Below are positions 1 to 41,191 of a stretch of 41,191 nucleotides of DNA, piece by piece. The position numbers were made by a program, and so were the translations under genes. The DNA is from Methanomicrobia archaeon. GTDB lineage: Archaea; Methanobacteriota_B; Thermococci; Methanofastidiosales; NM3. How positions within the stretch are numbered: the first letter of the stretch is position 1; every line of letters begins with the position of its first letter. The notes under the pieces were generated by a model that made no database searches, had not been told where the DNA came from, and worked only from the letters and a program-made list of their open reading frames with translations. Location: the NCBI GenBank assembly GCA_030603445.1, contig JAUVXU010000013.1:1-41191 (forward strand), written 5' to 3'.

Positions 1-52
1 ATCAAGCTTCGGCGAGATGTTCAGCCCGCCAGTACTAATAGTCTAAGGCACT
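1..52 (+). rRNA. 23S ribosomal RNA, 3' end (partial)
   Basis: The first ~52 bases match the conserved 3' terminal segment of large-subunit rRNA: a GTTCAGCC element, then CCAGTACTAATAG, then the outer-stem strand. The order and spacing are those of the E. coli 23S end (GAGCTAACCGGTACTAATGA). The 5' part lies outside the window, and the exact 3' end is a guess because the closing strand of the terminal helix is not visible. No 5S rRNA or tRNA follows on this strand, so the 5S gene is probably unlinked or upstream. The next gene converges on it from the opposite strand. Confidence 0.82.
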
Positions 53-94
53 AAGTTCCGAAAGAATTCAGGATCGGGCGTAAGATATACATAT

Positions 95-136
95 GTGCGG
101 CTTTCACGCACCAGGCACTGCAATGGCAATTTTGGT
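95..136 (+). terminator. Possible rRNA terminator or processing hairpin
   Basis: A five-base-pair hairpin (GTGCG at 95-99, CGCAC at 107-111, seven-base loop) lies ~45 bases past the presumed 23S end and is followed by T-rich sequence near 130-136. It could terminate the rRNA transcript, or mark its processing. It is short, so support is weak. Confidence 0.3.
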
Positions 137-144
137 TAGTTTAT

Positions 145-2034
145 CTAATCTTTTAGTTCTTCACGTATGCAATGTCCTATGCTTTTGGCATGTTGTGATA
201 TCTGCAGGGCCGCTTTCATGATAATCTCAGCACATAATTCAATGTCTTTTGTATTTTCTTTTTCCAAGGCCTCTTGTAGCATGGAGGTATAACCTCCTAT
301 GGTCGAGAGCGGCGATTGCAGATTGTGGTATAAATTACTAGCAAATACTTCAAGTTTGAAGTTTTTTTCTTTAAGGGCGGATATTAATTTGTCCTGTTCT
401 ATTTCCGCACGCCTACGTTCTGATATGTCGCGAATGTTTAATATTATTTTTTGAACAGATGATTCTTGGAGCATGTTAGTTGCAATGATTTCCGTATATA
501 CTATATCTTTGTGTTTTTGTATAATATTTGAATAAAGGTGCATACGATCTCCAGGTGATTTAATTAGTTTTTCTAGGCCCTTTTTTATTATTTGAATATC
601 TTCTTTATGAAAAAAATCTGTTATCGGCCTTTCGAGAACTTCGCTTTCCTTATACCCCGTTATCCTATTAATTGATGGACTGCAATATTTTATTATGCCA
701 TCTTTATCGAGTAGACAGATTATGTCAGATGAGTTTTGTGTCATGGATTGGAATTGTTGGGAATTGTTTATCAGTTTGTTTAAAATTTCCTTCTTTTCGA
801 GTTCTTGTACAATTATTTTACTAATAATTTGTAAAATATTCATATCTTCTTTTTTCCATTCTTTTGTATCATCAAGACCTAATAATCCAATTAGCTTATT
901 GTCACTTGATAATAAAGGAACAGAAATGAGGGAACGAATACCTTCTTTGGAATGGTATTCTTTTTCTGCATAATCTATTTTTTCTAAATATTTTAGGTCT
1001 TGTATTAATATGTTATTTTTATTATTTAGTTTTTTTATCAATAGGGGAGCAATGCTAGTTTCTATATCTTGTGATGATATGAACTGGCGTTTCACACCTT
1101 GTGCACACCATTCGCATACCTCATACGTTTTTTTTGCTTCGGTTTGTAAAAGAAAGATATAGGAGCGTTTTATATCCATAGATTTTCCTAAGATTCTTAG
1201 TGTATCTTTTATGGATTCGCTTTTATTGGATATTAACAATGTTTTTGAAATATCTGCAATCGTTTTCTCTAATTTGAGGCGATGAGTTAGATCGGCCTCT
1301 TGTTTTTTAAGGTGGGTTATATCCATGCCCGAGCTTAGTATACCTGTTACATTTCCTTTTTCATCATATAAAAGAGTATTATTCCATGTAATAATTTTTA
1401 TATCATTATTTTTTGTTATTATCGGATTCTCATTAATGGTGAATAGATCATTCTTTTCATTGCAATACGTGATGAATTTTTCTTTCAATGAATTTCGTAT
1501 GTTATTTGGGATTATAGTTTCGAACCAGTTTTTTCCGTATAATTCGTTTTCTTTGTATCCAAGGATATTTTCCCCTTCCTTGTTTATCATTGTTATATTT
1601 CCCTTTGTGTCCAACACTACTATCAGAACGTTTACAATATCTAGATATTTTTGAGTTTTGTATTTATTTTCTTTAAATTCTTTTTTTATTTGTTCTTCTT
1701 CAGTGCAGTCTTTTATTATCTCCATTATTGCATCAACACCATTGCTATCGATGAAAGGAGTAGTTCTAACGTATAATCTGCGCCCTTTTAGAGGGGATAT
1801 ATCTCTTTCTTCACAGCATTTCTTTTGCAGTGTTTCAGAAAATGGACAGCCGTGACATTTCTTGTCAGTACACATAACTGCTTCATAACATTTTTTCCCT
1901 ATGATATTATGAGTTGAGAGATTTGTTAGTTTTTTTATGTTTTTGTTAGCCCATATTATTTTTTTGTTGATATCTAGAATTAAAATGCATTCTGGCATCG
2001 AATTTAGAACAGTTTGTATGTTTTTATTAATCAT
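145..2034 (-). CDS. PAS/PAS/GAF/PAS sensor protein with H-box but no ATPase domain
   Basis: Predicted cytoplasmic sensor of 629 aa with no membrane span. Domains in order: PAS at about 5-112, carrying a four-cysteine pattern (C49, C55, C60, C63, the last two as CxxCP); PAS at 128-245; GAF at 255-415; PAS at 427-545; a coiled linker; and a dimerisation/phosphoacceptor helix with an H-box around H570 (YHNLQSPL). Known family members continue with a HATPase_c domain holding N, G1 and G2 boxes. Here the protein stops about 59 residues after the H-box, so autophosphorylation in cis is not possible. The cysteines could bind metal or sense redox (inference). The ATG start is preceded by AAGGGA. The gene converges on the 23S end, leaving no room for the missing domain. 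It may be a kinase truncated by rearrangement, or a signal scaffold working with another kinase. Confidence 0.88.
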   Translation of the reverse strand: MINKNIQTVLNSMPECILILDINKKIIWANKNIKKLTNLSTHNIIGKKCYEAVMCTDKKCHGCPFSETLQKKCCEERDISPLKGRRLYVRTTPFIDSNGVDAIMEIIKDCTEEEQIKKEFKENKYKTQKYLDIVNVLIVVLDTKGNITMINKEGENILGYKENELYGKNWFETIIPNNIRNSLKEKFITYCNEKNDLFTINENPIITKNNDIKIITWNNTLLYDEKGNVTGILSSGMDITHLKKQEADLTHRLKLEKTIADISKTLLISNKSESIKDTLRILGKSMDIKRSYIFLLQTEAKKTYEVCEWCAQGVKRQFISSQDIETSIAPLLIKKLNNKNNILIQDLKYLEKIDYAEKEYHSKEGIRSLISVPLLSSDNKLIGLLGLDDTKEWKKEDMNILQIISKIIVQELEKKEILNKLINNSQQFQSMTQNSSDIICLLDKDGIIKYCSPSINRITGYKESEVLERPITDFFHKEDIQIIKKGLEKLIKSPGDRMHLYSNIIQKHKDIVYTEIIATNMLQESSVQKIILNIRDISERRRAEIEQDKLISALKEKNFKLEVFASNLYHNLQSPLSTIGGYTSMLQEALEKENTKDIELCAEIIMKAALQISQHAKSIGHCIREELKD

Positions 2035-2360
2035 TTTATCCCTTTTTCTAAGTTCGCGTTCTAGCTGTTTGTCGCTTTATTTTTCATACATATATTTTTC
2101 AATGTATAAGTATTATAATATTTAAGTATTTTTGCAACAATGTTTATAATATTATTGCTAATTTTTTTATAAAATAAGACAATACACTATTTGACATATA
2201 ATCAGCATGTAATACATACAAATCATTTTAACTTAAGAAATGATTTTTACAATGGTACGTATTGTATAACTTTTGATTAGGTAATAATCAAGTAAAATTG
2301 TAATATTTCAAAACCTTAATCCTTTTCGGGATCGTCAGTGTTTCTTTTGCATATTTGGAT
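2035..2360. other. AT-rich intergenic region between priS end and sensor gene start
   Basis: There is no credible gene in these 326 bases. Read on the minus strand, TTAAATATTA (about 2118-2127) is a candidate TATA element for the sensor gene, giving a leader of roughly 60 bases. A perfect inverted repeat with nine-base arms (AAATCATTT at 2220-2228, AAATGATTT at 2238-2246) sits in the middle. It could be the priS terminator hairpin or an operator. The rest is very AT-rich. Confidence 0.55.
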
Positions 2361-3317
2361 TCATTTCGGTGCATTGGATTCAGCACGTTCTAACACAAAT
2401 CGCGGGACTGCTTCGTTGAATGGGTCAAATGATTCCGGATGTTTGGCTAAGGTACATATCATTGATATTTTTGAATGCAGTGTTGTTGGTAGTCTCAATA
2501 TCCTTTTGGTGTCTATTGTAACTTTCCCATCAACTGTTAGGCCGCTCAGGCGCATTACTTCATTTAGGATCTTGTCTTGGCTGGTCTTTCCAATCCCGGG
2601 CGTTGAAATGAAGTTTTTCATTCTAGCATTAAGGTTTTTTATTATGAGTTCCTTATTTGCAATAGCACTGTTGGCGACGTTTTTATTTAAGAAAAGAAAG
2701 TCTTCTTGTTTCATTTTTGAGAGAGTAAGTGCGAACATTTTTCTCCATGTTTTCGCATATCCTATTACCATTTGGAAGTCCATAGGCATAATAGAACCCA
2801 TGACATAATCAAGCATATATTGTCTGTTTTCTAGAGGTTCTGCGTTCTTGTCCAGGACGTGTATATGATATCCTCTACCAGAGTAAGCAAGATAGACCTC
2901 TTTTACTCCGAAGTCTTCCCGAAGCGTGTCAATGATTATTAACGCTAGGCCCTTTGCCTCTTCGAGGCATTTCTCACAAATAGAACCTATAGCACAGGAA
3001 CATGAGCGTACAGGTTGATCTTTCGCATCTATATCAAATACTAATTCTGCCCCCCTCCACCCTGCTCTTTGTTCTGGGTGTTCATAATAGGCCGTGGATG
3101 CGCATACAGCGTACGGATTGAGCGTTTTTACCTTTGTCTCAAGGCCGTGTATATTGCCAAAAGCGTTGTATCTGTCTGTGTAACCATTTCCTTCATGGTC
3201 AAAGGCGAATTCCTTTTCTTTTATGGAGCGTATGATAAATTCTGGCACATCTTTTGGGTTCCATTCTTCAGAATAGTATATCATGCGTTCTTTTGGAGAT
3301 GCAGGGGAAAAATCCAT
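2361..3317 (-). CDS. priS: DNA primase small (catalytic) subunit PriS
   Basis: Catalytic subunit of the archaeal/eukaryotic-type primase, which synthesises RNA (and DNA) primers together with PriL. The sequence shows the metal-binding ELVFDIDAKD (D95, D97), the zinc-binding CxCx5CxxC (C106, C108, C114, C117), the nucleotide-binding SGRGYHIHV (146-154) and the C-terminal TKRILRLPTTLHSK block. I chose ATG 3317 (318 aa) over a GTG at 3377. It has AAGGGG seven bases upstream, and it puts the conserved EEW tryptophan at residue 19, as in Pyrococcus PriS. The GTG would add 20 unconserved residues. At 318 aa it is slightly shorter than Pyrococcus PriS (about 347), mainly in the helical insert. It lies 63 bases downstream of the MarR gene on the same strand, so co-transcription is possible. 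PriL is not in the window. Confidence 0.96.
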   Translation of the reverse strand: MDFSPASPKERMIYYSEEWNPKDVPEFIIRSIKEKEFAFDHEGNGYTDRYNAFGNIHGLETKVKTLNPYAVCASTAYYEHPEQRAGWRGAELVFDIDAKDQPVRSCSCAIGSICEKCLEEAKGLALIIIDTLREDFGVKEVYLAYSGRGYHIHVLDKNAEPLENRQYMLDYVMGSIMPMDFQMVIGYAKTWRKMFALTLSKMKQEDFLFLNKNVANSAIANKELIIKNLNARMKNFISTPGIGKTSQDKILNEVMRLSGLTVDGKVTIDTKRILRLPTTLHSKISMICTLAKHPESFDPFNEAVPRFVLERAESNAPK

Positions 3318-3380
3318 TATATACCCCTTGAGTGCTATTGTTAAAAAAGGTTTTTCATATCGAGGGTTGTAATGCACGTC

Positions 3381-3860
3381 TCAACTCTTTTTGGTATTAT
3401 CTTCTAGGAGAAGATTATCTATGTTATTTATTATTTTGTTTATTGCCGTATATAACTCTCCTGTTTCTTGCTCCGTTAAGACGGAAAACATTTGAGATAT
3501 GAACTCTTTATCCTTATCCTCGCGTTTCTTCCAGAATATATTGTTCTCTTCTGTCAATTTGAGCCTGAGGATGCGATGATCGTTTGGGTCTTGCTCTATG
3601 TCCAAGAAGCGCTTTTTTTGAAGTTGTTTTGCTAGCTGTTTTGCATTCTGGTGCGATGTATTCATCTTTTCTGCAACTTCCTTGAGTGAAGGGGGGCTTT
3701 CAAAGAAGCGATGGATCACGGCTAGAATCATCCACTGCTTTGTCGTTATCCCGCTTTCTTTTAATTCCTTGTTTCCCAAGTATTCTAACTTTTTTTCTAT
3801 TAGAAAAAACATTCCAAAAAGGTATGCTAGCTTTTCATCTGTTATATTTTTCATATTCAC
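3381..3860 (-). CDS. MarR-family transcriptional regulator
   Basis: A 159-aa winged-helix DNA-binding protein of the MarR family, which acts as a dimer, usually as a ligand-responsive repressor. It shows an N-terminal helix, the KQWMILAVIHRF helix, the SLKEVAEKMNTSHQNAKQLAKQL helix-turn-helix (about residues 58-80), a wing (DPNDHRILRLKLT, about 92-105) and a C-terminal dimerisation helix. The DPNDxR pattern is characteristic. GTG 3858-3860 is used here; an ATG two codons in (3854) is equally possible. Only a weak GAGAG precedes them. It is upstream of priS and divergent from the HAD phosphatase at 4108. Palindromes in the shared 247-base region could be its operators, so the HAD/nitrilase pair or its own gene are likely targets. 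Its ligand is unknown. Confidence 0.9.
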   Translation of the reverse strand: MNMKNITDEKLAYLFGMFFLIEKKLEYLGNKELKESGITTKQWMILAVIHRFFESPPSLKEVAEKMNTSHQNAKQLAKQLQKKRFLDIEQDPNDHRILRLKLTEENNIFWKKREDKDKEFISQMFSVLTEQETGELYTAINKIINNIDNLLLEDNTKKS

Positions 3861-3978
3861 GATACTCTCTTTTGTTTATTAGGCACACTAAGTCCTATTA
3901 TATATTATTGGGGGGCCCCATGCTGTTTTATTGCCACAAAAACATATTTTCATATAATACTAGATTTTTATCAAATGG

Positions 3979-4001
3979 GTAATGTATTACTTATATATAA
4001 G
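3979..4001. promoter_or_regulatory. Two adjoining palindromes, candidate MarR operator
   Basis: GTAATGTATTAC (3979-3990; five-base arms, two-base spacer) and CTTATATATAAG (3990-4001, a perfect 12-base palindrome) adjoin in the divergent region between the MarR and HAD genes. MarR proteins typically bind such short dyads near their own promoters. The second palindrome could also serve as a TATA element. The assignment as operator is inference from position and symmetry. Confidence 0.4.
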
Positions 4002-4107
4002 ATAAGCTAATATTTCCTATTTAAATATTTCGTTTTTCTTGGCACAATAAAGCTCTTTTAAGGCATGCCACCATAAAACTCTTAAGTCCTCACGAAATGT
4101 AGAAGTA

Positions 4108-4857
4108 ATGAAATATGTTGTTTTATTCGATATGGATGGGGTGCTGACCCCCCAGGCCCAGGCCCTGCAACTAGCAAAGACCTTGGGAAAGACGGATGAG
4201 GCAATGAAGGTATTTTCGGGGCAGATGAGAAAGCAGATTGGCCTTGAATGGATATTATCGAAGGGGTCAATGTTCCTTAAAGGGCAAGACCCATCTATTT
4301 TGGAAAACACTGCCAAGAAGATGCTTATCACAAAGTCGGCCAAAAGCACCATAGAGCAGCTCAAGGAGGCATCGTACCATCCTGTAATCATTACTAATGG
4401 TTTTGAGGGGATGGCACAAGCATTCGGAAAGCGTATCGGAATCACAGAAGCATATGGGAACTCCCCTGAAGTGAAGGGAGGCGTACTTACAGGAAAGCTT
4501 TCTGATTCCAAGCTTCTTACAGTAAAATCAAAAGGGGATTTTATTAGGAAATACCTTAAAGATAGGGGAATTGCCAAAAAGGATGCCGTTGCAGTAGGCA
4601 ATGACGAGAATGATATGGCAATGTTTCAAGAGGTTGGGCTTACTATAGCATTCAACCCATCAAGATTTATAAAAAACTCTATCACAGATTCATTTTCAAA
4701 GGCCATAGATGGCAAAAGGAAGGATTTTATAAAGTTTACAAATGTTGTTGATATCGTTATTCTAAACAATGATCTCTCTAAGTTACTTCCTTTCTTAATT
4801 CCAAAACCAGATAAGTTTAGCAGCAATGTGAAAATAGATGAAAAGACGCAATTGTAG
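4108..4857 (+). CDS. HAD-superfamily phosphatase, SerB-like
   Basis: A 249-aa soluble haloacid-dehalogenase-fold hydrolase related to phosphoserine phosphatase. Motif I is FDMDGV (nucleophile D8, acid/base D10), motif II is the threonine of IITNGF (about 93-96), the motif III lysine is in KSKGDF, and motif IV is GNDENDMAMF (about 164-173). A helical C1-type cap of about 70 residues lies between motifs I and II. The family cleaves small phosphomonoesters; the substrate cannot be told. The last ~50 residues, after the usual HAD core, are unusual and polar. There is no clear ribosome binding site; a TATA-like TTTAAATA at 4019-4026 would give a leader of about 55 bases. The stop codon TAG is followed at once by the nitrilase gene, whose ribosome binding site overlaps it, so the two are translationally linked. 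Confidence 0.85.
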   Translation: MKYVVLFDMDGVLTPQAQALQLAKTLGKTDEAMKVFSGQMRKQIGLEWILSKGSMFLKGQDPSILENTAKKMLITKSAKSTIEQLKEASYHPVIITNGFEGMAQAFGKRIGITEAYGNSPEVKGGVLTGKLSDSKLLTVKSKGDFIRKYLKDRGIAKKDAVAVGNDENDMAMFQEVGLTIAFNPSRFIKNSITDSFSKAIDGKRKDFIKFTNVVDIVILNNDLSKLLPFLIPKPDKFSSNVKIDEKTQL

Positions 4858-4866
4858 GTGCAAATC

Positions 4867-5646
4867 ATGAAAATAGCAAACGTTCAAATGGAGCCCGTAT
4901 TCTTAGGCAGAGAGGAGAATCTAGATCATGCAGCGCATTTGTTGGAAAAGACATCCGATGCCAAAATAGTTGTGCTTCCAGAACTGTTTAATACAGGATA
5001 TAACTTCCAGAATAAGGCAGAAGCAGAGCTATTAGCTGAGGATTATAAGACAGGCCCAACATCACGCCTCTTACAAGACATAGCAAGGGAAAACGAGCAG
5101 TATATTGCCGCAGGATACGTTGAGAAGATAGGGGACATCCTTTATAACTCCCAACTTCTTGTAGGTTATGATGGCGTTGTCAGCTCCTACCAGAAAGTGC
5201 ACCTGTTTTTCAATGAGAAGAAATTCTTTGCACCAGGAAAAGAGTTTAAAGTATCTGATCTAGGAGATATTCGTGTTGGCCAGATGGTGTGTTTTGACTG
5301 GTTCTTTCCAGAATCTACGCGCACCCTTATGCTAATGGGTGCCGACATAGTTTTACACAGTGCCAATCTCGTATTGCCGTACTGTCCAAATTCCATGGTA
5401 ACGCGTTGTCTTGAGAACAGGATGTATGCAGTTACATCAAATCGCATTGGTGAGGAGTTCGGGTTAAGATATATCGGGATGTCGCAGATAACAGGGACAG
5501 ACGGAAGCATTATTCATCGTTCTCCTGAGGATACTGAAGAAGTATGGATAGAAGACATAAATCCATTACTTGCACGCAATAAGGATATGAACGACCTCAA
5601 TAACATAGTTTCTGACAGGCAAACAGATGTTTATAAAATTAAATAG
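4867..5646 (+). CDS. Carbon-nitrogen hydrolase (nitrilase superfamily)
   Basis: A 259-aa amidohydrolase of the nitrilase/omega-amidase superfamily, which hydrolyses C-N bonds of amides, ureido compounds or nitriles through a Glu-Lys-Cys triad. All three are visible: E39 in VLPELF, K110 in SYQKVHLF, C142 in MVCFDWFFPE. The length is typical of a single-domain member. The start is set at ATG 4867 rather than GTG 4858 because AGGTG, overlapping the stop of the preceding HAD gene, sits eight bases upstream of the ATG. The FDWFFPE variant and short N-terminus resemble archaeal amidases of unknown substrate. Pairing with the HAD phosphatase suggests a common small-molecule salvage or damage-repair pathway (inference). 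The downstream gene topA converges 73 bases away. Confidence 0.88.
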   Translation: MKIANVQMEPVFLGREENLDHAAHLLEKTSDAKIVVLPELFNTGYNFQNKAEAELLAEDYKTGPTSRLLQDIARENEQYIAAGYVEKIGDILYNSQLLVGYDGVVSSYQKVHLFFNEKKFFAPGKEFKVSDLGDIRVGQMVCFDWFFPESTRTLMLMGADIVLHSANLVLPYCPNSMVTRCLENRMYAVTSNRIGEEFGLRYIGMSQITGTDGSIIHRSPEDTEEVWIEDINPLLARNKDMNDLNNIVSDRQTDVYKIK

Positions 5647-5719
5647 ATTGCATGGTATTCTAATTATATGGCCCAAATGGACATTTATAGAAGGGTAATT
5701 CTAAATTAAAGAATGGAAG

Positions 5720-7774
5720 CTACACTTTTTGCTCATTTGATTTTATCTGTGTTTTCGCCTTCTCTTCGCTTGTTTTTTTCGATGGGCAGCCCATATTGAC
5801 ACAACTATCGCCCCTTCTTCCTTTTATCATAGGTGAACCACATTCCTGGCATCTGTTTTGGGAGAATGTTATAATGCCTTTTTGCGGGAGGGGAAATGAT
5901 GTATTGCACTTCGGATAGTTCGAACACCCTATAAATCTCTTGTTCGTCGTTTTTGAGACCACTACTTTTAGGTCTCTTCCGCATACCTTGCACGCACCCA
6001 GATTTTCATTCTCGCTATTTTTGAGTGCTTTGTAAAGTTCATATCCTATCTCTTGTTCTTGATCTCTAAATTTTTTGAATATCTCTCTTAGTTGTTCCTT
6101 AGCTTCTAGCAGGATCTGGTCTTTGTTTTTTTTGGATTTGAGGATGTTTTGTATTTCCTGTTCAAAGTGATTTGTCAGTTTCACAGATACTATCTTGTTG
6201 CAATGTTTTTCAAGTGTTGTCACCATCGCCTTTCCTATATCTGTTACTTTTATTTCTTTGCCTTTTATGTAACCGCGCTTGTATAGTGTATCAGAAATGT
6301 TTGCGCGTGTTGCTTTTGTGCCAATGCCCAAATTTTCCATCTCTTTTATGACAGAGGCAGGATTGTAGCGTGCAGGTGGCTTTGTCGTCTTCTTGGAATT
6401 ATCATGCTTTTCCACAATGATGTTCTCTCCTTTATCAAATGGAGGCAGTGTACTTATACTTGAGCGCGTGTATTTTTTATAAAATCTTAACCAACCATCT
6501 TCTATGGTAAGCTGTCCTTTGACAACGAAAGGATGCCCTTCTATATCTATTGTTACTGTAACGTTTTCCACTATTGCTTCGGGCATGAACACCGAGAAGA
6601 ATCTGTTTACTATTAAATCATATAATTTTTCTTGTTCCTTTGTAAACTTATCAGGCATAAGGCCTGTTGGGTATATTGCAGGGTGTGCAGGGTCGTCCTT
6701 TTTCCCTTGCACGGGATTAAGCGGCGTTGCAAGTACAGCTTTGGCACTTGCGCTGTAAACAGGGTTTTTTTGGAGCGATTCTAATATATTTTTGAACCCC
6801 AATGATTTTGGGAGTTTTTGTGAGGACGTTCGAGGGTATGATATAAGGCCGGCCTCATATAGTGTTTGGGCTATGTCTTGTGTCCTTTTCGGAAGGAATT
6901 TGAAGTTAGCCCATGCTTCTGTTTGCAAGAGACCGAGATCCATTGGGGTCGGCGTCTTCTTCTTGTTCTTCTTTTTTATTATATCAGATACATTGCCGTT
7001 TTTCCCTTGCACTTCTTTAAATATATTTTCTGCAGTCTCCTTTTTGGTTATTTTTGAGGGATAACTTGCCTTTATTGGAAGTTCGTTTTTGTGAAAATGG
7101 ATGTCTATTTGCCAATATGGAGTCGGAACAAATAGTTCTATTTCTCTTTCTCTTTCGTTCATAAAATAAAGTGTGGGGGTCTGTACTCTTCCAGCTGAAA
7201 GGACGATATACTTGCCGCTGACACGCTTTACAGACGATGATAGTGCCTTAGAAGTGTTTATGCCCCAGTACCAGTCAAGCTCATGCCTGGTGAGTCCTGC
7301 CATTACCATAGGAAAGTTGAGGTGTTTTTCTCTGTTTTCATACGATTTTATAAGCTCATCAGTAGTAAGTGTTGAGAACTTCATGCGCATTGTGTTTTGT
7401 GGGTCCATCTTGCAAGCATGGACTATGGCATTATAACCAATTACTGAACCCTCTATATCGTAATCGCAAGCGTTTATTACCTCATTTGCATCTTCTGCTA
7501 GATCTTGTAATACTCTTATATAGTCTTTTAAATAGCGCATCTTACGATCATACTCATAAGGTGCCACCCATTTTATGTCAAAAAAAGGATATTTGTCAAT
7601 TGGGCGAGCTTGGCGCAATGAATATAGATGGCCAACAGCAGAGGCAACAACAACGTCCTTATCAGGCACAATATAATATGAGACCTTTCCCTTCTTTTTT
7701 TGTTGTTCATTACCAAATGCATGTGCTATACGTTTGGCTACATTTGGCTTTTCAGCAATTATAAGAGTGGTCAT
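5720..7774 (-). CDS. topA: DNA topoisomerase, type IA
   Basis: A 684-aa type IA topoisomerase, which relaxes negative supercoils by single-strand passage through a 5'-phosphotyrosine intermediate. The Toprim domain (1-150) has the invariant glutamate near E8 and DYDIEGS at 104-110. The arch and active site contain LISYPRTS with nucleophile Y313, preceded by the conserved LLQTEAW helix; FDKGE and GIGTKATRA are present further on. Two C-terminal zinc fingers follow (CxxC...CxxxxxxC at about 605-635, CxxC...CxxxxC at about 652-670). The start is ATG 7774. There is no ribosome binding site, but TTTTAAAA is centred ~26 bases upstream, so the message is probably leaderless. The nitrilase gene converges from the left; the gene to the right is divergent. 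Confidence 0.95.
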   Translation of the reverse strand: MTTLIIAEKPNVAKRIAHAFGNEQQKKKGKVSYYIVPDKDVVVASAVGHLYSLRQARPIDKYPFFDIKWVAPYEYDRKMRYLKDYIRVLQDLAEDANEVINACDYDIEGSVIGYNAIVHACKMDPQNTMRMKFSTLTTDELIKSYENREKHLNFPMVMAGLTRHELDWYWGINTSKALSSSVKRVSGKYIVLSAGRVQTPTLYFMNEREREIELFVPTPYWQIDIHFHKNELPIKASYPSKITKKETAENIFKEVQGKNGNVSDIIKKKNKKKTPTPMDLGLLQTEAWANFKFLPKRTQDIAQTLYEAGLISYPRTSSQKLPKSLGFKNILESLQKNPVYSASAKAVLATPLNPVQGKKDDPAHPAIYPTGLMPDKFTKEQEKLYDLIVNRFFSVFMPEAIVENVTVTIDIEGHPFVVKGQLTIEDGWLRFYKKYTRSSISTLPPFDKGENIIVEKHDNSKKTTKPPARYNPASVIKEMENLGIGTKATRANISDTLYKRGYIKGKEIKVTDIGKAMVTTLEKHCNKIVSVKLTNHFEQEIQNILKSKKNKDQILLEAKEQLREIFKKFRDQEQEIGYELYKALKNSENENLGACKVCGRDLKVVVSKTTNKRFIGCSNYPKCNTSFPLPQKGIITFSQNRCQECGSPMIKGRRGDSCVNMGCPSKKTSEEKAKTQIKSNEQKV

Positions 7775-8121
7775 TTGGGGAGAATAACTTTGTGTCTTTT
7801 AAAACTTTATCCTATTATCCATAGGAATATTACTAAAAACACTATTTTTTTCCATTGTCGAGGGGCAAATGTTTTTGTTCCTTTGTTTAGTGCAAGCATG
7901 CCAAACGCGCCAATTGTCCCAATGTAATTATAATATAATGGGAAGCTTCAAGGCCCTTTCATATGATAACATGCCCCGGCCAATTTCATGAAATGGGGAA
8001 AGAGTACAATCGGCATGATCACAAGAAATCGCTTGCTTTTCTTGTTCTTGTTGCGATATGCAATATGCATGTAATAAATTGCCACGAAAAAGTATTAGTA
8101 CTTATTAGAGATAGATGAGTT
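7775..8121. other. Divergent intergenic region between topA and TIM-barrel gene
   Basis: 347 bases without a credible gene. It holds the topA TATA box (7797-7804) at one end. A perfect 12-base palindrome ATTTCATGAAAT (7983-7994) is flanked by CCCC and GGGG, and a short direct repeat containing ATATGCA lies near 8055-8068. The promoter of the gene at 8122 must also lie here, but no clean TATA element stands out. No tRNA-like fold was seen. Confidence 0.5.
7797..7804 (-). promoter_or_regulatory. TATA box of topA, leaderless geometry
   Basis: TTTTAAAA is centred about 26.5 bases upstream of the topA ATG. Archaeal TATA elements sit about 26 bases before the transcription start, so transcription should begin at or next to the start codon. 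There is no Shine-Dalgarno motif in between, which agrees with that. Confidence 0.6.
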
Positions 8122-8883
8122 ATGGCAGCCATTTCCGTATCCACTGGATGCGTCATAACACATGACTACACAAAGATACGGAACCAGCTTAACTCTACAT
8201 CTGCTGATGCAGTTGAGATAATCGTGTATGAGCCGTATAATGAATGCATGCAGGCAATTCCTAAAATTTTTAATAATTTCTCAAAACCTGTGAGTGCATT
8301 GCACTCTGTAAAATCTATCCAGACCTTGCTATCAACCCCAGGACTGGAATCAAAAGGTGAAGCATTAATACAGGAATCAACCGTGCTTGCACATAAGCTG
8401 GATGCACCCTTATTGATAATACATGCATGGGATGGGAGGTTTTCTAACCTAGATATCGACACTATTTGCGCAACAGTTGTAAGATCCTGCTCATTTGCTG
8501 AGGACTATGGCATAACACTCTCATTTGAGGCACTTCCCTCGCGCTTTATGCATCCTGTGGCACTAATGCAACATATCTTAGAATCTACTCCGCTGGCAAC
8601 ATTTACACTAGACTTTGAGTATGCAAGCATCTATTCCATGTTTGATGATCTTATGCAGTTTGCACCGCGCCTTTCAAATATACACTTGAGGGATTATGAT
8701 GGAAAATGGATAGTTGATGGCAAGAGATCGTACTTAAGCCCCGGCAGAGGCAAGACGGATTTTAAGGCACAGATAAAAAAAATAAAGGCGCATGGATATG
8801 ATGCGTATTATACGATAGAGGCGCCCCATCCCTCACTGGAAAAAATTGAGGAGAACATTGAATTTTTCCGTTCACTTATATAG
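8122..8883 (+). CDS. Sugar phosphate isomerase/epimerase-like TIM-barrel protein
   Basis: A 253-aa soluble protein of the xylose isomerase-like / AP endonuclease family 2 TIM-barrel superfamily. The expected strand-end residues are visible: LHSVKS (about 60-65), LLIIHAWDG (95-103), LSFEALPS with a metal-ligand glutamate (133-140), FTLDFEYA (about 156-163), NIHLRDYDG (about 189-197) and YTIEAPHPS (about 233-241). These ligands suggest a divalent metal site. Members isomerise or epimerise sugars and inositols, and some are nucleases; the substrate is not recognisable here. The start ATG has only a weak GATGAG upstream. Its 3' end overlaps that of iorB by eight bases on the opposite strand. Confidence 0.82.
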   Translation: MAAISVSTGCVITHDYTKIRNQLNSTSADAVEIIVYEPYNECMQAIPKIFNNFSKPVSALHSVKSIQTLLSTPGLESKGEALIQESTVLAHKLDAPLLIIHAWDGRFSNLDIDTICATVVRSCSFAEDYGITLSFEALPSRFMHPVALMQHILESTPLATFTLDFEYASIYSMFDDLMQFAPRLSNIHLRDYDGKWIVDGKRSYLSPGRGKTDFKAQIKKIKAHGYDAYYTIEAPHPSLEKIEENIEFFRSLI

Positions 8884-9469
8884 CGGCATCATACCCCAAT
8901 TCAAATGCCCTCTTGTTGAGCTCATAGAAACGATCAGGGATCCGATATTTCACTGCTTTTAGGAGAGTGTCTTTTTCAAGGGGGATTGAAGCTTCTTCGG
9001 CAACTTTGGCAAAGGCACCTATCATGACGGTGTTGGATGTTATCTTATTGCCTGCTTTTATAGAAAGCGCTGTAGCATCTATTGCGCGTACTTTGAGATT
9101 CTCTTTTAGAATTTTTGATATATCTTCCTGGCTTGGATAATTTGCATCGCCAGTGGAAACGCTCACAGGCACCAATGCGTGCGTGTTATATATGGCATAT
9201 GCGCCCCGCTTCATATAATTTAAGTAACGCGCCGTTTCAACCGGCTCAAAACCCATTAGGATATCACCTTCCCCTTCCGGGGTTATGGAACCATATACTT
9301 CATCACCAAATCGAACATGGGCAATGACACTTCCACCGCGCTGTGCCATACCATGCGTTTCCCCAACCCTTACTTTCATCTTATTGTATATAGCTGCATT
9401 TGCTATCACTTGTGAGGCCACTAGCACTCCCTGGCCGCCTACGCCCGATATAACAATGTTGTATTGCAC
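8876..9469 (-). CDS. iorB: Indolepyruvate:ferredoxin oxidoreductase beta subunit (IorB)
   Basis: A 197-aa gamma-type subunit of a 2-oxoacid:ferredoxin oxidoreductase, closest to IorB. With IorA it oxidatively decarboxylates aryl pyruvates from aromatic amino acids to acyl-CoA, reducing ferredoxin in the cytoplasm. It opens with the glycine-rich ISGVGGQGVL (about 7-16), then ETHGMAQRGGSV (about 37-48), the family signature, then the ITPEGEGDILMGFEP block. The start is GTG 9469, preceded by GGTGAG at ideal spacing. The catalytic, TPP- and Fe-S-binding partner iorA is not in the window. That is unusual, since the two are commonly adjacent, and suggests a stand-alone or unlinked subunit. It diverges from the FAD oxidoreductase (59-base gap) and overlaps the TIM-barrel gene by eight bases at the 3' ends. 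Confidence 0.9.
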   Translation of the reverse strand: MQYNIVISGVGGQGVLVASQVIANAAIYNKMKVRVGETHGMAQRGGSVIAHVRFGDEVYGSITPEGEGDILMGFEPVETARYLNYMKRGAYAIYNTHALVPVSVSTGDANYPSQEDISKILKENLKVRAIDATALSIKAGNKITSNTVMIGAFAKVAEEASIPLEKDTLLKAVKYRIPDRFYELNKRAFELGYDAAI

Positions 9470-9501
9470 ATACTCACCAGGTATTACTTATCAATAAATT
9501 T

Positions 9502-9509
9502 TTTAAATA
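9502..9509 (+). promoter_or_regulatory. TATA box of FAD oxidoreductase gene, leaderless geometry
   Basis: TTTAAATA lies 20-27 bases before ATG 9529 with no ribosome binding site between, so transcription would start about at the start codon. This is a second example of the arrangement seen at topA. Confidence 0.55.
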
Positions 9510-9528
9510 TTTGGGATAAAGAACATTC

Positions 9529-10749
9529 ATGATTGTTATTGGCGGTGGATTGGGCGGACTTCTCACAGCGGCAATTGCTGCAAAATCTGGCCATGTCATT
9601 TTATTTGAGCGTTCTTCTAATTTGGGGGGGAGATTCAGAAATATACCATTTAAAGGGTATGCGCTGACTACTGGCGCATTGCATATGGTGCCGCATGGAT
9701 CAGAAGGGCCTCTTGCCCAGATTCTCGCTGAAGTGGGCGCTAAATGCACGATAGTAAACTCTTCACCATGGGGCACGTTCCTTCTGGATGGAAAGGAACA
9801 CAGATTCACGAACCTTCGTCATCAGCTTCCTTTTCTGGATAAAATGCGCATCTCTAAATTAATAACAGAAATGCGTTTTACCAAAGGCCCTAGTGGATCG
9901 GTGGAGGACTTGATAAAAGATCGCTTCAACGAAACGATATATCTTGAAGTAGTGCGCTGTATATTGGGTTGGGCAGTGTCTTGTCATCCTTCTGATGTTC
10001 AAGCAAAGGACCTCTATTCCATCGTACGCAATATCTTCAATTATGGGGGCCCAGGGGTTCCTATTGGCGGTTGCAGTGGTGTGATACGTTCACTAGAAGA
10101 TGTGCTATTGGGCCAAAACGTTTCTATAGTTCAAAAAGAGGTAAAGAAGATAGTAGTAGACGATGGAAAAGCCATAGGTGTAGAGACCACTGATGGTGAT
10201 TTTTATCCTGACGAAACTATAGGGTCCGATGTTGGGATTAAAAAGACTGTTGGGATGTGCCGGGATGGGGTGCTTGAGGCCGAATATGTTCGTGGCATTA
10301 TGAATATTTTGGAATCGAGAGGAATTAAGATAAACATCGCTGTGTCGGAGCCACTTATTCACCATAGTGGAGTTCTTTTCCCAATAGGCGCTGCGCGCGT
10401 GGAGGGCATGAATCAGGTCACGAATATAGATCCTTCCCTTGCACCACAGGGTAAGCATCTTGTAATGTGCCATCAGACTATTATGGGGCATAGCATACGC
10501 AAGGAGATTAAGAAAGGCATAACAGATATCGAAGAGGCGTTTCCCAAAAAAGACTTTGAGGTGCTTTGTGCTCAATCATATTTTGGAATGAACCCTGTAA
10601 ATCGTGCTGCACATGGATTGGACGTTTCCCAACAGTTCCCTATCGATGGAGTGTATATTGTGGGAGATAGTGCCAAAGGCGAGGGAGGCATTGAAGTGGA
10701 GGGCATAGCACTGGGTGTTATGAAGTTAAGAAGCCTACTAGATATTTGA
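9529..10749 (+). CDS. NAD(P)/FAD-dependent oxidoreductase (phytoene desaturase-like)
   Basis: A 406-aa flavoprotein of the amine oxidase / phytoene dehydrogenase-related superfamily. The N-terminal dinucleotide-binding motif is IVIGGGLGGLLTA (2-14), followed by the acidic end of the second strand (LFERSSNLGGRF, about 25-36), where the GGR motif is typical. A GGCSGVIRSLEDVL segment at about 182-195 matches the conserved GG-x-G active-site loop. The C-terminal FAD-binding motif is VYIVGDSAKGEGGIEVEG (about 374-391). There is no transmembrane helix. Archaeal members include carotenoid and isoprenoid-lipid desaturases/saturases as well as uncharacterised enzymes, so the substrate is unknown. The message is probably leaderless. 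A hairpin plus T-run follows the stop. Confidence 0.85.
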   Translation: MIVIGGGLGGLLTAAIAAKSGHVILFERSSNLGGRFRNIPFKGYALTTGALHMVPHGSEGPLAQILAEVGAKCTIVNSSPWGTFLLDGKEHRFTNLRHQLPFLDKMRISKLITEMRFTKGPSGSVEDLIKDRFNETIYLEVVRCILGWAVSCHPSDVQAKDLYSIVRNIFNYGGPGVPIGGCSGVIRSLEDVLLGQNVSIVQKEVKKIVVDDGKAIGVETTDGDFYPDETIGSDVGIKKTVGMCRDGVLEAEYVRGIMNILESRGIKINIAVSEPLIHHSGVLFPIGAARVEGMNQVTNIDPSLAPQGKHLVMCHQTIMGHSIRKEIKKGITDIEEAFPKKDFEVLCAQSYFGMNPVNRAAHGLDVSQQFPIDGVYIVGDSAKGEGGIEVEGIALGVMKLRSLLDI

Positions 10750-10761
10750 TAAATATTTTTA

Positions 10762-10799
10762 ACCCTATATTTAGGGTAATTTGAATTGTTCAATTTTTT
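10762..10799 (+). terminator. Tandem hairpins plus T-run after FAD oxidoreductase gene
   Basis: ACCCTA-TATT-TAGGGT (10762-10777) is followed by TTGAA-TTG-TTCAA (10781-10793) and a run of six T (10794-10799). The hairpin and T-run order fits a terminator for the plus-strand gene. On the other strand a T-rich stretch just past alba (about 10838-10870) would terminate that gene, so the interval serves both. Confidence 0.55.
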
Positions 10800-10880
10800 A
10801 AAAGATGTTGTTTTTATCAGATAGACTTCTTAGAAATTATAATAATTAAAAAATAATTAATAAAAAAAACACATTGCGAG

Positions 10881-11165
10881 TTATTTGCGCAACGTAATCT
10901 CTATTGCCGAAACATTGGATGTTGAACCGTCTTCCCTTGTCATCTGTTCTGTAGACGTTTTTATGTCATCTATTTTGATGTCAGGGATAAACTTGTTCTT
11001 AACAATCTCGGCTACATCGACTGTGCGTGATATTGCCCTGCCACGTGCTTTGAGGACTACTTCTTCAGCGTTACCTTCGTTAAATTGGGTAATTACTGCT
11101 AAAACATAGCTCATCTGGGGTTTGCTCCCAATATAAACCACGTCTTTCTCGTTGTTTTCGGCCAT
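10881..11165 (-). CDS. albA: DNA/RNA-binding protein Alba
   Basis: A 94-aa chromatin protein that binds DNA and RNA as a dimer. It aligns end to end with Sulfolobus Alba: [18 protein letters not shown] (about 9-26), [22 protein letters not shown] (about 38-59) and a C-terminal SAIEITLRK strand. The lysine equivalent to Sulfolobus K17 is kept, but the K16 position, the acetylation site known there, is serine. The start is ATG 11165 because GGAGAAG stands five bases upstream; an upstream in-frame start would add 13 residues not found in the family. A TATA-like AGTTAAATA (minus strand, about 11243-11251) gives a leader of about 55 bases. It is single-copy in this window and monocistronic. Confidence 0.96.
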
Positions 11166-11313
11166 AGTATCTTCTCCGTTATGATTTATGTAAATAATCT
11201 GCAATATGCTATCTGCAGACCATGATGTAATAGTATTATTAGTATTTAACTTTTGCGCAGGTATTAAAAAACGTTATAAAGATATAAATTGATATAAACG
11301 AGTGGGTGAGGTA

Positions 11314-13758
11314 ATGAAGAAAGTACTTGTTTTTTTATTATTGTGTACATTGATATGCTCAGGTATCAAAGGCAGCATGGCTGATACCGAGGTGTGGTGG
11401 AGTGATGATTATAATTATCGCATTCCAATAATACAACCTAGTAATAGCGAACCTGGAACTGCAACGATATCGTTTCAGGAGATTCTTGATAAGCTTGGGA
11501 TATATCCTTTTGATCCTACATTTGGATTTATAGAAAAAATAGACCCTATGTCCTTAATCCTTATTGAACAGGGAACTGCATCAGTTGAGCATCCTTTCTA
11601 CTTTGAACCTACGGTGAGTGTTATAGTTGATGACTTCGAGTCTGGCATTGCTGCATGGAGCGTCGGAAGCTCAGTATCTGTAAACATAATGGAGATTGGC
11701 GAAAGCAATTCCCTCCATTTTTATAAGGACACGGCATCTGGCGTAAAGATATATATTCCTTTGACAGCTGATATGTTCAAGGAAATGGACTATCTCTCTT
11801 TTGATGCAAAGGGTTCTTTTAGAATAACACTACGCGACCCTGCTAAAGGAACTTTCATAGTAGACGAGGAAGTGCATAATAAGAATTTCTCAAAACAGAT
11901 ACTTCCACTTGAGTTTGGCACGTTCAGGGAGGGCATCACGTACTATCTTGAACTTTACCCCCTTGATTTTGTGTCGAATAACTGGATAGATGATATTGTT
12001 TTTATTAATGATACTGTAAATATCGATTTCGCTGCCTCATCAGATAAATTATACCTTTACTTCAACACCTATTTTTCAGGAGAAAATCAGGGATCCCCCC
12101 TATTTTATCCTATAGATGGCGCTAAAAAACAGGGAATTCTTCAAGACCCGGAAGGATTCAGAATATCATTTGAGAATGAACCTTTTGAAGCTATCTCTAA
12201 CAATTATGATATTGTAGTCCAAGTAAGTGATGCGCGAAACAACATTGAATGGATACGCTACCGTATAGATTGGCCATCGTGGATTGATTTTGATGACACT
12301 AGCGTTGGCGTATGGGGCAATCTATCCTTTGATGGCACCTATTGGAATGCTGCATGGGACACACGTACAACAATATGCGATGGCCATCATACTCTAGCTG
12401 TAATGGCATGCGATGTCAAAGGCAATAAGACGTTCCAACTAATCGACGTTGAAGTGGAAAACATCGTTGATGGAATAAATTTGGCGCCAGGCAAGGAATC
12501 TTTCTCGTTTGCTATGATAGGGGATATGCAGCCGTTGGCAGGGGGCATGCGAAATCCTCTTGTTGCATCATATATTATGGATATTATATCTAATAAAGAG
12601 GACATTGACTTTATAGTGCAGGTAGGGGATATTGCATATGCTGGACATAAGGGAGAGTACGAACAGATACGTAGGCAGCTTACATCGCTAGCGACCGTTC
12701 CATTCTATCCTGCTATTGGAAATCATGATGCGGCTGCAGCTAGTGGAATCGATAATTTTGTTTATTACTTTGGTCATAAGATATATTCGTTTGATTACGG
12801 CACTTCCCACTTTATATTTCTCTGTTCAGAGCTTCCTGGTTACAAAGGCCTCATAGCAGGTGAGCAGTTGGAGTGGTTTGATAGGGATCTAGCCCAAAAC
12901 TCCGATAAGGATGCTATTTTCATAGTAATACACCAACCAATATATCCTGTGTTCCATGGCATAATCAACCAAGAGGAGGTTCAGGACGTAATAGAGCGTT
13001 ACGATAATGTTGCTGCCATATTCCAGGGCCATGAACATACGTATAATTACGAGGTCGTAAATGGAATGGATATATTCATTACAGGAGGTGCTACATGGCT
13101 GGACGGCCAGTATGCAAAAGAGAACACCTTTAATCATTATTTCATATTCGAGGTCAGTGGGGCGGCAATAACATGGAGGGTCGAGAAAACATCCCATCTA
13201 TTCTTGGAAACTCCCGACGAGGGTGAAGTTACCAATAATCCCTCTATCAAAGTGGCTGGCACCACACAGCCATACACTGTTGTGTTTGTCAACGGCATAG
13301 AGTGCACGAGCACAGCACGAGGGGACTACAGTGTTGTCGTGCCATTGGAACTTGGATCAAACACGATCACAGTAACTTCTGATGAATTGCCTGATGGCCA
13401 GGTGCATAGTGATACTCATACGGTGGTGCGCCTTGCTCCTTTGGAAATTGAAGTGCTAGGCGATGAAGAACCACTTGAGGTGCTAGTCACGTCAGATGGG
13501 CAGCCCATAGGAGGCGTAAGTGTACAGCTTCTTGATATGGAGATCACGACAGGAAGTGATGGAAGGGCAATATTTGAAAATTATCCAGAAAATGGAAATG
13601 ATATTAAAATATCTGCCTATGGCACCGGATATTATGGAACGTTCACTACTATCTCAATATCAAAGGATTCAGGAGGGTTGCCGCTTGCGTATGGTGCCAT
13701 TATTGCAGCTGTTATAGTGTTGGCAGTAATCGGGGCAATTATAAAAAAGAAAAAATGA
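11314..13758 (+). CDS. Secreted, membrane-anchored metallophosphoesterase
   Basis: An 814-aa surface protein. A signal peptide (first ~24 residues) precedes a long N-terminal part (about 25-390) with beta-rich modules, including a DDFESG segment typical of carbohydrate-binding-like sandwiches. The calcineurin-like phosphoesterase domain (about 395-640) has motifs in order: MIGDMQ, VQVGDIAYAG, AIGNHDA, VIHQPIY, QGHEHTYNY. These make a di-metal site of the purple acid phosphatase type. Two small beta modules follow (about 640-780), one resembling a glucodextranase-type domain and one a carboxypeptidase-regulatory-like fold. A final transmembrane helix and KKKK anchor face the cytoplasm. The start is ATG 11314 with GGTGAGG just before it; a GTG at 11302 would place the binding site inside the gene. 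The substrate is unknown; surface phosphate scavenging is a guess. T-rich DNA follows. Confidence 0.85.
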   Translation: MKKVLVFLLLCTLICSGIKGSMADTEVWWSDDYNYRIPIIQPSNSEPGTATISFQEILDKLGIYPFDPTFGFIEKIDPMSLILIEQGTASVEHPFYFEPTVSVIVDDFESGIAAWSVGSSVSVNIMEIGESNSLHFYKDTASGVKIYIPLTADMFKEMDYLSFDAKGSFRITLRDPAKGTFIVDEEVHNKNFSKQILPLEFGTFREGITYYLELYPLDFVSNNWIDDIVFINDTVNIDFAASSDKLYLYFNTYFSGENQGSPLFYPIDGAKKQGILQDPEGFRISFENEPFEAISNNYDIVVQVSDARNNIEWIRYRIDWPSWIDFDDTSVGVWGNLSFDGTYWNAAWDTRTTICDGHHTLAVMACDVKGNKTFQLIDVEVENIVDGINLAPGKESFSFAMIGDMQPLAGGMRNPLVASYIMDIISNKEDIDFIVQVGDIAYAGHKGEYEQIRRQLTSLATVPFYPAIGNHDAAAASGIDNFVYYFGHKIYSFDYGTSHFIFLCSELPGYKGLIAGEQLEWFDRDLAQNSDKDAIFIVIHQPIYPVFHGIINQEEVQDVIERYDNVAAIFQGHEHTYNYEVVNGMDIFITGGATWLDGQYAKENTFNHYFIFEVSGAAITWRVEKTSHLFLETPDEGEVTNNPSIKVAGTTQPYTVVFVNGIECTSTARGDYSVVVPLELGSNTITVTSDELPDGQVHSDTHTVVRLAPLEIEVLGDEEPLEVLVTSDGQPIGGVSVQLLDMEITTGSDGRAIFENYPENGNDIKISAYGTGYYGTFTTISISKDSGGLPLAYGAIIAAVIVLAVIGAIIKKKK

Positions 13759-13764
13759 TATATT

Positions 13765-13793
13765 CATTTATTCTTTATTATTTTTAATTTTTG
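13765..13793 (+). terminator. T-rich terminator after metallophosphoesterase gene
   Basis: Several T runs in succession within 35 bases of the stop, without a hairpin, match the known archaeal intrinsic terminator type. The rest of the gap to 13978 holds AT-rich DNA with a TATA-like AATATAAA at 13921-13928, a suitable promoter for the next gene. Confidence 0.5.
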
Positions 13794-13977
13794 TACTATT
13801 TTATAGTATATGGAAACGTTATGACGCATTATATATCGTTATTTTCGATTTTAGTATGTATTATGATAGTCAAAATTATAAATTTAAACGATTATGGCCG
13901 TTAAGTTAATATATTCCTTCAATATAAATCGTTACTATAGAAAGTAATTAATATTGCTTATCAATGGAAATGATGCC

Positions 13978-15009
13978 ATGAAGGTCTGGATTGATATATC
14001 AAACTCACCACAAGTTCTTTTTTTCAAAAGCATCATTAGGCGCCTAGAAAAGGAAGGGCACGAAGTAGTTGTCACTGCTAGGCGATTTGGAACTATGGAG
14101 GATATGCTTTCCCAAGCTGACATACCGTATGCTCTAATAGGAGAACACGGGGGTTCATCTAATGAGGCAAAGCTTATCTGCTACTCTAATCGTGTCATTG
14201 GACTTACAGAATTCATTTTAAAGGAGTGCCCAGATGTGGCACTATATAAGCATTCTGTGGAGGCCCCGCGTGTTGCATATGGCCTTGGCATACATTCTAT
14301 ATGCGTCATTGACAATGAGAATGCTATTGCACAAAACAAGCTAATGCTTCCTCTTTCCCAGAGAATAATAGCTCCTGTTGCCATTGATAAAAATCTTATA
14401 ACACGCTTTGGTGTGGAAGAAAGGCAAATTCGCCATTTTAATGGATTTTGCGAGCTTGCACACATAAACGACTTCATACCTTCTATGGATGTGTTGAATC
14501 AGCTAAACATAAAGGAGGGCAAGCCTTTGGCTATAATGCGCCCTGAGCCGGTAATGGCAAATTATTTCAATGGCGATCCATCAACATCAATCGTTACAAA
14601 ACTTCTGTCATCCCTAAAGGATTTCCAGTGTGTGGTGTTCCCAAGGACCGAGCAACAGCGCAAGCTTTTCGAGGGCCGCGGGGCGATCATACCGACGCAA
14701 TGCGTTGATTCGCTCTCCCTTATAAGTTTTGCAGATATTGTTATGAGTGCCGGCGGATCTATGAATCGAGAGGCCGTTGCGTTAACAAAACCCGCCATAT
14801 CAACATACAAGGAAAAGCTACTTTCTGTAACTGCATACATGGTGGAAGAAGGCATAAAGATGCATTCATGCGATGCACAGGAAATTACCCGCTATGCCGA
14901 CAAATTTTCTGGGAATAGGGCATATGAGCATAAGATTAAGGAAAAGCTCAAATCAATGGAAAATCCTGTAGATGTGATAATTGAGGAACTTGATATGATG
15001 GAGCTTTAG
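13978..15009 (+). CDS. DUF354 family protein (glycosyltransferase-like)
   Basis: A 343-aa cytoplasmic protein of the DUF354 family, predicted to have a GT-B glycosyltransferase fold. The opening MKVWIDISNSPQVLFFKSI is the family signature. The C-terminal half has IMRPEP (about 180-185), VVFPRTEQQ (about 214-222) and SAGGSMNREAVAL (about 258-270), the last resembling the nucleotide-sugar-binding loop of GT-B enzymes. No acceptor or donor can be inferred. The start is ATG 13978: the protein then begins exactly as the family does. A TTG at 13954 would add eight residues. It is followed after 49 bases by a TIM-barrel gene on the same strand, so the two may be co-transcribed. Confidence 0.85.
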   Translation: MKVWIDISNSPQVLFFKSIIRRLEKEGHEVVVTARRFGTMEDMLSQADIPYALIGEHGGSSNEAKLICYSNRVIGLTEFILKECPDVALYKHSVEAPRVAYGLGIHSICVIDNENAIAQNKLMLPLSQRIIAPVAIDKNLITRFGVEERQIRHFNGFCELAHINDFIPSMDVLNQLNIKEGKPLAIMRPEPVMANYFNGDPSTSIVTKLLSSLKDFQCVVFPRTEQQRKLFEGRGAIIPTQCVDSLSLISFADIVMSAGGSMNREAVALTKPAISTYKEKLLSVTAYMVEEGIKMHSCDAQEITRYADKFSGNRAYEHKIKEKLKSMENPVDVIIEELDMMEL

Positions 15010-15057
15010 CTGTAATTTCCGCAACACTTATCTTTTCCTCTTCCAAAGAATAATAGA

Positions 15058-15996
15058 ATGAAACCTATACTAGCCATAAACAACAGCCCTTATTATTATT
15101 TCAACCCTTTCATGCTTAGTAGCATAGGCATGACCTTTCCGTGTACAGAGCGCATCATAAAAAATCTTATCAAGAAGGTTTTGTGGCTTTCTAATCAATT
15201 CGATGATATTTTTATCCCTGGCATCCAGCTTGGGATTGAAAGTGACTTTGCACTAAGAAGCCCTTCGTCAATTAAGGCAATTCGCCGTTTTGGAGAGGAC
15301 CATGGAATAGAGTTCATAGTTCACGTGCCAGATCTAATAGTTCCAGGAAAGCAATGTTTGAAAGGCCTGCGACAATATGTTACCTCTTACATACTGGGCA
15401 CACGAAACATAACTAAAGAACGATTTTCCATGGAAGTCTTGAGAAGAGCAGACGCCGCATATTCTCTTGGTGCCAAGACAATGGTAATTCATCTTCCAAA
15501 TGGTGTATCCGAGACGCCACAAGATACTCTGTCATACTTCTCACCTAATATTTCTGATTCACTTAAAGAAAAATGCATCAAATTTGCAATAGAGAACTGC
15601 AATAATGAACCAAACCCCTTCTATGGAAGCGTACATAACATCAGCCTATTGCTAAAGAATTTAGGTAATCCATATGTATTTTGTTTTGATTATGGCCACT
15701 ATATTGTTGGTAGAAAAAATATTCCTAAAGATGAGCTAATATCTGCTGCAAAATTGGCAATGGTGCACCATGTACACATAAATGACGGAAGCTCTGATAT
15801 GCATCTTTTCATGGGGGAAAGGCCACAGCACACCAATCATGAGGTCTTGTTGGAGATGGAGAATTTATACATGGAATCTGTTTTAAGAAATGTCGATACA
15901 AATGGCAAGATATTTGTTTTTGAGCGCAACAGGCCATATTCAGAAAATCAATTACTAGCTGCTACTCAGATGCTATTGTCAGCCCTATCTCTTTGA
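15058..15996 (+). CDS. TIM-barrel protein, xylose isomerase-like
   Basis: A 312-aa soluble protein that looks like a sugar isomerase / AP endonuclease family 2 TIM barrel. Visible blocks are IQLGIES near residue 60, IEFIVHVPD (about 82-90), AKTMVIHLPNG (about 141-151), VFCFDYGHY (about 206-214) with a likely metal ligand, HHVHINDGSSD (about 240-250) and KIFVFERNR (about 283-291). The long N-terminal segment before the first clear strand is not typical. The function is unknown. Following the DUF354 gene closely, it may act in the same glycan-related pathway (inference). No ribosome binding site is visible. Its last 35 bases overlap the 3' end of the NfeD-like gene on the opposite strand. Confidence 0.72.
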   Translation: MKPILAINNSPYYYFNPFMLSSIGMTFPCTERIIKNLIKKVLWLSNQFDDIFIPGIQLGIESDFALRSPSSIKAIRRFGEDHGIEFIVHVPDLIVPGKQCLKGLRQYVTSYILGTRNITKERFSMEVLRRADAAYSLGAKTMVIHLPNGVSETPQDTLSYFSPNISDSLKEKCIKFAIENCNNEPNPFYGSVHNISLLLKNLGNPYVFCFDYGHYIVGRKNIPKDELISAAKLAMVHHVHINDGSSDMHLFMGERPQHTNHEVLLEMENLYMESVLRNVDTNGKIFVFERNRPYSENQLLAATQMLLSALSL

Positions 15997-16366
15997 CATA
16001 CAACACTAAATTATCCTCAACTAATATTACTTTTACTTCCGCCCCTTTGGGAATTTTATTGTCACTTCGTGCTTTCCATAGCTCGCCACGTATCTTTACC
16101 ATCCCCTTGTTGTGGATGTCAGATGATGCTATGCCTAAATAATCTGAGAAATCATCACTTGACATAACAGGCAGCCTTGTTAGTATATTGACGTTCATCC
16201 GGTAGTTCACATACGCAACAAGACACAACATCACGATAACTGGGAGAATGTAGATAAATTGTATGCCAACATACGCCCATAGTATGAGCACGACAAGGAT
16301 ATATATGCCATATGTGACAACAAATCTTTTTTTTATGTCAGCCTTGGATGGAAGACCGTGTTTCAT
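15962..16366 (-). CDS. NfeD-like membrane protein
   Basis: A 134-aa protein with two adjacent transmembrane helices (about residues 15-32 and 34-50), then a C-terminal OB-fold domain of the NfeD type (about 70-130). The domain has the typical core IHNKGMVKIRGELWKARS and the closing VEDNLVLYVKE. NfeD proteins usually partner a stomatin/prohibitin-like protein and sometimes a membrane serine protease; none is present in the window. This is a short NfeD without the protease domain. The start ATG 16366 has no obvious ribosome binding site. Its 3' end runs 35 bases into the end of the TIM-barrel gene, an unusually long convergent overlap. Confidence 0.78.
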   Translation of the reverse strand: MKHGLPSKADIKKRFVVTYGIYILVVLILWAYVGIQFIYILPVIVMLCLVAYVNYRMNVNILTRLPVMSSDDFSDYLGIASSDIHNKGMVKIRGELWKARSDNKIPKGAEVKVILVEDNLVLYVKEIGLTIASE

Positions 16367-16481
16367 AAAAATAAAAGAGAGTGAAAAAATAAAAGTTTAT
16401 TCCTGCTTTGTCCTGTCATTGTGCCATGCGTGCGAATGAACATAAACTTTTGATAGTTTATGTGCAAAGTTGGTATCCTAG

Positions 16482-17159
16482 TCAAAGTACTATATCAAGG
16501 ACTTCTTGGAGATCACTTACACATAAAACATCTTTATTTTCGCATTTTTTTTGTGTCCTTGTTACATATATGGGCGTAATACCCATATGCAGCGCCCCTA
16601 ATACGTCTTCTATGTACGAATCTCCCACATAATAAGCTTCACTTGGCATTAAACACATCTCTTCTAATATATAAGAAAATATTTTAGGATGAGGTTTTTC
16701 ATAACCTAAATCTTTTGATGATATAGTACAGTCAAAGTAAGAGAGCAGACCGTGTTTTTCCAGCACATCATCAAGCTCGCGAGTTAGGTTCCAGTTAGAT
16801 ATTACACCAAGTGAAAATTTTCCATATAATCTATCCAGAACGCCTTTTGTTTCTGGAAAAGTTTTGAACTCTATGCTGTCTGCAAAAGATATGGTGATGC
16901 TTTTGGCCAATGTTTCATCTTTTGGCAGTCCGCATGACTCAAGTAACATCATGTTAAACAGGAATGGAAGGGATGAGTTTCCTATATTTGATATATCAAA
17001 ATACTTATCAAGCTTGGACTTTGCTTTTGTTATGTTTTCTAATATTGAATGTGCAGGAATGTTTATGTCATGCTCTTTAAAAACTGAAAGATAGATTTTT
17101 TCTGGCTCCGGCGTGATTTGCAGCAAAGTTTGTCCGACATCAAAGATCACGCCTTTCAT
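16482..17159 (-). CDS. HAD-superfamily hydrolase (subfamily IA)
   Basis: A 225-aa soluble HAD hydrolase with a helical C1 cap. Motif I is IFDVGQTLL; the second aspartate of DxD is glycine, a known variant in haloacid dehalogenase-like members but one that weakens a pure phosphatase call. Motif II is the serine of VISNWN, the motif III lysine is in YEKPHPKIF, and motif IV is YVGDSYIEDVLGA. The start is set at ATG 17159, not 17174: a TATA element AATATAAG on the minus strand lies ~27 bases upstream of 17159 but only ~12 upstream of 17174, so a leaderless message begins at the inner ATG. HAD proteins also normally begin a few residues before motif I. The substrate is unknown. Confidence 0.87.
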   Translation of the reverse strand: MKGVIFDVGQTLLQITPEPEKIYLSVFKEHDINIPAHSILENITKAKSKLDKYFDISNIGNSSLPFLFNMMLLESCGLPKDETLAKSITISFADSIEFKTFPETKGVLDRLYGKFSLGVISNWNLTRELDDVLEKHGLLSYFDCTISSKDLGYEKPHPKIFSYILEEMCLMPSEAYYVGDSYIEDVLGALHMGITPIYVTRTQKKCENKDVLCVSDLQEVLDIVL

Positions 17160-17260
17160 AAAGTTAATATCCATTACATATTCTTATATTTTTGTGCATG
17201 GAGATACAGAGACAAAAACTCTTTAAGGTAATAATACATTTTCATAAGTGAGGTATTAAA

Positions 17261-17839
17261 ATGAAATTGAGATTCTTATCTATTATTTTAATATTGTTTG
17301 TTAGTATTTTTGTGTCAGGATGCATATCCGGCGATGACTCTACAACAACACCAGCACCTACCACAACGCTTGCACCAACAACACCAGCACCTACAACGAC
17401 ACTTGCACCAACAACAATACCGCCAACAACAATACCGCCATACTACGATACGAAGGATGTTAACGTATCTGATGATAATGGGGGCTTTAAGGTAACAGTG
17501 ATTAAGGTGGGTTACTTTACTCACCCTAAGTATCATATTGTGGGACAAGAGACGACGCACTTTAGAGTGGATCTGGAAATAGAGAATCTAATCAACGCTA
17601 AACGTTCTATATATCCTAACATAAACAGCTATATAGTCGATGATCAAAGCGTCCGTTGGCCTGTATATTTTGTAGGCTCCCCTACAGACATAAGCGGCGA
17701 ATATGATGGGCTTGAGGTGCGCCAAGGTTATATTGTGTTTGAGGCAATAAATGAAAATTCATCTACACACACCTATACAATTGAGATACCGACCATGAAC
17801 TTGCCTGTAAAATTGAAAATAGAGTTCGTGTATCCATAA
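17261..17839 (+). CDS. Putative lipoprotein with Thr/Pro-rich linker
   Basis: A 192-aa exported protein. A signal peptide ends in a lipobox, with the lipidated cysteine at residue 21 (VSGC). It is followed by a short acidic stretch and a linker of about 35 residues rich in Thr, Pro and Ala, built from repeats of APTTTLAPTT and TTIPP. Such linkers are common O-glycosylated spacers in archaeal surface proteins. The C-terminal ~125 residues form a beta-rich globular domain reminiscent of the DUF4352 type (FRVDLEIEN, then IVDDQSVRW, then GYIVFEAINEN). I do not recognise a function. GTGAGGT precedes the ATG by about seven bases. T-runs follow the stop. Confidence 0.78.
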   Translation: MKLRFLSIILILFVSIFVSGCISGDDSTTTPAPTTTLAPTTPAPTTTLAPTTIPPTTIPPYYDTKDVNVSDDNGGFKVTVIKVGYFTHPKYHIVGQETTHFRVDLEIENLINAKRSIYPNINSYIVDDQSVRWPVYFVGSPTDISGEYDGLEVRQGYIVFEAINENSSTHTYTIEIPTMNLPVKLKIEFVYP

Positions 17840-17856
17840 TTTACAATATCAATCTC

Positions 17857-17880
17857 TTTATTATTTTTATTTTTTTTCTT
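17857..17880 (+). terminator. T-rich terminator after lipoprotein gene
   Basis: Dense T runs, including one of eight T, lie within 40 bases of the stop codon and fit an archaeal U-tract terminator. Confidence 0.5.
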
Positions 17881-17913
17881 ATACCTAATTTTGTTAGATT
17901 AAATACTGTAATT

Positions 17914-17957
17914 CTAAAAGAATGCCTCACCTTCAAGAGGCATCCTGTCTTAGAGTT
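17914..17957 (+). ncRNA. Stem-loop upstream of herA
   Basis: A perfect seven-base-pair stem (ATGCCTC 17922-17928, GAGGCAT 17937-17943) closes an eight-base loop, ACCTTCAA, inside an outer CTAA/TTAG pairing. It lies between the lipoprotein terminator and the herA TATA element. It might be a small RNA, a leader element of a longer herA transcript, or a protein-binding site. Nothing shows that it is transcribed. Confidence 0.25.
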
Positions 17958-17965
17958 GTAATAAG

Positions 17966-17976
17966 CTATTTATACC
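17966..17976 (+). promoter_or_regulatory. TATA element of herA
   Basis: CTATTTATACC is centred about 25 bases before ATG 17996, which would give a leaderless or nearly leaderless operon message. It is the first clear promoter upstream of the repair operon. Confidence 0.5.
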
Positions 17977-17995
17977 CATTATATGAGTAGGATTG

Positions 17996-19450
17996 ATGAT
18001 AGGAAAAGTTATTTTTTCTTCTACTCAGGAAGTAATATTTAGGATACAGGATGATGTAGAAGTGGAGACCATCACTGTGGGAACTCTCATAATCATTAAT
18101 TCTTATTACAAATACCTTGCAAGAATATCCTCTGTTGAGCTCAAGAATCTTGGTGAGAACACACTTGCTGATAAGGTAGCAACGATAAATACAGAAGACG
18201 TGTTTGGGGATATACAGTCAGCGCTTGGTGAGCAGTTTTATTATGTATGCAAGGCGCGTGTTGTTGGTATTGTAGATGGAAGGCTTCGTGGTGCGAAATC
18301 AATACCAAAATTCCTTTCAACAGTACGCAAAGCAGAGAAGGGAGATCTTGCGTTCCTTGAAGAAATGAGGGGCGATGTAGTTGAAGTAGGAATGGTAAGA
18401 GATGTCGATATACCAATTCTTCTTGATAGGAAATACCTCATAACACGACATTGCGGAGTTTTTGGAAAGACAGGGAGCGGGAAATCTAACACCGTGAAAG
18501 TGATTTTAAGCAAACTTATTGAGAAAAAAACGCCTTGTTTAGTGTTTGATATTCATAGTGAATACTCTGGATATGAGTGTCTGCGTTCTAGTAAAGATGT
18601 CGTAATTATGGGGATAGGCAATTGTGAGGATGTTACAATATCTCTTCCCCTTTCTGCGATAAAGCCTAAAGACGTGCGTCTTGTAACATCGATCAATGAA
18701 ACACAAGGAGAGGCGATAGATATGATAAGGCGCCGTTACAAAAAAGAATGGATTTCCTATATTACAGGGACAGATTCCAAAACTATTTCAAAGGAATTCG
18801 AAGATAAAATATCTGATATGACAATAGGCGTTTTGAAGAGAAAGCTAGATTCGCTTGAAATGCAATGTTACGTGGGGCCAAGCTTTAATTCCCTTGAATA
18901 CATGTTCCAGGCTTTGTGCAAGCACAAGACGCTAGTAATAGACTTCGGGGAATATGAGCATAATGATTATGCAATCCGCCTAATAACAACTGTTGTTTCT
19001 CGCTTCCTTTTGGAAAAATATAAAAATGCAAAGAGGCAGGGAACTAATCTTCCAGAGACACTTATAGTTCTTGAAGAGGCCCATAAACTTCTCTCAAAGG
19101 ACTTGACACGCCTCACTATTTTTGAGGAAATAGTGCGTGAAGGGCGCAAATTCAATATAGGCCTCCTTGTCGTTGACCAGACGCCAAGAAAGATTCATGA
19201 GGAGGTCATATCACAGCTAAATACGGTCATTATAATGTTACTGACCAATATCAAAGATAGGGAGCATCTCGTGCTTTCGTCAGAAAACGATCTGTCCGAT
19301 TTCAAGGATGAGATGGCGCGTCTTGACATGGGTGAGATGATAGTAACAGGAATATCAGTTCCAGTGCCTCTTTTCGGAAAAGTGCCCGAGTTTGTTGGGT
19401 TAAACCAGAAGGCACCAGACGGCTTTGATGCATTTTCATTTAATGAGTGA
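17996..19450 (+). CDS. herA: HerA DNA translocase/helicase
   Basis: A 484-aa FtsK/HerA-family hexameric ATPase that drives DNA through a ring during end resection with NurA, acting with Mre11-Rad50 in double-strand-break repair. An N-terminal beta-barrel HAS domain (about 1-140) is followed by the RecA-like core: Walker A GKTGSGKS (157-164), FDIHSEY, Walker B TLIVLEEAHKLL (about 354-365) with the catalytic glutamate, and REGRKFNIGLLVVDQTPR carrying sensor/arginine-finger residues. The start is ATG 17996, one codon after a TTG. Its stop overlaps the next small reading frame's upstream signals. It is first in an operon with mre11 and rad50. nurA, often fourth in this operon, is not present here. 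Confidence 0.96.
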   Translation: MIGKVIFSSTQEVIFRIQDDVEVETITVGTLIIINSYYKYLARISSVELKNLGENTLADKVATINTEDVFGDIQSALGEQFYYVCKARVVGIVDGRLRGAKSIPKFLSTVRKAEKGDLAFLEEMRGDVVEVGMVRDVDIPILLDRKYLITRHCGVFGKTGSGKSNTVKVILSKLIEKKTPCLVFDIHSEYSGYECLRSSKDVVIMGIGNCEDVTISLPLSAIKPKDVRLVTSINETQGEAIDMIRRRYKKEWISYITGTDSKTISKEFEDKISDMTIGVLKRKLDSLEMQCYVGPSFNSLEYMFQALCKHKTLVIDFGEYEHNDYAIRLITTVVSRFLLEKYKNAKRQGTNLPETLIVLEEAHKLLSKDLTRLTIFEEIVREGRKFNIGLLVVDQTPRKIHEEVISQLNTVIIMLLTNIKDREHLVLSSENDLSDFKDEMARLDMGEMIVTGISVPVPLFGKVPEFVGLNQKAPDGFDAFSFNE

Positions 19451-19454
19451 TAAT

Positions 19455-19628
19455 ATGAAATCACATTACGCACATGATGGAATTATTGTGGCAAGAATAC
19501 AAAATATTTCTCAAGCAGTAAGTAGGCTCCTTAAAGAACTTATAGTAGTTGCATATAGAAGTGGTGTTTTTATATCTCTCTTCTTTTGGAATACGAAAGA
19601 GAATATTGATGCTTTGACGGTGGTTTAA
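19455..19628 (+). CDS. Small hypothetical protein between herA and mre11
   Basis: A 57-aa open frame starting with MKSHYAHDGI. It begins five bases after the herA stop, with AGTGAT (overlapping that stop) as possible ribosome binding site, and ends one base before the mre11 ATG. It has basic and hydrophobic residues mixed and no metal or nucleotide motif; residues about 21-42 could form a helix-strand pair. I do not recognise it. The tight fit between two co-transcribed genes favours a real product. Against it, the segment is AT-rich and contains a TATA-like TTTTTATAT that might instead be an internal mre11 promoter. It could also be a fragment of a former gene. Confidence 0.45.
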   Translation: MKSHYAHDGIIVARIQNISQAVSRLLKELIVVAYRSGVFISLFFWNTKENIDALTVV

Positions 19629-19629
19629 G

Positions 19630-20715
19630 ATGTTTGTGCACGCTGCAGATATTCATCTTGGGATAACGCGTTATCCTAAAATAGATCCTTTGACAGGCCT
19701 AAATCTTCGCAGCAAAGATTTTTTGGGGGGATTCAATGAACTTTGCGATTTCGTAATTGATACACGCCCGGACTTGTTCCTTCTTTGTGGGGATCTCTTT
19801 GATAGGGTGAATCCTACAAACTACATGCGCAGACAAGTTCAGCAACGATTTCAAGAGCTGTCTCAATTAGCTATAGACACAATAGTAATTTCTGGAAATC
19901 ACGAGACGCCAAGAACAAAAGGTGTTTCAAACCCCTTAGTGCTTTATAAGAACATGGATCATATCCATATAATCCTTGCTCCATGCCAGAAGGATATAGG
20001 AAATTATCATATAAGGGCGGTGCCTTATACTGCCCATCCTCAATCTTACATGGACAAACCTGTTTCTGGTAAGGAGAACATACTCATGATGCATACCACC
20101 ATAGAGGGTGCAAGAGTGGGATCGGAGCGCTTCATGTGCTTTGATGAGGAAGCAGTTAAGCGTTCTGAAGTGCCCCCTTATGACTATGTGGCATTAGGCC
20201 ACATACATAAGTCACAGATGTTGTCTCGTAATGGCACTCGCATTGTGTATCCTGGATCTATAGAACGTTATGACTTCAATGAGATTGATGAGAAGAAAGG
20301 TTTTTACTTGGTTGATGGGGATCCAGAGTTTGTAGGCGTAAACACGCGGCCGATGATTTCTAGAGAGATTGTGGTAGATAATTTGAGCGGATACGATATT
20401 ACTGCCAAAAGCGTTGAGATACTAAAGTCAGAACACATAGAAAATAAAATAATTCGCCTGGAATTTACAGGAACGATGGACGATGTTGAGCGAAATAGTA
20501 TAAACTTTGCAGAGATAAAGGAAACTGCACTAAGCGCTGCTTATTTTGCCTTGCATGACAAAACAGCTGCATCGAACTATCTCAATATAAAAGAGGAGAA
20601 AGTAGTATTTTCCCCCTACGCTGAGCTTGAGAGATATTTGCAAATGACCGGTAAATATCATAATGAGGTATATGAGCTGGGAAATGCTATCATTCATAAG
20701 AGGCTAGAGAAATGA
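19630..20715 (+). CDS. mre11: DNA double-strand break repair nuclease Mre11
   Basis: A 361-aa Mn-dependent nuclease of the calcineurin-like phosphoesterase fold, with 3'-5' exonuclease and endonuclease activity in the Mre11-Rad50 complex. Phosphoesterase motifs in order: HAADIHLG (D7, H9), LCGDLFDR, ISGNHE, LMMHTT, LGHIHKSQ, YPGSIERYDF. The capping domain spans about 230-330, and the C-terminal helices that bind the Rad50 coiled-coil base follow. Length is usual for archaeal Mre11. GGTGG lies about nine bases before the ATG, inside the small upstream frame, so its translation may be coupled. It overlaps rad50 by four bases (ATGA). Confidence 0.96.
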   Translation: MFVHAADIHLGITRYPKIDPLTGLNLRSKDFLGGFNELCDFVIDTRPDLFLLCGDLFDRVNPTNYMRRQVQQRFQELSQLAIDTIVISGNHETPRTKGVSNPLVLYKNMDHIHIILAPCQKDIGNYHIRAVPYTAHPQSYMDKPVSGKENILMMHTTIEGARVGSERFMCFDEEAVKRSEVPPYDYVALGHIHKSQMLSRNGTRIVYPGSIERYDFNEIDEKKGFYLVDGDPEFVGVNTRPMISREIVVDNLSGYDITAKSVEILKSEHIENKIIRLEFTGTMDDVERNSINFAEIKETALSAAYFALHDKTAASNYLNIKEEKVVFSPYAELERYLQMTGKYHNEVYELGNAIIHKRLEK

Positions 20716-23264
20716 TAGTTGAGCGTATTGATCTTATAAACTTCAAAAAATACACAAAAGAGGCCATCGAGTTTGGAAGGGGGACAATTGGAATTTTTGG
20801 CCCCAATGGAGCAGGAAAATCAACGCTCTTCGATGCCATCTGTTGGTGCTTATATGGCGTTACGCCAACTATAGGAAAGGAAGGAGAAAATGTCAAACAG
20901 GAGGAGCTAATCCAAGATGGAAAAGAAGATATGGGTGTAGAACTGTTGTTTAATTATGGCCATCAGCGCTATAATGTATCTCGCTTCTATTCTACTATAG
21001 ACGGAACTCATGCACGTGTTCGTGTGGATGGCGAGATAGTTGCTAACTCTTCTAAGGAGGTATCTAGCTTCATTACTAAGACCCTTGGGCTTGATGCCAA
21101 GGCATTTATTTCCGCTTCTTTCATTCGCCAGAAGGAAATAGATCTGCTAACAAGCCAGCGTGCATCAAAACGAAAGGAAATTATAAACAGATTATTCAAT
21201 TTGCAGCTTTACGATTCAATGCTTGATGACACAAAGAGATTGTCCCGGGAGCTTGATATGGAAAAATCTCTTTTGGAGGAAAAGTATAGTAATCTCAAGC
21301 AAGAGGTAAAACATTTCAAAGAGCTTATAAAGGATGATTCTTCCCAAAAGAGAACATATAAGGAGATCAAGAAAAGATGTTCGGAATGTTTGTTGTCATT
21401 TTCAAAGGAAAAGAAGGCCCTTGTTAGCGTAGAACAGGCTTTTGAACAGTACAATTATCATCTTAATGAGTTTCGTGTGATAGAAGTTAAGGAAAAAGAG
21501 TACTTACAGCGTCTGGGCGAAATGCAGGCAGAACTTGAAGAAGTTATCGAGTCAAAAAGTATATTGGGTAAAATAGAAGAAAAACTTGGAAAACTCCTCC
21601 CATTTAAGCATGAAGTCGAAAGGCTCACACCTATCAGAGATACTTATAGGGCTCTTGCTTTTCATATAGAGGAGCTTAATCGTTCTAAAGAAACTAGCAT
21701 AAATAATCATAAGAACTCCGTGGAGCTAAAAACTGCGCAACTAAGCAAACTCAAGGATAAGGAAAATAGGCTCTCTAAAGAACATGATACGCTGGAAAAA
21801 CTGCTTATTAATAAGGAAAAATCTTTACCAGATGTGGATTTATTGGAGTGTTCATTAAAAGAATATAGAACTGAGCTTGAGAAAATAGAGGATAGGATAT
21901 CAGGCGATAGGGCTGCAATAGAGCGTATCAACACGATTATAGATAGATTGCGTAAAGAAGGGGCTACGTACACATCCTTGGAACACAAATCGCGCTGCCC
22001 CACATGCCATCAGAATTTAGACGATAACCAGAAGGCGCTTCTTCTAAAAGATAATACATCTTCGCTTGAAAAATACACGTCGATGCTGCGTAACAACATG
22101 ACAAAAACTAAAAAGATTGAGGCAATGCGCAACGATCATAGACAACGCATCACATCTTTAGAGCTTGCGATACCTGATGGACGAAAGCAGATATTGACTT
22201 TATCAAAAAAACACTCGGAACTTGAGAATCAGATGATGCGGCTAAAAGAGGTTCGTTTGCGCATAACGGATATTTCTGCTGAGATAACGCTCCAAGAGGC
22301 AGAACAAACAGACAGCCTAAAGAAAATTGAGAAGGAAGCGAAATCTTCAAGAAAAAAACTACAGGATATGAATTTTGATCAGTCTGTATACGAAGTTGCC
22401 CAGGCTAAGGCAAGAGAATATGCCACATTTCATGCCAAGCGCGATGCCTTATCAAAACAGGCATCAAAGGAGAATTCCATAAGGGAGCAAATCGAAAAGA
22501 TGCGTGCTCTTTTATCAGAAATAGCTATTTTAAAAAAGGAGCATAGTTTTCATATACAAAAAAATGAGATATCAAAACAAATGGTGGAAGAAGCAAAGGC
22601 ACGAGTTTCAGTGATCGAACAAGAACTCTCGTCGATAAAAGTAGAAGAAGCAAAAATTATGCAACAAATTGAGAATAATGATATAATAAGGCTTAGGATG
22701 AACACTACGAAGGAGAGTATCATAGAGTGTGAGTTAACACTTGAGAAAACAAAAAAGAAGATGCATGATTATGAGATACTCAAAAACGCATTCAAGAACA
22801 TCCCCATAAACATCCATGAGAGGCTAAAACCACTGATACAGTCTGAAGTGTCCGCCCTTCTTAACGAAACGACACTCGGAAAATATTCTGCGGTTACAAT
22901 AGATGAAGATTACACCATCAGAGTGCTTTACAATGGCGTTTATTATCCCATCTATCGTTTTTCAGGAGGAGAGAAGGACCTTATTAACCTTTGCCTGCGT
23001 GTTGGTATCTCCCGCGTTTTGGTATCTTTGTCAAAAGAGCAGGGGTTTGCCCATCTTGAATCCTTGTTCTTGGACGAGACATTTTCATCTCTTGATGTTG
23101 AACGACGGAGGAATTTGCTGGCAGCAATTCACACATTGGAAAAATTCTTTTCACAAATAGTTATAATAACACATGTGGAAGACATACAAGAGATGATACC
23201 TGCTGCATTGGTGGTGGAAGAGAATATAGATGGCAGCTCATCTATCACATATTTAAAAAAGTAA
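20712..23264 (+). CDS. rad50: DNA double-strand break repair ATPase Rad50
   Basis: An 850-aa SMC-like ATPase that clamps DNA ends and controls Mre11. The N-terminal lobe carries Walker A GPNGAGKST (about 34-42) and the Q-loop SFIRQKEID (about 135-143). A long antiparallel coiled coil (about 180-680) is interrupted at its apex by the zinc hook CPTC (C429, C432), which joins two Rad50 molecules. The C-terminal lobe has the ABC signature FSGGEKDL (about 752-759), Walker B LFLDETFSSLD and the H-loop IITHVED. Length is ordinary for archaea. The start overlaps the mre11 stop by four bases, so translation is coupled. No nurA follows; the next gene has its own promoter. Confidence 0.96.
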   Translation: MIVERIDLINFKKYTKEAIEFGRGTIGIFGPNGAGKSTLFDAICWCLYGVTPTIGKEGENVKQEELIQDGKEDMGVELLFNYGHQRYNVSRFYSTIDGTHARVRVDGEIVANSSKEVSSFITKTLGLDAKAFISASFIRQKEIDLLTSQRASKRKEIINRLFNLQLYDSMLDDTKRLSRELDMEKSLLEEKYSNLKQEVKHFKELIKDDSSQKRTYKEIKKRCSECLLSFSKEKKALVSVEQAFEQYNYHLNEFRVIEVKEKEYLQRLGEMQAELEEVIESKSILGKIEEKLGKLLPFKHEVERLTPIRDTYRALAFHIEELNRSKETSINNHKNSVELKTAQLSKLKDKENRLSKEHDTLEKLLINKEKSLPDVDLLECSLKEYRTELEKIEDRISGDRAAIERINTIIDRLRKEGATYTSLEHKSRCPTCHQNLDDNQKALLLKDNTSSLEKYTSMLRNNMTKTKKIEAMRNDHRQRITSLELAIPDGRKQILTLSKKHSELENQMMRLKEVRLRITDISAEITLQEAEQTDSLKKIEKEAKSSRKKLQDMNFDQSVYEVAQAKAREYATFHAKRDALSKQASKENSIREQIEKMRALLSEIAILKKEHSFHIQKNEISKQMVEEAKARVSVIEQELSSIKVEEAKIMQQIENNDIIRLRMNTTKESIIECELTLEKTKKKMHDYEILKNAFKNIPINIHERLKPLIQSEVSALLNETTLGKYSAVTIDEDYTIRVLYNGVYYPIYRFSGGEKDLINLCLRVGISRVLVSLSKEQGFAHLESLFLDETFSSLDVERRRNLLAAIHTLEKFFSQIVIITHVEDIQEMIPAALVVEENIDGSSSITYLKK

Positions 23265-23344
23265 ATAAATATATGTTTTTTTGCCATGCTTATAGTAGAA
23301 ATCTTTTTATAACCTAATGGAATGTATTTTGTGGTGTTAATCAA

Positions 23345-24187
23345 ATGAAAGTTTCTGATGTGATGACGAACAACGTTATCTGCGTTAACGTACCTGGTTT
23401 GAGAAAAAAAGCACTTGAGATTATGCAGAAGAACAATGTTTCTGGACTTCCAGTTATTGATGAAAAGACTAGAAATCTTGTTGGGATGGTCACATTGGAC
23501 GATCTTTTGAAGAATCCCGATGAGGAACAGATTGCTTTGATAATGAGGAGGCTAGTCGTGACAGTGGGTGCCGATGAGGACATTATGCATGCTGCCAAGA
23601 AACTTTCTGAGAAGTGCATCTACAGGCTTCCGGTGGTAAACAATGGAAAGCTTGAGGGCATAGTTACTGTTGAAGATATAATAAAGAGGGGACTTTCCAA
23701 GATCGATAGCGATGAGGAATGCTCAGCATATATGAAGAAGTATGTGGCATGCGCTTGGGATGAGACTCCTTTGTCCTTGTTATTGAAGATCATGGAATAT
23801 TCGCATTCTCTGGCAGTTGTTTTACTTGACAACAGGGGAAATCTAGTTGGGGTCATCGATAATTCAGACCTCATAAAGCATGGAGAAATTGTTGATGAGA
23901 CTGATAAGACCTCTCTGAACAAAGGCGCAGACGACGATGACTGGACATGGGAGACGAAAAGTACCCTTTACATTGGTACAAAGCGTTTAAGGCTTCCTAA
24001 TAAGGCTGCAAGGGACTATACATCTGGTGATGTGCATACGGTTGCACCAAACACTTCGATTACAGAATGTGCCAGGCTGATGCGCCGATACGATGTTGAG
24101 CAGTTGCCTGTGATAGATGAGGACAACGATATAATGGGCATAGTTAGAGACGTAGATCTTCTTGCATATTTCTTGAATGAAGAGTAA
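23345..24187 (+). CDS. Protein with four CBS domains
   Basis: A 280-aa soluble protein consisting of four CBS motifs (about 1-62, 68-125, 133-186 and 218-280), that is, two Bateman modules. The last three each close with a GI/GV-x-D type strand (GIVTVEDI, GVIDNSDL, GIVRDVDL), typical of adenine-nucleotide or S-adenosyl-ligand sites. There is no fused catalytic domain, so it probably acts as an energy- or ligand-sensing regulator of a partner protein. The first module's opening VSDVMTNNV is standard. A linker of about 30 residues, rich in Asp and Trp, separates motifs 3 and 4. TTTTTATAAC (about 23303-23312) is a likely TATA element, and GGTG lies eight bases before the ATG. It is not part of the rad50 operon. 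Confidence 0.92.
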   Translation: MKVSDVMTNNVICVNVPGLRKKALEIMQKNNVSGLPVIDEKTRNLVGMVTLDDLLKNPDEEQIALIMRRLVVTVGADEDIMHAAKKLSEKCIYRLPVVNNGKLEGIVTVEDIIKRGLSKIDSDEECSAYMKKYVACAWDETPLSLLLKIMEYSHSLAVVLLDNRGNLVGVIDNSDLIKHGEIVDETDKTSLNKGADDDDWTWETKSTLYIGTKRLRLPNKAARDYTSGDVHTVAPNTSITECARLMRRYDVEQLPVIDEDNDIMGIVRDVDLLAYFLNEE

Positions 24188-24522
24188 TATTTAATTTATA
24201 TTTGAGTTTATCATTTGATTTACAGATACTATCACATTTTATTAGAAGGTACGAATTTGCAGGATTTGCCATATTTTCATACTATAATATCTGTTTTTTA
24301 TATTTTGTTTTATTAGATGCACAAATATCTCATTATATATAAAATAATTGATTAAATCGTTTATATACTCAATCTATTGAAATATTTTTATTATTTTACC
24401 GAAAATTATTTATATAAATATTTCCTTATTTTTAGTACCTCAACTATAGGATTTTATCTATAGATGTTTGAAAACGATGATTATATTTCGTCTGAGGACG
24501 ATATATTGGGAGGTAAAAAAAG
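24188..24522 (+). promoter_or_regulatory. Long AT-rich promoter and leader of the peptide-importer gene
   Basis: 335 bases with no gene. The strongest TATA match is TTATATAAATA (24410-24420), giving a leader of about 80 bases. In the leader, CTATAG occurs twice with an eight-base spacer (24444-24449 and 24458-24463), a possible operator or small hairpin. A very strong ribosome binding site GGGAGGT lies at 24508-24514. The upstream 220 bases are AT-rich with further TATA-like words and may hold regulator sites. Confidence 0.6.
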
Positions 24523-26334
24523 ATGTATAAAAATTGGAAAAAAGTTGGAGCACTGTTTTTAGTTGTAACGTTGGTTACTGTTTCTTTGTCTGCTTGCATT
24601 GGCGGAGGAGAAGAAGAGACAACGACACCAGCCCCTACTGAACCAGCACCCCCAACATACAATGAGTTGCCGGCCAATATGGACGCAGCTTGGAAGACAT
24701 ACTTCGAAAACACTGATTTTGATGGAGACGGAATCTTGTATCCTTCTGACCAATATTTGGGAAGGGACGATGCAACCGTTGATTTTGCTGCAAAGACCGG
24801 TGGCGTATACCGTAGCATGGGCGCAGAAATATCAGATTTTGACCCCATTGATGTTACAGATACAGCATCTGACACGATAGTTTCTAAAATATTCTCTGGA
24901 CTTGTTCAGTATGTCCCAGGTACTACAGACCCAATGCCCGATGTGGCAGTAGCTTGGGAAGTAAATGCTGAAGGTACGGTATACATATTCTATCTTAGGG
25001 AAGGCTTGACATTCACCAACGGTGAAGCACTTACTGCAGAAGATATAGTGTTCTCATGGGACAGGCTTGCAAACCCCGTTTATGCAAGTGCCAGGATAAA
25101 CTTCCTGACAGACTATGTAGATAGCTATGAGGCTGTTAGTGATTATGTGTTCAAAATAACACTCAAGAATTCTTTCGCACCATTCCTGACATTGATGACA
25201 TACACTTGTTTCCATATATTGCCAAAAGATTATGTATCATCCTCCGAAGTCGTTGGCGCGACCGCTGATGAAGGTGTTGAGAAGAACTGGATTGACTTCC
25301 CTGTAGGAAGTGGCCCATGGATGCTTAAAGAATATGTATCTGGGGATCACATAACAATTGAAGCTAACAAGACTTACTGGGCAGGAAGACCTTATCTGGA
25401 TGAGATGAGAACCAAGTTCACAGAGGAAGAAGATACTATTGTTCAGGCATGGAAAGCGGGACAGGTCGACATATGTGGCGTTCCGACTCCATACTGGGAA
25501 GAATTCAATGATCTATACAAAGACAAGTTAGTAACTACATCCGAACTTGCAACATTCTGGATATTCTTCAACTGTGAAGCATGGCCTTTCGAAAACAAGG
25601 CGATACGACAGGCTGTTACTTCTGGAATTGAGCGCGCATCCGTGCTTGACACATTGTTCAAGGGAAGGTTTATGCCAGCACATGGTTCGTTGCCACCAGG
25701 CATCTTTGGTTTCTCGCAGGAGTTGTATGACAGCTATGCTTGGACCTACGATTCTGACAAGGCCAACCAGATCCTAGACGATGCAGGAGTACTAGATACA
25801 GATGGGGACGGATACCGAGAATACCAAGGCAAGAAGCTTAAGATGGAGCTTTCATCTTACGTTTCTAACACATGGAAGGATGCTGCAGTAGTATGGACTG
25901 CGAACCTTGCGGATATCGGAATTGAGCTAACCTACCAGCAGTATGACTTTGGTACAATCATCCAGATGGCAGACGAGGGTACTTACACTCTCCTGACACT
26001 CGGATGGATAGCCGATTATCCAGACCCGGAGAACTTCTTCATAATGTTTGAGACAAAGCAGATCCCAGATCCAAACAGCACTAGGTACAGTGACCCACAG
26101 GTTGACGCATGGATTGATGATCTAAGGACAAATCCAAACATAGAGGAGCGAAGACAGCTTGCCTACAATGTCGAGCAAAAACTACAAGAAGACTGTCCGA
26201 TGGTATGGTTCTTCCACTCTAGGAGAACTGTTGCAATCCACGACTGGCTCCATGGCCGTCTATCTGGCGCAATGGGCGCTCATGTAGAGAAACAGCTGGG
26301 CATGTGGCTTGATGCAGATAGAAGGAATCTTTAA
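24523..26334 (+). CDS. dppA: ABC transporter substrate-binding lipoprotein, peptide family
   Basis: A 603-aa extracytoplasmic solute receptor of family 5 (DppA/OppA/NikA type), delivering peptides or similar ligands to the permease. The signal peptide ends in LSAC (Cys25, lipid anchor), followed by an acidic and Thr/Pro-rich spacer. The family signature region is AVAWEVNAEGTVYIFYLREGLTFTNG split over about 145-170, and EDIVFSWDRL follows. The C-terminal lobe has LGWIADYPDPENF. Two Asp-rich loops resemble calcium-binding EF-hand-like turns (DFDGDGILYPSD near 65, DTDGDGYREY near 425); the second is common in the family. The ligand cannot be read from sequence. It is highly expressed by design: strong ribosome binding site and its own promoter, and the terminator after it lets it exceed the permease genes. 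Confidence 0.93.
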   Translation: MYKNWKKVGALFLVVTLVTVSLSACIGGGEEETTTPAPTEPAPPTYNELPANMDAAWKTYFENTDFDGDGILYPSDQYLGRDDATVDFAAKTGGVYRSMGAEISDFDPIDVTDTASDTIVSKIFSGLVQYVPGTTDPMPDVAVAWEVNAEGTVYIFYLREGLTFTNGEALTAEDIVFSWDRLANPVYASARINFLTDYVDSYEAVSDYVFKITLKNSFAPFLTLMTYTCFHILPKDYVSSSEVVGATADEGVEKNWIDFPVGSGPWMLKEYVSGDHITIEANKTYWAGRPYLDEMRTKFTEEEDTIVQAWKAGQVDICGVPTPYWEEFNDLYKDKLVTTSELATFWIFFNCEAWPFENKAIRQAVTSGIERASVLDTLFKGRFMPAHGSLPPGIFGFSQELYDSYAWTYDSDKANQILDDAGVLDTDGDGYREYQGKKLKMELSSYVSNTWKDAAVVWTANLADIGIELTYQQYDFGTIIQMADEGTYTLLTLGWIADYPDPENFFIMFETKQIPDPNSTRYSDPQVDAWIDDLRTNPNIEERRQLAYNVEQKLQEDCPMVWFFHSRRTVAIHDWLHGRLSGAMGAHVEKQLGMWLDADRRNL

Positions 26335-26370
26335 TTCTTTCTTTTTTTCTTTTATTTTCCTTTTTTATTT
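26335..26370 (+). terminator. T-rich terminator between dppA and dppB
   Basis: A 36-base, almost pure pyrimidine T-rich tract starts at the dppA stop codon. It should end most dppA transcripts and partly uncouple the receptor from the rest of the transporter operon. Confidence 0.6.
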
Positions 26371-26385
26371 CGGTTTAGCATCGAA

Positions 26386-26399
26386 TTATTTATAAATAT
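26386..26399 (+). promoter_or_regulatory. Second promoter, upstream of dppB
   Basis: ATTATTTATAAATA is a good TATA match. It lies 16 bases after the T-rich tract and about 70 bases before the dppB start, giving a leader of roughly 45 bases. Confidence 0.5.
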
Positions 26400-26464
26400 A
26401 TATTCTTATCAACGATTACTTAATATATCCTTATTATTATATTATAAAAAAAAGATGTGATTAC

Positions 26465-27427
26465 TTGCGAGAATATGTTGTTAAAAAATTGGCTATTGCA
26501 ATTATTGTACTTATAGGCGTGTATACTGTCACTTTTTTCTTGACTTTTATGTTGCCAGGAGATCCGGCACGAGTTTCGTTGGGGCAGCATGGAAGTGAGG
26601 AGGCAGTCGAGCTTATTAGAGAGCAATGGGGGCTTGATAAGCCTAGATACGTCCAGTATTATTCATATTTGACTCATTTTCTCAAAGGAGATATGGGAAA
26701 ATCATTCAGGTACTATCCACGTGATGTGATAGAATTAATAAAGTATAGATTTCCTGTGACAGCATATTATGGTATATGGGCCATATTTTTTGCTATTATT
26801 TTTTCTATTCCGTTAGGTGTTATTGCGGCGTATAAGCAGAACACAATTTTTGATAACGCTACAGTATTATTTTCTCAAATTGGTGTTTCTTTGCCAAACT
26901 TCTGGCTTGGAATGATGCTTATAGCTATAGTTGCTGTAAAACTTGGATGGGTAAATCCGGTTCCAGATGTGGAATATGGCTATTATTGGACACCAGTAGG
27001 ATTCTTTACAAGTCTTAAGGCTTATATTTTGCCAATTATCACTATAGCAACAGGCATGATGGCATCAAACACAAGGCTTACGCGGTCTTCAATGCTTGAA
27101 GTAATCCGAGAGGACTACATAACATTGGCACGTGCAAAAGGTCTTCCAGAGCGCACAGTAGTTCTTAAACATGCGTTAAGAAATGCACTTATCCCCGTTG
27201 TTACAAATGTTGGAATGCAGTTCTTGCTTCTTGTAGGCGGTGCGATACTAACAGAGACAGTTTTTGGTATTAATGGGTTAGGGAGACTCTATTTAGATGC
27301 CATAAATTATAGGGATTATCCTGTTGTAATTGCATTGACTTTAATCTACACAGGAGGGGTAGTGGTTATCAACCTTATAGTTGATCTCCTGTATGCACGC
27401 ATAGATCCAAGGGTAAGTTTAAGTTGA
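26465..27427 (+). CDS. dppB: Peptide-type ABC transporter permease, DppB
   Basis: A 320-aa inner-membrane permease of the BPD_transp_1 family with about six transmembrane helices. The first helix ends at FMLPGDPAR, a family hallmark, and the coupling loop that touches the ATPases is DYITLARAKGLPERTVVLKHALRNALIPV (split here: DYITLARAKGLPE at about 217-229, then KHALRNALIPV). The start codon is TTG 26465: no ATG or GTG exists upstream of the first helix in this frame, and GTGAT stands three bases before the TTG. It is the first gene of dppBCDF. Its stop lies just before the dppC start. Confidence 0.92.
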   Translation: MREYVVKKLAIAIIVLIGVYTVTFFLTFMLPGDPARVSLGQHGSEEAVELIREQWGLDKPRYVQYYSYLTHFLKGDMGKSFRYYPRDVIELIKYRFPVTAYYGIWAIFFAIIFSIPLGVIAAYKQNTIFDNATVLFSQIGVSLPNFWLGMMLIAIVAVKLGWVNPVPDVEYGYYWTPVGFFTSLKAYILPIITIATGMMASNTRLTRSSMLEVIREDYITLARAKGLPERTVVLKHALRNALIPVVTNVGMQFLLLVGGAILTETVFGINGLGRLYLDAINYRDYPVVIALTLIYTGGVVVINLIVDLLYARIDPRVSLS

Positions 27428-27432
27428 TTATC

Positions 27433-28584
27433 ATGGCAAAAAAAATAGATTTCATGGAAGCGGAAAAACAAAAAAAGCTAGATAATAGACGACTCTATCT
27501 AAAGTTTGGAGGTATTGTTGTAGCTCTTATCCTGATACGTTTCCTCTTTTTGACGCGAGACATGATAACATCATGGGGACTAAGACTTGCGGCAGTTGGG
27601 ATATTTGTTGCTGTATGCTACTTTGTCATAGATCAATTCTATAAGCGTTGGAGTATACTAAATTATCCTAATGAGAGGGATCCGATAGACAGATTTTTTC
27701 ACAGGATTTATCGTAACAAGTTAGCAACAATCGGGATGTTCATTGTATCAAGTCTAATAATATTGGCTGTTTTTGCCCCTGAGGTTGCCATATATGAAAA
27801 AACCTATTCGGCTGATTGGAAAGAGTATTCATTGTTAATGCCCTCTTTAGAACACCCTTTTGGAACAGTATCTAGTGGTGAAGACCTTTTTTCACTCATA
27901 TGTTATGGTTCTAGAATATCCTTACTCCTTGGACTTAGCGTTGAGTCTGTCGTTGCTATAATTGGAATTACACTTGGAGTAATTTCAGGATATTATGGTG
28001 GAGCAATAGATAAAATAATTAATTATGTTACTGACGTCATTATGAGCTTTCCTTTCTTGGTATTGATCATAGTGCTTGTAGGTGCTCTACGTGCAAACCC
28101 TGCTTTAAATGATAGAATAATAGATTTTAGTCGCTCAATCGGCATGGATGCACATCTTTTGATGGTTTTCCTTGCTTTATCAATTTTCGGCTGGCCCGGT
28201 ATTTTTAGGCAGGTAAGGGGACAGGTTCTTTCTATAAAAGAACGCGATTACGTTGCAGCTGCAAAAGTTGTTGGAGCATCAAGGTCATCTATATTGTTTA
28301 GGCATATTGCAATCAATACTCTTGGTCCCGTAATAGTTGTCGTGACTTTGGGCATTGCAGGTGTAATATTAACTGAGGCAGGACTTTCATTCCTTGGATT
28401 TGGCGCTGATATCACGACACCATCATGGGGAAGATTGCTTTCTGAAGGAAATTCTTTTGTTACCCAGAGCAAGTATTTATATATGGCAATATTCCCTGGT
28501 TTGGCATTGTTTTTCACTATCCTTGGATTTACTACTCTTGGAGATGGAATTAGGGACGCTATAGATCCTCGATTGAAACTGTAG
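27433..28584 (+). CDS. dppC: Peptide-type ABC transporter permease, DppC, with N-terminal extension
   Basis: A 383-aa membrane permease, second of the pair. The usual DppC core begins near residue 83 (FHRIYRNKLATIGMFIV), followed by the periplasmic-side PSLEHPFGT loop and the coupling motif ERDYVAAAKVVGAS (about 270-283) with HIAINTL. It ends with the standard GDGIRDAIDPRLK. About 80 extra residues at the N-terminus hold a basic segment and two additional hydrophobic spans (about 24-42 and 49-64). Such extensions occur in some archaeal DppC proteins; their role is unknown. The start is ATG 27433, with a TTG at 27424 as a less likely option. It is tightly linked to dppB upstream and dppD downstream. 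Confidence 0.9.
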   Translation: MAKKIDFMEAEKQKKLDNRRLYLKFGGIVVALILIRFLFLTRDMITSWGLRLAAVGIFVAVCYFVIDQFYKRWSILNYPNERDPIDRFFHRIYRNKLATIGMFIVSSLIILAVFAPEVAIYEKTYSADWKEYSLLMPSLEHPFGTVSSGEDLFSLICYGSRISLLLGLSVESVVAIIGITLGVISGYYGGAIDKIINYVTDVIMSFPFLVLIIVLVGALRANPALNDRIIDFSRSIGMDAHLLMVFLALSIFGWPGIFRQVRGQVLSIKERDYVAAAKVVGASRSSILFRHIAINTLGPVIVVVTLGIAGVILTEAGLSFLGFGADITTPSWGRLLSEGNSFVTQSKYLYMAIFPGLALFFTILGFTTLGDGIRDAIDPRLKL

Positions 28585-28593
28585 GTGTTGTTA

Positions 28594-29652
28594 ATGGCAG
28601 AGAAAGACGTTTTAATGGAAGTAAAGAACTTGGTGACAAGATTCTACACTGAGGATGGTGTTGTCAAGGCACTTGAGGGCGTGAACTTCAATTTATACAA
28701 GGGTGAAACACTTGCACTCGTAGGAGAGACTGGATGTGGAAAGAGTGTCACAGCCCTCTCAATTTTGAGATTGTTAGCTATATCAGGCAAAACTCTGGAA
28801 GGGGAAGCCCTGTTCTATGATGATGAAATGAAGGAAAAGCTTGGAATTACTACAGATGGCCCTGTTGATTTGTTCAAACTCACAAAGAAACAAATGCTTA
28901 AGGTCAGGGGTTTTACCATGTCTTTAATAACTCAGGATCCTATGACGTCCCTTAATCCAGTATATACAGTAGGAGAACAAATAGTTGAGGTTATAAAACT
29001 CCATAAGGGCTTATCAGACAAAGAATCAAAGAAACAGGCATTAAAGCTGATAGAGGAAGTGGAACTAACCCCTCCGGAGGATATATTCATTAAGTACCCA
29101 CACCAGTTGTCTGGTGGACAACGACAGCGCATTGTTATATCTATTTCACTTGCAGCAGAGCCTGCGCTAGTCTTTGCTGACGAGCCAACTACGGCCCTTG
29201 ATGTTACAATTCAGGCCACGGTACTTGGGTTATTGCAACAACTTAAGGAAGAATTTAACTCATCGCTTATTCTTATCACCCATAATTTAGGGATAGTTGC
29301 AGAAACTAGTGATAGGATAGGGGTCATGTATGCTGGAAGTGTTGTAGAGTTAGTAGACAAATACACTCTTTTCAAGCGTCCCTTGCATCCATATTCACAA
29401 GGTCTTATTGCATCTGTACCAAAAATATCTGAGAAGAAAGAAACATTAAATTTTATACCTGGAAATGTGCCTAATCTTATACATCCTCCTTCTGGATGTA
29501 GGTTCCATCCTCGTTGTACGTATGCGACCGATATATGCAAGAAGAAGGCACCCGAGCTTCAAAGTGTTGAAAATGATGATCATCTTGTTGCATGTTGGAA
29601 TGTGAAGCAGGTTATTAAGGACCTTGATAAACAAGGAGGTGCATCTGGATGA
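28594..29652 (+). CDS. dppD: Peptide-type ABC transporter ATPase, DppD
   Basis: A 352-aa ATPase subunit that energises the importer with DppF. Walker A is GETGCGKS (about 41-48), the Q-loop region is ITQDPMTSLNP, the signature is LSGGQRQRI (about 167-175), Walker B is LVFADEPTTALD, and the H-loop is ITHNLG. The C-terminal oligopeptide-transporter extension contains the cysteine cluster CRFHPRCTYATDIC, which in relatives binds an Fe-S cluster. The start is ATG 28594, with AGGTG (overlapping the dppC stop) six bases upstream; GTG 28585 would lie on the ribosome binding site. It overlaps dppF by four bases. Confidence 0.94.
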   Translation: MAEKDVLMEVKNLVTRFYTEDGVVKALEGVNFNLYKGETLALVGETGCGKSVTALSILRLLAISGKTLEGEALFYDDEMKEKLGITTDGPVDLFKLTKKQMLKVRGFTMSLITQDPMTSLNPVYTVGEQIVEVIKLHKGLSDKESKKQALKLIEEVELTPPEDIFIKYPHQLSGGQRQRIVISISLAAEPALVFADEPTTALDVTIQATVLGLLQQLKEEFNSSLILITHNLGIVAETSDRIGVMYAGSVVELVDKYTLFKRPLHPYSQGLIASVPKISEKKETLNFIPGNVPNLIHPPSGCRFHPRCTYATDICKKKAPELQSVENDDHLVACWNVKQVIKDLDKQGGASG

Positions 29653-30644
29653 AACCTTTATTGGAAGTTAATAATATCAAAAAATATTTTTCATTTCAGA
29701 GGGGCATTTTACGAAAGAAGACTTTCTATCTGAAGGCAGTAGATGATATTTCCTTCAACCTTGAGAGGAAGAAGACTCTCGGAGTTGTGGGGGAATCTGG
29801 TTGCGGGAAAACAACGCTGGGTAAAACATTAGTAAACTTACACAAACCTGAATCAGGATCAATTAATTTGAATCTTGATGATGGGACATCAATTGATGTT
29901 ATAAATGCAAATGATGATGAGATGAAAACGGTGCGTAGAACTATCCAGATGGTTTTTCAGGATCCCCATTCATCCCTTAATCCCCGGTGGCCAATCAAGA
30001 ACATAATCGGTGAACCTATTGATATACTAAAGATGGCAAGCGGAAGAAGAGAAAAGGAAAGCATGGTAATGAAGTTACTTAATGATGTGGGTCTCAAACC
30101 GGAGCACATGAATAGATATCCCCATGAGTTTTCAGGAGGCCAAAGACAAAGAATTGGGATGGCCCGTGCTCTTGCACCAAAACCAGATATAATAGTGCTT
30201 GATGAACCTACTTCTGCTGTTGACGTTTCAGTACAGGCTCAAGTTCTCAACCTCCTTAAGGAATTGCAGAAATCTAAGTCAATGTCTTATTTGTTCATTT
30301 CCCATGATCTCGGAGTGGTGCACCATATGTCTAATGAGATAGCAGTCATGTACCTTGGACAGGTAGTTGAGTATGGGGATACAGATAAAATTATTAATGA
30401 TCCTTTGCACCCATATACAAAAGCACTTTTGTCCGCTTTACCGGTACCTGACCCGGAGTTTGAAGCCCACAAAAAAAGGATTATCCTTAAAGGTCAGTTG
30501 CCCGATGCAATAAATCCTCCGAAAGGTTGCAGATTCCATACAAGATGTGCGGAACTAGTCGGTGAGAAGTGCAAACATGACTGCCCTGCACTCAAGGAAG
30601 TGAGTAAAGGCCATAAAGTAGCATGTTGGATTTACGAAGAGTAG
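29649..30644 (+). CDS. dppF: Peptide-type ABC transporter ATPase, DppF
   Basis: A 331-aa second ATPase. Walker A is GESGCGKTTL (about 46-55), the Q-loop is MVFQDPHSSLNPRW, the signature is FSGGQRQRIGMARAL, Walker B is IIVLDEPTSAVD, and the H-loop is FISHDLGVV. It has the same C-terminal Cys-rich block, GCRFHTRCAE followed by two further cysteines. GGAGGTG lies just upstream, and the ATGA overlap with dppD indicates translational coupling. The operon continues: the next gene starts 13 bases after the stop with its own strong ribosome binding site. Confidence 0.94.
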   Translation: MKPLLEVNNIKKYFSFQRGILRKKTFYLKAVDDISFNLERKKTLGVVGESGCGKTTLGKTLVNLHKPESGSINLNLDDGTSIDVINANDDEMKTVRRTIQMVFQDPHSSLNPRWPIKNIIGEPIDILKMASGRREKESMVMKLLNDVGLKPEHMNRYPHEFSGGQRQRIGMARALAPKPDIIVLDEPTSAVDVSVQAQVLNLLKELQKSKSMSYLFISHDLGVVHHMSNEIAVMYLGQVVEYGDTDKIINDPLHPYTKALLSALPVPDPEFEAHKKRIILKGQLPDAINPPKGCRFHTRCAELVGEKCKHDCPALKEVSKGHKVACWIYEE

Positions 30645-30656
30645 GAGGCAAAACGA

Positions 30657-31280
30657 ATGATTGATATTTCAATGAAAAAAGCAGGGGCCATTTATGTTGT
30701 AGTGATTCTTGCTATAGCAGGTTTATACTATTATTCACTAGATTCCCAAGATACGTTCATTCGTGACACAAGATGGGTTTCAGACAACTCTGCACTAAAC
30801 CTTGTGATGGAGAATGCGATAACCGGGATATTCACATACGAAACAACCGAGATCAGAGAGAAGTTCCCTAAAGGTTATAAAATAGGAAATAGTGTGAATT
30901 CGATACCCATTGATAATCAAGAAGAATTTCTTGATAAACTAATTATGTTCAAGCAAGCTGTAGATTCGTCCAAAGTTTCCCAAAACGAGATTGATTCATG
31001 CTTTCAAAAGATAGAGGACAAATATTACTATGATGAGTTCCAGTATACTGCTGCAATAACAACGATCGATTTAAAGCTAATAATTGAGCATCTTAAAATA
31101 TTATCTCCTTCCATACCCCCAATTATTGTTAGTACAGAGAACAAGGAGCTTAAACTAAAGGCAATATCAATTGTAGAAAATGATATTTGGAAAGTTAAGA
31201 TGGTAGTTGTAGAGCAGGAAGATGGTTCATATGTCACATCAGATGAAATTTTGGTACGCTTTTTTGGGTATGAACCATAG
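30657..31280 (+). CDS. Hypothetical single-span membrane protein
   Basis: 207 aa. One hydrophobic helix near the N-terminus (about residues 8-27) anchors a predicted extracytoplasmic domain of mixed alpha/beta type containing no cysteine pair or known motif. The start is ATG 30657 with GGAGG eight bases upstream; an alternative Met at residue 6 would leave only a short cytoplasmic tail. It sits directly behind dppF, so it belongs to the transporter operon. It could be an accessory factor of the importer or a cell-surface protein merely co-transcribed with it. I do not recognise the family. Confidence 0.75.
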   Translation: MIDISMKKAGAIYVVVILAIAGLYYYSLDSQDTFIRDTRWVSDNSALNLVMENAITGIFTYETTEIREKFPKGYKIGNSVNSIPIDNQEEFLDKLIMFKQAVDSSKVSQNEIDSCFQKIEDKYYYDEFQYTAAITTIDLKLIIEHLKILSPSIPPIIVSTENKELKLKAISIVENDIWKVKMVVVEQEDGSYVTSDEILVRFFGYEP

Positions 31281-31306
31281 TTTTTCCTTTTTAATAATGT
31301 GATTTA

Positions 31307-32914
31307 ATGAAATCAAAAAAATATAAGGCAGTCGTCATTTGCCTTGTAGCTATATTTTTGATTATAGATATAGTAGTTGCATCATTTGTTTTTAATAGCA
31401 CCTCACGAGAAAATGCTCCCGACTGGACACTTTTTTGTGAGGAGGATATATTGGCCAGTGGTTTTAGCGGCACTGGCAATGCTTTTGCTTATGGTAGTGG
31501 AAATTCTATCTTTTTTCATTATATTTTTAATCCCAATTCATCGCGCTTCTCTATTTTAGATGCTCCTGTAAGGCAGGTGTTTTTATCAGATAATTCAAAA
31601 TTATTTTCTGCTAGCGATATGGAGAACAATATCTACTTATTTAGTTATGGCAGCGGCCCAGAAATGAAACTGCTTTATAAAGCCAAGTTTGACACAACTG
31701 CAACTATAGTGGATCTAATTGTTATTGGTAAGACCATACAAACTACAAGACTATTGGTATATTCTGGCAATACTATTTATATTTTTGATTCCACAGGCCC
31801 AGAACCTTTGTGGTCATGGACATTTGATGATGTTATCACATCTGCTGAAATATCGCATTATGGAGACGTAATTGCGGTGGGAACTGCATCTGGATCTCTT
31901 CATGTATTTAGAACGTTCGAGAAAAGATTAGTGTGGGAGAGCACCTGTGATTCTAAAGTAAATGCAGTTGCTTCCTCCCCTTTTGCACTTTTTTTAGTAG
32001 CTGGGACATCTAATGGCTCTGTGTATTTATATGATGTTAAAAATGGGGACTTAATATGGAAAGAGTCACTTGGATACCCTATAAAAAAAGCATGTATTCG
32101 TTCTAGTGCAACAGAATGCTTGGTACAAGGTGAAGGCGGGACAGCATGTCTTTTTGATAAGAATAGTGTGCTGCTCAATCATTTGGAAGATGTTGAGATA
32201 GCCCGTATCTCCTTCTGGGGGGAGTATCTGGCTGTTGCATCAATAAATGAATTTAGCATGTTTCGCGGGGGGCGCAGTGTTGCAGAATGGGTTTATGAGT
32301 ATAATGAACCTGTGCGATTCATTCACTTAAATTATGGGGCAACATACGTAATGCTCACATATAAGGACAGTATTAAGTTTTTTATTGAGGACCAACTTAT
32401 TATTTTTGGTTCTCGAACATATTGGTCGTTTTTGGCCATAATCATCGTTTTAGAACTCCTTATATTATTATATATTGTGTATATGCAAAAAGGATCATTT
32501 TATTCTATTGTTAAAAACAGAGAATTCATAGAGTTCTTCATAGGCGCAGCAGGAGGATTACTCCTTGTTTTTGCGCTTTCACGTTCCACTGGTTCATTGG
32601 ATGTTTTTAATGTGGTGGTAGGGATGTTCTCTGCAGGAATTGCATCGTGGCAGTGTTCTCGCATGGGGGGCGGTTTTGTTGGTGCATTTGGAGGATATGT
32701 GTCTGCATTTTTTAGTTCACTTTCGATAGGCGGTGCCTTTGGAATATACTACTGGCTCAATGGTTTAGAACAAAACATAATAAGCTCTTTGTTTGGGACT
32801 GCCCTTTTTGGGGGGCTGTTGGGGACAGTGTTTGGTTTAATTGGTGTACTAATAGGTCTATTTGTGAAGGGTTACTTTGAGGAATATAGAATGAAAAAAA
32901 ACATGAAGAAGTGA
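31307..32914 (+). CDS. Beta-propeller membrane protein
   Basis: 535 aa. An N-terminal transmembrane helix (about 6-27) is followed by an extracytoplasmic region of about 320 residues with repeated beta-strand blocks such as AEISHYGDVIAVGTASGSLHVF and VASSPFALFLVAGTSNGSVYLY (each split by loops). This is the pattern of WD40/PQQ-like beta-propellers. The C-terminal ~170 residues contain five or more hydrophobic segments, several Gly-rich (FIGAAGGLLLVFALS; GGAFGIYYWLNG; GLLGTVFGLIGVLIGLF). It has no enzymatic motif. It lies between the single-span protein and the transglutaminase-like gene on the same strand (gaps of 26 and 31 bases). A surface sensor or scaffold role is possible but unproven. 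Confidence 0.75.
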   Translation: MKSKKYKAVVICLVAIFLIIDIVVASFVFNSTSRENAPDWTLFCEEDILASGFSGTGNAFAYGSGNSIFFHYIFNPNSSRFSILDAPVRQVFLSDNSKLFSASDMENNIYLFSYGSGPEMKLLYKAKFDTTATIVDLIVIGKTIQTTRLLVYSGNTIYIFDSTGPEPLWSWTFDDVITSAEISHYGDVIAVGTASGSLHVFRTFEKRLVWESTCDSKVNAVASSPFALFLVAGTSNGSVYLYDVKNGDLIWKESLGYPIKKACIRSSATECLVQGEGGTACLFDKNSVLLNHLEDVEIARISFWGEYLAVASINEFSMFRGGRSVAEWVYEYNEPVRFIHLNYGATYVMLTYKDSIKFFIEDQLIIFGSRTYWSFLAIIIVLELLILLYIVYMQKGSFYSIVKNREFIEFFIGAAGGLLLVFALSRSTGSLDVFNVVVGMFSAGIASWQCSRMGGGFVGAFGGYVSAFFSSLSIGGAFGIYYWLNGLEQNIISSLFGTALFGGLLGTVFGLIGVLIGLFVKGYFEEYRMKKNMKK

Positions 32915-32945
32915 TACGATAGTTTCCAGTATTTGGAATAGGATA

Positions 32946-33743
32946 GTGAAGCGCTCTGCCCTAATATCTCTTATTATCTTTATCTTTATTTTTATGACGG
33001 GAGGATGCATCAACCCTGTTGAATGGGGGGAACAAGTAAATCATAGATTTAACCCTTCCTCACTTGTATCACTTGACGAAGAAACACTACGTGAACTTGA
33101 AGCTGAATTTGTTTTTTTTAATTATAATGTAGAAAATGGCACCATTGCCCCATGCTTCAATGGCGAGACAACGATATTTCATGACTTGTATTGTTTTATA
33201 TCAAATAAAATTACCTATGGGTCAGATATATCTAACTTTTATTGCATTGATTATCTTGCAACTCCAAAACAGACGTTAATTAGGGGGGTGGATGACTGTG
33301 ATGGAAAGGCCGCTTTGATATGCACTATGTTAGTTAAGCGTGGTTATGATGCATATGTTGTTATGGGAACAAAGCATACATGGGTCGAAGTACATGTCGA
33401 TGATTTGTATGTATACATATCACATATAGGACGCACAGATCAAATAATAATATCTCCAGAACCTATCTCCAATGAAAATACATGGTATGTGAAGTTCAAT
33501 GCTAACGAGGCTCAATGGCGTATTTATCCTTTGGTATATCAAGGGGCGTTGGTATTCTTTTACCTGTTCTTCGTTTTCTTGTTATCACAGGTAATATTAA
33601 TAAAGAGGCTCTACTCAAAACCCATTAGCTATATTTCTGAAATGGCAGGATATTTTAAGTATGTTCTTTATCTTTTCATGCTTTTTTTCTGCATATGGGT
33701 TGTAATACTTCTCCTTGTGAAGCTACTTTCAGAAATGTCCTGA
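32946..33743 (+). CDS. Transglutaminase-like lipoprotein with C-terminal membrane helices
   Basis: 265 aa. A signal peptide ends in TGGC (Cys21), predicted to be lipidated. The domain at about 60-185 resembles the transglutaminase/cysteine-protease fold: the nucleophile cysteine in GVDDCDGKAAL (about 118) starts a helix, and the histidine is in TKHTWVEVH (about 141). The third residue is not certain. Two transmembrane helices (about 200-220 and 238-260) close the protein, unusual for a lipoprotein. Such domains act as amidases, peptidases or cross-linkers on the cell surface. The start is GTG 32946 with AGGATA upstream. It is third in the group behind the peptide importer. Confidence 0.78.
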   Translation: MKRSALISLIIFIFIFMTGGCINPVEWGEQVNHRFNPSSLVSLDEETLRELEAEFVFFNYNVENGTIAPCFNGETTIFHDLYCFISNKITYGSDISNFYCIDYLATPKQTLIRGVDDCDGKAALICTMLVKRGYDAYVVMGTKHTWVEVHVDDLYVYISHIGRTDQIIISPEPISNENTWYVKFNANEAQWRIYPLVYQGALVFFYLFFVFLLSQVILIKRLYSKPISYISEMAGYFKYVLYLFMLFFCIWVVILLLVKLLSEMS

Positions 33744-33786
33744 ACTAGATAGGTTTTATATAGTAAAACAATCGGCAGGACCGAAA

Positions 33787-33795
33787 GTTTTAAAT
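33787..33795 (+). promoter_or_regulatory. TATA element for sec61-beta gene
   Basis: GTTTTAAATA lies about 36-44 bases before ATG 33831, giving a leader of some 12-15 bases that contains the ribosome binding site GTGAT. Confidence 0.5.
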
Positions 33796-33830
33796 AATTT
33801 TTTTAGAATCCATACATCAACGTGATACTT

Positions 33831-33998
33831 ATGACAAAATCAAAAGATAACGCTGCGGGTGTATTGCCACCGACAGGAGCCGGCCTTATAAGGTACTTTG
33901 ATGAGGACACAGAAGGAATAAAAATCAGTCCAAGAACTGTCGTCATAAGCATTGTGGCATTTGGGATTATATTTATCGCATTGCATATTGTAAAATAA
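33831..33998 (+). CDS. secG: Preprotein translocase subunit Sec61 beta
   Basis: A 55-aa tail-anchored subunit of the SecYEbeta protein-conducting channel. A short cytoplasmic N-terminus contains the family signature AGLIRYFDEDTEGIKI (about 17-32) followed by SPRTVV and a single transmembrane helix (about 37-53). Archaeal Sec61 beta proteins are about this size. GTGAT lies a few bases before the ATG, and a TATA box is in place. The site-2 protease gene starts 13 bases after the stop, so the two are likely co-transcribed. The start and stop were read directly from the sequence; the gene is short enough to be missed by automatic length filters. Confidence 0.93.
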   Translation: MTKSKDNAAGVLPPTGAGLIRYFDEDTEGIKISPRTVVISIVAFGIIFIALHIVK

Positions 33999-34011
33999 TT
34001 GTGGTGATAAA

Positions 34012-35202
34012 CTGGATACACTATTCACTGCATTACTGATTTTTGTAACCTTTTGGACTGTCCTTCTTTATATTTCCAGTAAGTTTGACCTTTCAGAGAA
34101 AAACATGGAAATAGCCCCTTTTCAGATCATACTGCGCACAAAGAAGCTGACTAATTTAATAGATGCTATTGCACAAGGAGCACGCCCATTTTGGCGTTTA
34201 TTTGCATACGTTGGAGTGGTAGTTGCCGCAAGCGCAATGATTCTTACAGTAACTAATTTCATATTTGTGGGGAGAATGTTACTCGATAAGCCATCTGAGG
34301 CTACAGGGGTTACTCTTGTTATCCCTGGGGTTACACTACCCCTTATATACTCGCTTGTCGGTCTTGTCACAGTAGTATTCGTGCACGAGTTTGCTCATGG
34401 CATCATTGCACGTTTAAACAATATTCCTCTAAAATCAGTAGGCGCCGGAATTTTTGCTATTCTCCCCTTTGCATTTGTAGAGCCTGATGAAGAGGGCATG
34501 AAGGACACAACACCTTCGAGCAGGGTGCAGGTTTATGCCGCAGGTTCAATGGCCAACCTAACTTTGGCATTGGTGGTATTAGGGATATTGTTTGTTGCAG
34601 TCATTCCACAATTGTCAATTGCAGGATTGTCCATAGGCGACGTAGAAGGAGGATCACCAGCAGAGATTGCAGGGCTTGAGAAAGGCATGGTAATAGAGTT
34701 CATTACTTTTAATGGGGAAACTTATAAAATAGGTTCATATGACGATTTTGTCAATGTGATGGATAAGACACATTCTGGAGACCCAATGACCATTATGACA
34801 AATAAAGGAACATATGATATCCTATTATCAGAAAATCCTCAAAAAGACATTGGTTTTGTTGGGGTTACAACATACGACCGTTCTATGCTTACATCAATCA
34901 ATCCCTTGGTGGCATTTTTATATCCTCCAATAATCCTTGGGATAGATGCTGCCGTGTTCCCTGATTCATTTTCTTCTCCTATATGGATTATAATAAACTG
35001 CCTGAAGTATATATTTTTCCTAAATGTGGGTATAGGCCTTTTTAACATGCTACCTATAGGACCAATCGATGGCGGAAGGATATTTAAAGAGTTTACCGAC
35101 AAACTGTTCAATAAGCGTGTATCGAGGGTTGTATCGCTGGGCATGTCACTATCAATAGTACTACTCATTGTTGCAAGCCTTGTTGTCCCGACATTATTCT
35201 GA
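34012..35202 (+). CDS. Site-2 protease family membrane metalloprotease (M50), non-AUG start
   Basis: An intramembrane zinc metalloprotease of the M50 family, cutting substrates within the membrane. It has the zinc motif HEFAH (125-129 in this numbering), a PDZ-like insert (about 215-300, with GGSPAEIAGLEKGMV) and the third ligand motif NMLPIGPIDGGRIF near 350. The first ATG, 34105, would drop a predicted first transmembrane helix encoded by the frame upstream (LLIFVTFWTVLLYI) and the segment leading into it. No ATG, GTG or TTG occurs in that frame between the stop at 33991-33993 and 34105. CTG 34012 has GGTGAT three bases before it, the same geometry as at iorB. Using it gives 396 aa. It follows Sec61 beta and precedes the sulfur-carrier gene. 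Confidence 0.88.
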   Translation: MDTLFTALLIFVTFWTVLLYISSKFDLSEKNMEIAPFQIILRTKKLTNLIDAIAQGARPFWRLFAYVGVVVAASAMILTVTNFIFVGRMLLDKPSEATGVTLVIPGVTLPLIYSLVGLVTVVFVHEFAHGIIARLNNIPLKSVGAGIFAILPFAFVEPDEEGMKDTTPSSRVQVYAAGSMANLTLALVVLGILFVAVIPQLSIAGLSIGDVEGGSPAEIAGLEKGMVIEFITFNGETYKIGSYDDFVNVMDKTHSGDPMTIMTNKGTYDILLSENPQKDIGFVGVTTYDRSMLTSINPLVAFLYPPIILGIDAAVFPDSFSSPIWIIINCLKYIFFLNVGIGLFNMLPIGPIDGGRIFKEFTDKLFNKRVSRVVSLGMSLSIVLLIVASLVVPTLF

Positions 35203-35213
35203 GGGGTGGATCA

Positions 35214-35411
35214 ATGGTAAAGGTAAAGCTCTTACGTGAGAAAAAAGAAATGGATATCCAATTTATAGGAAAAATCAAAGACCTTTTGCCACAATTATCT
35301 TACAGCATTGAAACAGCTGTCGTGATAAAAAATGATGTCCCTGTGGAGGAAGATGAGGAAGTTGGAGATGGAGATGAGCTTAAGATCTTACCTGTTGTGT
35401 CAGGTGGTTAG
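35214..35411 (+). CDS. Ubiquitin-like sulfur carrier (MoaD/ThiS/TtuB type)
   Basis: A 65-aa beta-grasp protein ending in GG, the site activated as a thiocarboxylate for sulfur transfer. The C-terminal stretch DGDELKILPVVSGG is diagnostic; the N-terminal strand pair is VKVKLLREKKEMDIQF. Its stop is followed immediately by the ttuA ATG, so the two are translationally coupled. This makes it the likely sulfur donor for tRNA thiolation (TtuB role) rather than for molybdopterin or thiamin synthesis. GGTGGATC precedes the ATG. Confidence 0.9.
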   Translation: MVKVKLLREKKEMDIQFIGKIKDLLPQLSYSIETAVVIKNDVPVEEDEEVGDGDELKILPVVSGG

Positions 35412-36326
35412 ATGAATTGCAAGTGCGGCCACAAGGCAGTATATTTTAAGAGGTATTCTGGGCAACATCTTTGTGAAAGATGTTTTACTCGTGCGGTCTT
35501 TAAGAAGTTCAAGGATACAATACGCGTAAATGGCCTTATCGAGAGAGGGGACGCAATTGTTTGCGGTGTGTCTGGGGGCAAGGATTCCCTTGTTTTGCTG
35601 CACCTGTTGCATCAGTTACAGGAAAAATTCAACTTCAATCTTATTGCACTTGCCATAGATGAAGGCATCAAAGGATATCGGGACGAGTCCATACCTTTTA
35701 TCAGGAAAGCTTGCAAGGATCTAGATGTAGATCTTTACATAGATTCTTTCAAGGAAAAATATGGTTATACGTTGGATGAGATAACATCAATCAAGGATCG
35801 CGTTGGTGCTTGCTCATATTGCGGCGTTTTTAGGCGTAATTTGTTAAATCAGTCTTCCAGGGAACTTGGTGCGACAAAATTGGCATTGGGCCACAATCTT
35901 GATGACGAGTCACAAGTTATTCTTATGAACCTGTTGCGTGGCGATTTTTCCAGATTTGGAAGGACCGGGACGTATTACAAGAATCTCCATCCTAAATTCG
36001 TGCCCCGCATCAAACCATTGCGCGAGATACCAGAAAAAGAGATAGTCCTATATGCCTATCTAATGAACATAGATTTTGATTTTGAGGAATGCCCATATGC
36101 ACCAGAGGCCTTCAGAGGGGATGTGCGTAACTTCTTAAATGAGATGGAAGAGAAACGCCCTGGAACGAAATATACGCTTCTTAAGACATATGACAAGATG
36201 TTCCCAACGTTTAATGAGATGTTGACCCCAGAACATATCTCTACTTGTGAGACATGTGGAGAACCATCAATATCAACATTTTGTAAAAAATGCGAGATGT
36301 TAGATCATATTAAAAAGAACTACTAA
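35412..36326 (+). CDS. ttuA: tRNA 2-thiolation enzyme TtuA/Ncs6 family
   Basis: A 304-aa PP-loop ATPase that adenylates and thiolates a tRNA uridine using a sulfur carrier. The N-terminal zinc finger has C3, C5, C21 and C24; CGHKAVYFKRYSGQHLC closely resembles Pyrococcus TtuA. The ATP-binding PP-loop is SGGKDS (54-59), and LGHNLDDESQVILMNLLRGD is another family block. The candidate Fe-S cysteines are C134 and C137 in CSYC plus the cysteine of EECPYA. The C-terminal zinc finger is CETC...CKKC. All the expected elements are present. The adjoining ubiquitin-like gene is the likely sulfur donor. The last four bases overlap the end of the opposite-strand membrane-protein gene. Confidence 0.94.
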   Translation: MNCKCGHKAVYFKRYSGQHLCERCFTRAVFKKFKDTIRVNGLIERGDAIVCGVSGGKDSLVLLHLLHQLQEKFNFNLIALAIDEGIKGYRDESIPFIRKACKDLDVDLYIDSFKEKYGYTLDEITSIKDRVGACSYCGVFRRNLLNQSSRELGATKLALGHNLDDESQVILMNLLRGDFSRFGRTGTYYKNLHPKFVPRIKPLREIPEKEIVLYAYLMNIDFDFEECPYAPEAFRGDVRNFLNEMEEKRPGTKYTLLKTYDKMFPTFNEMLTPEHISTCETCGEPSISTFCKKCEMLDHIKKNY

Positions 36327-36748
36327 TCATCCGTATAATATTTTTCTCCTGTAATCTCTTCTTGGCGCTCTATCTCTCTTTTTGCATAACCACCAATACG
36401 AAGGTCTGTTATCCCTTTTCGAAGTTGGTCGGTCTTGTATGCCATAAGCACTATAAAGAAGAGGAATACAGCAAATGCCAAAGCAGAGGCAATGATTATT
36501 ATCTTTCCATAAATTTTGTCCCAGAACCCAAATGAAAGCGCGGCTATGAGAACTGCAATACAAAAGAAAGAAAGATATCCATACTTATTCTCCTGTCTCC
36601 TGTAATAATGCATCTTGCTTAAGAATATTTGAGCTTGTTCTCTTGTTTCAGATGTAAAGCTGTCTAGATAACGTTTTAGCTCTATTTTTTGCATTCGTTC
36701 TATTTTTGCGTCTTTTATACGCTTATTTTTGAATCTGATATCAACCAT
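36323..36748 (-). CDS. Hypothetical protein with two transmembrane helices
   Basis: 141 aa. A basic, helical N-terminal region (about 1-55) is followed by two hydrophobic helices (about 58-75 and 80-105) and a charged C-terminal tail rich in Lys, Arg and Glu. There is no known motif. It converges on ttuA with a four-base overlap. The start ATG 36748 has no strong ribosome binding site. A cytoplasmic coiled-coil role is possible; I do not recognise the family. Confidence 0.7.
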   Translation of the reverse strand: MVDIRFKNKRIKDAKIERMQKIELKRYLDSFTSETREQAQIFLSKMHYYRRQENKYGYLSFFCIAVLIAALSFGFWDKIYGKIIIIASALAFAVFLFFIVLMAYKTDQLRKGITDLRIGGYAKREIERQEEITGEKYYTDD

Positions 36749-36803
36749 AGTACCACATTTTGAAAGAAAAAAAAGAAAAATAAAAAAATAGAAAAAGAGA
36801 GTG

Positions 36804-38273
36804 TTAACCTTCCATCACGTCATGCCAGGCTATCAAACCTCTTTCTTCTCTAGTTCCCGGAACAAGATTATCCAAAGTACCTGCACATATGGCTGCTACG
36901 GCCATTCCAGTCTTGGCAAGAGTGAGTAATATATCCTCTAGGGTCTTTTGCCACAGCGGCAGTGTAGGATCAACTGAGACGGTGTTTGCCCAGAATGGAA
37001 CGGAAAGTCCCATAAAGAATGCAAATCCTATTATGAAAAGATTCCTTGACGAGTTTAGGTCCACGAACTGGAGATTAGACATACCCACAGCAGCTATCAT
37101 ACCAAATAGCGCACAGTACATTGCACCTACAACGGCAGTTGGCATACCTGCGAAGAATCCTCCGAATTTACCGAAAACCCCTAGTATCATCATGACTATG
37201 GCCGCAATTTGTATGACATAGCGTGATCCTACTTTTGTAAGACCTATTGCACCTATGTTCTCAGAGTATGAAGTCGTACCGTTACCTGTACCAAATATAC
37301 CTGCTACAAGGCAACCAACTCCCTCCATTCCTATACCTCTTGATATGACCTTTTTTGTTGGCGTCGGTGCACCTGAAAGGCGTGCTGCTGCCATATAGTC
37401 TCCAACAGATTCAATCATAGATGCTGCATATCCTGCAAGCATACCTATTATAAACGATGTTGTGAACTTGGGGGCACCCCACATGAATGGTTTTGGCACG
37501 GCTATCCATGGCGAGTTTTTTAGGATTTGGGTCGATACGTACCCTGCATCCCCTTCCACCACGACATTGCTTAGTGTCAATATCCATGCAAATGCATAAC
37601 CAGTAATTATTGCCAGCAGTACCGGGAAGAGCAGGAAAACCCTGTTCTTTGCTCTTAAGAATTGGGAGTATATGATCATCGCAAGCAGTGTGACTATCCC
37701 TATTCTCCAATCTTGCATAAGCCAATCAAATCCTATCGCATAAAGGGCAAGACCTATTAGCGCAATAGTTGGCGCAATGGTTATTGGCCCAAGGACTCTT
37801 CGTATCTCACCGATAAGTCCTGTGAAACCTATAATGATTTCAAAGAATGAAGCGGCTATGATAGCTCCAGTCAATTGTTGCATGGCAAGATTTGAGGTTC
37901 CTCCATTGGCAATGACAGTACCTGTTATGACAAACATTGGCGGTAAGAACGAGAATGTACCACCTTGTACTATCGGTAGTTTGTTACCCCATGTCGTCTG
38001 TAATATAGTTGTTAAACCTGATACAAAGAACATTAATGATATAAGTCGTGCTGTATCGACTCCGTCAAATCCCACAGCGCTTGCTGTAAGGATTGGTATG
38101 ATAAACGTGGCTCCAAACATAGTAAGGTAGTGTTGGATACCCAAAAGTATAGATTCTCCCAGTGGGGGCTTGTCTTCAATTCCGTATATGACCTGTTGTT
38201 TTGCCAGATCTTCAATACTCATTTTTGAAACTTCATCGGGTGTGAAGTAGTTCATTTTACCTTTTTTAGCCAT
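36804..38273 (-). CDS. NCS2-family nucleobase permease
   Basis: A 489-aa polytopic membrane transporter of the nucleobase:cation symporter 2 family, with about 14 transmembrane segments. The QH motif GIQHYLTMFG (about 45-54), the helix-break segment PIVQGGTFSFLPP (about 102-114) and the substrate-binding and signature regions SMIESVGDYMA and GNGTTSYSENIGAIGLTKVG (about 285-345) are present. Members carry uracil, xanthine, urate or purines, mostly with H+; the specificity is not readable here. It has a perfect ribosome binding site, GGGAGGTGG, on the minus strand (38278-38286). It is monocistronic: T-rich DNA on both sides, and the neighbouring FKBP gene has its own promoter region. Confidence 0.93.
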   Translation of the reverse strand: MAKKGKMNYFTPDEVSKMSIEDLAKQQVIYGIEDKPPLGESILLGIQHYLTMFGATFIIPILTASAVGFDGVDTARLISLMFFVSGLTTILQTTWGNKLPIVQGGTFSFLPPMFVITGTVIANGGTSNLAMQQLTGAIIAASFFEIIIGFTGLIGEIRRVLGPITIAPTIALIGLALYAIGFDWLMQDWRIGIVTLLAMIIYSQFLRAKNRVFLLFPVLLAIITGYAFAWILTLSNVVVEGDAGYVSTQILKNSPWIAVPKPFMWGAPKFTTSFIIGMLAGYAASMIESVGDYMAAARLSGAPTPTKKVISRGIGMEGVGCLVAGIFGTGNGTTSYSENIGAIGLTKVGSRYVIQIAAIVMMILGVFGKFGGFFAGMPTAVVGAMYCALFGMIAAVGMSNLQFVDLNSSRNLFIIGFAFFMGLSVPFWANTVSVDPTLPLWQKTLEDILLTLAKTGMAVAAICAGTLDNLVPGTREERGLIAWHDVMEG

Positions 38274-38520
38274 ATTTCCACCTCCCTTTTTACGATGTTA
38301 GTTTAACAAAGTAAAAAAAAATTTATGGCAAAAATAACTTATATTCGAAAATATATAAGCCTTGCGGTAATTAACATAATCCTATTCGACAATCAACATT
38401 TAATATTAATGTGTTTGTAAAAAATAGGGCATTATAATGGTTTCTTTTCGAAAATAAAATGTTTTTGTATTACAATAAATTAAAATAAATAAGAAAGATA
38501 AAAAATAAAAAAGCGAGAAC

Positions 38521-39540
38521 CTAATTCTCTGCCTTTAGAATCTTTTCTACTTTTACCTTGTATACGAGCGTCTTGCCTACATATGAGGGGTTGAAGTCAA
38601 GTGTGAAAACGGTGTCGTTAACGTTCTTTATCACTGCATAACCTGTCTGGGTGGCAATTACTTTGCCTTCCTCAGGATTTATAAATACTGTAAAGCTGTC
38701 ACCATTATCGATGATATCTGCCATACCATAAACAGTTTCTATTTGTTCAAAAAGCTCTGTTTGGTAAAATTTTATTTTATCATCTGTTACTTCGTCTACC
38801 TTTATGGTACCATACGCGTTTTCATATTCCCCTTCAGCAACTGCTAAGGCAGAAAGGATTATTTGCGTGCTTGTAACAGATGTTACCTCAAGGTCCCATG
38901 GTTTTGTTTCAATAACAGTACCAATTACAGGGTCTCCTCTGATATCTACGTTGTTATTACTGATTTTTGTTACAGTACCACTCCAGCTACCAAGATTTAC
39001 TACATCATCCACTTCAGCGTTTTTCCCATATGTTGATAGGTACTGTTCTTCAGACATTGTAACTTCCCTATTAACCGCGGTATTTCTTTCTGCGCTTTGT
39101 TCCTTTTCGAAAACACCATATGTACGTGACGTTTCAACTAATTTATCAGGATCTACTTCATATCCCTTTTCTGGAGGGATAGTGATATTCTTAACTTCTC
39201 CTTCTTTCATCCCAATTAATCCTTCTTCTAATCCCAGAATCGCTTTCAAAGTTCCTTTAGAAGGGGGGCTTGGCCCTATAGTTATGTTCATTGGACGGTA
39301 CCTATGATCGTTGTCCAGTTGCGTTTCGGTAGTAATATTGTACTCGTTGACGATAGTGGTGGCAAATACCACTTCACTATCCTCTAACCAGGCAATGTAA
39401 TTTATCTCTACTATATCGTTGTGGCCAACAACTTCTCCTTTGAGGAAAGTACTATAGCTTGCGTATGCCACTATAAGTATAAGGGAAAGAATTACAATAC
39501 TGAGTATCTTTTTTTCTTTTTTTTCTTTTTCGGCCACCAT
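38521..39540 (-). CDS. Membrane-anchored FKBP-type peptidyl-prolyl isomerase
   Basis: 339 aa. A short basic cytoplasmic tail and one transmembrane helix (about 12-32) hold an extracytoplasmic FKBP/SlyD-like domain. Its split core has DIVEINYIAWLEDSEVVFATT (about 41-61), then LGLEEGLIGMKEGEVKNITIPPEKGY (about 103-128), with a large insert and extra C-terminal domain, as in archaeal long FKBPs. It is expected to help fold exported proteins. GGTGAT abuts ATG 39540 with no spacing; the next codon, GTG (39537), has the three-base spacing seen at other genes here, so translation may start at GTG one residue in. The catalytic pocket residues are not confidently identifiable. Confidence 0.88.
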   Translation of the reverse strand: MVAEKEKKEKKILSIVILSLILIVAYASYSTFLKGEVVGHNDIVEINYIAWLEDSEVVFATTIVNEYNITTETQLDNDHRYRPMNITIGPSPPSKGTLKAILGLEEGLIGMKEGEVKNITIPPEKGYEVDPDKLVETSRTYGVFEKEQSAERNTAVNREVTMSEEQYLSTYGKNAEVDDVVNLGSWSGTVTKISNNNVDIRGDPVIGTVIETKPWDLEVTSVTSTQIILSALAVAEGEYENAYGTIKVDEVTDDKIKFYQTELFEQIETVYGMADIIDNGDSFTVFINPEEGKVIATQTGYAVIKNVNDTVFTLDFNPSYVGKTLVYKVKVEKILKAEN

Positions 39541-39698
39541 ATCACCTTATATGAGGAATAAAAAATAGTTGTCAGTAGTTATTGAATAATGCATATTATC
39601 TCAATTTTTGTATACTTTTCATTTATGGTATATATGCATTTCGGTTTTGAAGCTATGCACTAGTTTAGTTTTTGTAAATTATTTAATTTGTATATTTT

Positions 39699-40052
39699 TT
39701 AGAACATTTTAAGAATTATATGAGGAACTACACGTTCAACGCTATCTATGTTTCGAATAGTGTTTATCACAGTTGTTGCTTCATTGGTGTTCTTGCATAC
39801 GGCATAAGCTGAAAATGATGCGTCTCCTGTGGTGTAGAATTCTTGCTGTATGGAATCTATTTTTTTTAAGCTGGTTCCAACTGTATTTGTGTTCGCATCG
39901 GAGGTAGTGCTTATCTGTAGGCACATCGTTGATTCATATCCTGCATCTGGCCAGTTAATCGTTGCATTGTATCCCATGATGATGTTTTTTTCCTCAAACT
40001 GTTTGACTATCTTGCTTACAGTTGTAGTGCTCATACCAAGGTCTTTTGCACT
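39699..40052 (-). pseudogene. Lrp/AsnC-family regulator, N-terminus lost
   Basis: The frame encodes the end of a helix-turn-helix (SAKDLGMSTTTVSKIVKQF) and a complete RAM ligand-binding/oligomerisation domain (about 80 residues; FYTTGDASFSAYAVCKN is typical). The first two helices of the DNA-binding domain are missing: a stop codon (TGA, 40053-40055) lies just upstream in the same frame, where the sequence changes to a recombinase fragment. ATG 40034 inside the recognition helix could still produce a 111-aa protein with only the RAM domain. The 3' part is intact, so the break is at about 40050. A working regulator is unlikely; a RAM-only protein is possible. Confidence 0.8.
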
Positions 40053-40322
40053 TCAGGATTAGGAGAAACACTTGACAACACGATCCATTGAGAGAATATT
40101 TTTGGATGCCTGCAAAAAGGCAGGTGTTAAGAAGAATGCAACAGCGCATTCGTTAAGACATAGTTTTGCAACCCATTTATTGGAAAGGGGGGGTTGATTT
40201 AAGATACATTTAGGAATTATGGACATAAAAGTTCTAAAATAATAGAGATATACACACATGTTAGTAACAAGGAACTAAGCAAGATAAAGAATCCTTTGGA
40301 TGCTTTGCAGATAAAGGGGTGA
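40051..40322 (+). pseudogene. Tyrosine recombinase (XerC/D-like) C-terminal remnant
   Basis: Reading across three frames gives the end of a tyrosine recombinase: TTRSIERIF, then [15 protein letters not shown], then VDLRYI, then GHKSSKIIEIYTHVS, ending KIKNPLDALQIKG. The second catalytic arginine region (HSLRH) and the nucleophile tyrosine (IYTHV) are kept. Lesions: one extra G in a seven-G run near 40192; TAG in place of the usual glutamine codon after RYI; loss of two bases before GHKSS; and a likely frame slip before TTRSIE. The N-terminal two-thirds are absent. It is head to head with the truncated Lrp gene, both losing their 5' parts at about 40050. Confidence 0.85.
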
Positions 40323-40416
40323 TGAGTAGCATAAATGATAGCTTCACATGGTTCGGATATAACTTGTTATATAAAACCGTAACATTGAAAAACATTTAAA
40401 CAGGAGCAATAAAATC
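40323..40416 (+). promoter_or_regulatory. Promoter region of small membrane-protein gene
   Basis: A perfect hairpin ATATAAC-TT-GTTATAT (40357-40372) is flanked by GGTT and AACC. Part of it, GTTATATAAAACC, is a good TATA element, about 45 bases before the ATG. AGGAG lies about 11 bases before ATG 40417, a spacing a little long. Confidence 0.45.
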
Positions 40417-40812
40417 ATGAACAATCAAATTAGATGGTTAAAAATCGCATTTCTTATTGGGATAATAACTGATACATTAGCTTTAGTTCCAATGCTTTAT
40501 CAGCCTATGGCCAAACTTATGTGGGGATTCGATCAATTCAACGGCAATTATTTCTTTGCAATGGGGTATGGTGCTTCATTAATGGCAGGATGGACATTGC
40601 TTTTAATATGGGCTTACAAAAAACCATTGGAAAGAAGATTTATAGCACTTCTTACTATTGTAGTTATAATCGGGCTTGTTGCTACAGAAATTTTTGCAAT
40701 TGTAAATGGAAGTATCAGTATAAACAAAATGATACCAACATGGGTACTTCAAATCGTTCTACTAGGGTTATTTGGTTTTAGTTATACAAATTCAAAACAG
40801 GAACATGAATAA
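40417..40812 (+). CDS. Hypothetical membrane protein, four transmembrane helices
   Basis: 131 aa with four predicted transmembrane helices (about 8-27, 45-66, 75-93, 105-123) joined by short loops. Small and basic at both ends, it has no catalytic motif and I do not recognise it. It stands alone between the recombinase remnant and a hairpin that resembles an integron attC site, its stop codon lying only ~15 bases from that hairpin. One gene, one recombination-like site is the gene-cassette layout, so it may be mobile cargo. It could equally be an ordinary genome resident next to a decayed insertion. Confidence 0.7.
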   Translation: MNNQIRWLKIAFLIGIITDTLALVPMLYQPMAKLMWGFDQFNGNYFFAMGYGASLMAGWTLLLIWAYKKPLERRFIALLTIVVIIGLVATEIFAIVNGSISINKMIPTWVLQIVLLGLFGFSYTNSKQEHE

Positions 40813-40827
40813 CACTGCAATACCATA

Positions 40828-40918
40828 TAACACAACATATCTGGTTTCACTCCCGTTGGTCGCTCCATCTAAATTGTCCCCTACGGTCGTAACTTCAGAT
40901 ATGCTGGGAATGTTAGGC
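40828..40918 (+). other. Imperfect long-loop hairpin ending in GTTAGGC (attC-like)
   Basis: TAACA (40828-40832) pairs with TGTTA (40911-40915). After a four-base bulge on the right side, CA pairs with TG (40833-40834 with 40905-40906), then one mismatch, then an eight-base perfect stem CATATCTG (40836-40843) with CAGATATG (40896-40903). The loop is 52 bases. The right arm runs into GTTAGGC (40912-40918), which fits the integron core site GTTRRRY. Size and bulged two-box form are like attC sites. The left core (ATATAAC) fits the RYYYAAC consensus with one mismatch. It could also be a chance AT-rich dyad or a terminator. Confidence 0.35.
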
Positions 40919-40988
40919 GAAATGACGTTTAAGGTTTGATAAGTATATTTAATCTTAAAGGTTCAAAAAGCAAATTTTGAAAGACACC

Positions 40989-41191
40989 TCATACGTAGCT
41001 TGTTGCTATTTCTACACTATTGCTTATAGCTAAAAGCACATTATCACCGGAAAGTGTAAGTGCAACATAGCGATTGGCAGATTCAAGCAGCATGTGGTAA
41101 TTTCCATCATCTCTTAATATGTTGTAATAAATGTCCCAGTTTTTTATTGAGTGCAAATATGCATTGTAGAACTCTATAGCATCATTTTGAT
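40989..41191 (-). CDS. C-terminus of an unrecognised protein (runs off window)
   Basis: The minus-strand frame is open from the right edge to a TGA at 40989-40991 and encodes the last 66 residues of a protein, ending in EIATSYV. It starts outside the window. It is hydrophilic with aromatic residues (IEFYNAYLHSIKNWDIYYN) and no known motif. Codon choice looks native. It converges on the small membrane-protein gene, with the attC-like hairpin between them. Confidence 0.65.
   Translation of the reverse strand, partial: QNDAIEFYNAYLHSIKNWDIYYNILRDDGNYHMLLESANRYVALTLSGDNVLLAISNSVEIATSYV

Follow-up and report, generated by a model that had tools for sequence, protein, structure and literature searches.

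The right-hand end of a 41,191-base archaeal contig is likely to be what remains of an integron: a decayed element with one cassette, lying in an archaeal chromosome and belonging to a class whose integrases lack the IntI-specific (I2) domain and are encoded on the same strand as their cassettes. The gene in the cassette is, on homology, one shared with bacteria. We regard the element as an integron by its layout and not as a canonical IntI integron, because the recombinase remnant beside the cassette groups with recombinases devoid of the IntI additional domain.

The window, as the stretch of DNA analysed here is called, is the entire contig (C8) of 41,191 bases, and the source genome (G000) comprises 1.62 Mb in 48 contigs. 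At its right end a recombinase remnant, an attI-like site, a gene for a 131-aa protein and a hairpin follow one another in that order, all on the plus strand (Table 1). The layout originally predicted, an integron cassette next to a degraded recombinase, is supported by the homology of the cassette to one in a bacterial array, by the attI-like site found between recombinase and gene, and by the complementarity of the boxes that bound the cassette.

Table 1. Features of the element and its flanks in the window, and of the related cassette array in an Atribacterota genome (locus L003, in array order)
Feature	Location	Strand	Remarks
Lrp/AsnC-family regulator	window 39699..40034	-	PF01037, E 1.5e-8; left flank of element
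Tyrosine recombinase remnant	window 40063..40319	+	PF00589, E 3.4e-9; C-terminal part, N-terminal three quarters missing
attI-like site	window 40347..40377	+	border G|TTATAT, GTT at 40366-40368
Predicted gene cassette, 546 nt	window 40367..40912	+	attI border to attC border; right end by L003 homology
Cassette gene	window 40417..40812	+	131 aa; hydrophobic, mostly helical membrane protein, unknown family
attC site (by homology)	window 40825..40918	+	R'' ATATAAC, inner stem CATATCTG/CAGATATG, R' GTTAGGC
Host-type repeat, 42 nt	window 40928..40969		90% identical to C5:134197-134238, same genome; right of element
PhzF-like gene	L003		PF02567
attC	L003 4416-4498
Homolog of cassette gene	L003 4543-4938
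attC	L003 4963-5056
Acyltransferase-like gene	L003		PF00198
attC	L003 5897-5986		followed by another gene

A gene cassette in archaeal surroundings

All genome comparisons reported here rest on assemblies, many of them probably MAGs. Assembly or binning could in principle have joined the end of a bacterial integron to an archaeal contig; the element does sit at a contig end, and the close relatives of its cassette are bacterial. Such an artefact is nonetheless improbable, given that the contig is archaeal in content, with a gene for Alba (PF01918, E 4e-22) and others resembling Mre11/Rad50, that homologs of an FKBP gene on the left flank occur in genomes of the same genus and family, that the 42-nt repeat to the right of the element recurs on another contig of the same genome, and that a broken recombinase with an attI-like site is also present in another archaeal genome of this order (described below). 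The 5' end of the Lrp/AsnC-family gene appears to be truncated against the recombinase remnant. A search of 30 relatives for an uninterrupted (empty) site recovered none, returning only the left-flank FKBP gene and short stray matches. The 42-nt repeat is itself inverted-repeat-like, perhaps a small host repeat or a terminator; Rfam models applied to the window at gathering thresholds gave zero matches.

The lone membrane-protein gene expected with a hairpin close behind it is present, the hairpin starting 12 bases past the stop codon and spanning, as predicted, about 90 bases up to a terminal GTTAGGC. A Pfam search of the encoded protein returned nothing at E<=1, and AlphaFold predicts five helices at low confidence (pLDDT 61.8). 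Among 84,980 species genomes the protein has two relatives, in an Atribacterota MAG (L003, 84% at the amino acid level) and in a Chlorobiota MAG (L004, 83%), both titled CSMAG; homologs of the gene were not found in 100 genomic relatives, in plasmids or in viral contigs.

The Atribacterota relative is one of several same-strand cassettes in an attC array and is flanked there by two other attCs. Gene and hairpin together align between the window and this array (442 of 527 nt identical, 84%), and the alignment stops at GTTAGGCGAAAT, the attC border. With L004 the gene alone aligns (358 of 405 nt identical). No attC was seen behind the L004 homolog, and group II intron-like sequences lie upstream of it at 3521-3638 and 4767-4852; one matches RF02003 above its gathering score (E 5.1e-10), the second RF01999 below its own. 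The L003 attC DNA had no match in plasmids, nor a degenerate pattern of this attC type any in viral contigs.

Taken alone, the hairpin does not stand out from what AT-rich DNA produces by chance. Folding does show the attC architecture, with R''/R' boxes and an inner stem bearing extra-helical bases. Its folding z as single-stranded DNA is near chance (-0.60 for the top and -1.25 for the bottom strand; the third L003 attC reaches -6.3 and -5.2), and a home-made attC scanner, which ranks it the best site in the window, gives it a score of 9, a value also reached in 24 of 200 cases when the window is Markov-shuffled. A stricter second scanner, in which at least five of the seven R-box positions had to pair, did not report it. 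The folding energies and the scanner score would suit an ordinary gene followed by a hairpin that arose by chance or resembles a terminator. That reading is nevertheless very improbable in view of the homology to an array attC that ends at the cassette border, the kinship with another attC, and the exact complementarity of the hairpin's box to the box at the 5' end of the cassette. We accept the hairpin as an attC site because it is homologous to an attC of the L003 array and resembles the attC of another cassette there, so that its identity would follow from homology, box mismatch and near-chance energy notwithstanding. Aligned to the third L003 attC, which belongs to a different cassette, it scores 48 (shuffles: mean 18.4, sd 3.6, 0 of 2000 as good); aligned to the first, it scores 34 (1 of 2000 shuffles as good).

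A covariance-model match, proposed earlier as a check, did not materialize: a model (R1) built from six class 1 attCs found nothing at the window hairpin. This model recovers most of its training sites, the IMP-1 site with only 11.4 bits, and it also misses every L003 site; it is too narrow for deciding attC identity. A second model (R2), built from ten sites with the window attC included, was run over three whole genomes, where it returned one training site (the first L003 attC) and one weak place and missed the window attC; it was discarded as evidence. The recurrence of the hairpin that had been looked for was likewise not seen in the source genome, a search of which gave no second copy; related hairpins occur in other genomes. 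The window holds one attC, with the contig ending 273 nt beyond it at 41191, where surveys take at least two attCs within 4 kb as their criterion.

The left box of the hairpin, ATATAAC, has one mismatch to RYYYAAC, as had been pointed out at the start. This mismatch finds an explanation, because the box is the exact reverse complement of GTTATAT (40366-40372), the left border of the cassette. In a circular cassette the 5' border box and the R'' box together form the attC. When the window is aligned to L003, its GTTATAT falls on the cassette border GTTAGAT, and the leader from GTT to ATG measures 51 nt in both; 29 of these positions agree, a match equalled by 2 of 5000 shuffles. The TATA-like TTATATAA opens the cassette. 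By these sequence features the unit is an integron gene cassette, consisting of one ORF that is followed at the 3' side by an attC and has G|TT borders.

A recombinase family without the I2 domain

The predicted tyrosine-recombinase remnant upstream of the gene consists of two pieces in different reading frames (40063-40194 and 40203-40319), interrupted by stops and a frameshift. The first piece matches the archaeal XerA model (46.0 bits) and the integron-integrase model (43.5 bits) about equally, while the second is matched by TIGR02249 only (20.2 bits). The caution voiced earlier, that the remnant looks Xer-like rather than IntI-like, proved the most informative point of the original prediction. 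The closest relative found is a 356-aa recombinase without the IntI additional domain (L071:7016-8086), encoded in the same Atribacterota genome as the L003 array; the two pieces are 65% and 69% identical to it, versus 49% and 41% to IntI1.

In a FastTree tree the family forms one clade of 24 tips (support 0.925) with the remnant inside, grouped with two Atribacterota members (Atri101 and Atri145; support 0.986). The XerA genes occupy separate branches, with the remnant outside them, and the single IntI1 in the tree neighbours the family clade under midpoint rooting only. The region that constitutes the I2 domain in IntI1 (40 residues) is 9-11 residues long in all 23 family members compared and 10 in archaeal XerA; the remnant is too short to span it, and the absence of I2 is read from the clade members. 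Four family members scanned with TIGR02249 score 240.1, 240.6, 210.2 and 200.7 bits, under the cut-off of 265 (IntI1: 508.6). Three of the four pass the cut-off of 220 of NF040815, the archaeal XerA model (254.3, 240.2 and 228.6), and L072 fails it with 199.8; the NCBIfam title of this model is 'site-specific tyrosine recombinase/integron integrase'. The family resembles archaeal XerA in having an equally short stretch at the place of the extra IntI domain and differs from it in the tree and in the attI-like site, for which XerA-type genes offered nothing comparable.

An intact XerA-like gene is present separately in the source genome, on contig C5, and the remnant is, judged by its affiliation, not the conserved single host recombinase of XerA/dif chromosome resolution. 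A further decayed PF00589 stretch of a different type was seen in this genome (L012, G000:C11:112155-112340).

attI-like sites and cassettes behind the family

Homologs of the recombinase occur in 4 of 50 genomes of the phylum Atribacterota (E<=1e-40) and in one of 115 genomes of the window's own phylum (E<=1e-60), and close homologs (E<=1e-70) in 63 of 395 sampled genomes of the phylum to which the Chlorobiota-labelled MAG of L004 belongs. The 26 loci analysed are the best 20 places of this 63-genome survey, five other loci and the window. Boxes resembling attI were picked by eye in 24 of them; L117 and L082 showed none and were dropped before scoring. A gap-free profile applied in leave-one-out fashion recovered the box blind in 22 of the 24 loci, each at p<0.05 against its own locus, a procedure that limits and does not remove the bias of picking training boxes by eye. 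The two loci missed by the gap-free profile were the window and L081. With a profile from the 22 other loci, these two being left out of training, and with one 1-nt deletion permitted, the score is 17.4 for the window, 14.6 for L081 and 25.9 for an archaeal locus outside the training set (G005:C90); among 1000 random 200-nt stretches of the contig, 0 equalled the window's value. The window's attI region also resembles the region behind the L071 recombinase, at a level that 48 of 2000 shuffles reach. Among 30 control genes of XerA and XerC/D type the best profile score was 14.9 and the second 10.7; the best lies directly behind the intact XerA of the source genome itself (L011, G000:C5) and may be due to chance or be dif-like. 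Given the 1-nt shift, the window holds by sequence an attI with the canonical insertion point beside an integrase gene.

The archaeal locus just mentioned (L073:3136-4548) belongs to a second genome of the same order and presents a broken family recombinase, which lacks the segment bearing the catalytic Tyr, followed by a clear attI-like site, an ORF and the contig end. In the Atribacterota genome an attC-like array immediately precedes the intact recombinase, which is followed by an attI-like site and, where the contig ends, by the beginning of a further ORF. More generally, the family recombinases are followed on the same strand by ORFs and then, close behind these, by large attC-like hairpins (nine loci displayed). 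Across the 26 loci, attC-like sites scoring at least 9 number 14 in 109 kb downstream versus 4 in 127 kb upstream of the recombinase, and those scoring at least 11 number 8 versus 0; opposite-strand counts were similar in this paired test, because the hairpins are nearly symmetric. At least one same-strand site (score at least 9) lies within 6 kb downstream in 10 of the 26 loci; several loci stop at contig ends. The paired test replaced a first version that had compared attC densities near recombinases (7 in 314 kb) and in controls (0 in 218 kb). A search of the DNA behind the recombinases for long R-box stems yielded nothing informative.

The boxes themselves provide a further comparison. At four variable positions, the upstream border box (attI or the preceding R') was perfectly complementary to the next R'' in 9 of 14 cases, the window included, as against 0 of 20000 permutations; the first attC of L117, which has no attI box, and two rows of L003, both with three of four positions, were left out of this count. 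Two side observations belong here. Strong nested inverted repeats (GTTAGGC...GCCTAAC) lie behind an Atribacterota recombinase fragment at L080:8063-8203, in the orientation opposite to that of a cassette attC. In L119, L121, L127, L132 and others the contig ends near the recombinase, as repeats like those of cassette arrays would produce.

A lone attC cassette (SALIN-type) might instead have been captured in trans by a canonical IntI, and the remnant would then be a Xer-like or phage integrase with no relation to it. The account of archaeal integrons by Ghaly et al. (PMC9668308) does describe attC clusters in archaea that have no IntI, and canonical IntI above the TIGR02249 cut-off is encoded elsewhere in 7 of 23 genomes of the recombinase family (G155, G414, G206, G157, G156, G152 and G299), so that some arrays could be served by it. 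Three of the ten loci bearing attC-like sites are in such genomes (G299, G414 and G152), and six more together with G102 are in genomes with no match over the cut-off. We consider capture in trans unlikely for the window, since one of the only three PF00589 places in the source genome is found some 100 nt away from the cassette gene and shows the order and orientation seen in the clade loci, and since no TIGR02249 match over the cut-off was found in G000, G101 or G102, an absence that in incomplete assemblies is weak evidence.

Formation of the element and its place among integrons

The likely reading, a decayed integron of the I2-less class, suggests the following course. An integrase of this family, whose gene immediately precedes attI and the cassettes and shares their strand, would have captured a circular cassette by recombination at G|TT between the attI following that gene and the attC of the cassette, the latter folded from its bottom strand. 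This capture would have placed the gene for the 131-aa membrane protein behind the attI region. The sequence TTATATAA at the start of the cassette may act as an archaeal TATA box and so serve expression. The integrase gene would have decayed afterwards, losing its N-terminal part and acquiring stops and a frameshift, perhaps through a single deletion that also cut into the adjacent Lrp gene, and would have left the cassette fixed.

Much of this recalls class 1 (IntI1) integrons, with which the element has in common an attI, the G|TT border, attC hairpins and a 5' cassette box complementary to R''. It departs from canonical IntI integrons in an integrase family without I2, in the position of the integrase upstream of and on the same strand as the cassettes, and in attC stems with the two extra bases on the other arm and with larger loops. 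Ghaly et al. (2022, PMC9668308) reported integrons in 75 archaeal MAGs, with IntIs carrying the specific domain and with singleton attCs excluded. As far as the excerpted text goes, those integrons share with ours attC cassettes in archaeal MAGs, cassettes common to bacteria and an attI behind the integrase gene; their IntIs bear the IntI-specific domain, whereas here the clade lacks it and one cassette is left. The 'Integron-like subgroup' of Smyshlyaev et al. (2021, PMC8138268) likewise consists of simple tyrosine recombinases related to IntI. In the excerpts of that paper the insertion is called essential for integron function, and attI sites or cassette arrays are not tied to members without it, in contrast to the present family.

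Tools and surveys recognise integrases by the additional domain. According to the relevant extracts, it allows IntI to be told apart (IntegronFinder 2.0, PMC9024848), proteins were chosen by the additional domain or patch (Nemergut et al., PMC2426708), and recombination of single-stranded attC is tied to the I2 helix, intermediates lacking (eLife, PMC7790495). In the open-access PMC literature, preprints being outside this scope, we came upon no paper in which integrases devoid of the additional domain serve attC arrays, an absence that is not proof. Taken as one joint reading, we see about even chances that a widespread class of integrons, with integrases lacking I2, captures attC cassettes at an attI directly behind the integrase gene, and that this class is present in the sampled phylum of the Chlorobiota MAG and in Atribacterota and, in decayed form, in two archaea that belong to a single order. 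If so, such integrons would have been missed because surveys define IntI by its I2 domain.

A clade that lacks I2 and is followed by attI and attC cassettes would enlarge the range of integrons known, and would add a route by which cassettes pass between bacteria and archaea. The family would supply natural proteins for testing the origin of attC recombination and, if the reading is true, its integrons would be living counterparts of the state that preceded I2, or an alternative to it.
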